Part shown: one piece after another, positions 1 through 55,809 of the stretch
Layout of the letters: each line of letters opens with the position of its first letter
How positions within the stretch are numbered: the first letter of the stretch is position 1
NCBI RefSeq assembly: GCF_900177375.1
Contig: NZ_FWZU01000009.1
Span: 1-55,809, forward strand
DNA from: Desulfovibrio gilichinskyi
GTDB taxonomy: Bacteria; Desulfobacterota; Desulfovibrionia; Desulfovibrionales; Desulfovibrionaceae
Direction: 5' to 3'
Length of the DNA stretch: 55,809 nt
Made by a program: the position numbers and the translations under genes
Notes under the pieces: generated by a model
The model's database searches: none
What the model saw: only the letters and a program-made list of their open reading frames with translations
What the model was told of the DNA's origin: nothing

Positions 1-30
1 ATCATAAGTTCGACGTTTGGGCTTGGTCAT
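1..30 (-). CDS. IS3-family transposase OrfA, N-terminal 10 codons only
   Basis: The reading frame starts with ATG at 30-28 and gives MTKPKRRTYD before leaving the window. A basic, Arg/Lys-rich start of this kind is typical of OrfA proteins of IS3-family elements, which carry a helix-turn-helix for binding the IS ends. An AGGAG lies 7-8 bases upstream. Only the location next to an IS terminus and this short start support the call. Confidence 0.55.
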   Translation of the reverse strand, partial: MTKPKRRTYD

Positions 31-94
31 TTACTTCTCCTGTAAAAGTCAGGATAGTTACTTAACCGTGTGTCCGCAAATCTATAGCAGGATC
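1..94 (-). mobile_element. IS3-family element, orfA-side terminus (continues left of window)
   Basis: On the minus strand an IS terminus begins near position 94 (reading ATCCTGCTATAG, then GCGGACACACGGTTAAG), followed by a TACAGGAG ribosome-binding site and the first codons of a transposase orfA. The opposite terminus of a very similar element is at the right edge of the window (from about 55713), and the two share the pattern ATCCTGC..., GGACA..., GTTAAG. The outer end abuts another, older IS remnant, so this element inserted into an earlier IS. The exact tip and the target duplication cannot be fixed from one end. Confidence 0.7.
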
Positions 95-232
95 AAGATT
101 AATAATTAGTTTAACGGCAGACTTCTTAAATTCTTCTGAATACTTTTGATTACTCATGAGCGTTTCTCCTGCATGAGCTGACCTTAACCTCTCGGGTTGT
201 GTCCGTCATCTATAGAGCAGTTCACATTACTC
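95..232 (-). mobile_element. Decayed IS3-like terminus with start of orfA, interrupted by the outer IS
   Basis: Minus strand: an IS tip near 232 (GAACTGCTCTATAGATGACG, then GACAC), a GCAGGAG ribosome-binding site, and an ATG at 157-155 that opens a frame beginning MSNQKYSEEFKKSAVKLI, the classic OrfA start of IS3-family elements. The frame runs on into the outer IS and stops at 62-64, giving a 31-aa chimeric peptide. The rest of the element is missing, so it is a dead fragment. A related tip occurs at 30213-30288 in the same orientation. Confidence 0.7.
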
Positions 233-391
233 ATATTGGGTTGTTCATAATTATATATTCAGCGTTTGTGTTGCGTTGTTATATGAGGTATCATTGAAAG
301 GTGCGCGTATGGGAGTGTGGTGTATTGGAAGTTTTTTTATGTAATTTTATTGTTACAGTAGATCTAATTCCACCCAAAAAATGAGGTATCA

Positions 392-1282
392 ATGATGTCA
401 CCAATTTCTCATGTAATTTTTATTCATGGTATTTCAAATAAGCCTGCTCCTAATGAACTAAAACGCATCTGGCTCGAGGCTCTTTCAGAACTTCGCGAAG
501 ACAGCTCAGGCTTTGATTTGGCTGCTGCTGGCGTGAAAAGCACTTTTATTTATTGGGCTGATTTGTTTTATGATACACCTTTGTCTCCAGGTGACTATGA
601 AAGTACTAGTGATGATTTTTCTGATGGTTTGTCTTCTAATTTAGAGCTAGACGATGATCCGTGGACACAGAAAATGTTAGAGCATTTTCCAATCACTGAC
701 GAAGATACTTTTGATGCCGTTACAGTCAAAAGTGGTGTGGAGGGGTATAAACGTATTCCGTTGCCGTGGGTTGTTAAAAAGATAATTATTAAAAGATTAT
801 TAAAAGAGGTTCATGATTATTTGTTTAATGTTGGAGGGGTTCGGAAGACAATTAGAAGTCGGGTTGTTTCTGCTCTTAATAATGCAAAATCAGATGGCCG
901 GGTTGTGCTAGTTGGGCATAGTCAAGGGTCAATTATTGCTTATGATGTGTTGACTTGTGAGTCTCTAGATTGCCCTGAAATTGATAGTTTTATGACTTTT
1001 GGTAGTCCTCTTGGGATCGATGAAGTTCAAGATAAATTGTCGTGGAATCGTGAAAATGGTTTTCCGGGAAAAGTGAAGGGCGATTGGGTTAATATTTATG
1101 ATTCAGGTGATCTCGTTTCAAAGTTAGATGCTCGACTTTCAGATGATTTTAAAAAGAACGGAAATAAAGTGATTGTCGATATTAAAGAGAATAGTTGGGG
1201 CGCTTGGCGTCATTCAGCAACAAAGTATCTTAAAGGGGCTATTTTGCGTGAACATCTGGAGAAAATGGCCAGGGGGAATTGA
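392..1282 (+). CDS. Alpha/beta-hydrolase (serine esterase/lipase-like), 296 aa
   Basis: A cytosolic alpha/beta-hydrolase with no signal peptide. It opens with a strand and oxyanion loop (VIFIHGISN) and has the nucleophile elbow GHSQGS with Ser177. Candidate acid residues are Asp237/Asp240 (IYDSGDLV), and a C-terminal His274 (WRHS) completes the triad. The substrate is unknown; the nearest general family is PGAP1/lipase-like esterases. Start: ATG at 392 or the next ATG at 395, after GAGG. A 42-aa membrane peptide follows 3 nt after the stop and is probably cotranscribed. The gene lies left of the tRNA-Leu attachment remnant, so it may belong to the host flank rather than to the integrase-bearing element. 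Confidence 0.75.
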   Translation: MMSPISHVIFIHGISNKPAPNELKRIWLEALSELREDSSGFDLAAAGVKSTFIYWADLFYDTPLSPGDYESTSDDFSDGLSSNLELDDDPWTQKMLEHFPITDEDTFDAVTVKSGVEGYKRIPLPWVVKKIIIKRLLKEVHDYLFNVGGVRKTIRSRVVSALNNAKSDGRVVLVGHSQGSIIAYDVLTCESLDCPEIDSFMTFGSPLGIDEVQDKLSWNRENGFPGKVKGDWVNIYDSGDLVSKLDARLSDDFKKNGNKVIVDIKENSWGAWRHSATKYLKGAILREHLEKMARGN

Positions 1283-1285
1283 GAT

Positions 1286-1414
1286 ATGAGCGGTAAAAAG
1301 TTTTTGGGTGAACTTAAAAAGAGTGCGGCAGTTAGAGCTGTCGCAGTTGTTTGGGGTGGCATTTTATTGACAATAGGTGGCTCTATTGAGGCACAAAAGT
1401 GGGACAGACCATAA
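1286..1414 (+). CDS. Small membrane peptide, 42 aa, downstream of hydrolase
   Basis: The ATG at 1286 lies 3 nt after the hydrolase stop, with the GGGGG-rich 3' end of that gene as a possible ribosome-binding site. The peptide has a basic N-terminus (MSGKKFLGELKKS), one hydrophobic stretch (AVRAVAVVWGGILLTIGGSI), and a short polar tail ending WDRP. This is the shape of a single-pass inner-membrane peptide. No family is recognised. Tight coupling suggests it works with the hydrolase, perhaps as anchor, inhibitor or antitoxin, but that is inference. The tail may have been created by a junction, because AGTGGGACAGA at its end recurs just upstream of the integrase start. Confidence 0.5.
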   Translation: MSGKKFLGELKKSAAVRAVAVVWGGILLTIGGSIEAQKWDRP

Positions 1415-1467
1415 AAAAAGGGTCCACAAGCAATCGTTAAATTGCATGTAAACCCTTGATTTAACCG

Positions 1468-1525
1468 TGGTACCCAGAACGAGACTTGAACTCGTACAGA
1501 CCGAAGTCCGAGGGATTTTAAGTCC
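1468..1525 (-). other. 3' half of tRNA-Leu(UAA): attachment-site remnant
   Basis: On the minus strand this reads as the anticodon loop CTTAAAA (anticodon TAA), the 3' anticodon stem, a long variable arm hairpin (CGGAC-TTCG-GTCTG) typical of tRNA-Leu, the T-arm ACGAGTTCAAGTCTCGT, the 3' acceptor strand and an encoded CCA. No 5' half (acceptor strand, D-arm) lies beyond 1526, so this is not a working tRNA gene. It is the direct repeat left when an element integrates into a tRNA 3' end. The crossover probably lies around the anticodon stem-loop, where identity begins. The adjacent integrase at 1666 is the obvious enzyme. Confidence 0.85.
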
Positions 1526-1665
1526 GTAGAAAATGATTTTGTCATTTATTCATTAATGTCCATAACCGCTTTGAATACAAACGATTCATCGGTTAAAGTC
1601 CTGTCTACACAGCCAGTAAAGTCTGTAGGTGTATTAAATAAAAGTGGAACAGGAGTGGGACAGAT

Positions 1666-2853
1666 ATGAGCAGTAATAGTTTTGAAGCTACTAAGTATAT
1701 CGGAGTTAGATTTCGCAGTCATAAAACACGCAGGCATGGAGTGCTTCTCGATAAGTACTTTGTGATCAGATATAAGGTCAACGGTAAATTGCGTGAAGAA
1801 GGTCTAGGTTGGGCATCGCAGGGATGGTCTCCGGCCAAAGCTCATAAGATCAGATCCGAAGTCACTGCGAATATCAAGCTCGGTGTCGGTCCGCAATCTC
1901 TCGGAGAATTCAGAGAGATCAAAGCCGAAGAGCAGAGAGTTAAAATCGTTGCCAGCAAGGCTCGTAAACCTTTCTCCGAAGCAGGGGAAACATACATTGA
2001 AGAGTACGCCAGAAACAATAAGAAGAGTTGGAAGCATGACCGCACCCGCTTCAAACTTCACCTCGCGCCGGTCATTGGAAAAATCAGCCTTGATTATCTG
2101 ACCTTTCAGCATATCGAAGTTCTTAAGAGCACCGTGGCTGGGAAGGGACTTTCTAAAGCAACGGTTGTGCAATGTCTCGCCCTTGCTCGGCAAATCTGTA
2201 ATTACTCCATTCAAAGAGGATGGCTGAACGGAGCTAATCCGGTTAAGGGAGTTAAGTTTCCCAGACTCAATAACCAAAGGCTCCGCTATTGTTCTCTTGA
2301 CGAGGAAATTGCTTTTTTTGAGATGGCTATTCAAAGGAGATACCTTGATTGCCATGATATCTGCTTGCTCAGTCTTTATACTGGTATGCGGATGGGAGAA
2401 ATTTTTGCTCTTACCAGACAGGACATCGATCTTGTTGAGAACAGAATCATTATTAAAGGAGAATCCGGTGCTGACGATGGACCCAAGTCCGGAAGAAGCA
2501 GAGTTGCGTACATCACTGAAAAAATACTGCCGATGCTGGCAACTAGAATCCCCGATCTGCTCAATATGGAGTCCTTGTTGTTTCCCAGTCCTTCTGGTGA
2601 TATGCGGAAAGAAATCGGAGAAAACTTCGCAACTCTGATGAAGCCTCTTGGATGGAATGAAGGCGTTACTGATCGCCGGTTGCGTTTTTGTGCTCATTGT
2701 TTTCGTCATACTTTTGCTTCCCGTCTTGTCGCCAAGGGTGTTCCTCTTCCTGTTGTTCAAAAAATGATGGGCCATGCTACTATTCAGACCACTATGCGCT
2801 ACACTCATACTCATGATGATCAGTGCCGGAATGCGGCTCAACTGCTGGTTTAA
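1666..2853 (+). CDS. Tyrosine-type site-specific integrase, 395 aa
   Basis: It catalyses integration and excision of the element at tRNA-Leu. All catalytic residues are visible: Arg242 (TGMRMGE), His344 and Arg347 (HCFRH), His370 (MGHA) and the nucleophile Tyr379 (RYTH). The N-terminal ~90 residues are a basic arm-binding region, and residues ~105-190 are the SAM-like core-binding domain. Full length for a phage/island integrase. An AGGAG at ~1649 precedes the ATG. The gene starts about 140 bp from the tRNA-Leu fragment, pointing away from it. Its 3' end overlaps the convergent excisionase-like gene by 4 nt. Confidence 0.93.
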   Translation: MSSNSFEATKYIGVRFRSHKTRRHGVLLDKYFVIRYKVNGKLREEGLGWASQGWSPAKAHKIRSEVTANIKLGVGPQSLGEFREIKAEEQRVKIVASKARKPFSEAGETYIEEYARNNKKSWKHDRTRFKLHLAPVIGKISLDYLTFQHIEVLKSTVAGKGLSKATVVQCLALARQICNYSIQRGWLNGANPVKGVKFPRLNNQRLRYCSLDEEIAFFEMAIQRRYLDCHDICLLSLYTGMRMGEIFALTRQDIDLVENRIIIKGESGADDGPKSGRSRVAYITEKILPMLATRIPDLLNMESLLFPSPSGDMRKEIGENFATLMKPLGWNEGVTDRRLRFCAHCFRHTFASRLVAKGVPLPVVQKMMGHATIQTTMRYTHTHDDQCRNAAQLLV

Positions 2854-3080
2854 ACCAGCGGGCTAGATTCCTCTATGAACCAGTCAACAAACGGTTCGCG
2901 GGTGTAGAAAACTTTACGATTACGTTTAAATCGTCCTTCTAAAGGTCCAGTTCCTTGGCAATCCATCCTGCGCATTGTTTGGGCCTTGATGAGTCCACCT
3001 GTATATTTTTCTACACCCTGTCTGCAAAGAACTGGGGGTAATGTGTTTAACAGGTGTTCCTTGAGTTCTTCTTTTGTCAT
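2850..3080 (-). CDS. Small DNA-binding, excisionase-like protein, 76 aa
   Basis: Short basic protein with a likely helix-turn-helix or winged-helix core (GGLIKAQTMRRMDCQGTGP, then RNRKVFYTREPFVDWF). This layout, in which residues resembling a helix-turn-helix are followed by a basic wing and a Trp-Phe end, is common in AlpA/excisionase-type proteins that set the direction of integrase action. GGAG lies 8 nt before the ATG. It is convergent with the integrase, overlapping by 4 nt. The role in excision is inferred from position and size. Confidence 0.6.
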   Translation of the reverse strand: MTKEELKEHLLNTLPPVLCRQGVEKYTGGLIKAQTMRRMDCQGTGPLEGRFKRNRKVFYTREPFVDWFIEESSPLV

Positions 3081-3119
3081 GTGGCTACTCCATTAGAAGC
3101 TAGTTTCTGTTGTTGCACA

Positions 3120-3560
3120 CTAAACATGAGAATTATGCTCAGCAGTTCCATCTAATCCGCATAGAAGTTCTTGAATTGCTGTCAAAGCTTCTTGGCCTTC
3201 TTTACGGATTTTCTTTTTATCATTGCTACTTAGTTTTCCGTCTTCAATTGTCTGTCCGTAGACAGCTATGAGTTCGCCGAATTCTTTAACGGCTTTAACA
3301 AGACTTGTGTTGGAGCAGTTCTCTTTAGGTATTCTTATGAAAAGTCCGCCCATACTTGCGGCAAGATGGTGCATAGGAGCATCTGAACGGCAAGCCTTCA
3401 TCAATGGTTCAAGAAGGTCTGCTCCAAGCTTGTGACTAGTATTCTCAGAGTTCAATTCATTCATGAGAACATGATATTTTTTGCTAACCATCTCCGCTAC
3501 AGCACGAGCTCCGATATCTGAATCAAGAACCATTTTCCGAACTATATCTATGAAGCTCAT
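3120..3560 (-). CDS. Hypothetical protein in integrase module, 146 aa
   Basis: No family recognised. The protein is mainly helical and soluble, starts MSFIDIVRKMVLDSD, contains a KKKIRKEGQEALTAIQELL helix near the C-terminus and has no catalytic motif I can see. Start chosen at 3560 because AGGAG sits 8 nt upstream; a longer frame starting at 3608 would lack a ribosome-binding site. It lies between the excisionase-like gene and a helix-turn-helix regulator on the same strand, so it is probably part of the regulatory operon of the integrative element. Confidence 0.6.
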   Translation of the reverse strand: MSFIDIVRKMVLDSDIGARAVAEMVSKKYHVLMNELNSENTSHKLGADLLEPLMKACRSDAPMHHLAASMGGLFIRIPKENCSNTSLVKAVKEFGELIAVYGQTIEDGKLSSNDKKKIRKEGQEALTAIQELLCGLDGTAEHNSHV

Positions 3561-3640
3561 GTGATTACTCCTGAAATTTACGCCGCTATTAACGTGACCA
3601 TGAACCAAAGAGAACGTATTCTACATTCGGCTGTTTATAT

Positions 3641-3919
3641 TTATTTAGTCTTAGGCTTAGGTCCGGGTTTTTCTATGCTACGGTCAGGAAGAAGATCTTC
3701 AGGCATTTCGTATTCCTTACGGAGGATATCAATATATTTTTGGGGACATTCTCCACCACGGATAATCGAGGAAACTCTGGCTGGAGTTAGGTCAAATCGT
3801 TTTGCAAGCTTCACATTTGTAAGCCCAATATTTTCCATCCATGCACGCCTCAAGAAGTGTGTTGGGATAGTTTCAGCAGTAAAGGGGGCTTGCGCTGAAT
3901 CGCTAGTTTGGTTAATCAT
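3641..3919 (-). CDS. Helix-turn-helix regulator (Cro/XRE-like), 92 aa
   Basis: A compact helix-turn-helix spans residues ~30-65 (NVKLAKRFDLTPARVSSIIR), with a basic PGPKPKTK tail. The likely role is Cro-like control of the element. The ATG at 3919 has GAGG upstream; a TTG one codon earlier is also open. It is transcribed divergently from the repressor-like gene at 4041 across a 121-bp intergenic region that contains a TTAGT/ACTAA inverted repeat, a layout typical of a lysogeny-type switch. Confidence 0.7.
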   Translation of the reverse strand: MINQTSDSAQAPFTAETIPTHFLRRAWMENIGLTNVKLAKRFDLTPARVSSIIRGGECPQKYIDILRKEYEMPEDLLPDRSIEKPGPKPKTK

Positions 3920-3998
3920 CAATGTAACCTCAATCAGTTGAAGGTTTTGTTTATTAACTGTGTGCTGTTGAGTTTAGAAATAATGTAAATTTTATGTG

Positions 3999-4010
3999 TT
4001 AGTCAACTAA
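3999..4010. promoter_or_regulatory. Candidate operator, inverted repeat TTAGT-CA-ACTAA
   Basis: A perfect 5+5 bp inverted repeat with a 2-bp centre, set in an AT-rich region between two divergent helix-turn-helix genes. Flanking TGTGT and ACACA extend the symmetry at a distance. This is where a repressor controlling both promoters would be expected to bind. Only the symmetry and position support it. Confidence 0.4.
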
Positions 4011-4040
4011 TTTTTACACAAAAATACGGTATTAATTTTA

Positions 4041-4442
4041 ATGTCAGATATTGTTCAAAGATTTCTAGCTGTTAAAGATAACCTAGGTCTTACAAAATCT
4101 AAGTTTTGTAAGGATGTAGAGGTTTCTGTCGCTACCTTTGATAACTACTTCAATGGAAAGGGTGTTCCTAAGGCTATTTTCTTGGCGAATGTATGCAAGA
4201 AATTTGGAGTCGATGGAACATGGCTTTTGACTGGAGAGGGTAAGATGTTTCGTGATTCAGAAGAGTCCATAGAGCAGAGTCTGCCTTTAGTTACACAAAA
4301 GCTGCTTGTCGTTGAAAAATCAATGGATAAGGCCACAAGTTTTGCCAAACTGGAGGCTATGAAAGCCGTCATTGAAGGCGAAATTCTGGCCGAAAAAACA
4401 CAACAATCCAGAACCGATGCCGATCAAGCCGCGAATGGATAG
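4041..4442 (+). CDS. Phage CI-like repressor, N-terminal helix-turn-helix, 133 aa
   Basis: The N-terminal ~70 residues match the bacteriophage CI N-terminal helix-turn-helix type (LGLTKSKFCKDVEVSVATF, then DGTWLLTGEG). There is no S24 peptidase domain; the C-terminal half is a helical, probably dimerising segment, so RecA-driven self-cleavage is unlikely. It would act as repressor of the integrative element and is divergent from the regulator at 3641-3919. There is no strong Shine-Dalgarno before the ATG. Confidence 0.7.
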   Translation: MSDIVQRFLAVKDNLGLTKSKFCKDVEVSVATFDNYFNGKGVPKAIFLANVCKKFGVDGTWLLTGEGKMFRDSEESIEQSLPLVTQKLLVVEKSMDKATSFAKLEAMKAVIEGEILAEKTQQSRTDADQAANG

Positions 4443-4775
4443 AACGTAAATCTGATTGGCCTGCATACTTTAAAGGTATGTGGGTCAATTTTTTTGACTG
4501 AAAACGGTGTGATTTTTGTTATTGTTTTTTTGGGTTGAGTTTAAGAATATGGTTCATTTGTAATAGGGAAGATTCGTAATCAAAATGATACCTGAAGTGA
4601 TTTGTAACTGGTATGGATATAGTTATGTGCGCTATTAAATAACACATAAATAGTGCTGACAATTGTTTCTAATTGTATGGAGTAAAGGAGTGGGTGGGGG
4701 AAAAATATGTAATTCTGGTTGGCAGGTGTATGAGTTCTTGTATTTTTTAAAAATAGATATCAAATGGAGATGTTC
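4443..4775. other. Non-coding stretch after repressor gene
   Basis: AT-rich, 333 bp. A short hairpin near 4462-4480 (CATAC/GTATG) and GTCAA-T-run-TTGAC at about 4484-4498 may end transcription of the repressor gene. The remainder shows no open frame longer than about 10 codons and no recognisable RNA. Confidence 0.4.
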
Positions 4776-4925
4776 ATGAGTGGTAAAATTGATCTTCCAC
4801 ATAAATGTCCAAAATGTGGTAAAGTTGCAAAGACGCAAAAAGAATTAGAAGATAAATTTGGTTATAGAACCAAAAATGAAGGAATAACAAATCAGAGTCA
4901 TTGCAAAGAATGTCGTAAGGGGTAA
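4776..4925 (+). CDS. Small zinc-ribbon protein, 49 aa
   Basis: Starts ATG at 4776 with GGAG upstream. It has a first knuckle HKCPKCGKV and a second pair CKECRKG at the C-terminus, giving four Cys that can bind one zinc. Basic and rich in Lys. Such mini zinc ribbons are common in mobile elements and may bind nucleic acid; no precise family or role is assignable. Confidence 0.55.
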   Translation: MSGKIDLPHKCPKCGKVAKTQKELEDKFGYRTKNEGITNQSHCKECRKG

Positions 4926-5060
4926 TGCTAATTGGTTTTAGTTTACCTAGTAACCTTGCTTTAATGAAAAACAGGGTTACTAGGTAACTGTGCAAGGGGC
5001 ACGCTTCTCAGGCTGTATTTAAGGCACCAATGGTCCAAATAAATAGAAGTATGCTTTTAC

Positions 5061-5693
5061 CTAGTTAGAATTATCTGTAGTAGGGCCAATTTTTCCTGTG
5101 TAGATTGTAAAGCAAACGATTAAGAGTATAAATCCGCAAAATACTTCATATATAGTTAGTAACTTAGGATACCAATGAACAGGGCTTATATCACCATATC
5201 CAAGCGTTGTTATTGTAACTCCACTAAAGTAGATAAAGTCAAATATTTCTGTCAGATCATTTTTGTTCCAATATGTTTTGTTTGCAGGAAGGAGTGCATA
5301 AAGTAATGAAAAATTAAAAATTAGTTCTAGGTAACTTTTTAAAGATAATCTTATACGGTCTTGAGCTGTTAGCTTACTGTTTTGAATGTAGCAGTCGTTT
5401 ATAGTATCAAAGGCATCTCTAAGAAATGCCCAAAAAATTTCATTACATCTTGAAATTAAAAAATAGGACCATATGATAATCGCATGTATGGGTAACGAAT
5501 TATATAGAGAGTTGTTGGGCTGGTTTTGCCAAGTAGCTTGATATATAAGGGCTGTGGCAGTGCTTACTACTGAGATTACAGTATAAAAAGTGTTAAGATT
5601 CGTAATGACTCTTGTTCTATTAAGGTGCCTTTTAAGGTAGTCAGCTAAAACCCATGTGGGGGATAAAAGATAAAATAATTTCAGTAAGTTCAT
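5061..5693 (-). CDS. Two-TM-pore potassium channel (Ion_trans_2 type), 210 aa
   Basis: Membrane protein with the K+ selectivity filter TLGYGD near residues 170-175, preceded by a pore helix and followed by a last membrane segment (VFCGFILLIVCFTIYTG). Additional hydrophobic segments lie at about residues 35-52, 66-84 and 125-145. There is no RCK/TrkA-N cytosolic domain. It starts 44 nt after the stop of the helicase-PLD gene on the same strand, so both could share an mRNA. The channel might be a membrane effector of the neighbouring defence gene or an unrelated ion channel; the sequence does not decide. Confidence 0.8.
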   Translation of the reverse strand: MNLLKLFYLLSPTWVLADYLKRHLNRTRVITNLNTFYTVISVVSTATALIYQATWQNQPNNSLYNSLPIHAIIIWSYFLISRCNEIFWAFLRDAFDTINDCYIQNSKLTAQDRIRLSLKSYLELIFNFSLLYALLPANKTYWNKNDLTEIFDFIYFSGVTITTLGYGDISPVHWYPKLLTIYEVFCGFILLIVCFTIYTGKIGPTTDNSN

Positions 5694-5737
5694 GGTCGTT
5701 TGAGGTCTTCCTTGTTTGTATTATGGTCATGATTATA

Positions 5738-8700
5738 TTATATACAGGGCTTAGACGGTTGTGAAATATACTTATTGCTAAGTAATTGTAAACTTTCCTT
5801 TATTTCTTCTAGAATGTCCGTCACACTATCATCCCTATATAAAATTGAATGTTCCAATCTCGCTAATTTATCTCGGCGGGCAGAGAGCCAGTTGAAAGAA
5901 CCTTCAACGAGTGTGTGATTATCGATAATGAGTGTCTTGTTGTGTAACCCCCTGGCGAAATGGAGTTTTGCTCCAGCTTGGCTAAGGAGTTCAGATACTT
6001 TTTCTAGTCTTTCTTTTTTGTACTGTGCGCCGGATAGTGCAAGCATCTCGTCTGCATATATTTTTATACTTACTCCGCGCTGTGTGGCTTCTTTAATTTT
6101 AGATAAAATACTGTCTGCTTGCAGAGCTTTCTGGCTCAAGAAAGGTGATACTATGAGCAGTTCTTTCTGAGCAGTCGTGAAGGCCTGTGAAAGAATATCT
6201 TGATGCTGTTCTAAGGTTGTCAAATGTTGAACAGGACCATTTGTTTGGCGTTCTACGAGCTTGAATCCTTCTAATTCATTTAGACCTTTGGTGAAATTTA
6301 AATGCTTTCCTAGAATCATGGAAGGCTTACAATCACCAGGCTGAAACATACTCATGTTACCGAAGACAAGGAAAGAGTGCTTTGCGCGCGAGACTGCGAC
6401 GTTTAGCATATTCAAGCCTCTATCAAAGAACGGCGTTGAAACATTGCCGGGGCCATATACAGGAGAGAACAGTATTATCGGTTTCTCAGCTCCTTGTAGC
6501 TTGTGAACTGTTCCAATGGTCATACTCTTTGCTTCTTCGGAAGGGAGCATGTCTTGCACATATTTTCGCAGTGTCGTTGCCTGCATAGTGAACGGGGTCA
6601 CAATGGCCAAAACATCTGATAGGGCATTAGCTTGATACCGTTCTAGAATTTTGCTGCGATTGTTCGCCATCCATTGCGAAATATTTTGGGCTTCATAGGG
6701 ATTATACCAACTACCATTACGCTTTTGTCCTGTGGACGGAATATGCGCATATCCAAGCTGTGGGAATAGATAAAAATCATCAGGCTCATGACAGGTAAGC
6801 GTTTTCATATGTGGATATGCGAGTTCTTTGCAGTAGCTGATAATGGTTTTATGGCATCTGCGGTGTTCAAGAAGGTGCATGCCACGTTCTTTTACTGGCT
6901 CTCCTGCAATCATGCATTGGTAGGGGGTCACCTGTTGGGCCATGAGCATAGCATTGCTACATGAAGCCGCAAGGTGCTTGGGGAGATCTTCATTTCTACT
7001 TGAGATGATCTTATTATGTAATAAGTTGCCGCGATCTATTGCTTCTGTGATGCCAAATACCGGCTCGATTTGATGAATATCTCCAACAACGAGAGCTTTC
7101 TTCGCTAGCGCAAAAACAGCAGCAGCTTTATCAGAACTGGATTGTCCAGCCTCATCTAAAATGAGCAAGTCAATGAATTCATATAATGGTTGCCCATAGG
7201 AACTAAAAAACTTTGGTGTCATGAATAATGTTGAAACAATGCAGGGCGTGAGCATTGATATCCGCTTTAATCGATCCTTTGTGTCCAGCGGTTTATCACT
7301 TTGTACACTTCCGAGTGCTTCCTCAAGCCATCTTGCCTCATAGTAGTGCACTGCAAGTAGGAATATTTCAAAGCGGTGCTTTGTGTCGATACGCTCAAGA
7401 AGTGCGTACAGACCATCCCGATCAAAAGCGGGAGTCATGCCTTCTGGAAGTTTAGATTCAAATAGGGAAATATTTGTATTGATTTCATCAAGGCGTGCAT
7501 TCAGCTCACATTTTTTTCTACGGGAGTCTGTAACTCTATTTTCAGTTGCGCTGACGAGGTTCATGTCGATAGCATAAGTTTGCTGCACTTCACTTAATTT
7601 CGCAGTCAGGTTATCATACACTTCCTGAAAATTTTCGGGATGTTTTTCAAACGAAATGTCATTTTTAATCAGAAATGCGTTTGCCTTCGCTCTTTTTTTA
7701 GTTTTTATAAAAGATAGGAAGCCAAGCATGCCGTACCAAAAAGGTTCTGATGTTAATTCCTCAGCTGCAAGTTGTATTTGATTTTTTACGATATTCAAAT
7801 AGGTAGCCGTTGCTTGAGCTGTTTTTTGGTGTTCGGTAAGAACTTGTTCCGTTTCGGAAATATAATTACCTATTTCGATAATATCTTTCTTCAACTCTGG
7901 AAGAGAGTTGCAGTCTTTTACGCATATTCTCCAGAGTTCTATAAGTTTTGTCATTTCTCCCGATTTATCTAAAATCTTCTCGCGTAAGCGAGATTGTATT
8001 GTTTGCAAAGTTTGTTTCTTAGAAGTCTGCTTCGGAATGCGTCCACTGTACTGAGTATACGCTTTAATAAAAGTTTTATACCCTTTGTCTAGAAAATCTT
8101 TTTCTTCTATGTGAGTAAAGTAACCTACTAATCTATAATGGCTGTCTACATATTTTATTGCAATAGAAAGATATGAGTCATTGAGGTCGCTACCTGGTTT
8201 ATTGTATTTTCCTTCAGATAAAGCATATGTACCAAGGCTCTTAATTTCTTCGGGTAACCACCTCCGTTCTAGTATGTTTTCGGACTCGGGTTTCATGATT
8301 GTTCCGAAGTCCCGAATAACATTAGTTACAGCCTGATTGTTGGAGGAGGTAGCCACAATGATTGGAGGAATCGCTTTTCCATCAGGGGCATCCAAAATTG
8401 ATTTTATCCATAATGATGCAATGGCACTTTGCAGCAGTGTGGTTTTACCTGTTCCTGGCGGGCCATTTACGGCTAAAACTTCTCCTTCGTGAGTTGAAAA
8501 AAAATGATGAATTGTCTGTCGTTGGCTTGGGCTAAGGCCGAAACTGTTGCTCATTTGTCCTAAATGGTGTTCCTCAGAAATGTGAGATTCTTCTTCAAGT
8601 GATAGCAAGGGGCGATTCTGTGCGGAAGTATTGAAAAGTGAAGAATATAGTGGAGGAAAGTCTTTAGAGTTTAACAGCTTATCATAAAGACGTTTTATAT

Positions 8701-9304
8701 TTGCTGCCGCCCCGCTTTGTGTTTCATTAGGGTTAACATAGGGCTTTGCAACAACAGCATAATCTATTCCTGAAATATTTAGATTTCCACCTCTTGATAT
8801 TCCCGTCAGTTCTTCCAGTGCAGTCATGAAAAAATTGTAAAGCTCATTCCATGGTAGCGAGTTAAAATCTTTGCGGTTGCGTGCAAAATAATCTTCTACA
8901 TCATCTGTGTGGGCCAATGTGTACTCTGAAGATGATACAATAGGTTTTAGATAGTCTCGGACCAACCATGGCATTCTAAACTTGTTAGGAGAAAGGTATC
9001 CATCCTTAGTTAGTCTGCAAGGAACTTGCATTGGGATGATAGTTGCCGGTGCATTTGAGTAACTGTTAGCTCTGTTTATTTTGCGCTGAAGCTGTACAGG
9101 TGCAATGGTAATACCTATTAGAGAAGTATTCTTTGGCTTTTTCTGAAATAATTTCTTTGTGTTTACTTCAGTCAGTTTACCGCTGCGCAATTCATCAAGA
9201 GAAAGTTCAAATTTGAATTCTCCTTTGACAGCACTGGCGGTAATGAGTTCATCTTCAAGTGTATCCTGAAAGTATTTAGTATATTTAGTAATATTGTCAG
9301 TCAT
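5738..9304 (-). CDS. SF1 helicase fused to PLD nuclease, 1188 aa; Mokosh type II (MkoC)-like
   Basis: Large helicase of the COG1112/Dna2-NAM7 (UPF1-like) type. Walker A GPPGTGKTT is near residue 283, Walker B LILDEAGQSS near 713, HRRCHKT follows, then TVHKLQGAE near 933 and NVAVSRAKHS near 970. After the helicase, residues ~1030-1180 form a phospholipase-D-like nuclease domain with the motif HNKTLIIDN...EGSFN near 1121. A single protein joining these two domains is the description of the anti-phage system Mokosh type II, whose MkoC is thought to act on phage nucleic acid. A long coiled-coil insert lies between Walker A and B (~430-640). Divergent from mcrB; a K+-channel gene follows. Confidence 0.75.
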   Translation of the reverse strand: MTDNITKYTKYFQDTLEDELITASAVKGEFKFELSLDELRSGKLTEVNTKKLFQKKPKNTSLIGITIAPVQLQRKINRANSYSNAPATIIPMQVPCRLTKDGYLSPNKFRMPWLVRDYLKPIVSSSEYTLAHTDDVEDYFARNRKDFNSLPWNELYNFFMTALEELTGISRGGNLNISGIDYAVVAKPYVNPNETQSGAAANIKRLYDKLLNSKDFPPLYSSLFNTSAQNRPLLSLEEESHISEEHHLGQMSNSFGLSPSQRQTIHHFFSTHEGEVLAVNGPPGTGKTTLLQSAIASLWIKSILDAPDGKAIPPIIVATSSNNQAVTNVIRDFGTIMKPESENILERRWLPEEIKSLGTYALSEGKYNKPGSDLNDSYLSIAIKYVDSHYRLVGYFTHIEEKDFLDKGYKTFIKAYTQYSGRIPKQTSKKQTLQTIQSRLREKILDKSGEMTKLIELWRICVKDCNSLPELKKDIIEIGNYISETEQVLTEHQKTAQATATYLNIVKNQIQLAAEELTSEPFWYGMLGFLSFIKTKKRAKANAFLIKNDISFEKHPENFQEVYDNLTAKLSEVQQTYAIDMNLVSATENRVTDSRRKKCELNARLDEINTNISLFESKLPEGMTPAFDRDGLYALLERIDTKHRFEIFLLAVHYYEARWLEEALGSVQSDKPLDTKDRLKRISMLTPCIVSTLFMTPKFFSSYGQPLYEFIDLLILDEAGQSSSDKAAAVFALAKKALVVGDIHQIEPVFGITEAIDRGNLLHNKIISSRNEDLPKHLAASCSNAMLMAQQVTPYQCMIAGEPVKERGMHLLEHRRCHKTIISYCKELAYPHMKTLTCHEPDDFYLFPQLGYAHIPSTGQKRNGSWYNPYEAQNISQWMANNRSKILERYQANALSDVLAIVTPFTMQATTLRKYVQDMLPSEEAKSMTIGTVHKLQGAEKPIILFSPVYGPGNVSTPFFDRGLNMLNVAVSRAKHSFLVFGNMSMFQPGDCKPSMILGKHLNFTKGLNELEGFKLVERQTNGPVQHLTTLEQHQDILSQAFTTAQKELLIVSPFLSQKALQADSILSKIKEATQRGVSIKIYADEMLALSGAQYKKERLEKVSELLSQAGAKLHFARGLHNKTLIIDNHTLVEGSFNWLSARRDKLARLEHSILYRDDSVTDILEEIKESLQLLSNKYISQPSKPCI

Positions 9305-9607
9305 AATTTTGTGTGTATTTGGGGTTCAATTTTTCCGGTTATCTGAAGGGCAGAAAAGCTAGCGCGGGAAATGTTTATTTAGCCTGTCCTTTTCCTATAA
9401 TTACCATATGATATTGTCTTTCTTTTTGCGTTAAGTTAAGGATTAAGTCAATGTTATGATTTTGGGTTGAATGTGCATTTAGAAAGAGTGGGAAGCAATA
9501 TTAAAAGATTGGACATATGTATCTTCTCTATTCTTGAAAGTGCTTAGAACGTAGTAGTTATTTATAAATATTATATACATTTTAAATATATATCCTATGG
9601 AGATAAC
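9305..9607. promoter_or_regulatory. Divergent promoter region between helicase-PLD gene and mcrB
   Basis: 303 bp without a supported gene. Very AT-rich close to mcrB, with GGAG 8 nt before its ATG. It must hold promoters for both directions; a TTGAAA at about 9534 is a possible -35 for mcrB, but no clear -10 at normal spacing can be named. A small open frame on the minus strand here lacks coding character. Confidence 0.35.
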
Positions 9608-11899
9608 ATGGCTTATTCTTGGGTTCCACTTTTTAAAGAAATAACGGATTGGATTTCGGGATATTCCGATAGGCAAGAAGAGTTGGTTACTATTTTGCGT
9701 GATATTGGAATTGAGAATATTAATGATAAGGATTCATTGGGGAAAACTATTTCACTTAGTGAAATTGATCCATTTAGTTTTTTTGCTGCAATTCTTAGGT
9801 TTGGATATTCGAAAAGGAAGAATTTTTTAGGGGCTCTTATTAATAGTCAAGGTTTTATCAATACTATTCCAGAAGATTTTGACGGAGTTCCCAATGCCAT
9901 GCGGATGAATGCTATGCTATTCCCTTTTGTCGATAAACGCGAAAATTGGATGATTTCTTCGCTCTGGGCTGCTTTTAATGCTGCAAAAAAGGGGGCACTA
10001 ACAGAAGATCAGTTTACTAGAGCTTTGAATGTTCCACAAAATGGAATGGCTAAAATGACTCAAGCTTTGTTTTGGGCTTTTCCAGAAAAATATTTTCCGG
10101 TTGATAAACAAACAAGACCTTGGTTAGAAGATAATAGGTATAGCGTCCCCAATGATTTTATTAGCTATCAGGCTTTGCTTAGAGATTTAAAACAAAATGA
10201 TGATAGACCGTTCTATGAATTGTCATATATTGCATGGGAAGAAATGCAAGATGAGACTGATGAAGAAGATGAAGGAATAGATTTAAACTATGATGCTCTT
10301 GAAGAGTTTGATGTTTTTAATCCTGAATCAGTCTTAGAATTGAATCAAATTTTATGCGGCCCTCCTGGGACAGGCAAGACATTTGCTACTGCGGCTATTG
10401 CTGTAAAGATTGCTGATAATGATTGGTATAGTGAGAAATACAATGAGCTGGCTTGGAGTGATTTTTTTGAAGCTGTTAAAGAACGCTATGATGAGCTTGT
10501 GGAGCAAAATCGCGTTGTTTTCACAACATTTCATCAAAGTTTTGCATATGAGGACTTTATTGAGGGGATTAGAGCTACCACTGAGAGTGGAAAAGAAGGG
10601 CTGAGCTATGAGGTTATGGATGGAGTTTTCTATAAAATTTGTAATTCAGCTGAAGCAAAAGTAATTTATCAATCCGAAGATGAAATTGACCTCGAAGGTC
10701 GTCAGATTTGGAAGATGTCACTGGGAAATACTCTTTTCGATGAAGACGTATACTATCAAGAATGCTTGGAAAATAATTATGTCCTTTTGGGTTATGGAAG
10801 GGATATAGATTTTGCTGCCTGTAAGTCACGACATGCTGTACAAGCTAAACTTGAATCTCATATTAATGATAAAATCTCTGCAAATGATTATGAAACTACT
10901 TCGGTAAATATTTTTGTAAATTCGGTGCAGAAGGGTGATTTGATTGTTGTTTCAGATGGAAATTATAAATTTAGAGCAATTGCTGAAGTTATGGAGGACT
11001 ATAAACTATTAGAGACGGATGAGCGGGTTGGTTATCAGCAAAAAAGAGGAGTTAAATGGCTTAGGATTTATGAACCAAGCTTGCCTAAGGAGCAGTTATT
11101 CAAAAAGTCATTATCACAACAGTCCATCTATGAATTGCGTCCACATAGTATTGATCTTGAAAAATTAGCAATATTGTTGGCTCCACAAATTGATTCAGAG
11201 CAAGAAGATCTCCCTTATGTTGTAATTATAGATGAGATAAATCGTGGTAATATTTCAAGGATTTTTGGTGAATTAATTACTCTTTTAGAACCTGATAAAC
11301 GAAAAGGAGCTGAAAATGCTTTGAGTACTATGTTGCCCTATTCAAAGCGTATCTTTTCCGTTCCTGACAATGTCTTTATTCTTGGTACCATGAATAGTGC
11401 TGACAGATCATTAGCTCAAATGGATCTTGCGTTACGCCGGAGGTTTAATTTTATAGAAATGGCTCCTATCCCTGAACTTTTAGATGAAATATATGTTCAT
11501 GGCGTGTCTATATCAGAACTACTTGATATAATTAACCAGCGTATAGAAGCATTGCTTGGCAGGGAGTATATGATCGGTCATAGTTATTTTATTACTCTAA
11601 AAGATTCTGATGTGGATGAGTTAGAGTCGGCTTTGGCTGGTATATTTAAGCACAAAATAATTCCACTTCTCCAAGAATATTTTTTCGATGATTGGGAACG
11701 TATCCGCTGGGTTCTGAATGACCAAAATAAAGAATCTGATGCCTGTTTTGTTACCCGCGGTGGACAAGAATCCCTTTTAACATTGTTTGGGGCAGAAATA
11801 AGCAAACAACTAAGTGATCGGCGTTATAGAATTAATGATGGTGCTTTTAATAATCCAGAAGCTTATCGGGGAATATTAGGGGCTGGTGAGGATGAGTGA
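9608..11899 (+). CDS. mcrB: McrB-like AAA+ NTPase with domain inserted between Walker A and B, 763 aa
   Basis: Motor and recognition subunit of a McrBC modification-dependent restriction enzyme. It has an N-terminal region ~1-215, Walker A GPPGTGKT near residue 250, FTTFHQSFAYEDFIEG, Walker B VVIIDEINRGN near 537, the McrB-specific GTMNSADRS and arginine-finger region ALRRRF. Walker A and B are ~285 residues apart, against roughly 80 in E. coli McrB. The extra part includes an EVE/PUA-like stretch (WKMSLG, YVLLGYGRDIDF, GDLIVVSDG, VKWLRIYEP at ~370-495), a fold used to read modified bases. Translationally coupled to mcrC. Confidence 0.88.
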   Translation: MAYSWVPLFKEITDWISGYSDRQEELVTILRDIGIENINDKDSLGKTISLSEIDPFSFFAAILRFGYSKRKNFLGALINSQGFINTIPEDFDGVPNAMRMNAMLFPFVDKRENWMISSLWAAFNAAKKGALTEDQFTRALNVPQNGMAKMTQALFWAFPEKYFPVDKQTRPWLEDNRYSVPNDFISYQALLRDLKQNDDRPFYELSYIAWEEMQDETDEEDEGIDLNYDALEEFDVFNPESVLELNQILCGPPGTGKTFATAAIAVKIADNDWYSEKYNELAWSDFFEAVKERYDELVEQNRVVFTTFHQSFAYEDFIEGIRATTESGKEGLSYEVMDGVFYKICNSAEAKVIYQSEDEIDLEGRQIWKMSLGNTLFDEDVYYQECLENNYVLLGYGRDIDFAACKSRHAVQAKLESHINDKISANDYETTSVNIFVNSVQKGDLIVVSDGNYKFRAIAEVMEDYKLLETDERVGYQQKRGVKWLRIYEPSLPKEQLFKKSLSQQSIYELRPHSIDLEKLAILLAPQIDSEQEDLPYVVIIDEINRGNISRIFGELITLLEPDKRKGAENALSTMLPYSKRIFSVPDNVFILGTMNSADRSLAQMDLALRRRFNFIEMAPIPELLDEIYVHGVSISELLDIINQRIEALLGREYMIGHSYFITLKDSDVDELESALAGIFKHKIIPLLQEYFFDDWERIRWVLNDQNKESDACFVTRGGQESLLTLFGAEISKQLSDRRYRINDGAFNNPEAYRGILGAGEDE

Positions 11900-13217
11900 A
11901 AATCTTTCTAATGTTCCTGCAGGAATTAAGGTGCGTGAGTATGCGACGTTAACGACTGATAATTCTTTTTCTCAAAGCATGGATTATGGGGTTGTTACCC
12001 CTGAAACGTTTGGTTGGTTGGCTAAATTGAATCAACAATGGAGAAGTAGTACAAAACCTTTTAGTTTTGCCAATGCAAACTCAATCAGCGTCAATAGTTA
12101 TGTTGGGTTTTTGCAAAGCCCAACAGGACAAACTATTGAAGTTCTTCCCAAAACAAGACGCACATCTCCATGCGAAGAGGATGTTGTCAAAGATCGTCAT
12201 CTTCTTCAAAATATGTTGAAGGAGGCGTTAAATATTAAGCCTCGTGAAACTGATATGGCTAGCCTCAAATGTATGAATACTCCACTACATGAATGGATAA
12301 TTACTCAATTTCTTATAGAATTAACAAGTCTTGTTCGGCGAGGTTTGTGTTGCGACTACCATCGAGTGGAGGAAGAGACTCGTTTTATCCGAGGACAATT
12401 AGATATTGCAAAACAGAGTAGACAAACTCCAGATAAAGCGGGGTGGTTTAATGTTAGGCATGATGTTTTCAATTCGAACAGGGTTGAGAATCATATTTTG
12501 AAAAGTGCTCTTGATATTGTGCTTGTTCTATCCAAAAGTTCAGAGAACTGGCGTCTTGCCAATGCGTTGAGCCATCAACTTATCGAGTTAGAACCTTCTT
12601 CAAATCCTGTTCAGGAATTCGTTTTTTGGCAGCATGGTAAATTGATGCAGTATTATTCTGCTGTTAAGCCTTGGTGCGAACTGATTATTAAAAAAATGAA
12701 TCCAAATTTTCAGGCAGGTGACTTCCAAGGCATAGCATTACTTTTTCCTATGGAGCGTTTGTTTGAATCCTATGTTGAAAGTTCTTTGCGTCCTTCCCTT
12801 GCAGCAGATATGTTATTATCTCCACAACCACAGTACTGCCATATGGTTAAGCATCGGCCCGAAGGAGCGCGTAAGCAAGAATGGTTTCAACTTAAGCCTG
12901 ACTTATTTGTAACGTCAGAATCATATAAAGCTGTGCTTGATGCAAAGTGGAAGTTGTTGGATGTAAGCAAGGATAATGGCAAGGATAAGTATAATCTGAG
13001 TCAAGCTGATTTTTATCAGATGTTTGCTTATGGGCACACCTACCTGGAAGGTCATGGTGAAATTATGTTGATTTATCCAAGCTATGCATCGTTTTCTTCA
13101 CCACTACCTAAATTTGAATTTGATGAGAACCTTACTCTATGGGCGGTTCCTTTTGATCTTGAAAAAAGGGAACTAGTGAAAGGAGAGTGGGAGAGTGCGT
13201 TTCCATGTTTTTTGTAG
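11892..13217 (+). CDS. mcrC: McrC-like restriction nuclease subunit, 441 aa
   Basis: Nuclease partner of McrB. The N-terminal part resembles the DUF2357/McrC beta-rich region that stimulates McrB GTPase. The C-terminal PD-(D/E)xK core is visible as LKPDLFVTSE near residue 334, followed by VLDAKWK near 352 and a Gln-Met-rich helix (QADFYQMFAYG), the expected McrC pattern. The ATG at 11892 overlaps the mcrB end; a GTG two codons earlier is open, but AGGGG is better spaced for the ATG. The pair cleaves DNA carrying modified cytosines flanked by a purine in E. coli; the specificity here is unknown. Confidence 0.88.
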   Translation: MSENLSNVPAGIKVREYATLTTDNSFSQSMDYGVVTPETFGWLAKLNQQWRSSTKPFSFANANSISVNSYVGFLQSPTGQTIEVLPKTRRTSPCEEDVVKDRHLLQNMLKEALNIKPRETDMASLKCMNTPLHEWIITQFLIELTSLVRRGLCCDYHRVEEETRFIRGQLDIAKQSRQTPDKAGWFNVRHDVFNSNRVENHILKSALDIVLVLSKSSENWRLANALSHQLIELEPSSNPVQEFVFWQHGKLMQYYSAVKPWCELIIKKMNPNFQAGDFQGIALLFPMERLFESYVESSLRPSLAADMLLSPQPQYCHMVKHRPEGARKQEWFQLKPDLFVTSESYKAVLDAKWKLLDVSKDNGKDKYNLSQADFYQMFAYGHTYLEGHGEIMLIYPSYASFSSPLPKFEFDENLTLWAVPFDLEKRELVKGEWESAFPCFL

Positions 13218-13320
13218 TTTGTCCTATTTATCCTTTGCTATTGGTATAGAAATTTTCAAAGTTCCATGTTGAAAAATTCTCATTTATTTAATTTTTTAAT
13301 ATTTATAAAAAAAGCACCAT

Positions 13321-16300
13321 ATGCAAATACTAGATAATATAAACTCTCTCTGGGGCGATGACTTAAAGCAAACACTTGAGCCTGGTGTAAAGTTGAAAAT
13401 TGCGGCGACTTGTTTTTCTATTTATGGCTATGAAGCTTTAAAAAAGGAATTAGATAAAATTGACTCTCTTGAGTTTATTTTCACTGCTCCAGCCTTTGTT
13501 CCAAATGATGTTGCGGACAAAATGTCGAGGGAGCGCAGAGAATTTCATATACCGAAGTTGCAACGAGAAAAGAACTTATATGGAAGTGAGTTTGAACTTC
13601 AGTTGAAAAATAAGCTTACTCAGCGTGCAATTGCGAAGGAGTGTGCGGACTGGATACGGCGTAAAGCCACCTTTCGTTCAAATGCTACAAAGTCCCCAAT
13701 GCAGCAATTTGCTTGTTTAGAGACAGGACATACTGATGTAACTTATATGCCATTGCATGGTTTTACGGCTGTAGACCTTGGTTACCAGCAAGGTGATGCT
13801 GTTTCTAATCTTATAAATAAAATCGATGAAGCACCGCTTACAGCAACTTATATTCATCTTTTTGATCAGATATGGAACGATAGTGGGCAGCTTAAGAATG
13901 TTACCGAGAGTATTTGCGCACATATAGAATCTGTTTATCAGGAAAACTCTCCTGAAAAAGTATATTTTTTGATGCTTTACAATATCTTTAATGAGTTTCT
14001 TGAAGACTTGAATGAAGACGTTTTGCCTAATGATTTGACTGGGTATAAAGATAGTGTTGTTTGGAATAAACTTTTTAATTTTCAAAGTGATGCGGCCACT
14101 GGAATCATCAATAAACTTGAAAGTTATAATGGGTGTATTCTTGCCGACAGTGTTGGTCTTGGTAAAACCTTTACCGCCCTTGCCGTTATCAAATATTACG
14201 AGCTTAGAAATCGCTCCGTATTGGTTCTTTGTCCTAAAAAATTGGCTGACAACTGGCTGAATTATAATAGTAATCTTAAAACAAATATCTTTGCTAAAGA
14301 TCGTTTTAGCTATGATGTTTTGTGTCATACGGATTTACAGCGAACAAGTGGGGAATCTTTTGGTATTCCGTTGAATAAGGTTAATTGGGGGAATTATGAT
14401 CTTGTCGTAATAGATGAGTCTCATAATTTTCGTAACAATGACACTTATAAAGAGAAAGAAACCAGATATAAAAAATTAATGGATTCCGTTATTCGGGATG
14501 GTGTAAAAACTAAAGTTTTGATGCTGTCTGCTACCCCCGTAAATAACAAATTCAATGATCTTAGAAATCAGCTTGCGCTTGCCTACGAAGGTGAGTCTGA
14601 AAAACTCAGTGACAAAATTAATGTAAAAAAAGGGATTGAAGAAATTTTTAGACAGGCTCAGACTGCCTTTAATAGCTGGTCAAAGCTTCCTTGTGAAGAA
14701 CGCACTGCCAGTGCTATTTTAAACGCTTTGGATTTTGATTTTTTCGAGCTCCTTGATAAAGTTACAATTGCTCGTTCCAGGAAACATATAGAGACTTTTT
14801 ATGACACTACTGATATCGGCAATTTTCCCGTGAGGTGTAAGCCTTTGTCGTTTCGTAGCCCCTTGACGGATCTTCCAAACATTCCAAGTTTTAATGAGAT
14901 CTATGCTCAACTGTCTTTACTGAAACTTTCAGTCTATGCGCCTGTCAGTTACATTTTGCCGAGCCGGCTAAAAAAATACGAAGAATTATATGATACTGCC
15001 GTTGATGGGGGTAAAGGAAAGTTGCGTCAGGTGGATCGAGAAACAAGTCTTCAGTCGCTTATGACAACAAACTTGCTTAAGCGTCTTGAAAGTTCTGTAG
15101 AGTCTTTTCGGCTTACTCTTGGGTCTTTGGAAGAAAAGCATATTGATATGCTGGATAAGATTGAACAATTTAAGAAATCAAAATCAGATTCGGCAAAAAT
15201 TAGTTTAGCTGAACAGTTCGGTTCAGTTGAGAGTGACGATGAAGATATTGCGGATCTAGAAGAGTTTTTGATCGGGGGGAAGGTTCAGGTTAACCTTGCT
15301 GATATGGATCTTCTGTCTTGGGAACATGATTTGAGTGCAGATATTCATGTCATATCAGCCTTGCTGGGCGAGATGAGAAAGGTAACGGTTGAAGATGATT
15401 CAAAGCTTCAACATATTAAAACACACATCAAGAATAAAATTGAAAATCCAATAAATGCGGGTAACAAAAAAATAATAATTTTTACTGCTTTTGCAGATAC
15501 CGCCAACTATCTTTACGAAAATTTATCTAAGCAAATGGCTAAAGAGGGTATCCATTCAGGACTTGTTACAGGCAAGAACAGCCCTAAAAATTCTTTGAAA
15601 AAGGGATATGATTTCCAGTCAATTCTAACTTTATTTTCTCCTCGTTCCAAAGAGAAGGATTTGATTTTTCCGGATGAACCCGGTGAAATTGATTTGTTAA
15701 TTGGTACGGACTGTATTTCTGAAGGGCAGAATTTGCAGGACTGTGACTACCTTATTAACTATGACATACATTGGAATCCCGTTCGTGTTATTCAACGTTT
15801 TGGACGAGTTGACCGAATTGGTTCTTCAAACGAATTTATTCAGCTAGTGAATTACTGGCCTGATATCTCATTAGATGAATATATTAATCTGAAAGAGCGT
15901 GTGGAAAACAGAATGCATATTGTCGACCTCACAGGAACAGGTGATGACAATGTTCTTTCTGCGCAGGCAAATGATGTTGGATATCGGAAAGAGCAGCTAC
16001 GCCGATTGCAGGATGAAGTTATCGAGCTTGAAGATTTAAAAACAGGTGTAAACATCACTGATTTAGGTCTCAATGATTTTCGGATGGATTTGTTGAATTA
16101 TATGAAAGATAAAAGGGATCTTGCCCACCTTCCTAATGGTTTACATGCTGTGATTTCGGCAGCCCCGGAAAAAGGATTGCGTCCTGGAGTTATTTTTACT
16201 CTGCGTAACCGCAGCAGTGCTGTAAATATTAATCAGCATAATAGGCTACACCCATATTATCTCGTATATATCAGTAATGACGGTGAAATTTTTACTGAGC

Positions 16301-16584
16301 ATACTCAAGTTAAGAAAATATTGGATATGGTCAGGAATGGCTGCAAAGGATTAGATTCTCCAATTTTTAAAGCTTGCAAAATTTTTAATGACAATACAAA
16401 TGATGGTCGGGATATGAAGCATTATTCCGATCTGTTAGGGCAAGCTATTCAATCTATTGTTGAAGTTAAAGAAGATACTGATATTGATAGCCTTTTTTCA
16501 GGTACGAAGACCAGCGCACTTCTTGATACAATACAGGGGCTTGATGATTTTGAAATAATTTCCTTTTTAGTTGTTGCAGGGTAG
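13321..16584 (+). CDS. SNF2/SF2-type helicase of a type III RM-associated cluster, 1087 aa
   Basis: Double-stranded DNA translocase. Walker A-like ADSVGLGKTF lies near residue 275, DEAH-box VIDESHNFRN near 362, motif III LSATPVNN near 402, and C-terminal helicase motifs GTDCISEGQNLQ, then QRFGRVDRIGS near 825-840. The N-terminal ~230 residues resemble the PLD-like domain seen in this helicase family, with LHGFTAVDLGYQQGD where a PLD motif would be, but an HxK catalytic pair is not evident, so it may be inactive. Starts a run of co-oriented genes (DUF4391, Mod, YhcG, Res, RloC-like). Confidence 0.8.
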   Translation: MQILDNINSLWGDDLKQTLEPGVKLKIAATCFSIYGYEALKKELDKIDSLEFIFTAPAFVPNDVADKMSRERREFHIPKLQREKNLYGSEFELQLKNKLTQRAIAKECADWIRRKATFRSNATKSPMQQFACLETGHTDVTYMPLHGFTAVDLGYQQGDAVSNLINKIDEAPLTATYIHLFDQIWNDSGQLKNVTESICAHIESVYQENSPEKVYFLMLYNIFNEFLEDLNEDVLPNDLTGYKDSVVWNKLFNFQSDAATGIINKLESYNGCILADSVGLGKTFTALAVIKYYELRNRSVLVLCPKKLADNWLNYNSNLKTNIFAKDRFSYDVLCHTDLQRTSGESFGIPLNKVNWGNYDLVVIDESHNFRNNDTYKEKETRYKKLMDSVIRDGVKTKVLMLSATPVNNKFNDLRNQLALAYEGESEKLSDKINVKKGIEEIFRQAQTAFNSWSKLPCEERTASAILNALDFDFFELLDKVTIARSRKHIETFYDTTDIGNFPVRCKPLSFRSPLTDLPNIPSFNEIYAQLSLLKLSVYAPVSYILPSRLKKYEELYDTAVDGGKGKLRQVDRETSLQSLMTTNLLKRLESSVESFRLTLGSLEEKHIDMLDKIEQFKKSKSDSAKISLAEQFGSVESDDEDIADLEEFLIGGKVQVNLADMDLLSWEHDLSADIHVISALLGEMRKVTVEDDSKLQHIKTHIKNKIENPINAGNKKIIIFTAFADTANYLYENLSKQMAKEGIHSGLVTGKNSPKNSLKKGYDFQSILTLFSPRSKEKDLIFPDEPGEIDLLIGTDCISEGQNLQDCDYLINYDIHWNPVRVIQRFGRVDRIGSSNEFIQLVNYWPDISLDEYINLKERVENRMHIVDLTGTGDDNVLSAQANDVGYRKEQLRRLQDEVIELEDLKTGVNITDLGLNDFRMDLLNYMKDKRDLAHLPNGLHAVISAAPEKGLRPGVIFTLRNRSSAVNINQHNRLHPYYLVYISNDGEIFTEHTQVKKILDMVRNGCKGLDSPIFKACKIFNDNTNDGRDMKHYSDLLGQAIQSIVEVKEDTDIDSLFSGTKTSALLDTIQGLDDFEIISFLVVAG

Positions 16585-16590
16585 ATAAAC

Positions 16591-17250
16591 ATGGCTTTTT
16601 TATATAATTTCCCTAAGCAAACTTTCTTTGGAAGCCCTCTTCCCAAAAGCAAGATATACAAACTTGCAGGCGTTAGTTCAAAAGTTCAAAAAATGTTTGT
16701 GCGAGAAGTTGAGAAAATCACATGGTCCTATAAATTGGCTCCTGAAACGATAAATTTGCCGGCAAGTGAGAGCGTGCAGGAGATACAAATTTTCACGGTT
16801 GCCCTCAGGACTGAAAAACTAAATTATGAAGTTTTGGAAACCATTGATAAGGCCATACCTTCACCTCTTTTTTTTTTCTTAGGATATGGGAATAAAAGTA
16901 AGTATGTCGCGGCTTATAAGCGTCCTAGTGAAGTTGATAGAAGCAAATGGGTTGTTAGCGGGTATAGCGAAACAGAATGGATTAATGACGGTTCCGAGCG
17001 TAAAGAATTCCCCGTTGTGCTGAACATGGGTGCTCTTTATCATGCTCTTCTTAAAAACATTATCCCCTTACCTGCTCGTAAAAATGAGCCTATAAATAAA
17101 CTTTTTTTGCGAATGGATCAGTTGCGGAGTATAAAGCGAGACGCTAGTAAGCTTGAGTCTCGGATAAGAAAAGAAAAGCAGTTTAATCGCAAAGTAGAGC
17201 TTAATTCTGAATTGAAAGTTCTGGAGCAGCAGATTCGGGGACTTGAGTAG
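16591..17250 (+). CDS. DUF4391 family protein, 219 aa
   Basis: Recognised by the C-terminal signature of the family: YSETEWI, a Pro-Val-Val-Leu-Asn strand, GALYHALLKNIIPLPAR, then a coiled-coil ending KEKQFNRKVELNSELK. Function unknown; family members are found beside helicases in type III-like restriction loci. It starts 6 nt after the helicase stop, so it is almost certainly cotranslated and may be its partner. No catalytic site is visible. Confidence 0.8.
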   Translation: MAFLYNFPKQTFFGSPLPKSKIYKLAGVSSKVQKMFVREVEKITWSYKLAPETINLPASESVQEIQIFTVALRTEKLNYEVLETIDKAIPSPLFFFLGYGNKSKYVAAYKRPSEVDRSKWVVSGYSETEWINDGSERKEFPVVLNMGALYHALLKNIIPLPARKNEPINKLFLRMDQLRSIKRDASKLESRIRKEKQFNRKVELNSELKVLEQQIRGLE

Positions 17251-17434
17251 TATTTTGGTTCAGTGATGAACATTGTTGAGAGTTTTTTTTAACGAAAGCT
17301 ATGTTGCTTTAATAGTTATAAATATAATTGATGGAAAAGAGACAGAACTAGAAAATTCAGGACGACTAGAATATCTTTCAATATATTTGAAATAAAAATA
17401 TGATAACGGCCTAATCTAATAGGAATATATATAA

Positions 17435-19306
17435 ATGGATAAACTAAAAATGCATACCCCCGATCTGATAGATGATAATATTTCAAAGATTGCTCTGCAG
17501 TTCCCTAATTGCATAACTGAGTCTCGATCTAAAGATGGTAGTATAAAAAAGTCCATTGATTTTGATCTACTTCGCCAAGAGCTTTCAGATTCTATCGTTG
17601 AAGGTCCGAAAGAGCGGTATCAACTCAATTGGCCGGGCAAGCGTGAAGCTTTGCTTGCCGCCAATGCCCCTATTGCCAAAACGCTACGCCCTTGTCGTGA
17701 TGAGAGTGTTAATTTTGATACCACTGAGAATTTGTTCATTGAGGGAGACAACCTTGATGCTCTTAAGCTTTTGCAGGAGAACTATCTCGGCAAGGTAAAA
17801 ATGATCTATATTGACCCTCCGTATAATACTGGGAAGGATTTCATATATAGCGACAATTTTACAGAATCTGCTGAAGAATATTTGCTTGAATCTGAACAAA
17901 AAGATGAAGAAGGTAATCACTTAATTGCCAATACGGAAAGCAATGGGCGGTTTCATTCTGATTGGCTGAGTATGATGTATTCACGGCTTAAGCTTGCTAA
18001 GAATTTACTGAAAGATGATGGGGCCATTTTTATTAGTATTGATGATAATGAAGTGCATAATTTGCGTAAAATTTGTGATGAAATTTTTGGGATAACTAAT
18101 TTTATAGCTGAATTCGTTTGGAAAAGGCGAGTTTCTTCTGCAATGGCTGATAATAATGTGTCATCAGATCAAGACTATGTCATTTGCTACCAAAAAGGAC
18201 AGTTGGAAGGTTTTACTGGTAACGAGAAAGATTTTAAAAAATATTCAAACCCAGATAATGACCCCCGAGGTCCATGGATTCCGGACAATTTAACTGTTGG
18301 AATGACCGCATCAATGCGTCCGAATCAAGCTTACAATTTAGTAGACCCTTCAACTGGAAGCATTTACCCATACAATCCTAATCGAGTTTGGGCTTTTATC
18401 CCAAAATCAATGGAGAAAATGATTGCAGAAGGTAGAGTCATTTTTCCAGAAGATATATCCAGAAGGCCAATGCAAAAGCGGTTTAAAAATGAACTTAAAA
18501 GTACGCACAATCCGTTTTCAACATTGATGAGTGACAAAGTTGGGCTAAACACAGAAGCGACAAGGCAGATACAGCAAGTTCTGGGAGGTAATATTTTTGA
18601 CTATTCGAAACCTCTTTCATTATTAACGGTTCTTATTCCTCAAGTTTGTAATGGCGACGATCTTATTCTTGATTTTTTTGCAGGCTCTAGTGTAACTGCT
18701 CAAGCTGTTATGCAACTAAACGCAGAAGACAAGGGCAACCGTAAATTCGTTATGGTCCAGCTCCCCGAAGAGTGTGATGAAAAATCTGAAGCTTTTAAAG
18801 CTGGTTATGAAACAATTGCCGAAATTTCCAAAGAACGTATTCGCCGTGCCGGAGCAAAGATAAAAGACGAAAATCCAGACGCAACTGATCTTGATATTGG
18901 CTTTCGTGTTTTGAAAGTAGACAGCAGCAATATGGCTGATGTCTATTATTCTCCTGATGCAATGAGGCAAGATTTAATTGCAGCAATGACTGACAACATT
19001 AAAGCTGGACGTAGCGAGGAAGACTTACTTTTTCAGGTGCTTCTTGATTGGGGTGTTGATCTTTCTCTGCCGATTAAAAAAGAAATTGTTGCCGGGCTGG
19101 ACGTGTTTTTTGTGGATGAAAATTCTTTAGCAGCATGCTTTGCGAATAATGGCGAAATTACCGAAGACTTTTGCAAGGAGTTGGCGGAATATAAACCTTT
19201 ACGAATTGTGTTCCGTGATTCTGGTTTTAAAGGTGATAGCGTTAAGATTAATGTGGAGCAGATTTTTAAACTTATGTCGCCCCATACAGAAGTGAAGACT
19301 ATATGA
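17435..19306 (+). CDS. mod: Type III DNA methyltransferase (Mod), 623 aa
   Basis: Modification and recognition subunit of a type III restriction system, with catalytic motif IV DPPYNTG at residue ~128 ahead of the SAM-binding motif I DFFAGSS at ~414. This order defines beta-class amino-methyltransferases (N6-adenine in type III Mod). The ~280 residues between them hold the target-recognition domain. The usual N-terminal GDNLDALKLLQ motif precedes motif IV. Full length for Mod. A 184-bp gap from the DUF4391 gene probably carries its own promoter. The stop overlaps the next start (ATGA). Confidence 0.93.
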   Translation: MDKLKMHTPDLIDDNISKIALQFPNCITESRSKDGSIKKSIDFDLLRQELSDSIVEGPKERYQLNWPGKREALLAANAPIAKTLRPCRDESVNFDTTENLFIEGDNLDALKLLQENYLGKVKMIYIDPPYNTGKDFIYSDNFTESAEEYLLESEQKDEEGNHLIANTESNGRFHSDWLSMMYSRLKLAKNLLKDDGAIFISIDDNEVHNLRKICDEIFGITNFIAEFVWKRRVSSAMADNNVSSDQDYVICYQKGQLEGFTGNEKDFKKYSNPDNDPRGPWIPDNLTVGMTASMRPNQAYNLVDPSTGSIYPYNPNRVWAFIPKSMEKMIAEGRVIFPEDISRRPMQKRFKNELKSTHNPFSTLMSDKVGLNTEATRQIQQVLGGNIFDYSKPLSLLTVLIPQVCNGDDLILDFFAGSSVTAQAVMQLNAEDKGNRKFVMVQLPEECDEKSEAFKAGYETIAEISKERIRRAGAKIKDENPDATDLDIGFRVLKVDSSNMADVYYSPDAMRQDLIAAMTDNIKAGRSEEDLLFQVLLDWGVDLSLPIKKEIVAGLDVFFVDENSLAACFANNGEITEDFCKELAEYKPLRIVFRDSGFKGDSVKINVEQIFKLMSPHTEVKTI

Positions 19307-20520
19307 CCCTCGAAAAGCATGAAAATAATAAACCGGGTAACACCACAGAAAATAAAACAATTATGAAAGTTGGCTTTGATGATGTGGTTGGGCTGTTTGA
19401 GAAAACTCAATCCGCTATGCAGAGTCAGGTCGCGCGTTCCGTTGATATTGCGTTGGTCGTGCGCAATTGGTTGTTCGGCTGGTATATTGTGGAATTTGAA
19501 AACGGTGGTGCAGAACGGGCTGATTTGTATGGAAAGAGATTGATTGAGTCTTTATCTGAAAGACTTGTTAAATTAGGTATTAAGGGTATGTCCCCTACCA
19601 ATTTACGAAAATTCAGAGAATTTTATCAGGCCTATGCAAAGATTCAACAGACGCTGTCTGTTACATCTCTTAGCTCTTCAGAAAAGATTCAACAGACAGA
19701 GTCTGCTAAATCTCAAACAACCCAAACTTTGTATGGGTTGTTTTCTATAGATGGGGTTGATGGTTGTAATCTTTGGCAAACATTATCAATGAGTTTCCAT
19801 TTAAGCTGGTCCCACTATGTTGTGCTTTTGACTATTAAATCCAGCGATGAACGAAAATTTTATGAAATTGAAGCAATTGAAAATAGCTGGAGTCTCCGAG
19901 AGCTGAAGCGGCAAATCAATTCTAGTTTTTATGAGAGATTAGCTTTGAGTAGAGATAAAGAAAAAGTTAGAGAGCTTTCAGAAGAAGGCCAGCTTGTAAG
20001 CTCTCCTAAAGATGTTTTAAAAAGTCCATATGTGTTGGAATTTTTAGGACTAGAAGAAAATTTTAGTTATTCCGAACATGATTTGGAAACAGCAATTATT
20101 AATAAGATCGAGCATTTTCTCTTAGAGCTGGGAAAAGGATTTCTTTTTGAAGCCCGGCAGAAGAGGTTTACCTTTGATGACGATCATTTCTATGTTGATT
20201 TGGTGTTCTACAATCGCCTATTGCGTTGTTATGTCGTGATTGACTTAAAACGTGAAAGATTGACTCATCAAGACTTGGGACAGATGCAGATGTACGTGAA
20301 TTATTTTGATCGCCATGTGAAGCTTGCTGATGAAAAACCAACTATTGGAATTTTACTTTGTCATAGTAAGAGCGACGGATTAGTTGAACTCACATTACCG
20401 AAAGAATCCAATATTTATGCATCACAGTATCAGCTTTATCTTCCTTCCAAAGAAGAACTGAAAAAACAACTGGAAGAAGCACAGCAGGACTGGGAGGCTC
20501 ATCATGAAGTTGAAATTTAA
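19303..20520 (+). CDS. YhcG-like PD-(D/E)xK nuclease (DUF1016), 405 aa
   Basis: The N-terminal DUF1016_N domain ([18 protein letters not shown]) is followed by a C-terminal PDDEXK core ([15 protein letters not shown], then VVIDLKRE, then [12 protein letters not shown]). This is the arrangement of YhcG-family nucleases, which sit in many restriction and recombination loci. Between the domains a low-complexity linker repeats KIQQT twice around residues 110-130. The start codon overlaps the mod stop and its end overlaps res by 17 nt, so it is translationally coupled inside the type III operon. Its role there is not established. Confidence 0.85.
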
Positions 20521-23500
20521 AAAACAGGCTTACCAGACGCGGGCAGTAGAAGCCGTTGTAGATTGCTTTAAAGGGCAACCTTACGCTATGGGATTGAATT
20601 ACCGGATTGACCCTGGGCATCAGCTTGATATCGGTGAAACAGGATTTAAAAATGATGATTTAGTCTTAACTGAAAACCAGTTTTTGGAAAATATTCAAGC
20701 TGTTCAGCGTTCTCAAAATTTGCCACAGAGTAATTCTTTAAAGGAGTTTAAAACCTTAAAGAAAAATGCGCTAAAGATAGATCCTGCATATACCAAAAAA
20801 GCTCTGGCCATTTGCAAATATCATTTAGATATCGAAATGGAAACCGGAACCGGAAAGACATACTGCTATATTAAAACTATTTTTGAGATGAATAAAAGGT
20901 TCGGCTGGACCAAATTTATTATAGTCGTTCCAAGTATTGCTATCCGTGAAGGTGTGCTCAAATCTTTTGATATCACAGCAGATCACTTTCAAGAAAGCTA
21001 CCACAAAAAAGCTAAATTCTTTATTTATGATTCTAAACAACTAGAGAAGCTCGAAAGTTATTCTTCAGATGCTGGAATTAACGTGATGGTGATTAATGTG
21101 CAGGCATTTAATGCTCGCGGAAAAGATAATCGCCGCATTTATGAAGAGCTGGATGGTTTTCAGAGTCGCAAACCTATTGATGTAATTAAAGCCAACAAAC
21201 CCATTTTAATCCTTGATGAACCTCAAAAGATGGGAGGGGAAAAGACTTTAGATTCACTAAAAGAGTTCGCTCCACTTTTTGTTCTTCGCTACTCCGCTAC
21301 ACATAAGGCCCAGCACAATAGGATTCACCGTCTGGATGCTTTGGATGCTTATAATCAAAAGCTTGTAAAAAAGATTTCTGTTCGTGGTATCTCTGTAAAA
21401 GGACTGCCTGGAACAAATGCCTATCTCTATTTGGAGTCGATTGAAATTTCCAAGCAAACTCCTGTTGCCAGAATTGACGTGGAGATAAAGCACAACTCCG
21501 GAATTAAGCGGTCGATGCAGCGATTGGTCAAAGGAAGCAACCTCCATGATATTTCAGGCGGCCTTGAACAGTATAAGGATTTTGTTATAGCTGACATTGA
21601 TGCCATTACAGATATGGTTGAATTCACAAACGGGCATAAATTGTATGCGGGAGAAGCTACCGGTGATGTCGATGAAGCAATGCGTCGTCGTATCCAGATA
21701 AGGGAAGCTATCAGAGCCCATTTGGAAAAAGAGCAAGTTCTTTTCCAACAAGGGATTAAGGTTCTAACGCTATTTTTTATCGATGAAGTAGCAAAGTATA
21801 GATTATACACTGAGGCAGGGCATGAAGGTGGCGAATATGCGAAAGTTTTTGAGGAGGAATACGCAGAGGCGGTTGCAGAATTAAAATGTGATTTGTTGAT
21901 GCGCGATGACTATAAAGAATATCTTGATAATATTTTCGTAGAAAGCACTCATAAGGGCTATTTTTCTAAAGATAATAACGGAAAAATGGTTGATGCTTTA
22001 AAAGCTTCGAAGGTCGAGAAAAATGAAAGTACAGATAAAAGCGCATATGATTTAATACTTAAGGATAAAGAAAGGCTTTTGTCTTTTCCAGAGCCAACGC
22101 GATTTATTTTTTCCCATTCTGCCCTTCGAGAAGGTTGGGATAATCCAAATGTATTTGTCATCTGTACCCTCAAGCATAGTGATAATACTATTTCTCGCCG
22201 GCAAGAAGTTGGGCGCGGACTTCGTATTGCAGTCAATCAGTTTGGTGAGAGACAGGATGCGCCGGAGACAGTGCATCAAACCAACGTCCTGACGGTTGTG
22301 GCTAGTGAAAGCTATAAGGATTTTGTAACTGCACTACAAAAAGATATTAGCGATTCTCTTTCGGAAAGACCACGTGTTGCTGATATAAAATACTTCACCG
22401 GTAAAATCATGCTAACCCCTTCAGGCGAGGTTGAAGTGACGCAAGATATGGCAGAAGGTATTGAATTTTATTTGATTCAAAATGGTTATGTTGACCGTAA
22501 AAAACAAATTTCGCAGAAATACCGTGATTCAGTGAACCGCAACGAGTTTGCCCATTTACCCGAAGATTTGCAGCCATTTAGCGATCAAATTTTCCAATTA
22601 ATAGATAGTGTTTTCAGTGATGCAGGGGTGCCGCAACCAGAAAATGGTCGAGCTCCTAAAACAAATTCTTTGAATGCTAATTTTGATAAAAAAGAGTTTA
22701 AAGAGCTTTGGAACAGGATTAACCGAAAAGCTGTGTACAGTGTTCATTTTGACAGTTCTGAATTGGTGGATAAGTGCGTAAATGTTTTGAATGAAACTCT
22801 ACAAGTTGCTCCTTTGCAGTATGTCATACAGAAGGGGGAACAGATTGAGGAAGTTAGCTCTGATAAAATTAAATCAGGTGAAAGTTTCAAAATTAGTGAA
22901 ACGGCAACGGAACAAAATACGAAGTCTATTCATTCTGCTGTAAAGTATGACTTGATTGGTAAAATCTCTGAAAATGCGCAACTGACCAGAGGAACTGTGG
23001 CAAATATTTTGGGCAAAATCAGAAAGCCAGTTTTTGATTTATTCAAAGTTAATCCTGAAAGTTTTATTGCGGAGTCCACCCGGCTCATCCGCGAACAAAA
23101 GGCAACCGCAGTTATTGAACGGTTAAGCTATGATGCTACTTCTGAAACTCATGATATGGACATTTTTACTCTCGGACAAAGTAACCAGGATTTCAGCAAA
23201 GCTGGAACTCCGCTTAAACATCACATTTATGATTACGCTATAACTGATTCTAAGGTAGAGCGAGATTTTGTAAATGAGCTGGATACCAGTAAAGAAGTTG
23301 TTGTTTACGCAAAATTGCCTAATGGTTTTTCAATTCCAACCCCTGTAGGAAATTATAACCCAGACTGGGCTATTTCATTTAAGGAAGGGGCTGTAAAGCA
23401 TGTCTACTTTGTGGCTGAAACGAAAGGTTCAATGTCCACTATGGAATTACGGGAAATAGAGAAAACAAGAATCAAATGCGCCCGCAAGTTTTTTGAGGAA

Positions 23501-23587
23501 ATTAATCGGACAATTAATCCTAAAAACGTAAAGTATGATGTCGTGAATAGTTACAGCAAATTAATGGATGTAGTCGGTATTCGATAA
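20504..23587 (+). CDS. res: Type III restriction endonuclease subunit (Res), 1027 aa
   Basis: ATP-driven helicase-nuclease that works in complex with Mod. Walker [10 protein letters not shown] is near residue 112, a DExx-box variant [10 protein letters not shown] near 235, motif III RYSATH near 263, REGWDNPN near 545, and motif [12 protein letters not shown] near 566. The C-terminal nuclease core is seen as [10 protein letters not shown], then YFVAETKGS near 965-980 (PD...ExK). Length fits Res. GGGAGG lies 6 nt before ATG 20504, inside the preceding gene. All motifs are intact, so the enzyme looks functional. Confidence 0.92.
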
Positions 23588-23602
23588 ATACCGGGAGCTG
23601 AT

Positions 23603-26013
23603 ATGAGTGGGGCGATAAAGAGAATTGATACGATAAAAAGTATGGCGGTCTTCCAAGATTTCTGTTGGGCATCATCTGTGAGAGATGATGGCAATAACAT
23701 TGCTGAGTTTAAAGAGATCAATATTTTGTATGGGCGCAATTATTCGGGCAAGACGACTTTGTCACGAATAATTCGAGCTTTAGAAACAGGTTCGATTTCG
23801 GACAAATATAATTCTCCCCAATTTCAGTTAAGCTTTGATGATGGCAGCAGTGTTACACAAGATTCGTTGAACGGGCATGATCATGTTGTTCGTGTTTTTA
23901 ACGAAGATTTTGTGAAAGATAATCTTCGTTTCATTGTTGATGAACTCAGGCCATCAGTTCATTTGCTATTTTAGGTGAGGATAATGCTAAACTTGAGGAA
24001 GATATTGGAAAAATTGAGGTTGAACTTGGAAGTGAAGATAAAAAATCAGGATTGGCCGGTCAATTTATTGTCACAAAAAATACTTTTGAATGTGCGAAAA
24101 AAGCATATGATAATAAGTCTAAAGAGTTAAAGGGTAAGCTGCGAGATAAGGCCGTCAAAGACGGCACTGGAATTAAACATAATAAAATTTACGGTTCTGC
24201 TAATTATAATACGCCAAAGCTGGAAACGGATATTGCTGCAGTAAACAAGGATTCATATATCCCTCTTTCTGATGATGAGGCCAATAAATACCATGATCTT
24301 CTTAAAGAAGAACCTAAAGATGAGATCAAAGAATCTGCAGCTTTTAAACTTAAATATTCAGATATCGCTTTAAAGGCCAAGGAATTAGTCGAAAAAAAGA
24401 TACAGGCATCTGATCAAGTTCAAGAATGGTTAGAGGACATTGATCTCGCAAAATGGATTGATTCGGGACGAAAGTATCATGAAGGCGAAAGAGATCAATG
24501 TGCTTTTTGTGGTAGCGTACACCCCGCCGAGCATTGGGAAGGACTTTGGGGTAAATTAGATAAACATTTTAACCAAGAATCAAAAGAGTTGGATAATGAA
24601 ATTGATGAAGTTCTTTTAGCTATTGAAAACGAAAAAAGGCGAGCTCCCAACCTACTTAAGATCAGGAACACATTTTTTTATACCAGTTTTGCTGATGGGC
24701 TGAATAGACTGTTAGAACAATTTGCGACCTGTTCTGCTACTTACTGTGCGACTTTTGATTCTATGAAGCTTCAGCTTGAAAAACGCAAAAAAGATATTTT
24801 TACGCCGTTAATATTTGATAATACGATATCAATTGAACAAGATTTGAACGCGATTCGAGATTCCTACGAAGAGATGAGAAAGGAGTCGGATCTTATTACT
24901 TCAGAGTTAGGGAAAAAGCAGTCAGAAGCTCGCATCGCTCTCCGCCTTCATGATGTTTTTAAATTCGTTACAGATATAAAATATGCCGATGAGTGTATAA
25001 CTCTTGAGGAGCTAAAAAAGGCAAAAGATAAGGCGGAGACAAACAAGAGTATCGGTCAAACAGAAATGAATGTTAAGCGGGGAAAAATTAATGAACTTAA
25101 AGCTCAATTAAAAGATGAAAGTAAAGGTGCCGATCGAGTAAACTATTATTTAAACAGTTTTTTCGGACACCAATCTCTTTCTCTTAAGGCTATTGAAGAT
25201 ACTTCTGAGGATGCGTCTTCTGGGTATAGATTTGAAATAACGCGTAACAACAAAAAAGCGTTTCACCTGAGCGAGGGGGAATGTAGTCTGATTGCTTTTT
25301 GTTATTTTATGGCAAAACTTGAGGATATTGAAACTAAGGGTAACCATCCCATCATCTGGGTGGACGATCCCATCTCCAGTCTGGATGCAAATCACATTTT
25401 TTTTGTGTACATTTTGATTAATTCTGAAATTGTTAAGTCCAAAAACTACAAGCAGTTGTTTATATCTACTCATAGTCTTGATTTTTTGAAATATTTAAAA
25501 AGAATTTCGCAGGATTATCAAGGAAAGAAACCCAATAGAATAAAAATACGGGAATTCTTCCTGATTGAACGCTGGGGAAATTCTAGTATATTGTCACCAA
25601 TGCCAGGTTATTTAAAGAGGTATGTCACTGAATTTAATTATCTATTTCATAAAATTTATAACTGTGCAGTTGTTGAATCTGTAAGCGATAGTAATTTTCA
25701 AGATTTTTATAACTTTGGGAATAACGCTAGAAAGTTTTTGGAAATTTATCTCTACTATAAATATCCTAACGGAGTAGAAGGAGATGATAAGCTGTTGAAA
25801 TTTTTTGGAGACGATAGGCTTCCTACTCTTTTTATGGATCGCGTAAATAATGAATATTCACATTTATGTGGGGTTTTTGAACGTGGAGCTTCACCTGTTG
25901 ACGTTCCAGAAATGATTACCGTAGCTCGGCAGATTATCACAAAAATTCAAGAAGACCCTGATCAGTATTCGGCTTTGCTTCAAAGTATTGGTGTAAAAGA
26001 TGACTTGTTTTAG
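23603..26013 (+). pseudogene. RloC-like anticodon nuclease (zinc-hook ABC ATPase), frameshifted
   Basis: Two frames together encode ~803 aa. Frame 1 (23603-23974) has Walker A YGRNYSGKTTL. After GATGAACTCAGG at about 23943 the homologous reading continues one base back (TQAISSFAILGEDNAKLEED), indicating a 1-nt deletion. The downstream frame has a coiled coil with a zinc hook CAFCG (~24500), the ABC signature LSEGECS, Walker B IIWVDDPISSLD and the switch STHSLDF. Its C-terminal part has R-x3-E (ARKFLEI) and a later His (NEYSH), matching the Arg-Glu-His triad of PrrC/RloC tRNA anticodon nucleases. It begins 15 nt after res. A sequencing error could mimic the shift. Confidence 0.75.
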
Positions 26014-26054
26014 AACGTTGGTTTATATAACTATATGTGTTTATATTTAAGAAT

Positions 26055-26090
26055 CCTAGAAGTATGTTATCATCTTAGGCTACTTTTTAT
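26055..26090. terminator. Candidate bidirectional terminator between convergent genes
   Basis: CCTAGA and TCTTAGG pair with one bulge around an AT loop, followed by a T-run (CTACTTTTTATT). It sits in the 92-bp gap between the RloC-like gene and the oppositely oriented zinc-ribbon pseudogene. The stem is imperfect. Confidence 0.35.
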
Positions 26091-26105
26091 TATTTGATCG
26101 TTTTT

Positions 26106-26945
26106 TTAAAAATTAACTTTTAAATTGCATTTTTTACATTTGGAGCATTGTCGCTTTTTTAATGTACTAAAAATTACATGAATTTTTGTTGATTCTGTGA
26201 ATAGTTTTTTTAATTTTTTTTCACTGTAGTTAACTTTTTTTCCGCAAGATAGGCATGTTGTTTTTAAAGTAATATTTTTAATATGCGCGACTTTAAGACT
26301 TTGTTCAAAAAAACGGTTTTTGGTTTTGTCATGGGGACCGGTGTAGGTCGTGTCAACACCTATTTCTATGTCGTTAAAGCCACAATTAATAGCAACTTTG
26401 TACAGAGTAGTCTTTACTGGTTTTATAAATCACAGTCCTTTTTTGAGCTCTTCATGACTGAATTCCCCCACAATGTTTTGCGGAACACAAAAGCTAACTT
26501 CACGGTTTTTGAAAAATCCTGTTAAACTATAATACTGGACTCTTTTATCGCATTTAATATCAATAAAAGGCTCCCAGCCTTCCGAAGACCATGATTCTTT
26601 GCTGGTGCATCTTTCGAGTGTACTAACAGGAAAAGGTTTTTTATTAAATTCAGAAGGCTGTATTGAACACGGATGTTTTGGCCAAGGCGGTCCCAGTTCA
26701 TCGAATAAGACCGTGCCACCACATGGAGACTTATAATAAAATACGAGAGCTCCACAAACAGGGCATTTGGAATTTGGATAAATGAAGGCTTCATAAAACT
26801 TGGTATAAATAGGGGGATGCGTTAAATCTTTATCGTAGGTCCCTGAATAGTTACGTCCTAAATGTCCTTCTCCTCCCCACCCACACTGACAATCCGGGGG
26901 ATGGTTCCATGCATTACATATAAAATTTACTTGTAAATTGTGTGT
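26106..26945 (-). pseudogene. Zinc-ribbon protein gene with internal TGA and no start codon
   Basis: One reading frame of 280 codons runs from after a stop at 26948-26946 to TAA at 26108-26106, broken only by a TGA at 26432-26430. The N-terminal part contains ICNAWNHPPDCQCGWGGEG, CPVCGALV and CGGTVLFDELGPPWPKHPC. After the TGA the frame continues FIKPVKTTLYKVAINCGF and ends with two more CxxC pairs (CLSCGKK; CSKCKKC). No ATG, GTG or TTG lies between the upstream stop and the conserved first Cys region. It is most simply a decayed gene. The Cys pattern suggests zinc binding; function unknown. Confidence 0.65.
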
Positions 26946-27146
26946 TTATAGAATATATTATGGCTGATATTCTTACCTTTTTTGATTCACTTCATCATTG
27001 CCGCAAAGTTACTCCTCTTTTGCCTTTTTGTATATGTCTTGTTTAGAATAGCCTTTAAACTCTGTTCCCTGATATTTATTTGACTTTGTTTTTTTTAATA
27101 AAAAATACTCGAGCTAGCGAGATTTTTCATGACTTTTAAAGACTCA

Positions 27147-27206
27147 ACAAGAATTAACGAGACTTTACAAGAATCTACAAGTCTTAACGAGAACTAACGA
27201 GAATAA
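27147..27206. repeat. Six tandem 10-bp repeats, consensus ACRAGAMTTA (iteron-like)
   Basis: Six consecutive 10-bp units can be read: ACAAGAATTA, ACGAGACTTT, ACAAGAATCT, ACAAGTCTTA, ACGAGAACTA, ACGAGAATAA. The unit length matches one helical turn, so a protein would contact the same DNA face six times. The array lies 55 bp upstream of the long palindrome and ahead of the mobilisation genes. It may bind the MobC-like or Rha-like protein encoded just downstream, or act as an origin iteron. Pure sequence observation. Confidence 0.6.
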
Positions 27207-27260
27207 TTAAATAAATTGCAAAAATCTCTATAAATCGCTTATACTCTTGCGGAGTCCGGA

Positions 27261-27316
27261 GGCAGGACAGGTAAGGTAGCTCCACTTTTTCAAAGTGGAC
27301 GACCTTACGTCCTGCC
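27261..27316. other. Long interrupted palindrome, candidate oriT or leader structure
   Basis: Three nested arms pair: GGCAGGAC with GTCCTGCC, TAAGGT with ACCTTA, and TCCACTTT with AAAGTGGA around a 3-nt loop. About 22 bp of pairing lie in 56 bases. It sits upstream of Rha-like, MobC-like and relaxase genes, where an origin of transfer is expected. The alternative is a strongly folded mRNA leader controlling the operon. The nick site cannot be named. Confidence 0.55.
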
Positions 27317-27431
27317 CAGCCTGTGGCTGAGGTTGACTTATTCACCTGCGGCTCAACGTAAGATTCTGCTGAAATTAAGGACAGTCCATAAATTGGACCT
27401 GTATCAAAAATTTTAACACGGAGTATAAGTG

Positions 27432-28259
27432 ATGAATAAAAAGAGTAGTGAAAACAGAGAATTAAGAGTGGTTGTTGAATTGGTTTTGAAAGATAGTCAG
27501 CCTATGGTTTCTTCTATTGTAGTGGCTGAACTTTTTGGAAAGCAGCACAAGAAAGTTCTTCGAGATATTAATGAGTTGGAAATCCCAGATGATTATCGTG
27601 AGCTCAATTTTGAGCCTACGTTCCGCGATGTTCCTGGACCTAATGGAGCCATACGAAAAGAGCCTGCCTTTAACATGACTCGTGATGGTTTTTCTTTGCT
27701 CGCTATGGGCTTCACCGGGAATAAAGCGATGGAGTGGAAAATTAAATTTCTAGATGCCTTTAATTCTATGGAGTCTAGATTGAAAATTCCACAGGTGGAG
27801 GCGAAACTTAAAATTTTTAAGGCAAAGCCGGAAGCCTTGAAATCGTTAGAAGGTTTTGTCCGTTACTGGTGTTATCTTGAAAATATAAGTTGGGAGGACG
27901 GCAAAAGGCTGGTTGAAGCTGCCGTCAGGGTTCCTGATTTTTATGAAATGGATGTTTTGGCTTTGGAGAGTGCCTGGTCTTACGTCATCCTTTGCACAAC
28001 AGTCGTACCTACTAGATTTGTTGGCGTTGATGTGTGTTCAGAAAAGGATCTATCTCCCGTTAACGGGCTGCTTGATTACTGGGCTCATTGCGGTAAATCT
28101 TCGCGTATTGAACTACTGGGCAATCTTTGCCAGCAGATGAACATCGATTCTTTGGTTCAGCTTCCTAAATCATATATTACTCATGCGGTAAACTTACTTT
28201 GGAAGGGTATCAATTCTGAATCCGGGAAGTACAATGCCGTCCAAAAAGAGAGTTATTAA
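27432..28259 (+). CDS. Rha-family phage/plasmid regulatory protein, 275 aa
   Basis: Residues ~20-115 carry the Rha (pRha) domain: SSIVVAELFGKQHKKVLRDI, FNMTRDGFSLLAMGFTG and KFLDAFNSMES. Rha proteins are DNA-linked regulators of phages and mobile elements, known from a P22-related protein that interferes with growth in certain hosts. The C-terminal ~150 residues form a separate helical domain I do not recognise. ATG 27432 has GGAG 9 nt upstream; a GTG one codon earlier is less likely. First gene after the candidate oriT and overlapping the MobC-like gene by 26 nt. Confidence 0.75.
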   Translation: MNKKSSENRELRVVVELVLKDSQPMVSSIVVAELFGKQHKKVLRDINELEIPDDYRELNFEPTFRDVPGPNGAIRKEPAFNMTRDGFSLLAMGFTGNKAMEWKIKFLDAFNSMESRLKIPQVEAKLKIFKAKPEALKSLEGFVRYWCYLENISWEDGKRLVEAAVRVPDFYEMDVLALESAWSYVILCTTVVPTRFVGVDVCSEKDLSPVNGLLDYWAHCGKSSRIELLGNLCQQMNIDSLVQLPKSYITHAVNLLWKGINSESGKYNAVQKESY

Positions 28260-28551
28260 ATCATATGTTTCAGAATCGGAATACTGCGAGATTAAGGCGA
28301 AATCCCAACAATGCAGTCTTTCTGCCTCTGAACTCATAAAACGTCTGACCTTAGGCCACGAAATCAAGAGCCGTGAGGATCAGCAGGCACGCCGGGAATT
28401 GTTAAAAATTAATGCAGACCTTGCTCGTTTGGGTGGGCTGCTCAAGATGTGGATTCTTGATGATGACAAACATCGGCTTGATGTTGAGAAGTTGCTTAAA
28501 GATCTACGGCAGCGACAGAAGGAATTGTGCGAGAAGGTGATGAGTTTATGA
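28234..28551 (+). CDS. MobC/TraJ-like relaxosome accessory protein, 105 aa
   Basis: A ribbon-helix-helix-type N-terminus (VSESEYCEIKAKSQQCSLS, ASELIKRL) is followed by NADLARLGGLLKMWI, the conserved C-terminal motif of MobC/TraJ mobilisation proteins. These bind oriT and help the relaxase open the DNA. Size is normal. It overlaps both neighbours (26 nt upstream, 4 nt with the relaxase), indicating translational coupling. Confidence 0.8.
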   Translation: MPSKKRVIKSYVSESEYCEIKAKSQQCSLSASELIKRLTLGHEIKSREDQQARRELLKINADLARLGGLLKMWILDDDKHRLDVEKLLKDLRQRQKELCEKVMSL

Positions 28552-30179
28552 TTAGCCGAAGGATTTCCTGTAAACCTCAGAATGATAATTATCGGCGATT
28601 GGCCGATTATATTGCTGATGCCAAGAACAAAGGGGAGAAGACTCTTTATTCTTGGAATGATGGCTGCTGGGCAGGAGAGAATTATCAACTGGCCATTCAG
28701 GAAGTTTTGGATACTCAGGATTTGAATCAGCGCACGAGGAAAGAAAAGACTTATCACCTGATTGTGTCCTTTAGGCCGGAAGATGAGGCTTTATTAACTC
28801 CAGAGAAGTGTAAGGAAATTGAAAAGGAATTTGCTAAGGTTCTAGGATTCGAAGAACACCAGCGCCATTGTGGAGTTCATAAAAATACTAACAATCTTCA
28901 CATGCACATTGCTTACAATATGATTCATCCTGAAACTCTCACTAGGCATGAGCCTTACCGGGACTATTTCAAACGTGACCGGTTGCACCGTGAGTTGGAA
29001 CTGAAATTCGGTTTGAAGTTTGATAATGGCCGGCAAAAAAATCTGGAGCCAAAACGTAATAATGATAGGGCTGAAACATATGAAGCGCATTCCGGACAGC
29101 AGTCTTTTGATTCCTATGTGAAGGAGCGTAAAGAGTTTATTCTTGAGTCATTGGATAACGCGCAGAACTGGCATAATTTCCATAAATCTTTGGCGCAGAT
29201 CGGAATTGAGGTCAAAGCTAGAGGTAATGGTTGTATCATAAAAGATAGGCATTCCAGCACTGCCGTTAAAGCCAGTAGATTGGATCGGAATTTTACCAAG
29301 GGAAAGCTTGAAGCTAAGCTCGGTCAATATCAAAAGCCTATTGCAACTATCCAGAGCAAAGATGAGAAGGAAAGGTATGTGTCGCGTCCGCTTCATAAAA
29401 AGCGGGGAGAGCTTTATTCTCAGTATTGTGAGGCCATAGACGGCAGAAAGAAGGCTTATGAGGAAATCAAGCTCGAACAGGATGAACGTTGGAACCGCGC
29501 AGCAGACTTTTGGGGTAACAAGATTAAAGCTATTAAGAACGACCGCAAACTGACCCTTAAGGACCGGAGTAAGTTGTTGGCCATAGCTACCGGCAAAAAA
29601 GCTGAAAATCTTGCGGGGATTAAGACAGAGATTGCTGAAAGAAGGGCAGAACTTCGAAAACAAACTCCTTTTAATCGTTGGAATGATTTTTTGAAATGGA
29701 AGGCCGAAAACGGAGATGAAGTTGCTTTGCAGGTCTTACGTTCCAAGAAGGAACCTATTGAAAGCACACCGCAGGCTGAGTTTGTAAAAGCAGATCCTTC
29801 AGCACCAAATTGGAAATTGAAACAAAGTCAGTTCCGTGTGGATTCCAGTTTAGCTTGGAAGGATAAGCGCAAGTTGATTTCCATAGCTAAGATGCTTCAG
29901 CTTCAAGCTGAGGAAAAGAAGAGGACTCCCGAGACTGATAAACGCCTTCTGGATAAAATGACTTGGCGTGTGGATTCATCTGGCAATGTTCTCTACACAT
30001 TGAAAAGTGGTGGCATGGTCAAAGATAATGGAGATAAGCTTTTCTTCAGTGTGAACGACCCCCGTGCAGCTCAGGTGGCTACAAGGCTCGCAAAAAGGGT
30101 GTTAGGTCCGAATGTTAAGGTTACGGGTAATGAGATTTGTCGGGGGCGGAGAGTCGTTGCGAAGGAGTTTGGGCGGTAG
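28548..30179 (+). CDS. Relaxase (MOB_P-like) with C-terminal LPD7 domain, 543 aa
   Basis: It nicks oriT and pilots single-stranded DNA during mobilisation. The N-terminal ~190 residues form the relaxase domain, with an HCGVHKNTNNLHMHIAYNM stretch giving the His residues for metal binding. The likely catalytic Tyr lies near the N-terminus (NYRRLADYI). A basic coiled linker follows, and the final ~150 residues resemble the LPD7 domain often fused to relaxases. ATG 28548 overlaps the MobC-like stop (ATGA) with GGTGATGAG upstream. No coupling protein or type IV secretion genes are in the window, so transfer would need a helper. Confidence 0.87.
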   Translation: MISRRISCKPQNDNYRRLADYIADAKNKGEKTLYSWNDGCWAGENYQLAIQEVLDTQDLNQRTRKEKTYHLIVSFRPEDEALLTPEKCKEIEKEFAKVLGFEEHQRHCGVHKNTNNLHMHIAYNMIHPETLTRHEPYRDYFKRDRLHRELELKFGLKFDNGRQKNLEPKRNNDRAETYEAHSGQQSFDSYVKERKEFILESLDNAQNWHNFHKSLAQIGIEVKARGNGCIIKDRHSSTAVKASRLDRNFTKGKLEAKLGQYQKPIATIQSKDEKERYVSRPLHKKRGELYSQYCEAIDGRKKAYEEIKLEQDERWNRAADFWGNKIKAIKNDRKLTLKDRSKLLAIATGKKAENLAGIKTEIAERRAELRKQTPFNRWNDFLKWKAENGDEVALQVLRSKKEPIESTPQAEFVKADPSAPNWKLKQSQFRVDSSLAWKDKRKLISIAKMLQLQAEEKKRTPETDKRLLDKMTWRVDSSGNVLYTLKSGGMVKDNGDKLFFSVNDPRAAQVATRLAKRVLGPNVKVTGNEICRGRRVVAKEFGR

Positions 30180-30212
30180 TGTTGTATATAAAAGGTAGAG
30201 CTTCACTTGATT

Positions 30213-30288
30213 GTTCATGAGAGTGTCTTTTGCATGATCTGATATTAAACTATCGCACGGTGTCCGTTGTTTATAGAGTACTTCACTT
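30213..30288 (-). mobile_element. IS3-like terminus remnant, left of glycosyltransferase operon
   Basis: On the minus strand: GAAGTACTCTATAAACAACG, then GACACCG, a purine-poor leader, and ATGAACAATCAA. This matches, with decay, the IS tip at 95-232 (GAACTGCTCTATAGATGACG, then GACAC; ATGAGTAATCAA). Only the tip and about four codons survive. It marks the left border of the glycosyltransferase segment. Confidence 0.6.
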
Positions 30289-30395
30289 ATCAAGTTATTA
30301 CTCATGGTTATAGTTTGTGTTTTTATTGAAAATAATCAATAATTAATTCCACAATATTTTAAATTTTTGTTTAAAAGTTATATTATGAAGCTAAC

Positions 30396-31253
30396 ATGCC
30401 ATTCTTGAAGAGTTGTGTTGTACAAAATGGGGGGGAGGTTTTGTCAAATTCTCGGATTAGGTGTTGTGTCCTAGTAGCAACGTTAGGGCGAAGTGATAAG
30501 CTTTTGAAAAGAGCCATACCATCTATCCAATGCCAATCAGTAAAACCAGAAGCTGTAGTTATCGTGTGTGATGGGAAACGGTTTGATCCAGAAATCTGTG
30601 CAAAAATTAAAAATTTGCTCCCAAATATCCCTGTGTTTTTTTTAACGAACACAAGGGCCGTTGGTGTAGCAGGGGCATGGAATTCTGGTCTTCTTTTCTT
30701 GAGGGAAAACATAAATGCTGAGTATGTCGCATTGTTAGATGATGATGACAGCTGGGATAATAATCATCTGTATTTAAACCTCACTTCTGCCCAAAAAAAT
30801 GATTCAAACGTTATTGTTTCAGGTCTCAGAATTGTGAAAGATGGCGTTCCTGTCGAGCGTGACATTATTACTTCGCTAAATGAAAGTGACTTTTTGGTTG
30901 GAAATCCAGGATGGCAGGGGTCAAATACATTTATTAGCGTAGAGTTACTATTTCTAGTAGGTGATTTTCGTGAAGGTTTGGCTAGTTTAAATGATAGAGA
31001 TTTAGCCATTAGAGTTATTCGGCATCCACAATGCAAAATATCATATACAGGATCTTGGTCAGCTACATGGTACTTAACAACAAACGGCAATCAACTAAGC
31101 TCATTTCGAAATAGCAACAAAATAAGTGGATTAAGATCCTTTTGGGAAATTTACAGAGAAGATATGAGCGGTACTATTCAGAGGAATTTCTTTTCTCGAG
31201 CTGAAAAGTTGTTTGGGGTACCAAAACAGGAAATAACAACTTATGATAAATAA
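30396..31253 (+). CDS. Family 2 glycosyltransferase (GT-A fold), 285 aa
   Basis: Transfers a sugar from a nucleotide donor to an unknown acceptor. The nucleotide-binding start is RCCVLVATLGRSDKLLKRAI, AGAWNSGLLFL is the mid-domain signature, and the metal-binding acidic cluster LLDDDDSWD is near residue 115. There is no membrane segment, so it acts in the cytosol or at the membrane surface. First gene of a three-gene operon; the stop lies inside the start of the radical-SAM gene (11-nt overlap). Confidence 0.83.
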   Translation: MPFLKSCVVQNGGEVLSNSRIRCCVLVATLGRSDKLLKRAIPSIQCQSVKPEAVVIVCDGKRFDPEICAKIKNLLPNIPVFFLTNTRAVGVAGAWNSGLLFLRENINAEYVALLDDDDSWDNNHLYLNLTSAQKNDSNVIVSGLRIVKDGVPVERDIITSLNESDFLVGNPGWQGSNTFISVELLFLVGDFREGLASLNDRDLAIRVIRHPQCKISYTGSWSATWYLTTNGNQLSSFRNSNKISGLRSFWEIYREDMSGTIQRNFFSRAEKLFGVPKQEITTYDK

Positions 31254-32124
31254 AAAACAAACTCTCGGTGGTTTTCCTCCTAAGCCTTTTATAATGAGAT
31301 TTAAGCAAGTTGAAAATCAATGGTATAAAGTTAAAAAGGTATACCGGTCCTTACGTGTAAAAAAATATCCGACATTTGTTTTCGGACCTCAGTATAAAAG
31401 AAGTAGGGATTGTATAGAGATTGACATTACTTACCGTTGCAATTTGAGATGTCTGAATTGTAATAGATCTATCAATAAGGCCCCTGAAAATCTTGATATA
31501 AGCTTAGCGATGATTGATAATTTTGTGTCAGATTCATTGATTCAAAATATTCATTGGAAACGCATTCGCATCTTAGGTGGAGAACCTACATTACATCCTC
31601 ATTTTGTAAGCATAGTGAAGAAAATTATAAAATATAGAGATTCTATGGGACGGGGAAATGTAAGTATCGAAGTTGTAACGAATGGACATGGAAGCTATGT
31701 ACAGAAACAACTCAATAGCCTGCCCAGTGATATATACATTGAAAATTCAAAGAAAACCCCACAGGAAAAATTAAAATTTAGACCTTTTAGTTGGGCTCCT
31801 CGAGACTTTGGACAATATTCAAACAATTCATATGTAAACGGCTGTCAGATCATGAAATTATGCGGAATGGGCTTAACTCCTATGGGATATTATCCTTGTG
31901 CAATTTCTGGAGGAATTGATCGAATTGCAAAAAAACAATGCGGAAGAAATAAAATACCAACATTTGATGATGATATGAAAGATATCTTAGAATGGGCTTG
32001 CTCTCTTTGCGGACGATTTCTTGATGGTCACCATATTCCTTCAAAACTGTTGCTTCCACTAACCGAAGAATTGATATCTCCAAGCTGGGTTAAATTATAT
32101 CAGGATTGGCAAACAAAAAAATAA
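31243..32124 (+). CDS. Radical SAM protein with Cys-rich C-terminus, 293 aa
   Basis: Cys66, Cys70 and Cys73 (YRCNLRCLNC) ligate the [4Fe-4S] cluster that cleaves S-adenosylmethionine; RILGGEPTLHP is the GGE motif. The C-terminal half has further Cys (NGCQIMKLCG, YYPCAISGG, then QCGRNK and CSLCGRF) that may bind an auxiliary cluster in SPASM-like fashion. Substrate unknown; lying between two glycosyltransferase genes, it could modify a sugar or a glycosylated product. Start overlaps the upstream gene. Confidence 0.82.
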   Translation: MINKKQTLGGFPPKPFIMRFKQVENQWYKVKKVYRSLRVKKYPTFVFGPQYKRSRDCIEIDITYRCNLRCLNCNRSINKAPENLDISLAMIDNFVSDSLIQNIHWKRIRILGGEPTLHPHFVSIVKKIIKYRDSMGRGNVSIEVVTNGHGSYVQKQLNSLPSDIYIENSKKTPQEKLKFRPFSWAPRDFGQYSNNSYVNGCQIMKLCGMGLTPMGYYPCAISGGIDRIAKKQCGRNKIPTFDDDMKDILEWACSLCGRFLDGHHIPSKLLLPLTEELISPSWVKLYQDWQTKK

Positions 32125-32140
32125 ATGTGGTATTTTTATT

Positions 32141-35131
32141 ATGACTCTTTTTAATCCCGAAGAGCCTATTACTATGCGCAAACGGCTAACGCCAAGAAAC
32201 ATTAACGTGCGCCGATGTCCGCAACAAATTAAATTTGATGATGCAGACTTAATTGTAGGAGTTACAGTTCACAATAATGCAGATTCAATTCAACGCTGTT
32301 TGCAAAGCATATTGAATCAAACAGAGCAATTTCCAGTAATTATATTGGATGATTCATCCTCTGACGATTGGTTTGATTGTTGTGCAGATTTAATTAACAG
32401 AATTGATGCGCTCGTCGTAAGTGCTCACTGTGGTTCTGCTGCCAGTGCTCGAAATGCTATATTAGATTATGTAGAAACTGAATTTTCTAATGTTAGATGG
32501 GTTGCTAGACTTGATGCAGATGACAGACTTTCCTTCAAAAATTCACTTATTGCAATGCGAGACGCTGCAAGGAAAAATGATTCAAAGTATGTTTTAGGTG
32601 GGAATAGGCTTGTTAAACATGGCAAATTACTGGCGTGTAATAATCCTGCAACCAATTCTTTGAAAAAATCCTCGTTCTTGATAAATTTACTTAAAAAAAT
32701 GGCTCAGGGGACAGCAAGTAATGAAATTCCCTCTTGCAATTTACTCGTATCCCCTTCCGCTGGATGGCGTTATCCTGAGATTAAAAGCGCAGAAGACCAT
32801 TGGCTTGTTACCAGCTTACTGATTTTTCATCCTGAAGATGGGAGCATCGTCGATGACGGGTATTACGCGGATTATACGTTACAAGGCTCAGTGACGATTG
32901 CATGTAAGCAAAATGGGCTCGCAAAACAATATAGGGAACAATTGTTTCAAGCTGCGAAGTTGTGGATCTCCTTAAAAAACGAAGTTAATGAAATTCTTGG
33001 CTTTGGCTGTGAAGGTGTTGTTGTTCGCCAAGGCACACAAGTAGAAAAGCATTTTTATCCATGGTCCATAAGTGATGAGGATGTAGAGTACATAAGTAAT
33101 AAATGCCATGAATCAAAAATATTGCCCGATGTTAATTTTGTAAAAAAAAATAATAAATGGATTGCAATATACACATATCAAAAGTCATTTCCAGTAATTG
33201 ATATAACAATCAAAGAGTCTCTTTATATTTTAAAAGAATTTTTAAATAAAAAATTTGTATGCACAAACATATCTCGTTCAAATTTTAGAAGGATTTATGA
33301 TGGTAGTTTGATCTACATTGACATTGGGGTTTCTATATCTGAAATGGATGTTTCGTACTTTAGAGATGTTGCTGCCAGAATGTATGCAATTTCAGCATTG
33401 AATTTGTCTTCAAGGGAACTAAAAAGACGTTATACAAAAGAAAGGCAAATTGAAATCTTAAGTAAGTTAATTGGTTTTGAAGAATTTTACAAAGAATTAA
33501 TTGAAAATCATATCAAGATGATATGGAAGAAATGCAAAATAAAAACAAATTTACTACATAAAAATAGAGAAACAGACGTCACCTTAATGATAAAAGTGTG
33601 CTCTATGGATGCAAATATTATTTACAATCAAGTCTCGCATATCGTTTCACAGCTTGAAATTCCTGCAAATTTTGATGAAAAAATAATACTAATTGATCCA
33701 TTTTCTGGTCCTTATCTTAGAGCGTATGATAAAAGTAACTACTCCAAGCTTATATCTGAAGTAAAAAGACTCTGTCGGGCTGGAATTGTTGACCGTTTTT
33801 TGATTGCACCTCAAGATTGTACCAGTGTTTCAGATGTAAACAAAAGATGGTTCAATCTTGCCTGTGACAAAACGCATAACTCCATGCAGGTTCCTGTCAC
33901 CCCCCAACTCTGGGGATTTGACCAAGTCAAATCCCGATATTTATTACAGTGTGATGTCGATATCTTGGTAGGACGACGTGATTTTTGTCACGACTATCTT
34001 TTTGAAATGATTGACGCACTTCAGTCGAGCGACGTTTTTGGAATTGGCTTTAATATTCCCCACTCCCCCGATTCTCAAGATAAAATATATGATGCTTTAC
34101 CGGGAGACTACGTGCCAGAGGTCCGTTGTGGATTGTTTGACTTGGATCGGTTGAAAGCAAATAGACCCTTTCCAAATGATATCGAAAATGGGCATTTAAG
34201 GCTGTCGTGGTATCGGTCTATCCAACGCTACCAACAAACAGATGGCTTCAGATGTCTTCGTGGTGGTTCTCCCAGAACCTTTTATGTACACCCTAATAAC
34301 AATTGTAAAATCGACAATAACTTTTATGTGAAAGTACGAGATCTTATCTCACAAGGTTTTGTTCCTTCGTTACAATATGGACAATGGGACGTTAAAGGAA
34401 GCATAGAGGATTGGAAATATCCAGTGAGAAGTGAGAAGCTTGTTTTCCTTTTAAGAGGACGAAACACTCCATTACACAAAGTGAATAGGTGTATTTCTAG
34501 CCTTTTAATGCAGAGGGATCAATATTTTGGAGTGATTCTAATCGATGATGCTTCGCCCATAGAGCATCAAAATAACTTGCGTAGAGAAGTTTCACGATTG
34601 AAAAGAGCAACTCTTGTTTGTAACACAGCACGACTTGGGCATATTCAAAATACTATTTTTGCGATAAATCAAATTTGTGTCAATAACGATACTCTGGTGG
34701 CAATATTAGACTTAGACGATGCACTTATAGATAGGAATACAAGTCTGTTAATTCAAGAAAAGCAACAGCAAGGACATGATGTTATTTTGGGGGCGATGTA
34801 TCGCCCAGACAAACCTTTAAAAGTTTATTCTCCAGAGTTTGATGCCCCACGTTCACACTTCGGAGGGGAAGTATGGATTCACTTGCGATCTTTCACTAGG
34901 AAACTCTTTAAATCTATACCTCAAGATTCTTTTAAAAATGGTAAAGAGTGGGTGTCCGAATGCGAAGACTACGCGATTATGGTGCCTATAGTGGAGTTGG
35001 CAAAAAAACCAGTCTATATTCCACAGTATCTTTATTTCCATGAACGTTCCACATCCTCATCATTAGCTTTACGAGAAGAAAGAGATTTGACGATTCGAAC
35101 TATACTAAAAAAAAAGTCTCTTAGTGTGTGA
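32141..35131 (+). CDS. Multi-domain glycosyltransferase with kinase-like middle module, 996 aa
   Basis: Residues ~30-240: GT2 domain (LIVGVTVHNNADSIQRCL, LDADDRLSF). Residues ~280-430: a stretch reading like a protein-kinase fold, with a glycine loop ILGFGCEGVVV, Lys in VEKHFYP, CTNISRSNF where a catalytic loop would be (Asp replaced by Asn) and YIDIG like DFG. Residues ~480-740: a further GT-like region (LLQCDVDILVGRRDF). Residues ~765-980: a second GT2 domain (LVFLLRGRN, ILDLDDALID). Probably builds a surface or natural-product glycan. The stop lies in an IS tip (TGATCCTGC), so the last residues may have been replaced by the IS. Confidence 0.72.
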   Translation: MTLFNPEEPITMRKRLTPRNINVRRCPQQIKFDDADLIVGVTVHNNADSIQRCLQSILNQTEQFPVIILDDSSSDDWFDCCADLINRIDALVVSAHCGSAASARNAILDYVETEFSNVRWVARLDADDRLSFKNSLIAMRDAARKNDSKYVLGGNRLVKHGKLLACNNPATNSLKKSSFLINLLKKMAQGTASNEIPSCNLLVSPSAGWRYPEIKSAEDHWLVTSLLIFHPEDGSIVDDGYYADYTLQGSVTIACKQNGLAKQYREQLFQAAKLWISLKNEVNEILGFGCEGVVVRQGTQVEKHFYPWSISDEDVEYISNKCHESKILPDVNFVKKNNKWIAIYTYQKSFPVIDITIKESLYILKEFLNKKFVCTNISRSNFRRIYDGSLIYIDIGVSISEMDVSYFRDVAARMYAISALNLSSRELKRRYTKERQIEILSKLIGFEEFYKELIENHIKMIWKKCKIKTNLLHKNRETDVTLMIKVCSMDANIIYNQVSHIVSQLEIPANFDEKIILIDPFSGPYLRAYDKSNYSKLISEVKRLCRAGIVDRFLIAPQDCTSVSDVNKRWFNLACDKTHNSMQVPVTPQLWGFDQVKSRYLLQCDVDILVGRRDFCHDYLFEMIDALQSSDVFGIGFNIPHSPDSQDKIYDALPGDYVPEVRCGLFDLDRLKANRPFPNDIENGHLRLSWYRSIQRYQQTDGFRCLRGGSPRTFYVHPNNNCKIDNNFYVKVRDLISQGFVPSLQYGQWDVKGSIEDWKYPVRSEKLVFLLRGRNTPLHKVNRCISSLLMQRDQYFGVILIDDASPIEHQNNLRREVSRLKRATLVCNTARLGHIQNTIFAINQICVNNDTLVAILDLDDALIDRNTSLLIQEKQQQGHDVILGAMYRPDKPLKVYSPEFDAPRSHFGGEVWIHLRSFTRKLFKSIPQDSFKNGKEWVSECEDYAIMVPIVELAKKPVYIPQYLYFHERSTSSSLALREERDLTIRTILKKKSLSV

Positions 35132-35205
35132 TCCTGCTACAAGATTGTGGACACATGGTTAAGTTGCTACCCTGACATTCACAGGAGAAACAAATGTTAA
35201 TGTAA
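35129..35205 (+). mobile_element. IS3-like terminus remnant, right of glycosyltransferase operon
   Basis: Plus strand TGATCCTGCTACAAGATTG, then GGACACATGGTTAAG, matches the IS terminus of the window's left edge (GATCCTGCTATAGATTTGC, then GGACACACGGTTAAG). It is followed by ACAGGAG and an ATG that stops after three codons. The fragment is dead. It is oriented opposite to the remnant at 30213-30288, so the glycosyltransferase operon is bracketed by outward-reading IS leftovers. Confidence 0.7.
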
Positions 35206-35241
35206 AATTTTTATATTTGGATTATCAAATATAACATTTCC

Positions 35242-36147
35242 AAGCGGCCCCCCTCAGATCCCGCTTGTTAAATTACATTGCCATTGCCGGAGTTGAAGCT
35301 TTTTTCTGGATATTTTTTTTAGGTGTTTTGAATATTCCGGAGAGTTGTTCCTTTACTTCATCCAACCCCCTGGATTTATGTAGATCATTAAAGTCAGTTA
35401 GCTTTTGGGTGCGTTCCTGTTCTGAGAATTTTGGAATCAAGACTATTCCGTCTACTCCTTTTGCTGCGGCTTCAGCTTTTTTCACACCCACATTTTCCAT
35501 AAGATGATAATCATTGTCCGCCATGAGCATGAGTTTACTTTGCGGGTACTTCTCATGCAGAGCCTTTGCGACCGGCTCAAGGTTGGAGGCATCAAAGGCG
35601 GAAGCTACGGGATGAGCTGTTGCCATGTGAACGCTGGCGGCGGTGGCATATCCTTCGGCTATGAGAATCGGGCTACCATTTTTGAGTTTATTTTCTGGAT
35701 CAATGACATGGAATGTTCCGGCTTTCTGCGCATTTTTTTCAAAGAATTTACCGTTTGGTGAGATCGTTTGAAGAGTGCGGATATTTCCATCCACATCTTT
35801 GCCGGGAATAACTAGATTGCCAAACTTGTCCTCTTTGAGTCCGTATCCCGGAACTCCTTTTTTGCTGAGGTAAGGATGCTGCTTATTTGCCGATTTAATA
35901 ATTCCATCCCATTTCTCTTTTGAAAGAGCGGCAGCGTTTGTATACTGTTCCTTAATTGCTTTTTCCCTTTCCAGCCTTGTCTGGGCGGCTTGAGCCTTTA
36001 ACTCTGTTTTTTGTTGATCGGTAAGAGTATGACCTTCAGCTTTCCAGTTCGCTTTGAGACCGGTTTTGTGGTTCTGGATGAATCCGGCAGGGTGGCCGTC
36101 AAGATATCCTTTGTAGGTTCCATCCTTAAAGTTTGGTTTTCCGTCAA
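35242..36147. repeat. Direct repeat copy 1 (906 bp) shared with 42431-43334
   Basis: From AAGCGGCCCCCCTCAG to TTTTCCGTCAA this block aligns base for base with 42431-43334, with scattered substitutions and one 2-bp gap. It covers the Toprim coding region and its 3' flank. Identity ends abruptly at both sides, the mark of a duplication rather than two diverged genes in place. Confidence 0.9.
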
Positions 36148-36178
36148 TTACCGGAACGCGGTATAAAGCTCCGTCCAT
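35273..36178 (-). CDS. Toprim-domain protein (ArdC C-terminal type), 301 aa
   Basis: It contains the Toprim core: LIAEGYATAASVHMAT (catalytic Glu), then LMLMADNDYHLMENVG (metal-binding DxD), with a helical linker KTELKAQAAQTRLEREKAIK before it. Toprim modules of this kind follow ArdC-type single-strand-binding/zincin domains or primases on plasmids; here the N-terminal ArdC part is absent and translation starts MDGALYRVPVIDGKPNF. It may be a free-standing gene or a truncated duplicate of 42462-44202. AAGGAA is 13 nt upstream of the ATG. Confidence 0.72.
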   Translation of the reverse strand: MDGALYRVPVIDGKPNFKDGTYKGYLDGHPAGFIQNHKTGLKANWKAEGHTLTDQQKTELKAQAAQTRLEREKAIKEQYTNAAALSKEKWDGIIKSANKQHPYLSKKGVPGYGLKEDKFGNLVIPGKDVDGNIRTLQTISPNGKFFEKNAQKAGTFHVIDPENKLKNGSPILIAEGYATAASVHMATAHPVASAFDASNLEPVAKALHEKYPQSKLMLMADNDYHLMENVGVKKAEAAAKGVDGIVLIPKFSEQERTQKLTDFNDLHKSRGLDEVKEQLSGIFKTPKKNIQKKASTPAMAM

Positions 36179-36335
36179 GATGGGTAGCTTTCCTTCAAAA
36201 CTCTAAGAATAGTATTTGCAATATTTCTTACTAAGTTTTTTAAAAGTTATTGACGTTGTTTTTTTGATAACATAAGAGTTATTGTTTTCATTAAAATGGT
36301 TATAAAGTGATTTTTATGCAAATTAAAACTATAAA

Positions 36336-36356
36336 ATAACTGAGAATTATAGATGG
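36336..36356 (+). promoter_or_regulatory. 21-bp leader shared with ATP-grasp gene (inverted copy at 39932)
   Basis: TAACTGAGAATTATAG plus ATGG ends in the start codon of the NTPase gene and occurs identically, inverted, at the start of the ATP-grasp gene 3.6 kb away. No similarity extends upstream. It could be a common operator, a shared translational element, or the end of a gene cassette. Confidence 0.6.
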
Positions 36357-38857
36357 CTTCACCTTCAAAAGTGCTCTCGCTGACAGGCAATGCTCATTTA
36401 CCTAAAAGGATCATGGGGACGCTTTGGCGTAACGATCGTCAGAAACATGTTCTGCTTGAAGGCCTCAGCGGATGTGGTAAAAGTGAATTAGGAAAAATAT
36501 GTGCTGACATTTGGCAAAAAGAGCATGGAAAAGTTTTTGTACTTACTGGGAATCCTGCTAGATCTAGGGAAAAATACTATCCCTTTAAAAATATGACTTC
36601 CTCAATCAGGATGGGGATCGATGAATTCTTTAGCCTAAAACCTCCAGCCTCTGTCCTAAATAAATTTGCTTTCATTTATTATCTATCAAGCTGGTTTTAC
36701 CAGTTGTTTCGTTTTGCTGAAAGACGCAACTTGTTTTCACTTAACGAAGACATTCAACCAATCGTTTACAATTTAATTCGCAAAGGAAGAAAGGGTAAAG
36801 TTCTACTCGTTCTTGATGATATTCAATGGTTTGATGAGAGTTCTTTAGAGTTTGTTTGGGCTTTGTTGTCACGCAAGTATGAAACGGTCTCACCGATGTT
36901 TAAGAATCTAAGACTTCTGATGATTCAACGAAGGCCAACCCAATCTCCGCCATTTTTCCCGAAAGCTATTGAAAGAATATATAGGTTAAGGGTTCATCAG
37001 GAGTATACCATTGCCCCCTGCACAAAAGATAATTTTCGGGATGTTTTTCTAGAGCTTACGGGATGGGATAGTCTTACAGATATACAAGCTATCAAGCTTT
37101 ATAACCTTATTGGTCCTCATCTTGAATTGATCAAACTTATTGGAAGCTTAAGCGATGATCAGAAATCAAACTATTTAAATAAATCAAAGAATAATGATAA
37201 TCGAATCATCAGATGTATATTAGATTATAAAATAGACACTATGAGCCAAGAAGCTGATTCTGTATTCTATTTCTTGAATACAATCGCAATAATGGGAGGT
37301 GAGTGTAAAACAAAAGAGTTAAGATGTATCGTCGAAGAAGTTTGCGACAGGTTTGAAGAGTGCTGTGATATAGTTAAAGAAAATAGGTTTATTTCATTTC
37401 AAGATGACTTTTGTAAATTTGCTCATGATGTATACCGTAAATATTTTACGCCTGAGAGCAACCATCAAAAACAAGATATATATGAAAAACATTTACTGTG
37501 TATAAAAAATACCGCACCTCATAATTATGCATTACGCTTTGTTACCGCTCAAAAGAGCAATGATACCTCTTTGAGCAAATCGTATCTTTTTTCTGCTTGG
37601 CTAAAAGAAGAATTACAAATGAAAAGTAGTTCAACAATTAATGTATTTAAAAAAGAAATATATCAATATGGTCTTGAAGGTATTACTTTAATTGTAGAAA
37701 AAGCGTTAAGATTAGCAAAGAATGGCAAGTTTTCGTATGCTATTGAAAAAATAGAAAGTGCACCTACAAAAATCCCAAGACTCATTGCCCTTGAATTAGC
37801 TACTTTGCAAGCACGTTGGATGGTTGAATCACGAGAAGTTGATAAACGTAAAACTGCGCTTATATATTTAGAGCAGATACTTGAAACAGCTCTCGAATTG
37901 CAAGAAGATGACGTGGCTAACCGAGCAAGATTTGGCATGTTATATCCCCTTGCCCTTACTGGAGACAGGATGAAGATTATGCAATTTCACAATCAACTTG
38001 CGGGAAATATTCAGCAAAAATGGGATGAAACAAAAGACGAATATTGGCTGTATTGGATGATGATTTTAGACGGTGGAGCTGATGCTTATTTTTCAACAAA
38101 AACGGCCCTTACCCATATCAAAAGTGCTAGTCAATTTTTTGGACCTAACGAGGGGGATGATTGGCCTAAGCATGCTGCTGAGTACTTTAAATGCAAGTCA
38201 AATTTGGGTGCAAGCTACGCGGAACTGGGCGACTACTCAGAAGCAGCAAAACACACAAAGCTTGCCCGAAATAGTTATGTTCGATTTTCTGCCACGATCC
38301 ACAGTTCATCAAGTTTGACTGATACCAATTATATTGCTCAACGATTCCGAGCTAAAGAAATTTCAGCGATGGAGGCAGCAGACGAACAGAGAGAAATGCT
38401 TCATGCTCTAGGTAATTCAGAGGATTTATCCTTTTCTGTAAATGCGCTAAGCGTGTATTTGGCTTTAGCTAATAAGAAGACTGAAGCAGTACATGAAATT
38501 GAAAAGGAATTACGACGCCTTAAGCAAAAAGACAAAGTTGAGTTCTACCCAACCTACTTGCTTAAATCATCACTTTGTCCGATAAAAGCTAGTCTTCACT
38601 CAGAATATGACGCCAAAGCTGAGTGGCGCGAGATGCTTAAACTTGCCAGAAAAATTCCCTACACAGACGTTAAGCTTTATCTTCGCAGGCATGAAATGTT
38701 AGCTGACTTTTGGAATGAGCCATATCAATGTGAGGATTTACTCTCTCGCTGGGACGAATATTTGTTTAGTTTCCCTCCTCAGGGAGATAGCAGGTGGCCA
38801 AGCCTACAGTATGGTTTTTATCTACCTAACTTATTCTTTTGGCGGATTCATGAATAG
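36353..38857 (+). CDS. STAND-like NTPase with C-terminal helical (TPR-like) repeats, 834 aa
   Basis: N-terminal ORC/AAA_16-type ATPase: Walker A LEGLSGCGKSELG near residue 40, Walker B KVLLVLDDIQWFDESS near 150-165, then RLLMIQRRP. Residues ~450-834 are helical repeats (ALELATLQARWMV, GASYAELGDYSEAAKHTKLA). STAND NTPases use such repeats to sense a ligand and switch on an effector; no separate effector domain is visible here. Convergent with the ATP-grasp gene (32-nt 3' overlap) and sharing its leader, so the two probably act together. AT-rich upstream region; weak Shine-Dalgarno. Confidence 0.72.
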   Translation: MASPSKVLSLTGNAHLPKRIMGTLWRNDRQKHVLLEGLSGCGKSELGKICADIWQKEHGKVFVLTGNPARSREKYYPFKNMTSSIRMGIDEFFSLKPPASVLNKFAFIYYLSSWFYQLFRFAERRNLFSLNEDIQPIVYNLIRKGRKGKVLLVLDDIQWFDESSLEFVWALLSRKYETVSPMFKNLRLLMIQRRPTQSPPFFPKAIERIYRLRVHQEYTIAPCTKDNFRDVFLELTGWDSLTDIQAIKLYNLIGPHLELIKLIGSLSDDQKSNYLNKSKNNDNRIIRCILDYKIDTMSQEADSVFYFLNTIAIMGGECKTKELRCIVEEVCDRFEECCDIVKENRFISFQDDFCKFAHDVYRKYFTPESNHQKQDIYEKHLLCIKNTAPHNYALRFVTAQKSNDTSLSKSYLFSAWLKEELQMKSSSTINVFKKEIYQYGLEGITLIVEKALRLAKNGKFSYAIEKIESAPTKIPRLIALELATLQARWMVESREVDKRKTALIYLEQILETALELQEDDVANRARFGMLYPLALTGDRMKIMQFHNQLAGNIQQKWDETKDEYWLYWMMILDGGADAYFSTKTALTHIKSASQFFGPNEGDDWPKHAAEYFKCKSNLGASYAELGDYSEAAKHTKLARNSYVRFSATIHSSSSLTDTNYIAQRFRAKEISAMEAADEQREMLHALGNSEDLSFSVNALSVYLALANKKTEAVHEIEKELRRLKQKDKVEFYPTYLLKSSLCPIKASLHSEYDAKAEWREMLKLARKIPYTDVKLYLRRHEMLADFWNEPYQCEDLLSRWDEYLFSFPPQGDSRWPSLQYGFYLPNLFFWRIHE

Positions 38858-39935
38858 CCATAATGTTTTCACGCCACAAGTTTGCGCCAATTATCGCCCC
38901 TAAAAGGTCGGTATACTCAATTCCTTCAAGCATGAAAGATTTTGGAAAAGCACTAGTAAATCTATTCAGGCCAGGATTTTCAGCAATGTCAAAAACATAC
39001 GGAGTTCCATCTTCGGTTATACGAAAATCAATCCTCGAGACGACAGACAGTTCTAGTAAGGAATGAATTTTTCGCGCTGTTCTTTGTAAACGTTTTATTA
39101 CTTCAATGTTTAAGTCGTTGGGAGCAGAGTACAGAATTCCATCACTTGTTTCGTGGTCTGTGGGGAGTAAAAAGTTTCTTTTTGGGAATTTCTTAATGTT
39201 AGGACGAACCTCAATTGGAGTTGGTAAGTGCAATTCTTGAACCTCTAGGATTGGTTGGTAGCATTCTTTTCCTGAAATAAACTCTTGAACGACTATTGGC
39301 TGAGATATCTCTTTGGAAATTGAATAGACATACTTTTCTAGTGAACTATCTACATATCTTACGGAGTTCTCTGTAACTCCCACTGAACAACATTCATAAG
39401 CGGATTTAACGATTATTTTCGTACCATCTTCGGGGTTAGAATTTGTCCTCCATCCAGATGCAAAGTGATATTCCCATAAGTTAGGGTGTGGTATGCCTGC
39501 AGCCTTAAGTATCTGTGTTTGAAAGAATCTATGCCAACTCATCACCATTCCTGACGCGGGTGTATTGCAGCAAGGTATTCCAGCAAACTTGCAATAACTT
39601 GGGATCATTACTCTTTTTGCAGGTCCAATTCCTCCAAGTCCAAGATAGAGCGCAATTTTGTATTCCCGAAAATTTTGATTTTTTAATCCAAGAACGGTGT
39701 CTTTCAAAAATTCAGCCTCAGACCGATATGTTTTTACATGAAATCCGAACTCAATTAACGCATTTTTGAATTCATCGATTTGAAAATCGTTGTAGCAACG
39801 TTCAGCAAAACTAACTTTCGTCAATGATTCGATGTCAGAGCAGTCTTTGATATGTGAAAAAATGAGTAAAACACTTATTTTTTCAGCAGACGCTTTTGTC
39901 TTATCGACCAACAACCGAAGCTCGTTAATATCCAT
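38826..39935 (-). CDS. ATP-grasp ligase resembling D-Ala-D-Ala ligase, 369 aa
   Basis: It has the ATP-grasp order of D-alanine-D-alanine ligases: GLGGIGPAKRV in the N-terminal lobe, an ATP-lid Lys in KIIVKSAYECCSVGV, QEFISGKECYQPIL, VVSRIDFRITEDG, and the metal-binding VFDIAENPGLN. Such enzymes join a carboxylate to an amine through an acyl phosphate. The chromosomal Ddl is normally in a cell-wall cluster, so this copy likely has another substrate (peptide, sugar amino acid or nucleotide). Its leader is identical to that of the convergent NTPase gene. Confidence 0.8.
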   Translation of the reverse strand: MDINELRLLVDKTKASAEKISVLLIFSHIKDCSDIESLTKVSFAERCYNDFQIDEFKNALIEFGFHVKTYRSEAEFLKDTVLGLKNQNFREYKIALYLGLGGIGPAKRVMIPSYCKFAGIPCCNTPASGMVMSWHRFFQTQILKAAGIPHPNLWEYHFASGWRTNSNPEDGTKIIVKSAYECCSVGVTENSVRYVDSSLEKYVYSISKEISQPIVVQEFISGKECYQPILEVQELHLPTPIEVRPNIKKFPKRNFLLPTDHETSDGILYSAPNDLNIEVIKRLQRTARKIHSLLELSVVSRIDFRITEDGTPYVFDIAENPGLNRFTSAFPKSFMLEGIEYTDLLGAIIGANLWRENIMAIHESAKRIS

Positions 39936-39952
39936 CTATAATTCTCAGTTAT
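39932..39952 (-). promoter_or_regulatory. Inverted copy of the 21-bp leader, at ATP-grasp start
   Basis: The minus strand reads TAACTGAGAATTATAG directly before ATGG, identical over 21 bp to 36336-36356. Together the copies bracket the convergent gene pair as an inverted repeat. There is no good Shine-Dalgarno in either copy, so the element may itself matter for expression. Confidence 0.6.
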
Positions 39953-39965
39953 CGATATGTCTCTA

Positions 39966-40889
39966 CTAGCAAATGTTTTTTCTTGGATGCTTTAAAGTAA
40001 GGATACTGCGTTGCGATGAAAGGCTGACATGAGTGTATATTTCTGTAACAGCAAGTGAACTATGTCACAGTAATGTTTGTATGTTTCTTATGTCTACACC
40101 GTTTTCAAGAAGCATGGTCGCAATGGAATGTCTAAACATATGCGGTGTAATATGTTCGGTCACTCCTGCAATGGTACAATATTTATTGATTATTCTGCGG
40201 ACCGATTGGTCTGAAAGGGGCAGACAGTCTCTATTTAGAAAAAATGATGCAGAATAAGGCAAGTATTCTTCATAAAGGTGAGCATACTCTTTTAAAATGG
40301 CTAATGATTTTTTTTCACATAGTGGTATTATTCTTTCTTTTTTTCCTTTTCCATGTATCTTAAGCACATTATTTGTTAAATCTATTTCATTAAATGTAAT
40401 GTTGCATAGTTCAGATACTCTTATTCCTGTTGAGAATAAAAGTTCTATCACTGCTATGTCTCGTGTTGCTTCTCTGTATCCTCTACTTTCAGATAAATAT
40501 TTATTTTTTTCCAAATATGCATATTTAATGATTCTATTTAGAGATGATTTTCGTATTGTTTTAGGTAAATCTTTTGACCTATTCAATTTTAAATGTATTT
40601 TTCTAAATGGAGTTGTATTAATAATATCTTCACGCTCAAGGAAAGTAAAAAAAGACTTAAGTGTTGCAATTTTTCTTTTAATACTTCTAGGTTTATATTT
40701 TGATGATAGGTATTTAATAAATTCTCTAAGAAATTCTTTATGTATGTCTTGAACACAACTATGATGTTTAGATGATCTATCTATAAATTGATCTAGGTCT
40801 TTTCCATATGCTTTTATAGTTAGCTTAGAAAGGTTTCTCTCTAGTTGGCAGTGTTGTAAGAACATTTCTATTGCGTAATTTAGTCTCAT
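39966..40889 (-). pseudogene. XerD-like tyrosine recombinase interrupted by TGA at its GH motif
   Basis: The SAM-like N-terminal domain (LERNLSKLTIKAYGKDLDQF) and catalytic domain are complete up to STGIRVSEL (Arg) and PHMFRHS (His, Arg). The codon for the conserved Gly of LGH is TGA (40067-40065). The frame stays open afterwards, reading HSSLAVTEIYTHVS with the His and the nucleophile Tyr, until TAG at 39968-39966. A single change from GGA explains it. The 274-aa product would lack the His and Tyr and be inactive. Without readthrough the segment is locked in place. Confidence 0.85.
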
Positions 40890-41051
40890 ATATAGTATCT
40901 CCTTTAGTTTGGCGTAATGTATGCGACAAAATTAAGGAGTATACAATTCGTATATGTTTAATAATTTTGATTTTTAAAGTTGTTATGTCGAAGATTGGTT
41001 ACTTAGTATGCTGTTGTTTTTTTGGCTGATATCCAAGCTGGGCGGCCTTTG

Positions 41052-41363
41052 CTATTTATTTCGACATGCAAGATACGTATTAAATTCTATTCCAGGCTCT
41101 GAAAAATCAATCTCGAGATCACGACTATACTTGCCCGTATTCTCATCTCTGAATGATGCCAGTCGTATTTTGTCACCTTCTTGCGTTTTAAAAAAGTAAT
41201 GCAGACAGGGATATTCCCCCCAAATTTTGAATTGAAGTTCAGCTAAATCTTTTCCAGGTGGAGGTCTTTTTTTTTGTAATTTGATATAAGACTCGTTTGC
41301 GATATTGAGATTGGTCTTGCGCTGGCGGAGGGTGTTTTCCAAAATATTTTCTTTACTAATCAT
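41052..41363 (-). CDS. Unknown partner of the Cmr4-like gene, 103 aa
   Basis: Overlaps the end of the Cmr4-like gene by 8 nt, so it is translationally coupled. The N-terminal half is helical and basic (LRQRKTNLNIANESYIKLQ); the C-terminal half is beta-rich (GEYPCLHYFFKTQEG, DKIRLASFRDE). It does not resemble Cmr5, the all-helical small subunit normally placed here, nor another Cas protein I know. It could be a truncated RAMP or a new accessory protein. Confidence 0.55.
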   Translation of the reverse strand: MISKENILENTLRQRKTNLNIANESYIKLQKKRPPPGKDLAELQFKIWGEYPCLHYFFKTQEGDKIRLASFRDENTGKYSRDLEIDFSEPGIEFNTYLACRNK

Positions 41364-42207
41364 CCTTGTAGCTTTCGTCCTGAGTTACAACAGTTATTTG
41401 CATCAGTCCGTGGCCGGTGGAGTAGTTTCTGCCAATTTGGAAGAAGGGGGGGGCTGTTGTGATTAATTTAGATGAGTACTTTCCGGCAGTATCACCTTCT
41501 TTTGCTTTGTATGGAGGGCTTTCCAGCAGTTGACCGAAAAAGATGCTTTCTGCAGGAACCAATTCTTCGTACCAGAGGTTTTCAGATTTTTTTGTTACAC
41601 TGAGTTTGTTATGAGCGTGGATTGCCATAGCGTTAGAAGCAAACCACTCGAATTTATTGTCAGATACTAGAGCCAGTCTAGGTGTTAAATGGGCTGGAAC
41701 TCCATCTGTGGGCAGTGTGAGGGTTTTATGTTTTGCATTCAGTTTGATATCTTCAAGGTAGATTTTTGAAATGTCGCACAGTGTTTCTGAGATTATTATA
41801 TCGTTTTCGCATTGTTCTTTAATGGCATAGGTAGAGAGTCCTTTTTTTTCTCTGGCATCATTGAACCTGCTTATCTGGAGAGGGCAGGTTATCAGGAAGA
41901 AAGTTCGCACGCTTAATCTGACTGGTAAGTACAGAATCTGGGCATCCACAAAGCCGAGTAGGCCAGAGTTATTTTTGCCCACTTCTTGTGAGTCCGAGCC
42001 GAATGCCGCTGCGACTTCGTCTTTCCATTCTTCAGTACGTTGGCAGATGTCACGCCAGACTCCTTTTAACGATGTGGCCGGGATAATCGGAAAATTGGTG
42101 AATTGTTCGCGGGCGACTGAAAAGTCAATGCCTTCTCCAGCTTCGATTGCTCCGCAGTGAAGGGGAGTCACACATCTGTATATGAGTATATTTGATTCGG
42201 TAAACAT
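41356..42207 (-). CDS. cmr4: Cmr4-like RAMP protein (type III-B CRISPR backbone), 283 aa
   Basis: Clear Cmr4 features: PLHCGAIEAGEGIDFSVARE with His17 and Asp28 at the position of the RNA-cleaving Asp, FPIIPATSLKGVWRD, the region GLLGFVDAQILYLPVRL, RTFFLITCPLQISRF, and a Gly-rich end QIGRNYSTGHGLMQI. Cmr4 forms the filament that cuts target RNA every 6 nt in the Cmr complex. No cas10, cmr1/3/6, cas1/2, Cas6 or CRISPR array is in the window. Only a 103-aa unknown gene follows. Confidence 0.87.
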   Translation of the reverse strand: MFTESNILIYRCVTPLHCGAIEAGEGIDFSVAREQFTNFPIIPATSLKGVWRDICQRTEEWKDEVAAAFGSDSQEVGKNNSGLLGFVDAQILYLPVRLSVRTFFLITCPLQISRFNDAREKKGLSTYAIKEQCENDIIISETLCDISKIYLEDIKLNAKHKTLTLPTDGVPAHLTPRLALVSDNKFEWFASNAMAIHAHNKLSVTKKSENLWYEELVPAESIFFGQLLESPPYKAKEGDTAGKYSSKLITTAPPFFQIGRNYSTGHGLMQITVVTQDESYKDD

Positions 42208-42234
42208 TGGTTACTACTGTTTATATGACTAAGA

Positions 42235-42411
42235 TTACCTGTGAAATAAAGGCCTAAGCTTTGTGCAAAGTATTAGCGTAAATTGATAGTAGTTATCCTG
42301 CATTGAAAAAACAAGTTCTTCTCCGCAATCTTCACATATGACTAATTCATGACCGCCCTTGATTGCCAATGCAGGGTTCTCAAGTGTGTTGCTCTGTTCA
42401 TCTTTTTTCAT
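42235..42411 (-). CDS. Small CxxC protein, 58 aa
   Basis: ATG at 42411 with a GAGAG upstream; the frame closes with TAA at 42237-42235. It contains LVICEDCGEEL, half of a zinc ribbon, then a more hydrophobic tail (YYQFTLILCTKLRPLFHR). The second Cys pair is missing, so the gene may be truncated by the insertion that brought the Cmr4 segment. It lies 20 bp from the edge of direct repeat copy 2. Confidence 0.5.
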   Translation of the reverse strand: MKKDEQSNTLENPALAIKGGHELVICEDCGEELVFSMQDNYYQFTLILCTKLRPLFHR

Positions 42412-42430
42412 AATATTCTCTCTTATGTTT

Positions 42431-43334
42431 AAGCGGCCCCCCTCAGATCCCGCTTGTTAAATTACATTGCCATTGCCGAAGCTAATGATTTATTCTGGAT
42501 ATTTTTTTTAGTTGTTTTGAGTATTCCGGATAGTTGTTCCTTTACCGCATCCAAACCGCGCGATTTATGCAGATCATTAAAGTCAGTTAGCTTTTGGCTG
42601 CGCTCCTGCTCCGAGAACTTTGGAATCAAGACGATCCCGTCTACGCCTTTTGCTGCGGCTTCAGCTTTTTTCACACCTACATTTTCCATAAGATGGTAAT
42701 CATTGTCCGCCATGAGCATGATTTTGCTTTGCGGGTACTTCTCATGCAGTGCTTTTGCGACTGGCTCAAGATTTGAGGCATCAAAGGCGGAAGCTACTGG
42801 ATAACCAGTTGCCATGTGAACGCTGGCGGCGGTGGCATAGCCTTCGGCGATGAGAATTGGACTACCATTTTTGAGCTTATTTTCTGGATCAATGATATGG
42901 AATGTTCCGGCTTTCTGAGCATTCTTTTCAAAGAATTTACCGCTCGGTGAGATCGTTTGAAGAGTGCGGATATTTCCCTCCGTATCTTTGCCGGGAATAA
43001 CTAGATTGCCAAACTTGTCCTCTTTGAGTCCGTATCCCAGAACTCCTTTTTTGCTGAGGTAAGGATGCTGCTTATTTGCCGATTTAATAATTCCATCCCA
43101 TTTCTCTTTTGAAAGAGCGGCAGCGTTTGTATACTGTTCCTTAATTGCTTTTTCCCTTTCCAGCCTTGTCTGGGCGGCTTGAGCCTTTAACTCTGTTTTT
43201 TGTTGATCGGTAAGAGTATGACCTTCAGCTTTCCAGTTCGCTTTGAGACCGGTTTTGTGGTTCTGGATGACCGGCAGGGTGGCCGTCAAGATATCCTTTG
43301 TAGGTTCCATCCTTAGAGTTGGGTTTTCCGTCAA
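42431..43334. repeat. Direct repeat copy 2 (904 bp) shared with 35242-36147
   Basis: Same orientation as copy 1. The 2-bp shorter length is due to a deletion at 43270/43271 (GGATGACCGG here, GGATGAATCCGG in copy 1). Recombination between the copies would delete or loop out the 6.3-kb segment 36148-42430. Confidence 0.9.
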
Positions 43335-44202
43335 AGTCCAGAGTATAGTTCTTTGTTTTATCCGCACTCTGGCAGGCCAGGACAATTTCAAAGGGATCTT
43401 TTTCAAGGACTTTAACCCTGTTCTCCACGTAACTGAGGTGCTGATCCGGATCATGGCCCAGCCCAAGCTCTGAGCTGAGCATCCAGCTAGAGATTTCAGC
43501 GCGTAACTCTTCCTTGGCATATATTTCTGATCCGAAAGGACCGAATTCACGGTCCAGCCTTGATTCATGGCCTGTCCAGTGTCCGAGTTCGTGCAAGGCT
43601 GTGCTGTAATACTTATCAGAGCTTTCAAAGGCCGAATGCGGCGGGAGGTGAATATCATCGGTTGATAGCCGATAAAAGGCCCGGTTGCGCTGATCATGAG
43701 TTATGCTCGCACCGGATTTTTTCATAATGGATTCAGCTCGTTCGTCCGGATTCCATGATATTTCTCGGCCTTCCCATTCTGGTATTCCGTCAATCTGGCT
43801 GGCGTGGAATACATTGGAAAAGCGCAATATCGGTTTTGACAATTGAACTTGTTCAGTCTGTACTTTTCCTTCTTCATCACGAACTGGCTTATTTTTCTCA
43901 TCTTTAACCACATTAATCTGTGACATTTGCCAGAAGACAATAGTCCGAGATTTGGAACCCTTGCTAACCTGCCAGCCCTGAGATTCCGCTTGTTTGTAGG
44001 TCATGAATCTAGGGTCGTTCAGTCCGTCTGTTCCAAGCATGACTTGATTAATGCCACGATAGACGGTTCCGGAAACAGGGTTGAAGGCCGGCTGATACTC
44101 GCCCGGTTTCCACGGTCGTTGCCAAGGTGCAGTGCCTTCTTTTAATTTCTCAATGATATCTTCGGCGAATTTTTGATAGTATGGTGTTTTAGAGTTTGCC
44201 AT
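42462..44202 (-). pseudogene. ardC: ArdC-like antirestriction protein with Toprim domain, frameshifted
   Basis: N-terminal ArdC single-strand-binding domain (YYQKFAEDIIEKLKEG, APWQRPW), then a zincin-like metallopeptidase with HELGHWTGHE (HExxH), then a linker and Toprim domain (LIAEGYATAASVHMAT, ADNDYHL). ArdC proteins protect incoming plasmid DNA from restriction. A 2-nt deletion near 43270, seen by comparison with copy 1, shifts the frame so that the product ends near 43225 without Toprim. ATG 44202 has GGAGG upstream. The ArdC half alone could still be made. Confidence 0.82.
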
Positions 44203-44206
44203 GGTT

Positions 44207-44422
44207 TTAATCCTCCGGTTCAGGGGCTTTTTCAGCGTCAAACGGATCAAAAGAAGCGTCTTCGGCTTCTTCAAGGGAAATAGAGTTTTCCTCAAAAGCT
44301 CCCATATGTTCCGCTAATTCCTGATCAATTTCGATAGCCGCACCTGGATTTTCCGATAAATCTTTGTCGATTTGGTGCGCCTGTTCGTTCAGGAGTTTTT
44401 TGATTTCGGTTTGTTCGGTCAT
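44207..44422 (-). CDS. Small acidic conjugation-region protein, 71 aa
   Basis: Very acidic, helical (LSENPGAAIEIDQELAEHMG), with Pro-Glu-rich end APEPED. GGAG lies 8 nt before the ATG. It ends 4 nt before the ArdC-like start, so it is in the same operon. No known fold; comparable small acidic proteins accompany ArdC and TraF genes in mobile elements, possibly as DNA mimics, but that is conjecture. Confidence 0.55.
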   Translation of the reverse strand: MTEQTEIKKLLNEQAHQIDKDLSENPGAAIEIDQELAEHMGAFEENSISLEEAEDASFDPFDAEKAPEPED

Positions 44423-44452
44423 TTCTTACTCCTTGGTTAAATGGTTATATTT

Positions 44453-45139
44453 TTAAAATGTTTGAGCGGCATCAGTAACGTTTTCAACCATATCTTCGGG
44501 TGTTGATGTCCAATAGTCACAAGCTGGATAGCCGTTGCAAATCCAGCGGGATTCTATTTCACTGGTTGGTGTTAAGTAGGCTAATTTGCATCCACATTTT
44601 GGGCAGGAGTATTCCATGATAATTTTATCCTCCGGATTAAAGGTGAAGACGGGAATGACCTTCTGCCTTTGGTTCACGTCCACCAGTCCGAAGTAACGAC
44701 CGTCGAAGCTATTTTCGGTGTAAGTGGACATCGCTAGCCCTTTTGCAGAGGGGATAATGGTAGAATGAAGTAGAGCGGGAAGTCTTCTTCCACATCTGGC
44801 AGAGTCTTTCTGTCTGCTCAATGGAAGCAACATGTTGTTCACAGACACGCCCGTGCTTGAAATTTTTATATTGTCGCCTGCGGTTCCAATCAGGATTTTT
44901 AGGAGAGGACTGTTTGTGTTTAGTCCTAGATATTTGCGATCAAGCGAAATTTGAAAATATGGATTGTCTTCACGAAGGCTGAAAGTAACCGGATCACCTT
45001 TAGCCAGCTTGCCGGGAACAATCTGGTAAATGCCATGGGGCATGGAGTCGGTGAAATTAACACGGTAGCCAGCCTTGTGAATCAGGAAAATAATTGCCAC
45101 GGTATGGCAGAAGAAAAGAGTCAGGACGAGACTTTTCAA
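44453..45139 (-). CDS. traF: TraF-type S26 signal peptidase fused to zinc finger, 228 aa
   Basis: Conjugative pilin-processing peptidase. A membrane anchor (LVLTLFFCHTVAIIFLI) is followed by the S26 nucleophile Ser32 in FTDSMPHGIYQ and the base Lys82 in LLKILIGTAGD. The extra C-terminus has a topoisomerase-type zinc ribbon (YSCPKCGCKL, then WICNGYPACDYW), unusual because the peptidase domain should face the periplasm. The start is TTG at 45139, overlapping the upstream stop (TTGA), with AGAAGGA ahead. No pilus genes are in the window. Confidence 0.8.
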   Translation of the reverse strand: MKSLVLTLFFCHTVAIIFLIHKAGYRVNFTDSMPHGIYQIVPGKLAKGDPVTFSLREDNPYFQISLDRKYLGLNTNSPLLKILIGTAGDNIKISSTGVSVNNMLLPLSRQKDSARCGRRLPALLHSTIIPSAKGLAMSTYTENSFDGRYFGLVDVNQRQKVIPVFTFNPEDKIIMEYSCPKCGCKLAYLTPTSEIESRWICNGYPACDYWTSTPEDMVENVTDAAQTF

Positions 45140-46773
45140 GCTGCGTCCTTCTGGATGTTTTTGGTCCAGTAAGTTTTGCGCCAGCCGCGTTTTGCGGTTT
45201 CACTGTTGAGATTCAGGTGGCACTTTGAGTCAATGGACTCAATCTCAAAATCACTCAGCGAGTTAAGCCAGCTTTCAAAATCTTGATTTTGTAGATCCTG
45301 TTCGGCTTTCTCCATTTTCTGCTTTTCAATGTTTTTCAGCTCAGCACGGGTTTTGTCGGCCTTCTTTGCATTTGCTAGAGCTTGCTCATTTGGAGTTAAA
45401 AACCCGGTAGGTCTGCGCCATGTTCCCTTTGATCTCAGAGTTGCGAATAGATAATTGCAGATTCCTTTACGGGCTTCCGGGAAGGTTCCATTTTCTAGTT
45501 CCCAGCGTGCTGCGTGCAAAGATTCTTCGATGTCGAGGATTGTTTCACCGAATGAAAGCCGGTGTTCGACGATCTGGCGGATCTGATCAGGACCGAATCT
45601 TTTTTCGTAGAGCCGGGGCCAGAGAATTTGGAAGTCATCAGTGCTGATTGATAATAACCGGCGCGCCCAGCGTTCCTCTTCAGATTCTTCAGAGTTAGAT
45701 AGATTTTTTATCTGTCTATCTAATAAGAGGGTATCCTGATACCGATCACCTTTGGTATCAAATGAGTTCTTTGAATTTGTGTTAAAGCTTGAAAGGCAAG
45801 GGATAACAGGCTGTTTTGAACATGATCCGGCATTGGTAACATGATACCGATCACCTTTGGTATCAAGATCGGTATCATTACGGTCATGATACCAGTCACC
45901 TGTGGTAACACTCGCCTGATACCGATCAGCATTGGTATCAGGTTGCGGTGGAAATGCTTTCAGGAGTTCCTGAATACGAGCAAAAGGTTCATGGTTAAGT
46001 TGCAGAATAATACCAAAGCGGGGGCCGCGATTGTGAATATTTTTAGAGTATATTCCAGTGTCATGGCCGTGTTTGATCACCCTGCGAACTGTGACTTCAC
46101 TGCAAGCAGCTTCTCTGGCAATAGACTGAATTACAAGACTTATTTCGTTTTGTGCAGCTTGTTTTGAGCATGAGCAGATGATACCGAACACTCGTTTTCC
46201 CTGATCGGATAAACGAGAAAATAAAGCATCAGCTTTATCTGATGAATTCAGCATAGCCTGCGCAGCAGTGTTAATTATTGAGCTTTGGCTCTGCCTGTTA
46301 CCAAAGTCTGTTTGATACCGATCAGCATTGGTAACATTTGGACTTTGATACCAATCATGATTGGTATCAGTCAGTAACCCGTATTCATGTTTAAACAGGC
46401 TTATAAAGTATTCACAGCGTTCCTTGTAAAGAATGATTACAGACCCGTGTCTACGGCCAGAATGATTGATTTCTCTATTAAAAAGTCCAGCTTTTTCACC
46501 TTTGGGTATAGTCCGCAATACACTTAGTTTACTGCATTTTGCTGTGTGCTGAAGACTGGATATGACAAGAGAATACGGCTCATCCATTGCTGGAGCAGAT
46601 TTAATAAGTGCAGCAAGTATCCTCCTGCCGGTTCCGGAGAGGGTATTATAAAAGGTGGTAATGTCACGGCGCATAAGCCTTTTCAAGTGATCGGTATCAG
46701 CATCTTTTTGATGCCGATCATAATTGGTATCAGAACCATTTGGTGGATAATATTCTTGTGCCGTTGAAGTCAT
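45136..46773 (-). CDS. Large helix-turn-helix-like mobile-element protein with peptide repeats, 545 aa
   Basis: Two similar DNA-binding-like units (residues ~35-125 and ~190-275) share a pattern: SGTGRRILAALIKSAP against SDQGKRVFGIICSCSK, LSVLRTIPKG against VTVRRVIKHG, and GRRHGSVIIL against GPRFGIILQL. They resemble duplicated winged helices, as in replication initiators or transcription regulators. The linkers repeat DTNADRYQ or DTKGDRYQ, encoded by palindromic DNA repeats. The C-terminal ~170 residues are charged and helical. It could be a plasmid initiator or autoregulator. The downstream TraF gene is translationally coupled. Confidence 0.6.
   Translation of the reverse strand: MTSTAQEYYPPNGSDTNYDRHQKDADTDHLKRLMRRDITTFYNTLSGTGRRILAALIKSAPAMDEPYSLVISSLQHTAKCSKLSVLRTIPKGEKAGLFNREINHSGRRHGSVIILYKERCEYFISLFKHEYGLLTDTNHDWYQSPNVTNADRYQTDFGNRQSQSSIINTAAQAMLNSSDKADALFSRLSDQGKRVFGIICSCSKQAAQNEISLVIQSIAREAACSEVTVRRVIKHGHDTGIYSKNIHNRGPRFGIILQLNHEPFARIQELLKAFPPQPDTNADRYQASVTTGDWYHDRNDTDLDTKGDRYHVTNAGSCSKQPVIPCLSSFNTNSKNSFDTKGDRYQDTLLLDRQIKNLSNSEESEEERWARRLLSISTDDFQILWPRLYEKRFGPDQIRQIVEHRLSFGETILDIEESLHAARWELENGTFPEARKGICNYLFATLRSKGTWRRPTGFLTPNEQALANAKKADKTRAELKNIEKQKMEKAEQDLQNQDFESWLNSLSDFEIESIDSKCHLNLNSETAKRGWRKTYWTKNIQKDAA
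45738..46732. repeat. Seven 23-bp palindromic repeats, GATACC-N10-GGTATC(A), inside a gene
   Basis: Units at 45738-45760, 45843-45865, 45888-45910, 45918-45940, 46314-46336, 46347-46369 and 46710-46732, with extra half-sites at 45867-45877 and 46690-46699. The arms are often 7+7 bp (TGATACC/GGTATCA); three units have one mismatch in an arm. Read in the coding direction they give DTNADRYQ-like peptides. Starts within clusters are 30-45 bp apart. They may be protein-binding sites (iterons) embedded in coding DNA. Confidence 0.75.
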
Positions 46774-47010
46774 GTCTCTGAGTCCTAAGAAGAAGATTCA
46801 GTTAAAAGCTAAAGAAGATCGAATTGGAGATAGTTAGCTATCTTGAGTTACCTGAATGCCATCTCAAGTCCGATAAGTTGTTTTTCGTTTCCTAAATTTT
46901 TATAGTAATTATCAATAACTACGGACATGAAATAGGTTGCATATGTCCGAGTGTGCATGAATTCAGAATAAATAGAAGATTTGTAAAGGTTTTGTGGTGG
47001 CAAGTGTAGG
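46774..47010. other. Non-coding junction between mobile backbone and Mu-like phage
   Basis: No gene seen. It includes a GATAG/CTATC hairpin near 46825-46840 and AT-rich DNA with direct TATCAATAACTACGG-like motifs. The phage left tip should lie at the right end of this stretch or slightly beyond, since transposase-site-like repeats start at 47011. Confidence 0.4.
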
Positions 47011-47181
47011 TGGACAGCCAAGATGAGAAACTAAGAAAGACGGGGTTTCAATAGGACATATATAGGACGAATATAGGTATAATGCGGGGTTTAGGATGAG
47101 ACGAATTAAATTTTAGGGCATTTAGTCAAAATGAGAAAATTGACTAAATGCCCTTTGTTTTGGACATTCAAAATGAGAAAA
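47011..47181. repeat. Mu-like phage left end: three transposase-site-like repeats
   Basis: TGGACAGCCAAGATGAGAAA (47011), GTCAAAATGAGAAAA (about 47125) and TGGACATTCAAAATGAGAAA (47161) share a core CAAratgagaaa. Mu-family transposase recognises several ~20-bp copies near each phage end. These lie outside the leftmost phage gene, as expected for attL. The exact TG tip is not identifiable without the right end. Confidence 0.5.
47116..47153. terminator. 14-bp perfect inverted repeat, likely terminator
   Basis: GGGCATTTAGTCAA and TTGACTAAATGCCC flank a 10-nt loop (AATGAGAAAA) that carries one copy of the end repeat. On the plus strand a T-rich tract (TTTGTTTT) follows. It may insulate phage from outside transcription, or be part of the end structure. 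Confidence 0.5.
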
Positions 47182-47198
47182 AAAATTAGGGCAAATGA

Positions 47199-48005
47199 TT
47201 AATCTTCTTTTAAGGCTAGGGTTGACCAATAAAAGTTTTTATACTGCCCTAAATATGAAGGGTTAAGTGTTAATTTCAAATTTTCTTTAACTGTATCTAA
47301 GGACACCATATTATTTGTTTTTAAGTCCTCTTCATTACTTTTAGTAATTTCGAATGTATATTTTAGTGGAGAATATTTTATTTTACGACCCAAAGCTGTA
47401 ATATGCAAATCCAGCTCATACTTTCCAACATTCCAAATAAACATATCCGACACAAGATCCTCTAAATTAGACCATTCAGGCATATTCTTAATATTTATAT
47501 CAAAGTCTTCAATAAATTTACTGTTATTCCTTTGAGCTCTTGCAAATTTATCAAAGAAAGGCTGTATGGTTTCTTCACTTTTTTTAAGAATATCTTCGCC
47601 CAAAAATTCTAATGATTGAACCTGTGTAAAATTCAAGGGTAAATGTAACATTAAAGCCTCTGAAGAAGACCTTTTTACAGTTACTCCTCCTAAACTGTGA
47701 GTAGTACTATCTTCAACCCCATTAGAAATCGTCGACCATTCAAATATAGATTCTTGTTTGTTTTCATGTTTTACAATAGCTTTCACATTTACAATTGTAG
47801 TAGGGTTTTTTTCACTCAACAATGCAGTATTTATTTTTATAGTTGGCCCATAAAGACAATGCCCAACTGTTATTTTTTTAGCACGCAATGTTAATTGCGG
47901 CTTTGCTAAATACTCCTGATATAATCTTATTCCCTGAGGAATCCAAGCCCCTGCACCGATGCATGCAAGATAAAAAGTGGGACTTAATAAAAATTTTTCA
48001 TCCAT
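47199..48005 (-). CDS. Hypothetical membrane-anchored protein at phage left end, 268 aa
   Basis: One N-terminal hydrophobic segment (PTFYLACIGAGAWIPQG) followed by a soluble beta-rich domain (KPQLTLRAKKITVGHCLYG, YELDLHITALGRKIKYSPL). No family recognised. ATG 48005 has GGAGG 5-6 nt upstream; a TTG four codons earlier is less likely. It sits between the phage end and the repressor, on the repressor's strand, so it may be expressed in the lysogen as a moron gene (exclusion or host-benefit function), by position only. Confidence 0.6.
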   Translation of the reverse strand: MDEKFLLSPTFYLACIGAGAWIPQGIRLYQEYLAKPQLTLRAKKITVGHCLYGPTIKINTALLSEKNPTTIVNVKAIVKHENKQESIFEWSTISNGVEDSTTHSLGGVTVKRSSSEALMLHLPLNFTQVQSLEFLGEDILKKSEETIQPFFDKFARAQRNNSKFIEDFDINIKNMPEWSNLEDLVSDMFIWNVGKYELDLHITALGRKIKYSPLKYTFEITKSNEEDLKTNNMVSLDTVKENLKLTLNPSYLGQYKNFYWSTLALKED

Positions 48006-48095
48006 ATATTCCTCCAAAAGGCATTGCTTATTCTAAAAATTAAATTCCAATCACACACATGAGTATTGCATAGTCTATTGTAATAGCTATAATTA

Positions 48096-48129
48096 AACGG
48101 GCAAATGTAAAAGTTTACCTTTGCCCGTT
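48096..48129. terminator. Hairpin terminator between repressor and left-end gene
   Basis: AACGGGCAAA pairs perfectly with TTTGCCCGTT (10 bp) around a 14-nt loop; ATCTTTTTATTT follows on the plus strand and an A/T-rich tract on the other. It lies 10 bp beyond the repressor stop and probably works in both directions. Confidence 0.7.
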
Positions 48130-48139
48130 ATCTTTTTAT

Positions 48140-48610
48140 TTATCCAACATTTCGATGGGCTTCATTGGGCTTATCTTCGTCTGGAGTGGCTCTTGCCTTC
48201 ATTCGTTCCAGTTCTACCCGCAAATTTCCGTTTTCTTTAAGCAGCTCTCGGTTTTCCTCATACAAAGTACGTATTAAAGCTCGCTCTGCTTTCAACTCTT
48301 CTTCGAGTTGTTCACATTGAATGCAACCGTCAAAAAAGGTTTGTCCGTCTTCAATTACTACCTGATGAGATGTTTTACTTTTCAAGTAATCTTCATGCCT
48401 TGAATCATAGAACATTGGTCCTTCTCCCAGAAGCAACCAATCAAAGGAAACGTTGAATTCTTTGGCTATTGTGACGATTACATCTGCATTAGGAGTCCTC
48501 TCACTTCTTTCGTAATTGCCCAAAGTATTCTGAGCAACACCAATCGTGCTAGAAAACTCTTTTTGAGAGATTTTACCCCTCACTTTCTTAATTCTATCGC
48601 CAATACTCAT
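48140..48610 (-). CDS. Mu-like phage repressor (XRE helix-turn-helix + coiled coil), 156 aa
   Basis: XRE helix-turn-helix at residues ~3-60 (ISQKEFSSTIGVAQNTLGNY, then SFDWLLLGEGPM). The C-terminal third is a leucine-zipper-like coiled coil (ERALIRTLYEENRELLKENG) for oligomerisation, with a CIQCEQ pair before it. It acts as the lysogenic repressor, divergent from the transposition operon, like Mu c. Start at MSIGDRIKK (48610); longer versions would run into the operator region. Confidence 0.8.
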   Translation of the reverse strand: MSIGDRIKKVRGKISQKEFSSTIGVAQNTLGNYERSERTPNADVIVTIAKEFNVSFDWLLLGEGPMFYDSRHEDYLKSKTSHQVVIEDGQTFFDGCIQCEQLEEELKAERALIRTLYEENRELLKENGNLRVELERMKARATPDEDKPNEAHRNVG

Positions 48611-48851
48611 AAGAGTTAAAGTTTCTAGTGTTAAGTTTAACATAAACATTAACACCCAGAGCAATTATATAACCTATTGATAATAATGTAATTAATACAG
48701 AATATCACAAAATTAAACTTTAACGCAATTTTGGGGTTAAAAAGAACTCATGGGCGGCACATAATTCAGTCACACACAACACTAGATTAGCACCCCCTAA
48801 TGTGAACGGTCAACGATACAGTTTGGACGGTAAAAAGGAGCAGGAAAGACG
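48611..48851. promoter_or_regulatory. Phage operator/promoter region with TGTTAA half-sites
   Basis: Contains the palindrome TGTTAA-GT-TTAACA (48629-48642), GTTAAAGTTT (48615-48624) and its exact inverse AAACTTTAAC (48715-48724). These are likely sites for the repressor and the Ner-like protein controlling the early promoter. An AAGGAG lies upstream of the first early gene. No open frame. Confidence 0.55.
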
Positions 48852-49313
48852 GTGAAAAAAGTGCAGCAGTTTACACTTTTTCATGAAGAGAATCAGGAAA
48901 TGGAATATCAGAAAATGGCCGCTACTTTAGCCAGTCTGATGCCCATGATCCGCTCTGCTATGAACAGAACCGCCGAAAACCACGACCTATCCCGCGATCT
49001 AATTGCTGATCGTATGACCGACATTTCTCGATCCTCCGGGGTTAAGTTGAGCCGTGGGAACGCCAAGAGCGTCAAGACGGATACACTTGCAAAGTGGCTT
49101 GCCCCGGAAGATCGGGAACACCCACCAAGCCTTAACGCTTTTGTAGCCTTCTGCATGGCAACTGAAGACTTAAGCCCATTAGGGCCGCTATTACGAGCAT
49201 TCGGCGTGGAAATTATGACCGAAAAAGATAAAAAACTTAGGGATTACGGCGCCGTCGTTCTCGCTACTAAGAAAGCACAGAAAAAGAAAAAGCAATTGGA
49301 GGCAGATTTATGA
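48852..49313 (+). CDS. Mu-like phage early regulatory protein, 153 aa
   Basis: First gene of the early operon; starts at GTG 48852 after GGAGCAGGA. It contains an N-terminal helical part (SLMPMIRSAMNRTAENHDL) and DISRSSGVKLSRGNAKSVK, a helix-turn-helix-like stretch. Proteins of this kind commonly precede Ner and transposase genes in Mu-like prophages. Probably DNA-binding; exact role unknown. ATGA overlap with the next gene. Confidence 0.6.
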   Translation: MKKVQQFTLFHEENQEMEYQKMAATLASLMPMIRSAMNRTAENHDLSRDLIADRMTDISRSSGVKLSRGNAKSVKTDTLAKWLAPEDREHPPSLNAFVAFCMATEDLSPLGPLLRAFGVEIMTEKDKKLRDYGAVVLATKKAQKKKKQLEADL

Positions 49314-49573
49314 ATGCAGTTGCGAACCCCTTCGCCAGTGTAGGGGCCGGACGAGATCGCAATCCTTGGCCGATTAAAGAGTGGATGGATTTTCACGGAA
49401 TACGACAAGCAGACATTGCTATTAAGGCTGGAATCAAAGGCCATTCTGTTGTGAGCCGAACAATCCACGGCGGAGCTAATAATAAAAAGGTTTTAGGGGC
49501 GTTAAGAGATCTTGGATGCCCTGAAAATATTTTGAGTTTACCTGAAGAAATGAAGACTGAACAAACATCATAA
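49310..49573 (+). CDS. Ner-like DNA-binding protein, 87 aa
   Basis: Short helix-turn-helix protein (WPIKEWMDFHGIRQADIAIK, HSVVSRTIHGG). By size and position before the transposase it corresponds to Mu Ner, which turns down early transcription and the repressor promoter. GGAGG precedes its ATG, which overlaps the previous stop. Confidence 0.65.
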   Translation: MNAVANPFASVGAGRDRNPWPIKEWMDFHGIRQADIAIKAGIKGHSVVSRTIHGGANNKKVLGALRDLGCPENILSLPEEMKTEQTS

Positions 49574-49589
49574 CTAGCAAGAAGACATC

Positions 49590-51692
49590 ATGAACAAATT
49601 CTACACCACCGCAGAAATAGCAGACAGCATAGACGTAACGGTTATGACTGTTACACGCAGAGCCAAGCGCGAAAGCTGGGCCTCTCGTGCTCGCTCCGGC
49701 AAAGGCGGTGGTAAAGAGTATGCTTTCGATAGTCTTCCTGAATCAGTTAAAACCGCAATTTTGCGGCACGAAGCAACTAACACTTGTAACGTTTCATCAA
49801 TCCCCACCACGGGGCCATCCCTTGCTGACCTAAACGACAACAAACGTACCAAAGCTCTGGCCAAGGCGGACCTTCTACAGCTCTACACAGATTGGTTATC
49901 GCAAGCCAAAAGAGGTTCGAAAGCCGAAGCCAGAACTGATTTCATCCTCGCATATAAGGGTGGTGCATGGCCCCGATTATTAGAGACTTTAGGATCAAAA
50001 ATTTCTTGGCAGACGATTGAACGCTGGAAGGTTCAACTTCGCAATAATAAAACAGTTGTCGTGCTGGCAGATCAGCGCGGGGAACAAAACCGTCAGCGTT
50101 CTGTAATGACAGATGAGCATATGGATATTTTATTGCGGGCGGTCCTTTCTCCTAACAATCCTACCATATCAAGCGCGATGCGGACAGCCACTGCCATTAT
50201 GCAAGCATCTGGAATAACAGATGTGCCTTGTGACAAAACCATGCGCCGCAAACTGGAGTCATGGAAGGAAACAAATTTCGGTGACTGGGTGTACACCAGA
50301 GAAGGCAAGAAAGCTTGGAACGACAAAGCCGCATTTTTCATTGAACGCGATTACAGCTTGATTGAAGTCGGTGACATCATGATAGCTGACGGCCACGTTC
50401 TGAACTTTGAAACTCTGAATCCGTGGACTGGCAAAGGTCAGCGTATGGAACTGGTTATGTGGTACGACATGGCCTCTAATTGCCCGTTAGGCTGGGAGAT
50501 CATGCCTACAGAAGACACTCAGTCAATTGCCGCCTCTTTCCGCCGTGCCTGTTTAACTCTCGGCATGTTCCCAAAAATCGCATACCTCGACAACGGCCGC
50601 GCATTCAGGAGTCAATATTTCAACGGTGTTGATTTTCGTCAAACCGGAGTCGGTGGCCTGTTTAAAGAACTCGGAATAAACACTATTTTCGCATGGCCAT
50701 ATCATGGTCAAAGCAAGACCATTGAACGGTTCTTCGGGACTCTCCATGACTTAGAACAATGGGTACCGTCATACGTTGGTAACTGCATTGACGCCAAGCC
50801 TCCGCGCCTGAATCGTGGTGAAGCTATGCACCGCAAAGCATATGAAGCCGTGGGCGGACGCCCTCTGACAATGGAAGAAACACACGTAGCCGTTGCACGC
50901 TGGATTGATGAATATATCAACCGCCCTCAGCGTGGACACCTTAAGGGAAAATGCCCCGCCGAACTGATGCTTGCAGGACGCGGCCCCGGAATTGATGAAC
51001 GAGAATTGCGCCACCTGATGATGGTTAAAAAGGTCCGCAAAATCACACGTGAAGGCATCCGGCTTTTCGGAGAACGTTATTATGCACCGGAACTTTACAG
51101 CCGCACTCATGAAGTTCAGGTCAGATACGACATGCACGACCTCAGCCAGATCATGGTCTACCGTGACGGCGAATACCTTTGCACCGCATCCAAAACTGCA
51201 AAAATTCATCCTGCCGCTAATTTGCTAGGTGATGAAACCCACCAGAACGAATTTAAAAAGGCTGTAACTTTCAGAAAACAACAAGAAAAAGATGCAGCCA
51301 GCTACACAAAAACGGTGCTTGAATCCGCAATGTATGATCAGGCGCAGCGCATGAAAGAGCTGGAAGTTAAAAAAGAAACTTCCAACACTGTCACCGAGAT
51401 TAAGCCTCTTACTCAAGCCAAGGTTACTTCCATTGAAGCTGTAAAGGCTAAAGCTCTTGAGGCTCAAAAGAACGCTCCGGCATATACGCCTCCGGCTGAG
51501 AAATCCGACATTTTAAGTGAACAAGACAAGTATGAATACCTTTTCACCATTTCATACCAGAAAGGAATCACTTTACGTGAACCCGATCAGGAATGGATGG
51601 GCTATTACGAAACTACCGATGAATATCAGTATATTGCGGCCCGGTGTGAGCAGCGCAAGAAATTTTATGCCCGGAAACAGGCAACTAATTAA
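49590..51692 (+). CDS. Mu-like DDE transposase A, 700 aa
   Basis: Cuts and joins the phage ends during replicative transposition. The N-terminal DNA-binding domain (TTAEIADSIDVTVMTVTRRA) resembles MuA I-beta helix-turn-helix. The catalytic rve core has Asp267 (IADGH), Asp334 (YLDNG) and Glu379 (SKTIERFFG). The Mu C-terminal beta-barrel follows (RLFGERYYAPEL), then a helical region ~540-640 for contact with B. Complete and apparently active. Confidence 0.93.
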   Translation: MNKFYTTAEIADSIDVTVMTVTRRAKRESWASRARSGKGGGKEYAFDSLPESVKTAILRHEATNTCNVSSIPTTGPSLADLNDNKRTKALAKADLLQLYTDWLSQAKRGSKAEARTDFILAYKGGAWPRLLETLGSKISWQTIERWKVQLRNNKTVVVLADQRGEQNRQRSVMTDEHMDILLRAVLSPNNPTISSAMRTATAIMQASGITDVPCDKTMRRKLESWKETNFGDWVYTREGKKAWNDKAAFFIERDYSLIEVGDIMIADGHVLNFETLNPWTGKGQRMELVMWYDMASNCPLGWEIMPTEDTQSIAASFRRACLTLGMFPKIAYLDNGRAFRSQYFNGVDFRQTGVGGLFKELGINTIFAWPYHGQSKTIERFFGTLHDLEQWVPSYVGNCIDAKPPRLNRGEAMHRKAYEAVGGRPLTMEETHVAVARWIDEYINRPQRGHLKGKCPAELMLAGRGPGIDERELRHLMMVKKVRKITREGIRLFGERYYAPELYSRTHEVQVRYDMHDLSQIMVYRDGEYLCTASKTAKIHPAANLLGDETHQNEFKKAVTFRKQQEKDAASYTKTVLESAMYDQAQRMKELEVKKETSNTVTEIKPLTQAKVTSIEAVKAKALEAQKNAPAYTPPAEKSDILSEQDKYEYLFTISYQKGITLREPDQEWMGYYETTDEYQYIAARCEQRKKFYARKQATN

Positions 51693-51708
51693 AACAGGAG
51701 CTTAAACG

Positions 51709-52413
51709 ATGAAACGTGATGTTTTCATTGAGACCTCAAACGTTACACGGTTTCAGAACGCCATAGGCACACTGGAAAGCGTAGACAACGGGGAACAAGG
51801 GTTTGCTCTGGTCTACGGTCAGGCCGGGCGAGGTAAAACAGAAACGACCCTAACATATCAGGCCCGTAACGGCGGAATATTTCTGCGTGTAATGCAGGGC
51901 TGGACTCAGAACTCATTTATGCAAGCTCTAGCCGGAAAAATGAACCTTGCACCGGCTCGGTCAGCGGCGGCTTGTAAAAGCAAAATAATCGAACGCTTAG
52001 GGGATGAACCTCAAACCTTTTTTATCGATGAAGCTGATCGTCTGCACATAGATAGAGTGGAAGACTTGCGCGATATCCATGACGAAACAGGATCACCCAT
52101 TGTGCTTATCGGTGAGCGTGAACTGCATGGCCTTCTGGGTGAACGTCGCCGCATATGGAGCCGTGTAAAGCAGGTTGTAGACTTTGCCCCAGTCGCTGAG
52201 GAAGACGTAGCGATTTTGGCCTCTGATGCGGCCGGACTGGATATAGAAGCCGCAGCGTGTTCTCTGATTGTTAAAAAAGCTGACGGTGATTTCAGGCTTG
52301 TATGGACTATTCTTTCAGGACTGGAAAAAGCAGCAAAGGCCCGTGAAACTGACATGGTCAATGTTAAAATGGTTGCGGATGTATCACACAAAACACTCAG
52401 CTGGAGGCGGTGA
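51709..52413 (+). CDS. MuB-like AAA+ ATPase, target selection, 234 aa
   Basis: ATP-dependent DNA-binding partner of transposase A. Walker A VYGQAGRGKTET near residue 36, Walker B TFFIDEADRL near 104, GSPIVLIGERELHG as sensor region. Shorter than Mu B because it lacks the N-terminal helix-turn-helix appendage, as in other Mu-like phages. 16 nt after transposase A, with GGAG before the start. Confidence 0.88.
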   Translation: MKRDVFIETSNVTRFQNAIGTLESVDNGEQGFALVYGQAGRGKTETTLTYQARNGGIFLRVMQGWTQNSFMQALAGKMNLAPARSAAACKSKIIERLGDEPQTFFIDEADRLHIDRVEDLRDIHDETGSPIVLIGERELHGLLGERRRIWSRVKQVVDFAPVAEEDVAILASDAAGLDIEAAACSLIVKKADGDFRLVWTILSGLEKAAKARETDMVNVKMVADVSHKTLSWRR

Positions 52414-53024
52414 TGAGCGAGATTAGTATGGAGGCTCTACGAGACCTTTGCCGGACTCTTGGAAGTGGCGGCCGGATATTTTCGTATGCCATGATTTATG
52501 AAGCATTAAGTGTGGATACTGAAAAGCTACGCAATCTGATCCGTGGCCGCTGCAAGGACCTATGCAAATCGGGTGAATTAATACGGAAAGGTCGCGGGGA
52601 ATATTCATACAACGAGAATGCCCTAACAGGTAAGGATGCCCTGATATTAAAAGCTGCTTGGCGAGCTATTAAAGCAGCAAAGCCCGGTTTTTCAACCCAT
52701 GACATCGCGCGAAGATCCGGGGCTACATATTCTCACATCTGTAAATGGTTTCGTTTTTTGGTTGGCAATGAATACATCAAACAGCATGGCCGGGATAAAA
52801 ACATCATTCTGTATAGAGCCACTGCGAAAGCCCAGCAAACTGATGAAACCCCATTGATGCCACGTAAGCCGCATAATCCCTTTGAATCTGAGAAAAAAGC
52901 TGCTTGTGAGCTTATAAAACTTTTTATGCTTGGAGACCCATACGCTCCAGCAACACAAAACAAAATAATCAAAAACTGCCGAGCCATTTTGGATCGGTTT
53001 GAAAACAATCAGGAGGTAGCATGA
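52413..53024 (+). CDS. Helix-turn-helix protein of Mu-like early operon, 203 aa
   Basis: Two winged-helix-like units: residues ~20-70 (MIYEALSVDTEKLRNLI, ELIRKGRGEYSY) and ~75-135 (PGFSTHDIARRSGATYSHI). Likely DNA-binding regulator. Start ATG 52413 overlaps the B stop (TGATG) with GGAGG upstream. Not otherwise recognised. Confidence 0.6.
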   Translation: MSEISMEALRDLCRTLGSGGRIFSYAMIYEALSVDTEKLRNLIRGRCKDLCKSGELIRKGRGEYSYNENALTGKDALILKAAWRAIKAAKPGFSTHDIARRSGATYSHICKWFRFLVGNEYIKQHGRDKNIILYRATAKAQQTDETPLMPRKPHNPFESEKKAACELIKLFMLGDPYAPATQNKIIKNCRAILDRFENNQEVA

Positions 53025-53278
53025 ACACTTGTAAAAAAGCTGAACCAGCAGCAAGTCCGGTTGGCTCAAAAGTTAGGCATTGTGTTTTTGAATTGCGTTG
53101 TCTTTCTCAAGGGATGCCGGAAGAGAAATTTAATAAACTGAAGGTGATTATAAACAATTTGGAAGGCTGCGCTTTGCACATGGAAGAAATTGAGCAGCAT
53201 ATTCCAGTCAGTTTGTTTTCACCACCAATAGACTCGGGCCAGATCGCGGCGGAGCTTGGCGCAAGGATGGAGAATTAA
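53021..53278 (+). CDS. Hypothetical early phage protein, 85 aa
   Basis: Overlaps its upstream neighbour by ATGA, with AGGAGG before the start. Soluble and helical in the middle (EEKFNKLKVIINNLEGCAL). No motif recognised. Part of the tightly packed early operon. Confidence 0.5.
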   Translation: MNTCKKAEPAASPVGSKVRHCVFELRCLSQGMPEEKFNKLKVIINNLEGCALHMEEIEQHIPVSLFSPPIDSGQIAAELGARMEN

Positions 53279-53279
53279 G

Positions 53280-53897
53280 ATGGGAGAAATGACAGTGCCA
53301 GAAGGATACATGGAAGACAGTATGGGCCGTCTTGTACGTATTGAGCATGTATCTGAATACGACAAATTAAAAGATGAAACGGTGAATACCATTTTGGAAC
53401 GGGCGTTTCAGGTACAGCAGGAAATCAAAGATTTTAAGACGGAAACAATGGGAGACTTTTATGCTCTCATGGAAATGGCCTTTGAGAAGTATGACGCAAA
53501 AGTCGGTGGCAAGAAAGGTAATGCTCAAATCACTTCGTATGATGGCAAAAAGAAAGTTGCAATTGCCGTAAACGAATCAGTCACTTTTGACGAGCGGTTG
53601 CAGGTTGCAAAGTCACTCATTGACGTGTGTTTAATCGACTGGACAAAGGATGGCAGGACAGAAGTTAAGACCATTGTTAATGCCGCCTTTGATGTCGATA
53701 AAGAGGGTAACATAAGTACATATAAAGTCATGTCTCTACTCAAGTTTGAGATTAATGATGACCGTTGGCAACGGGCCATGAAGGCCGTCAGAGATTCCTT
53801 AAGCGTGTTGTGTAGCAAAAAGTACATCCGCTTCTACCATCGCACAGGAATTGAAAGTAAATGGCAAGCTATCCCGCTTGATATAGCGGCAGTATAA
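53280..53897 (+). CDS. DUF3164 family protein, 205 aa
   Basis: Family signature: VPEGYMEDSMGRLVRIEHV near the N-terminus, GNAQITSYDGKKKVAIAVN and a C-terminal FYHRTGIESKWQAIPLD. DUF3164 proteins are widespread in Mu-like phage early regions; biochemical role unknown. Start chosen at 53280 (GGAG 9 nt upstream); a frame from 53256 would overlap the preceding gene by 23 nt. Confidence 0.8.
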   Translation: MGEMTVPEGYMEDSMGRLVRIEHVSEYDKLKDETVNTILERAFQVQQEIKDFKTETMGDFYALMEMAFEKYDAKVGGKKGNAQITSYDGKKKVAIAVNESVTFDERLQVAKSLIDVCLIDWTKDGRTEVKTIVNAAFDVDKEGNISTYKVMSLLKFEINDDRWQRAMKAVRDSLSVLCSKKYIRFYHRTGIESKWQAIPLDIAAV

Positions 53898-53906
53898 AAT
53901 GCGAAA

Positions 53907-53922
53907 CAGCCCTGCGGGGCTG
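53907..53922. terminator. GC-rich hairpin CAGCCC-TGCG-GGGCTG
   Basis: Six-bp perfect stem with a 4-nt loop just after the DUF3164 stop. No T-run follows, so it is more likely an attenuating or mRNA-stabilising structure than a true intrinsic terminator. It lies in the only sizeable gap (78 bp) of the early operon. Confidence 0.4.
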
Positions 53923-53975
53923 TCGCCGGAGCGTGGCGGCTTCGGCCTGATGAGCAGCCGAATAGGGATTACAAA

Positions 53976-54455
53976 ATGACATACGACCGCAAAAAACAGC
54001 TTATTCAAAAAGCGGCAATTGCCCGTAAGCAGCTTGGTATAGACGATGAAGCATATCGGGCACTGCTTAGTTCTCGTTTTGGCAAAAGCAGCTCAACAAA
54101 ACTATCTATTGCTCAGCTTGCAGACCTGCTCAATCTCTATATTGAAAAATATGGCTGGAAGCCTACCCCGTCCAAGACGGCCAAACCAACGCCTACACAG
54201 CAAAAAGGCAAAGGTTATCAGGGCGAGTTTATCAAGCTAGATGTTCGTGATCCGCTTGGACCGCAAAAACGGTATGCGCTGGCTCTGGCCAAGATGCTTG
54301 GCTGGAAACTGTCCGGGCTTGATACCCGTTGCAAAACTCAGTTCGGTGTCGAGCGGTTCCAGTGGATCAGGAAGCAAGGCCACATGCAAGTGCTCATTAA
54401 TGACATGGTTACCCGCTGCCAGAAGCGCGGCATTGATCCTACCCCGCAGTCATAA
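53976..54455 (+). CDS. gemA: GemA-like protein (Mu gp16, DUF1018), 159 aa
   Basis: Typical GemA start (QLIQKAAIARKQLGIDDEAY, RALLSSRFGKSSS), KGYQGEFIKLDVRDPLGPQ, and a C-terminal ALAKMLGWKLSGLD...FQWIRKQGHMQ. In Mu, GemA alters host gene expression and DNA topology during lytic growth. Complete. Confidence 0.85.
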   Translation: MTYDRKKQLIQKAAIARKQLGIDDEAYRALLSSRFGKSSSTKLSIAQLADLLNLYIEKYGWKPTPSKTAKPTPTQQKGKGYQGEFIKLDVRDPLGPQKRYALALAKMLGWKLSGLDTRCKTQFGVERFQWIRKQGHMQVLINDMVTRCQKRGIDPTPQS

Positions 54456-54457
54456 AC

Positions 54458-54772
54458 ATGGGGCAGGAGCTAGACGGGCTGAGACAGGCCATAGTTGATA
54501 AATACGGCACGGTACATAAGTTCTGCCGCAGAAGTCCACAGCTTAACCGCTCAACTGTCTACATGGTCCTGAACGGAAATTACCCCGGAAACATGGCCGG
54601 ACAGATTAAACGCATAAAACAGGCCCTAGCTGATCAGGACAAAAGCGAAGACGTGTTCCAGGCCATTAAAACCGAAGCCTGTAGACGATGCGCAGTAACC
54701 GTGCCCTGTGATAAATGTGACAAAATGTTTAAAGCCCAAGCCTCGGCAGTATTACAAATTTTCTCAAGTTGA
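54458..54772 (+). CDS. Early phage protein with helix-turn-helix and Cys cluster, 104 aa
   Basis: N-terminal helix-turn-helix-like part (KYGTVHKFCRRSPQLNRST, VYMVLNGNYPG) and a C-terminal cluster EACRRCAVTVPCDKCDKMF with four Cys able to bind zinc. Starts 2 nt after the GemA stop. Probably a small DNA-binding regulator. Confidence 0.55.
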   Translation: MGQELDGLRQAIVDKYGTVHKFCRRSPQLNRSTVYMVLNGNYPGNMAGQIKRIKQALADQDKSEDVFQAIKTEACRRCAVTVPCDKCDKMFKAQASAVLQIFSS

Positions 54773-54780
54773 GTGTCCCG

Positions 54781-55194
54781 ATGGAACAGAAAAAAATAGC
54801 ACATATTTTATGCCACACAGAGCAGGATACAGGGCAGAAGATCGAAATTTTCCCTTCTGAACAATGGCAAACAGCCGGAGGCAAAAAAGGATTTTACCGA
54901 GTCCGTATAGATAGGATTTGGCATTGTGAAGACGGCGAGAAATACAGTTTTTTGAGTCCTGAGCAGCTCAGTGAATTAATAATAAGCCATCTTAATCTGG
55001 AAATGGCCAAGCCGGAGCCGAAACCGGCTTTTCGCGCACGACAGCATATATCTGTCAAAGGGCCAAACGGTTGGACTCGAGGCATGATCGGCAGTGATCC
55101 AATTTTAGGGCCTGATAAAAGATGGCGTGTATGGGTTCGAGGATACGGTTTTTCAAAGTTTTATCTTTGCGATAAACAAGAGGATAAATTATGA
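54781..55194 (+). CDS. Hypothetical early phage protein, 137 aa
   Basis: Beta-rich soluble protein (GFYRVRIDRIWHCEDGEKY, WRVWVRGYGFSKFYLCD). No known motif. The ATG at 54781 is taken as start; TTG at 54769 is also open and would overlap the previous gene. The end overlaps the next gene by ATGA. Confidence 0.5.
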   Translation: MEQKKIAHILCHTEQDTGQKIEIFPSEQWQTAGGKKGFYRVRIDRIWHCEDGEKYSFLSPEQLSELIISHLNLEMAKPEPKPAFRARQHISVKGPNGWTRGMIGSDPILGPDKRWRVWVRGYGFSKFYLCDKQEDKL

Positions 55195-55619
55195 ACAGCA
55201 CGCTTTGCCGCACATTACGTAAAATGCTGGCTGATGGATTTGATCAGTACAACGGAGTTATTGAGCAAGACGTTTATGAACGCCTCGGGTGTTCCAACCC
55301 AGCTCGTGCTTACTGGGTCTGCAACTGGCCTATTCTGCATTGTTTGGGTTGCAATGAGCGTTGCACGCCTAAAAGTATTGAAGGGTTTCAGATTGTGCTG
55401 CCGACCATCAAGTCAGAAAAGAAGTATGATTTATCTCCTTATGAAATGGTGAGTCGCAAGCATCTGTTAAGGGCTGATGAGGCTGCATTTTGTTTGAATG
55501 TTAAGCCTAGAACTGTATATAAAATGGCGGAAGAAGGTAAGCTGAATCGGCATATTGAATTGCCTTTTAGAGTTACTGCGGAGAGTGTTAGGGAGCAGAT
55601 GGAAAAGGTTGAGATTTAA
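55191..55619 (+). CDS. MerR/excisionase-like helix-turn-helix phage protein, 142 aa
   Basis: The C-terminal half is a MerR/Xis-like helix-turn-helix (LLRADEAAFCLNVKPRTVYK, MAEEGKLNRHIELPFRV). The N-terminal half contains a Cys-rich segment (YWVCNWPILHCLGCNERC). Last phage gene seen before the IS. It may correspond to the late regulator position (Mor/C) of Mu but is not homologous to Mor. Confidence 0.6.
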   Translation: MNSTLCRTLRKMLADGFDQYNGVIEQDVYERLGCSNPARAYWVCNWPILHCLGCNERCTPKSIEGFQIVLPTIKSEKKYDLSPYEMVSRKHLLRADEAAFCLNVKPRTVYKMAEEGKLNRHIELPFRVTAESVREQMEKVEI

Positions 55620-55712
55620 GATAAAAAAGGTCGGTTAAAGATTATATTTCAATATTAAAATGATATACATTTTATTGTTTACTTTTTTACCGGATTCCGT
55701 TTATCTTAAAAG

Positions 55713-55809
55713 TTATCCTGCCACACTTTTCTGGACAGTGAGTTAAGCCACAAAAATATTTTCCTGACAGTTGGTTTCAAATTCAGCAGGTGACTTCCAG
55801 CCATTGCTG
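55713..55809 (-). mobile_element. IS3-family element, orfB-side terminus (continues right of window)
   Basis: Plus strand TTATCCTGCCACACTTTTCT, then GGACAGTGAGTTAAG, is the right inverted repeat matching the left repeat of the element at 1-94 (ATCCTGC, GGACA and GTTAAG at equal spacing). Inside it a transposase frame ends. The element interrupts the Mu-like phage after its early genes. Confidence 0.75.
55743..55809 (-). CDS. IS3-family transposase OrfB, C-terminal fragment
   Basis: Minus-strand frame entering from the right edge: SNGWKSPAEFETNCQENIF, VA, stop at 55745-55743. The motif (Y/W)KSPAEFE is the usual C-terminus of IS3-family DDE transposases. The catalytic core lies outside the window. 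Confidence 0.75.
   Translation of the reverse strand, partial: SNGWKSPAEFETNCQENIFVA

What the first reader, a model, noticed from the sequence alone, without database searches (positions are those of the whole stretch)
36336..39952. Convergent STAND-like NTPase / ATP-grasp pair with identical 21-bp leaders
The two genes face each other, overlap 32 nt at their 3' ends, and each start codon is preceded by the same 21-bp sequence (TAACTGAGAATTATAG + ATGG), forming an exact inverted repeat around the pair. Chance identity of this length at both start codons is very unlikely. A sensor-type NTPase and a ligase joined this way, inside a duplicated mobile segment, could be an undescribed defence or signalling system in which the ligase makes or uses a small molecule.
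Basis: partly seen in the sequence, partly recalled or inferred. Interest (0 to 1): 0.78.

Follow-up and report, generated by a model that had tools for sequence, protein, structure and literature searches.

The report
Flipping two-gene enzyme/sensor DNA cassette
The matching sequences at the two start codons look like the flip sites of a DNA cassette that carries an enzyme gene and a sensor-type gene face to face; in relatives such cassettes are found turned around and swapped next to the same recombinase gene, a kind of genetic switch I did not find described.

Summary
The repeat is real, but reads as a pair of inverted tyrosine-recombinase sites (core ATAA-N7-TTAT) around a convergent ATP-grasp/STAND-like gene pair, not as a leader; a tyrosine-recombinase gene ends beside one arm. 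Of 27 distinct loci of this recombinase in 247 family genomes, 22 show the paired inverted site and 5 assemblies end or gap at it; ten plasmid loci match too. Two Aliarcobacter cryaerophilus plasmids carry one ATP-grasp cassette in opposite orientations (3,458 bp, 99.9% identical, breakpoints at the repeats), and one relative's assembly holds junctions of both orientations. Cargo is replaced exactly between the sites. In six cassette types both partners recur together; in the pentapeptide type they do not. Best reading: a flipped, exchangeable two-gene cassette that changes which gene lies behind an outer promoter. Inversion and exchange are shown by sequence in relatives; catalysis, promoter effect and biology are inferred, and the promoter-like element is in only 10 of 14 genus flanks. 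The window's recombinase is interrupted by a stop, so its cassette may be locked; an intact relative lies elsewhere in the genome. Nine literature searches listed no such class.

The parts
36336..36356 (+). left (outer) site, 15-bp core 36336-36350 ATAA-CTGAGAA-TTAT; start codon of the STAND-like gene 2 nt after the core
39932..39952 (-). right (recombinase-side) site, inverted copy, core 39938-39952; start codon of the ATP-grasp gene 2 nt after the core
36353..38857 (+). STAND-like P-loop NTPase (AAA_16/AAA_22, weak TPR), cargo gene on the outer side in the present orientation
38826..39935 (-). ATP-grasp ligase of the D-Ala-D-Ala-ligase type, cargo gene on the recombinase side
40065..40889 (-). 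tyrosine recombinase of the cassette family, interrupted by an in-frame TGA (40065-40067); the frame runs on to a TAG at 39966-39968 next to the right site
36197..36350 (+). conserved outer flank (92% to the second module of G007) ending at the site
36250..36276 (+). promoter-like element TTGACG-15 nt-CATAAG pointing into the cassette (inferred); TTGAC at 80-86 nt from the site in 10 of 14 genus flanks
   Evidence: not listed by the 16-18 nt spacer scan
35273..36178 (-). truncated Toprim-domain gene (context; second copy within 42462-43697)

Best explanation
The locus is a two-gene cassette bounded by inverted recombination sites and served by an XerC/D-like tyrosine recombinase. Recombination between the sites (presumed 7-bp crossover between ATAA and TTAT) turns the 3.6-kb segment around. 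Because the start codons sit just inside the sites and the genes are convergent, inversion swaps which gene lies behind the outer flank and which lies behind the recombinase gene. Now the STAND-like gene is on the outer, promoter-like side and the ATP-grasp gene follows the recombinase. Cassettes are also exchanged as units, so one recombinase locus carries different pairs in different strains. Shown by sequence in relatives: inversion between two strains, both junctions in one assembly, exchange with edges at the sites, recurrence of both partners together in several cassette types. Inferred: that this recombinase catalyses it, that orientation sets expression, and that the window copy is now slow or locked.
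For: Same cassette inverted between two A. cryaerophilus plasmids with the same recombinase and flanks: L102:8969-12426 = L103:4425-969, 99.9% over 3,458 bp, ends at the 17-bp repeat. In G007 (L036) the ATP-grasp start is joined to the recombinase tail and, after an N gap, to the outer flank. 22 of 27 recombinase loci have the inverted pair; the other 5 end or gap at or just before the site. 5 of 29 recombinase loci lie within 65 bp of a contig end, 0.034 expected (L111). 13 versions of the 7-bp middle among 27 tabulated loci; a pattern search that did not ask for pairs found 5 same-contig inverted pairs, each with the same middle (the G007 one is the duplicated tail above). Both orientations of related pairs occur. 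Cargo changes exactly between the sites. Four other tyrosine-recombinase matches of the genome have no such core within 150 nt.
Against: No reads, transcripts or in vitro test; the window shows one orientation and a stop in its recombinase. Arms were mostly found as inverted repeats, so their agreement within a locus is partly by construction. The strain-level inversion is one plasmid pair, and the STAND-like gene of M830MA is annotated as two genes. Mixed junctions and contig breaks could be assembly errors. The TTGAC element is missing from 4 of 14 genus flanks (L078, L082, L084, L085) and at that distance from all but one (L093) of 12 flanks outside the genus. In Streptococcus the recombinase points away from the cassette. 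The stricter site pattern is absent from 8 of 20 recombinase genomes.
Confidence: 0.85

Rival explanations
1. Cassette mobility only: the inverted sites are ends by which two-gene cassettes are captured and swapped; inversion is a by-product without regulatory meaning.
For: Similar recombinases with different cargo; homology stops at the sites. Cassettes with no recombinase directly beside them: L127, L128, and a second cassette next to the L086 module. The promoter-like element is not universal.
Against: Start codons lie -2 to +25 nt from the core in 26 of 27 proximal and 22 of 27 distal genes, which mobility alone does not need. Mixed junctions and contig ends point to ongoing inversion.
Confidence: 0.15
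2. Defence or signalling pair expressed together; the repeat is a shared leader or operator.
For: Enzyme and STAND-like partner recur together. Restriction-type genes and an AAA_13 gene lie in the same window. Among 8 relatives scanned, a NACHT cassette protein (L112) has weak SIR2-type PADLOC matches (E 3e-5 to 1.5e-4) and L091 a weak Avs2 match.
Against: The repeat sits at the ends of an inversion and varies between loci. No PADLOC match for P0001 or P0002.
Confidence: 0.08
3. Terminal inverted repeats of a transposon, or an assembly artefact.
For: Mobile-element genes around: relaxase, Mu-like transposase, ArdC.
Against: No transposase domain in the Pfam results for cargo genes; the recombinase lies outside the repeats in the loci examined; same layout in plasmid records.
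Confidence: 0.02

Closest known systems
Phage Mu G segment / Gin and Moraxella Piv inversion (recalled; the Moraxella invertible pilin locus seen only as a table row in a passage of PMC11868660)
   Same: Inverted sites flank an inverting segment that changes which of two coding sets is expressed
   Different: Here a tyrosine recombinase, two unrelated proteins per cassette, starts just inside the sites, exchangeable cargo
E. coli e14 P segment inverted by PinQ (passages of PMC12529663)
   Same: 1,797-bp segment with two genes in opposite orientation and short inverted repeats; its inversion inhibits phage T2 adsorption
   Different: Serine recombinase; inversion inside both genes gives chimeric proteins
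Invertons with invertible promoters (search listings; passages of PMC11868660 and PMC5903667; details recalled)
   Same: Recombinase-driven inversion at short inverted repeats
   Different: There the promoter is turned; here the coding pair is turned
Integrons (recalled; search listings)
   Same: Tyrosine recombinase at a fixed locus with exchangeable cassettes
   Different: Sites are inverted and paired, cassettes carry convergent genes; attC-like folding not tested
Avs/STAND anti-phage proteins (recalled)
   Same: P-loop NTPase with TPR-like C-terminus; L078 has an Mrr-type nuclease N-terminus
   Different: No PADLOC match for P0001; the only Avs match among the ten scanned is Avs2 in L091, E 0.003 over about 40 residues

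Membership tests
Site-specific DNA inversion module | inverted sites flanking a segment | tested here: met
Site-specific DNA inversion module | both orientations of one segment exist, breakpoints at the sites | tested here: met
   in relatives only; the window shows one orientation
Site-specific DNA inversion module | the adjacent recombinase catalyses it | not testable with these tools
   gene adjacent but interrupted in the window; uninterrupted relative in the genome
Gin/Hin-type inversion system | serine recombinase | tested here: not met
   PF00589 tyrosine recombinase
Invertible promoter (inverton) | promoter inside the inverted segment | tested here: inconclusive
   promoter-like element lies outside; one search lists consensus matches inside but fewer than in shuffles; no transcripts
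Integron | cassette sites in direct orientation | tested here: not met
   paired sites are inverted in the loci examined
Integron | folded attC sites and IntI-specific segment | not tested
   -
Known anti-phage defence system (PADLOC) | match to a defence family | tested here: not met
   P0001 and P0002: 0 families; 3 of 8 relatives gave weak partial matches
D-alanine-D-alanine ligase | Ddl C-terminal domain above the Pfam cut-off | tested here: met
   68.3 bits against 24
D-alanine-D-alanine ligase | NCBIfam Ddl cut-offs | tested here: not met
   best 68.4 bits against 243
STAND NTPase | match to a STAND-class Pfam model | tested here: not met
   P0001 matches AAA_16/AAA_22 only, under cut-offs; some partners in other cassettes match NB-ARC, NACHT or nSTAND models

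The most novel reading that the evidence does not exclude
The cassettes are a horizontally traded, recombinase-driven cell-type switch: in one orientation a cell makes a product with the cassette's enzyme, in the other it carries the cognate sensor, so a clonal population splits into makers and sensors (signal, toxin or kin mark), and each cassette type is a private channel. This would explain why enzyme and sensor are inherited together although inversion gives only one of them the outer promoter.
Probability: 0.15. Interest if true: 0.95.

Novelty: new variant of a known kind. Interest (0 to 1): 0.85.

Why it matters
If true, it adds a widespread kind of phase variation in which a coding pair flips around a fixed flank and whole pairs are traded like cassettes. 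It ties uncharacterised STAND-like and unknown proteins to specific partner enzymes, which gives testable hypotheses on what such proteins sense. Cultures with an intact recombinase could test it by counting junctions.

Tried and rejected
Chance or operator for the repeat: disfavoured. Genome-contig scans with P0002 and P0001: none, and one weak Chloroflexi locus (L033, not followed up). P0002 in relatives: 129 of 148 genomes match, but after the first three rows the E-values (1e-15 and weaker) fit ordinary ATP-grasp proteins. STAND-like profile A4: 2 of 395 phylum genomes, only two candidates per genome scored, so a lower bound; the second (G445, L048) has a DNA gyrase gene nearby and no core site, so it is not a module. 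Searches also scored at most 8 and 5 candidates per genome. Phages: no P0002 match. Solved structures: Ddl-type and one L-amino-acid ligase for the ATP-grasp; in the 60 of 337 rows shown, TPR and P-loop/AAA-type matches for the partner. hhalign of A4 with the L102 partner was not significant; phmmer links that protein to two other cassette partners. No structure prediction was run: a single sequence would give a poor model, and the relatives came by tools that its rule does not name. Literature: nine searches, seen as listings with abstract beginnings, plus passages of PMC5903667, PMC11868660 and PMC12529663; none of that describes these cassettes. Most subscription papers and bioRxiv are not held.

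Full report
Observation. The 21-bp inverted repeat at both start codons is real, has no third copy in the genome and is not expected by chance. The genes are a STAND-like P-loop NTPase (AAA_16 just under the Pfam cut-off) and a Ddl-type ATP-grasp ligase, convergent, overlapping 32 nt. Upstream of the ATP-grasp gene lies a tyrosine-recombinase gene, interrupted by TGA at 40065-40067; its frame runs on to 39966. A relative without stops (80% to the query on which the window copy has 88%) is elsewhere in the genome.

Recurrence of the pair. Plasmids of Methylobacterium radiotolerans and Paenibacillus carry the convergent pair plus a tyrosine recombinase, each with a perfect repeat at the two starts. 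Two genomes of the window's genus do too. In the window and Methylobacterium the recombinase abuts the ATP-grasp gene; in Paenibacillus and the two genus members it abuts the NTPase. The repeats share ATAA-N7-TTAT.

The class. A search of 247 family genomes with the recombinase of G007 gave 28 rows in 20 genomes at E<=1e-60; two rows are pieces of one decayed gene, so 27 distinct loci (8 of 28 rows hold stops, some perhaps before the start codon). Stretches of up to 18 kb were read where contigs allowed. In 22 an inverted second copy is present: 21, the second G007 module. L097 has the repeat but unclear cargo, L088 one mismatch in the proximal core, and the L076 contig starts inside the distal arm. 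Five end or gap at or just before the site (L087, L089, L094, L095, L096). A phylum sample gave two more genomes beside the own (3 of 395): L110 has the pair; L111 ends 63 bp after the match. All ten plasmid loci have a pair. The window's genome has a second module: an SHMT-like enzyme facing an NB-ARC/TPR protein, with a 26-bp repeat.

Specificity. The stricter pattern ATCGATAACTNNNAATTAT occurs 22 times in 12 of 247 family genomes; all 12 are among the 20 with the recombinase, 8 of the 20 lack it, and the reversed pattern gave 0. Of five control loci with other tyrosine recombinases of the own genome, four aligned in the script and have no core within 150 nt; L045 gave no match there. Among 27 loci tabulated the 7-bp middle has 13 versions. 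It agrees in the two arms of each, which is partly by construction, which asked for no pairs, gives 5 same-contig inverted pairs, each with one middle.

Inversion. A. cryaerophilus ATCC 43158 and M830MA plasmids share recombinase and flanks (99.8-99.9%), but the 3,458-bp segment between the 17-bp repeats is inverted at 99.9% identity. It carries a Ddl-type ATP-grasp and an 823-residue protein with weak AAA matches that is linked to other cassette NTPases and annotated as two genes in M830MA. In L036 the ATP-grasp start is joined to the recombinase tail and, beyond an N gap, to the outer flank. Five of 29 recombinase loci end within 65 bp (L087, L089, L095, L096; L111) against 0.034 expected from rounded contig counts.

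Exchange. Homology stops and resumes at the sites while cargo differs: L102 with L104, L107 with L109; window with L036, L112 and L077, L037 with L079 and L081. Cassettes with no recombinase directly beside them exist in G008 (L127, L128) and next to the L086 module.

Cargo. In 18 loci one side has P-loop or STAND evidence (Pfam, often under cut-off; homology or a visible P-loop for L034-L037) and the recombinase reads toward the cassette. That protein is on the outer side in 13 (window, L034, L047, L078, L079, L081, L083, L086, L090, L091, L092, L093, L112) and beside the recombinase in 5 (L035, L036, L037, L076, L102; L103 is the L102 cassette reversed); in L109 the recombinase is reversed. 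Enzymes include ATP-grasp, SHMT-like, class-III aminotransferase with sulfotransferase, glycosyltransferases, methyltransferase, radical SAM and carbamoyltransferase. L077, L080, L082, L084, L085, L088, L105, L107, L110, L127, L128 and, by record annotation, L104 show no such NTPase; L097 is undecided. All-against-all phmmer of 71 cargo proteins shows both partners recurring together in six types: ATP-grasp/NTPase in window, L034, L036 and, linked to L036, L035 (the L037 NTPase gave no link); ATP-grasp/NTPase in L079, L093, L102; SHMT/NTPase in L047 and L109; GNAT-type/methyltransferase in L104 and L105; CDP-alcohol transferase/unknown in L086 and L127; glycosyltransferase/AAA in L083, L090, L091. 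Against this, pentapeptide proteins (L080, L082, L084) have unlinked partners, and methyltransferases recur with different partners.

Mechanism. Starts lie -2 to +25 nt from the core in 26 of 27 proximal and 22 of 27 distal genes (longest-frame or annotated starts). In L036 and L047 the middle bases AGGA could serve as ribosome-binding site (reading of the sequence). Ten genus flanks share TTGAC and ATAA, but they were chosen by eye: TTGAC at 80-86 nt occurs in 10 of 14 genus flanks with sequence, not in L078, L082, L084, L085; among 12 flanks outside the genus only L093 has it near that distance; on the recombinase side it is in 0 of 27. A promoter there is therefore an inference for part of the class.

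Function. Recurrence of both partners argues that they act together; inversion argues that they are not equally expressed in one cell. Maker/sensor division of labour, alternative defence strategies and surface or metabolite variation all fit; nothing here decides. PADLOC gave nothing for the window pair and weak partial matches for 3 of 8 relatives: L112 (SIR2-type, E 3e-5 to 1.5e-4), L091 (Avs2, 0.003), P0005 (mad8, 0.008).

Novelty. Recombinase-driven inversion of convergent genes is known (recalled, and PMC12529663 passages). Tyrosine-recombinase cassettes that pair an enzyme with a STAND-like or other partner, flipped and exchanged as units, did not appear in the nine searches listed.

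Noticed in passing
window 41356-42207: RAMP-superfamily protein (PF03787) between the recombinase and the ArdC/Toprim genes; CRISPR context not examined.
   Followed up: no
window 42462-44295 and 35273-36178: ArdC and Toprim parts in two overlapping frames, with a truncated Toprim copy on the other side of the module; the G007 relative has one 733-aa gene upstream of its recombinase.
   Followed up: partly
window 5738-26013: Defence-like stretch: AAA helicase with PLD domain, SNF2 helicase, N6/N4 methylase plus ResIII/RE_endonuc (type III restriction type), AAA_13 protein.
   Followed up: no
window 45730-46370: Six copies of a 32-nt repeat inside a 545-aa ORF with no Pfam match.
   Followed up: no
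L127 3354-5082, L128 3406-4516, L086 7787-9431: Cassettes with paired sites but no recombinase directly beside them; in L127 and L086 a CDP-alcohol phosphatidyltransferase faces an unknown protein.
   Followed up: partly
L105-L109 (Streptococcus megaplasmids): Same recombinase locus with three different cassettes in five plasmids; the recombinase points away from the cassette.
   Followed up: partly
L078 4113-7448: Cassette NTPase with an Mrr-type nuclease domain at its N-terminus, an Avs-like layout (Avs comparison recalled).
   Followed up: no
L112 2742-6221: NACHT-type cassette protein of G007 with a weak SIR2-type PADLOC match at its N-terminus.
   Followed up: no
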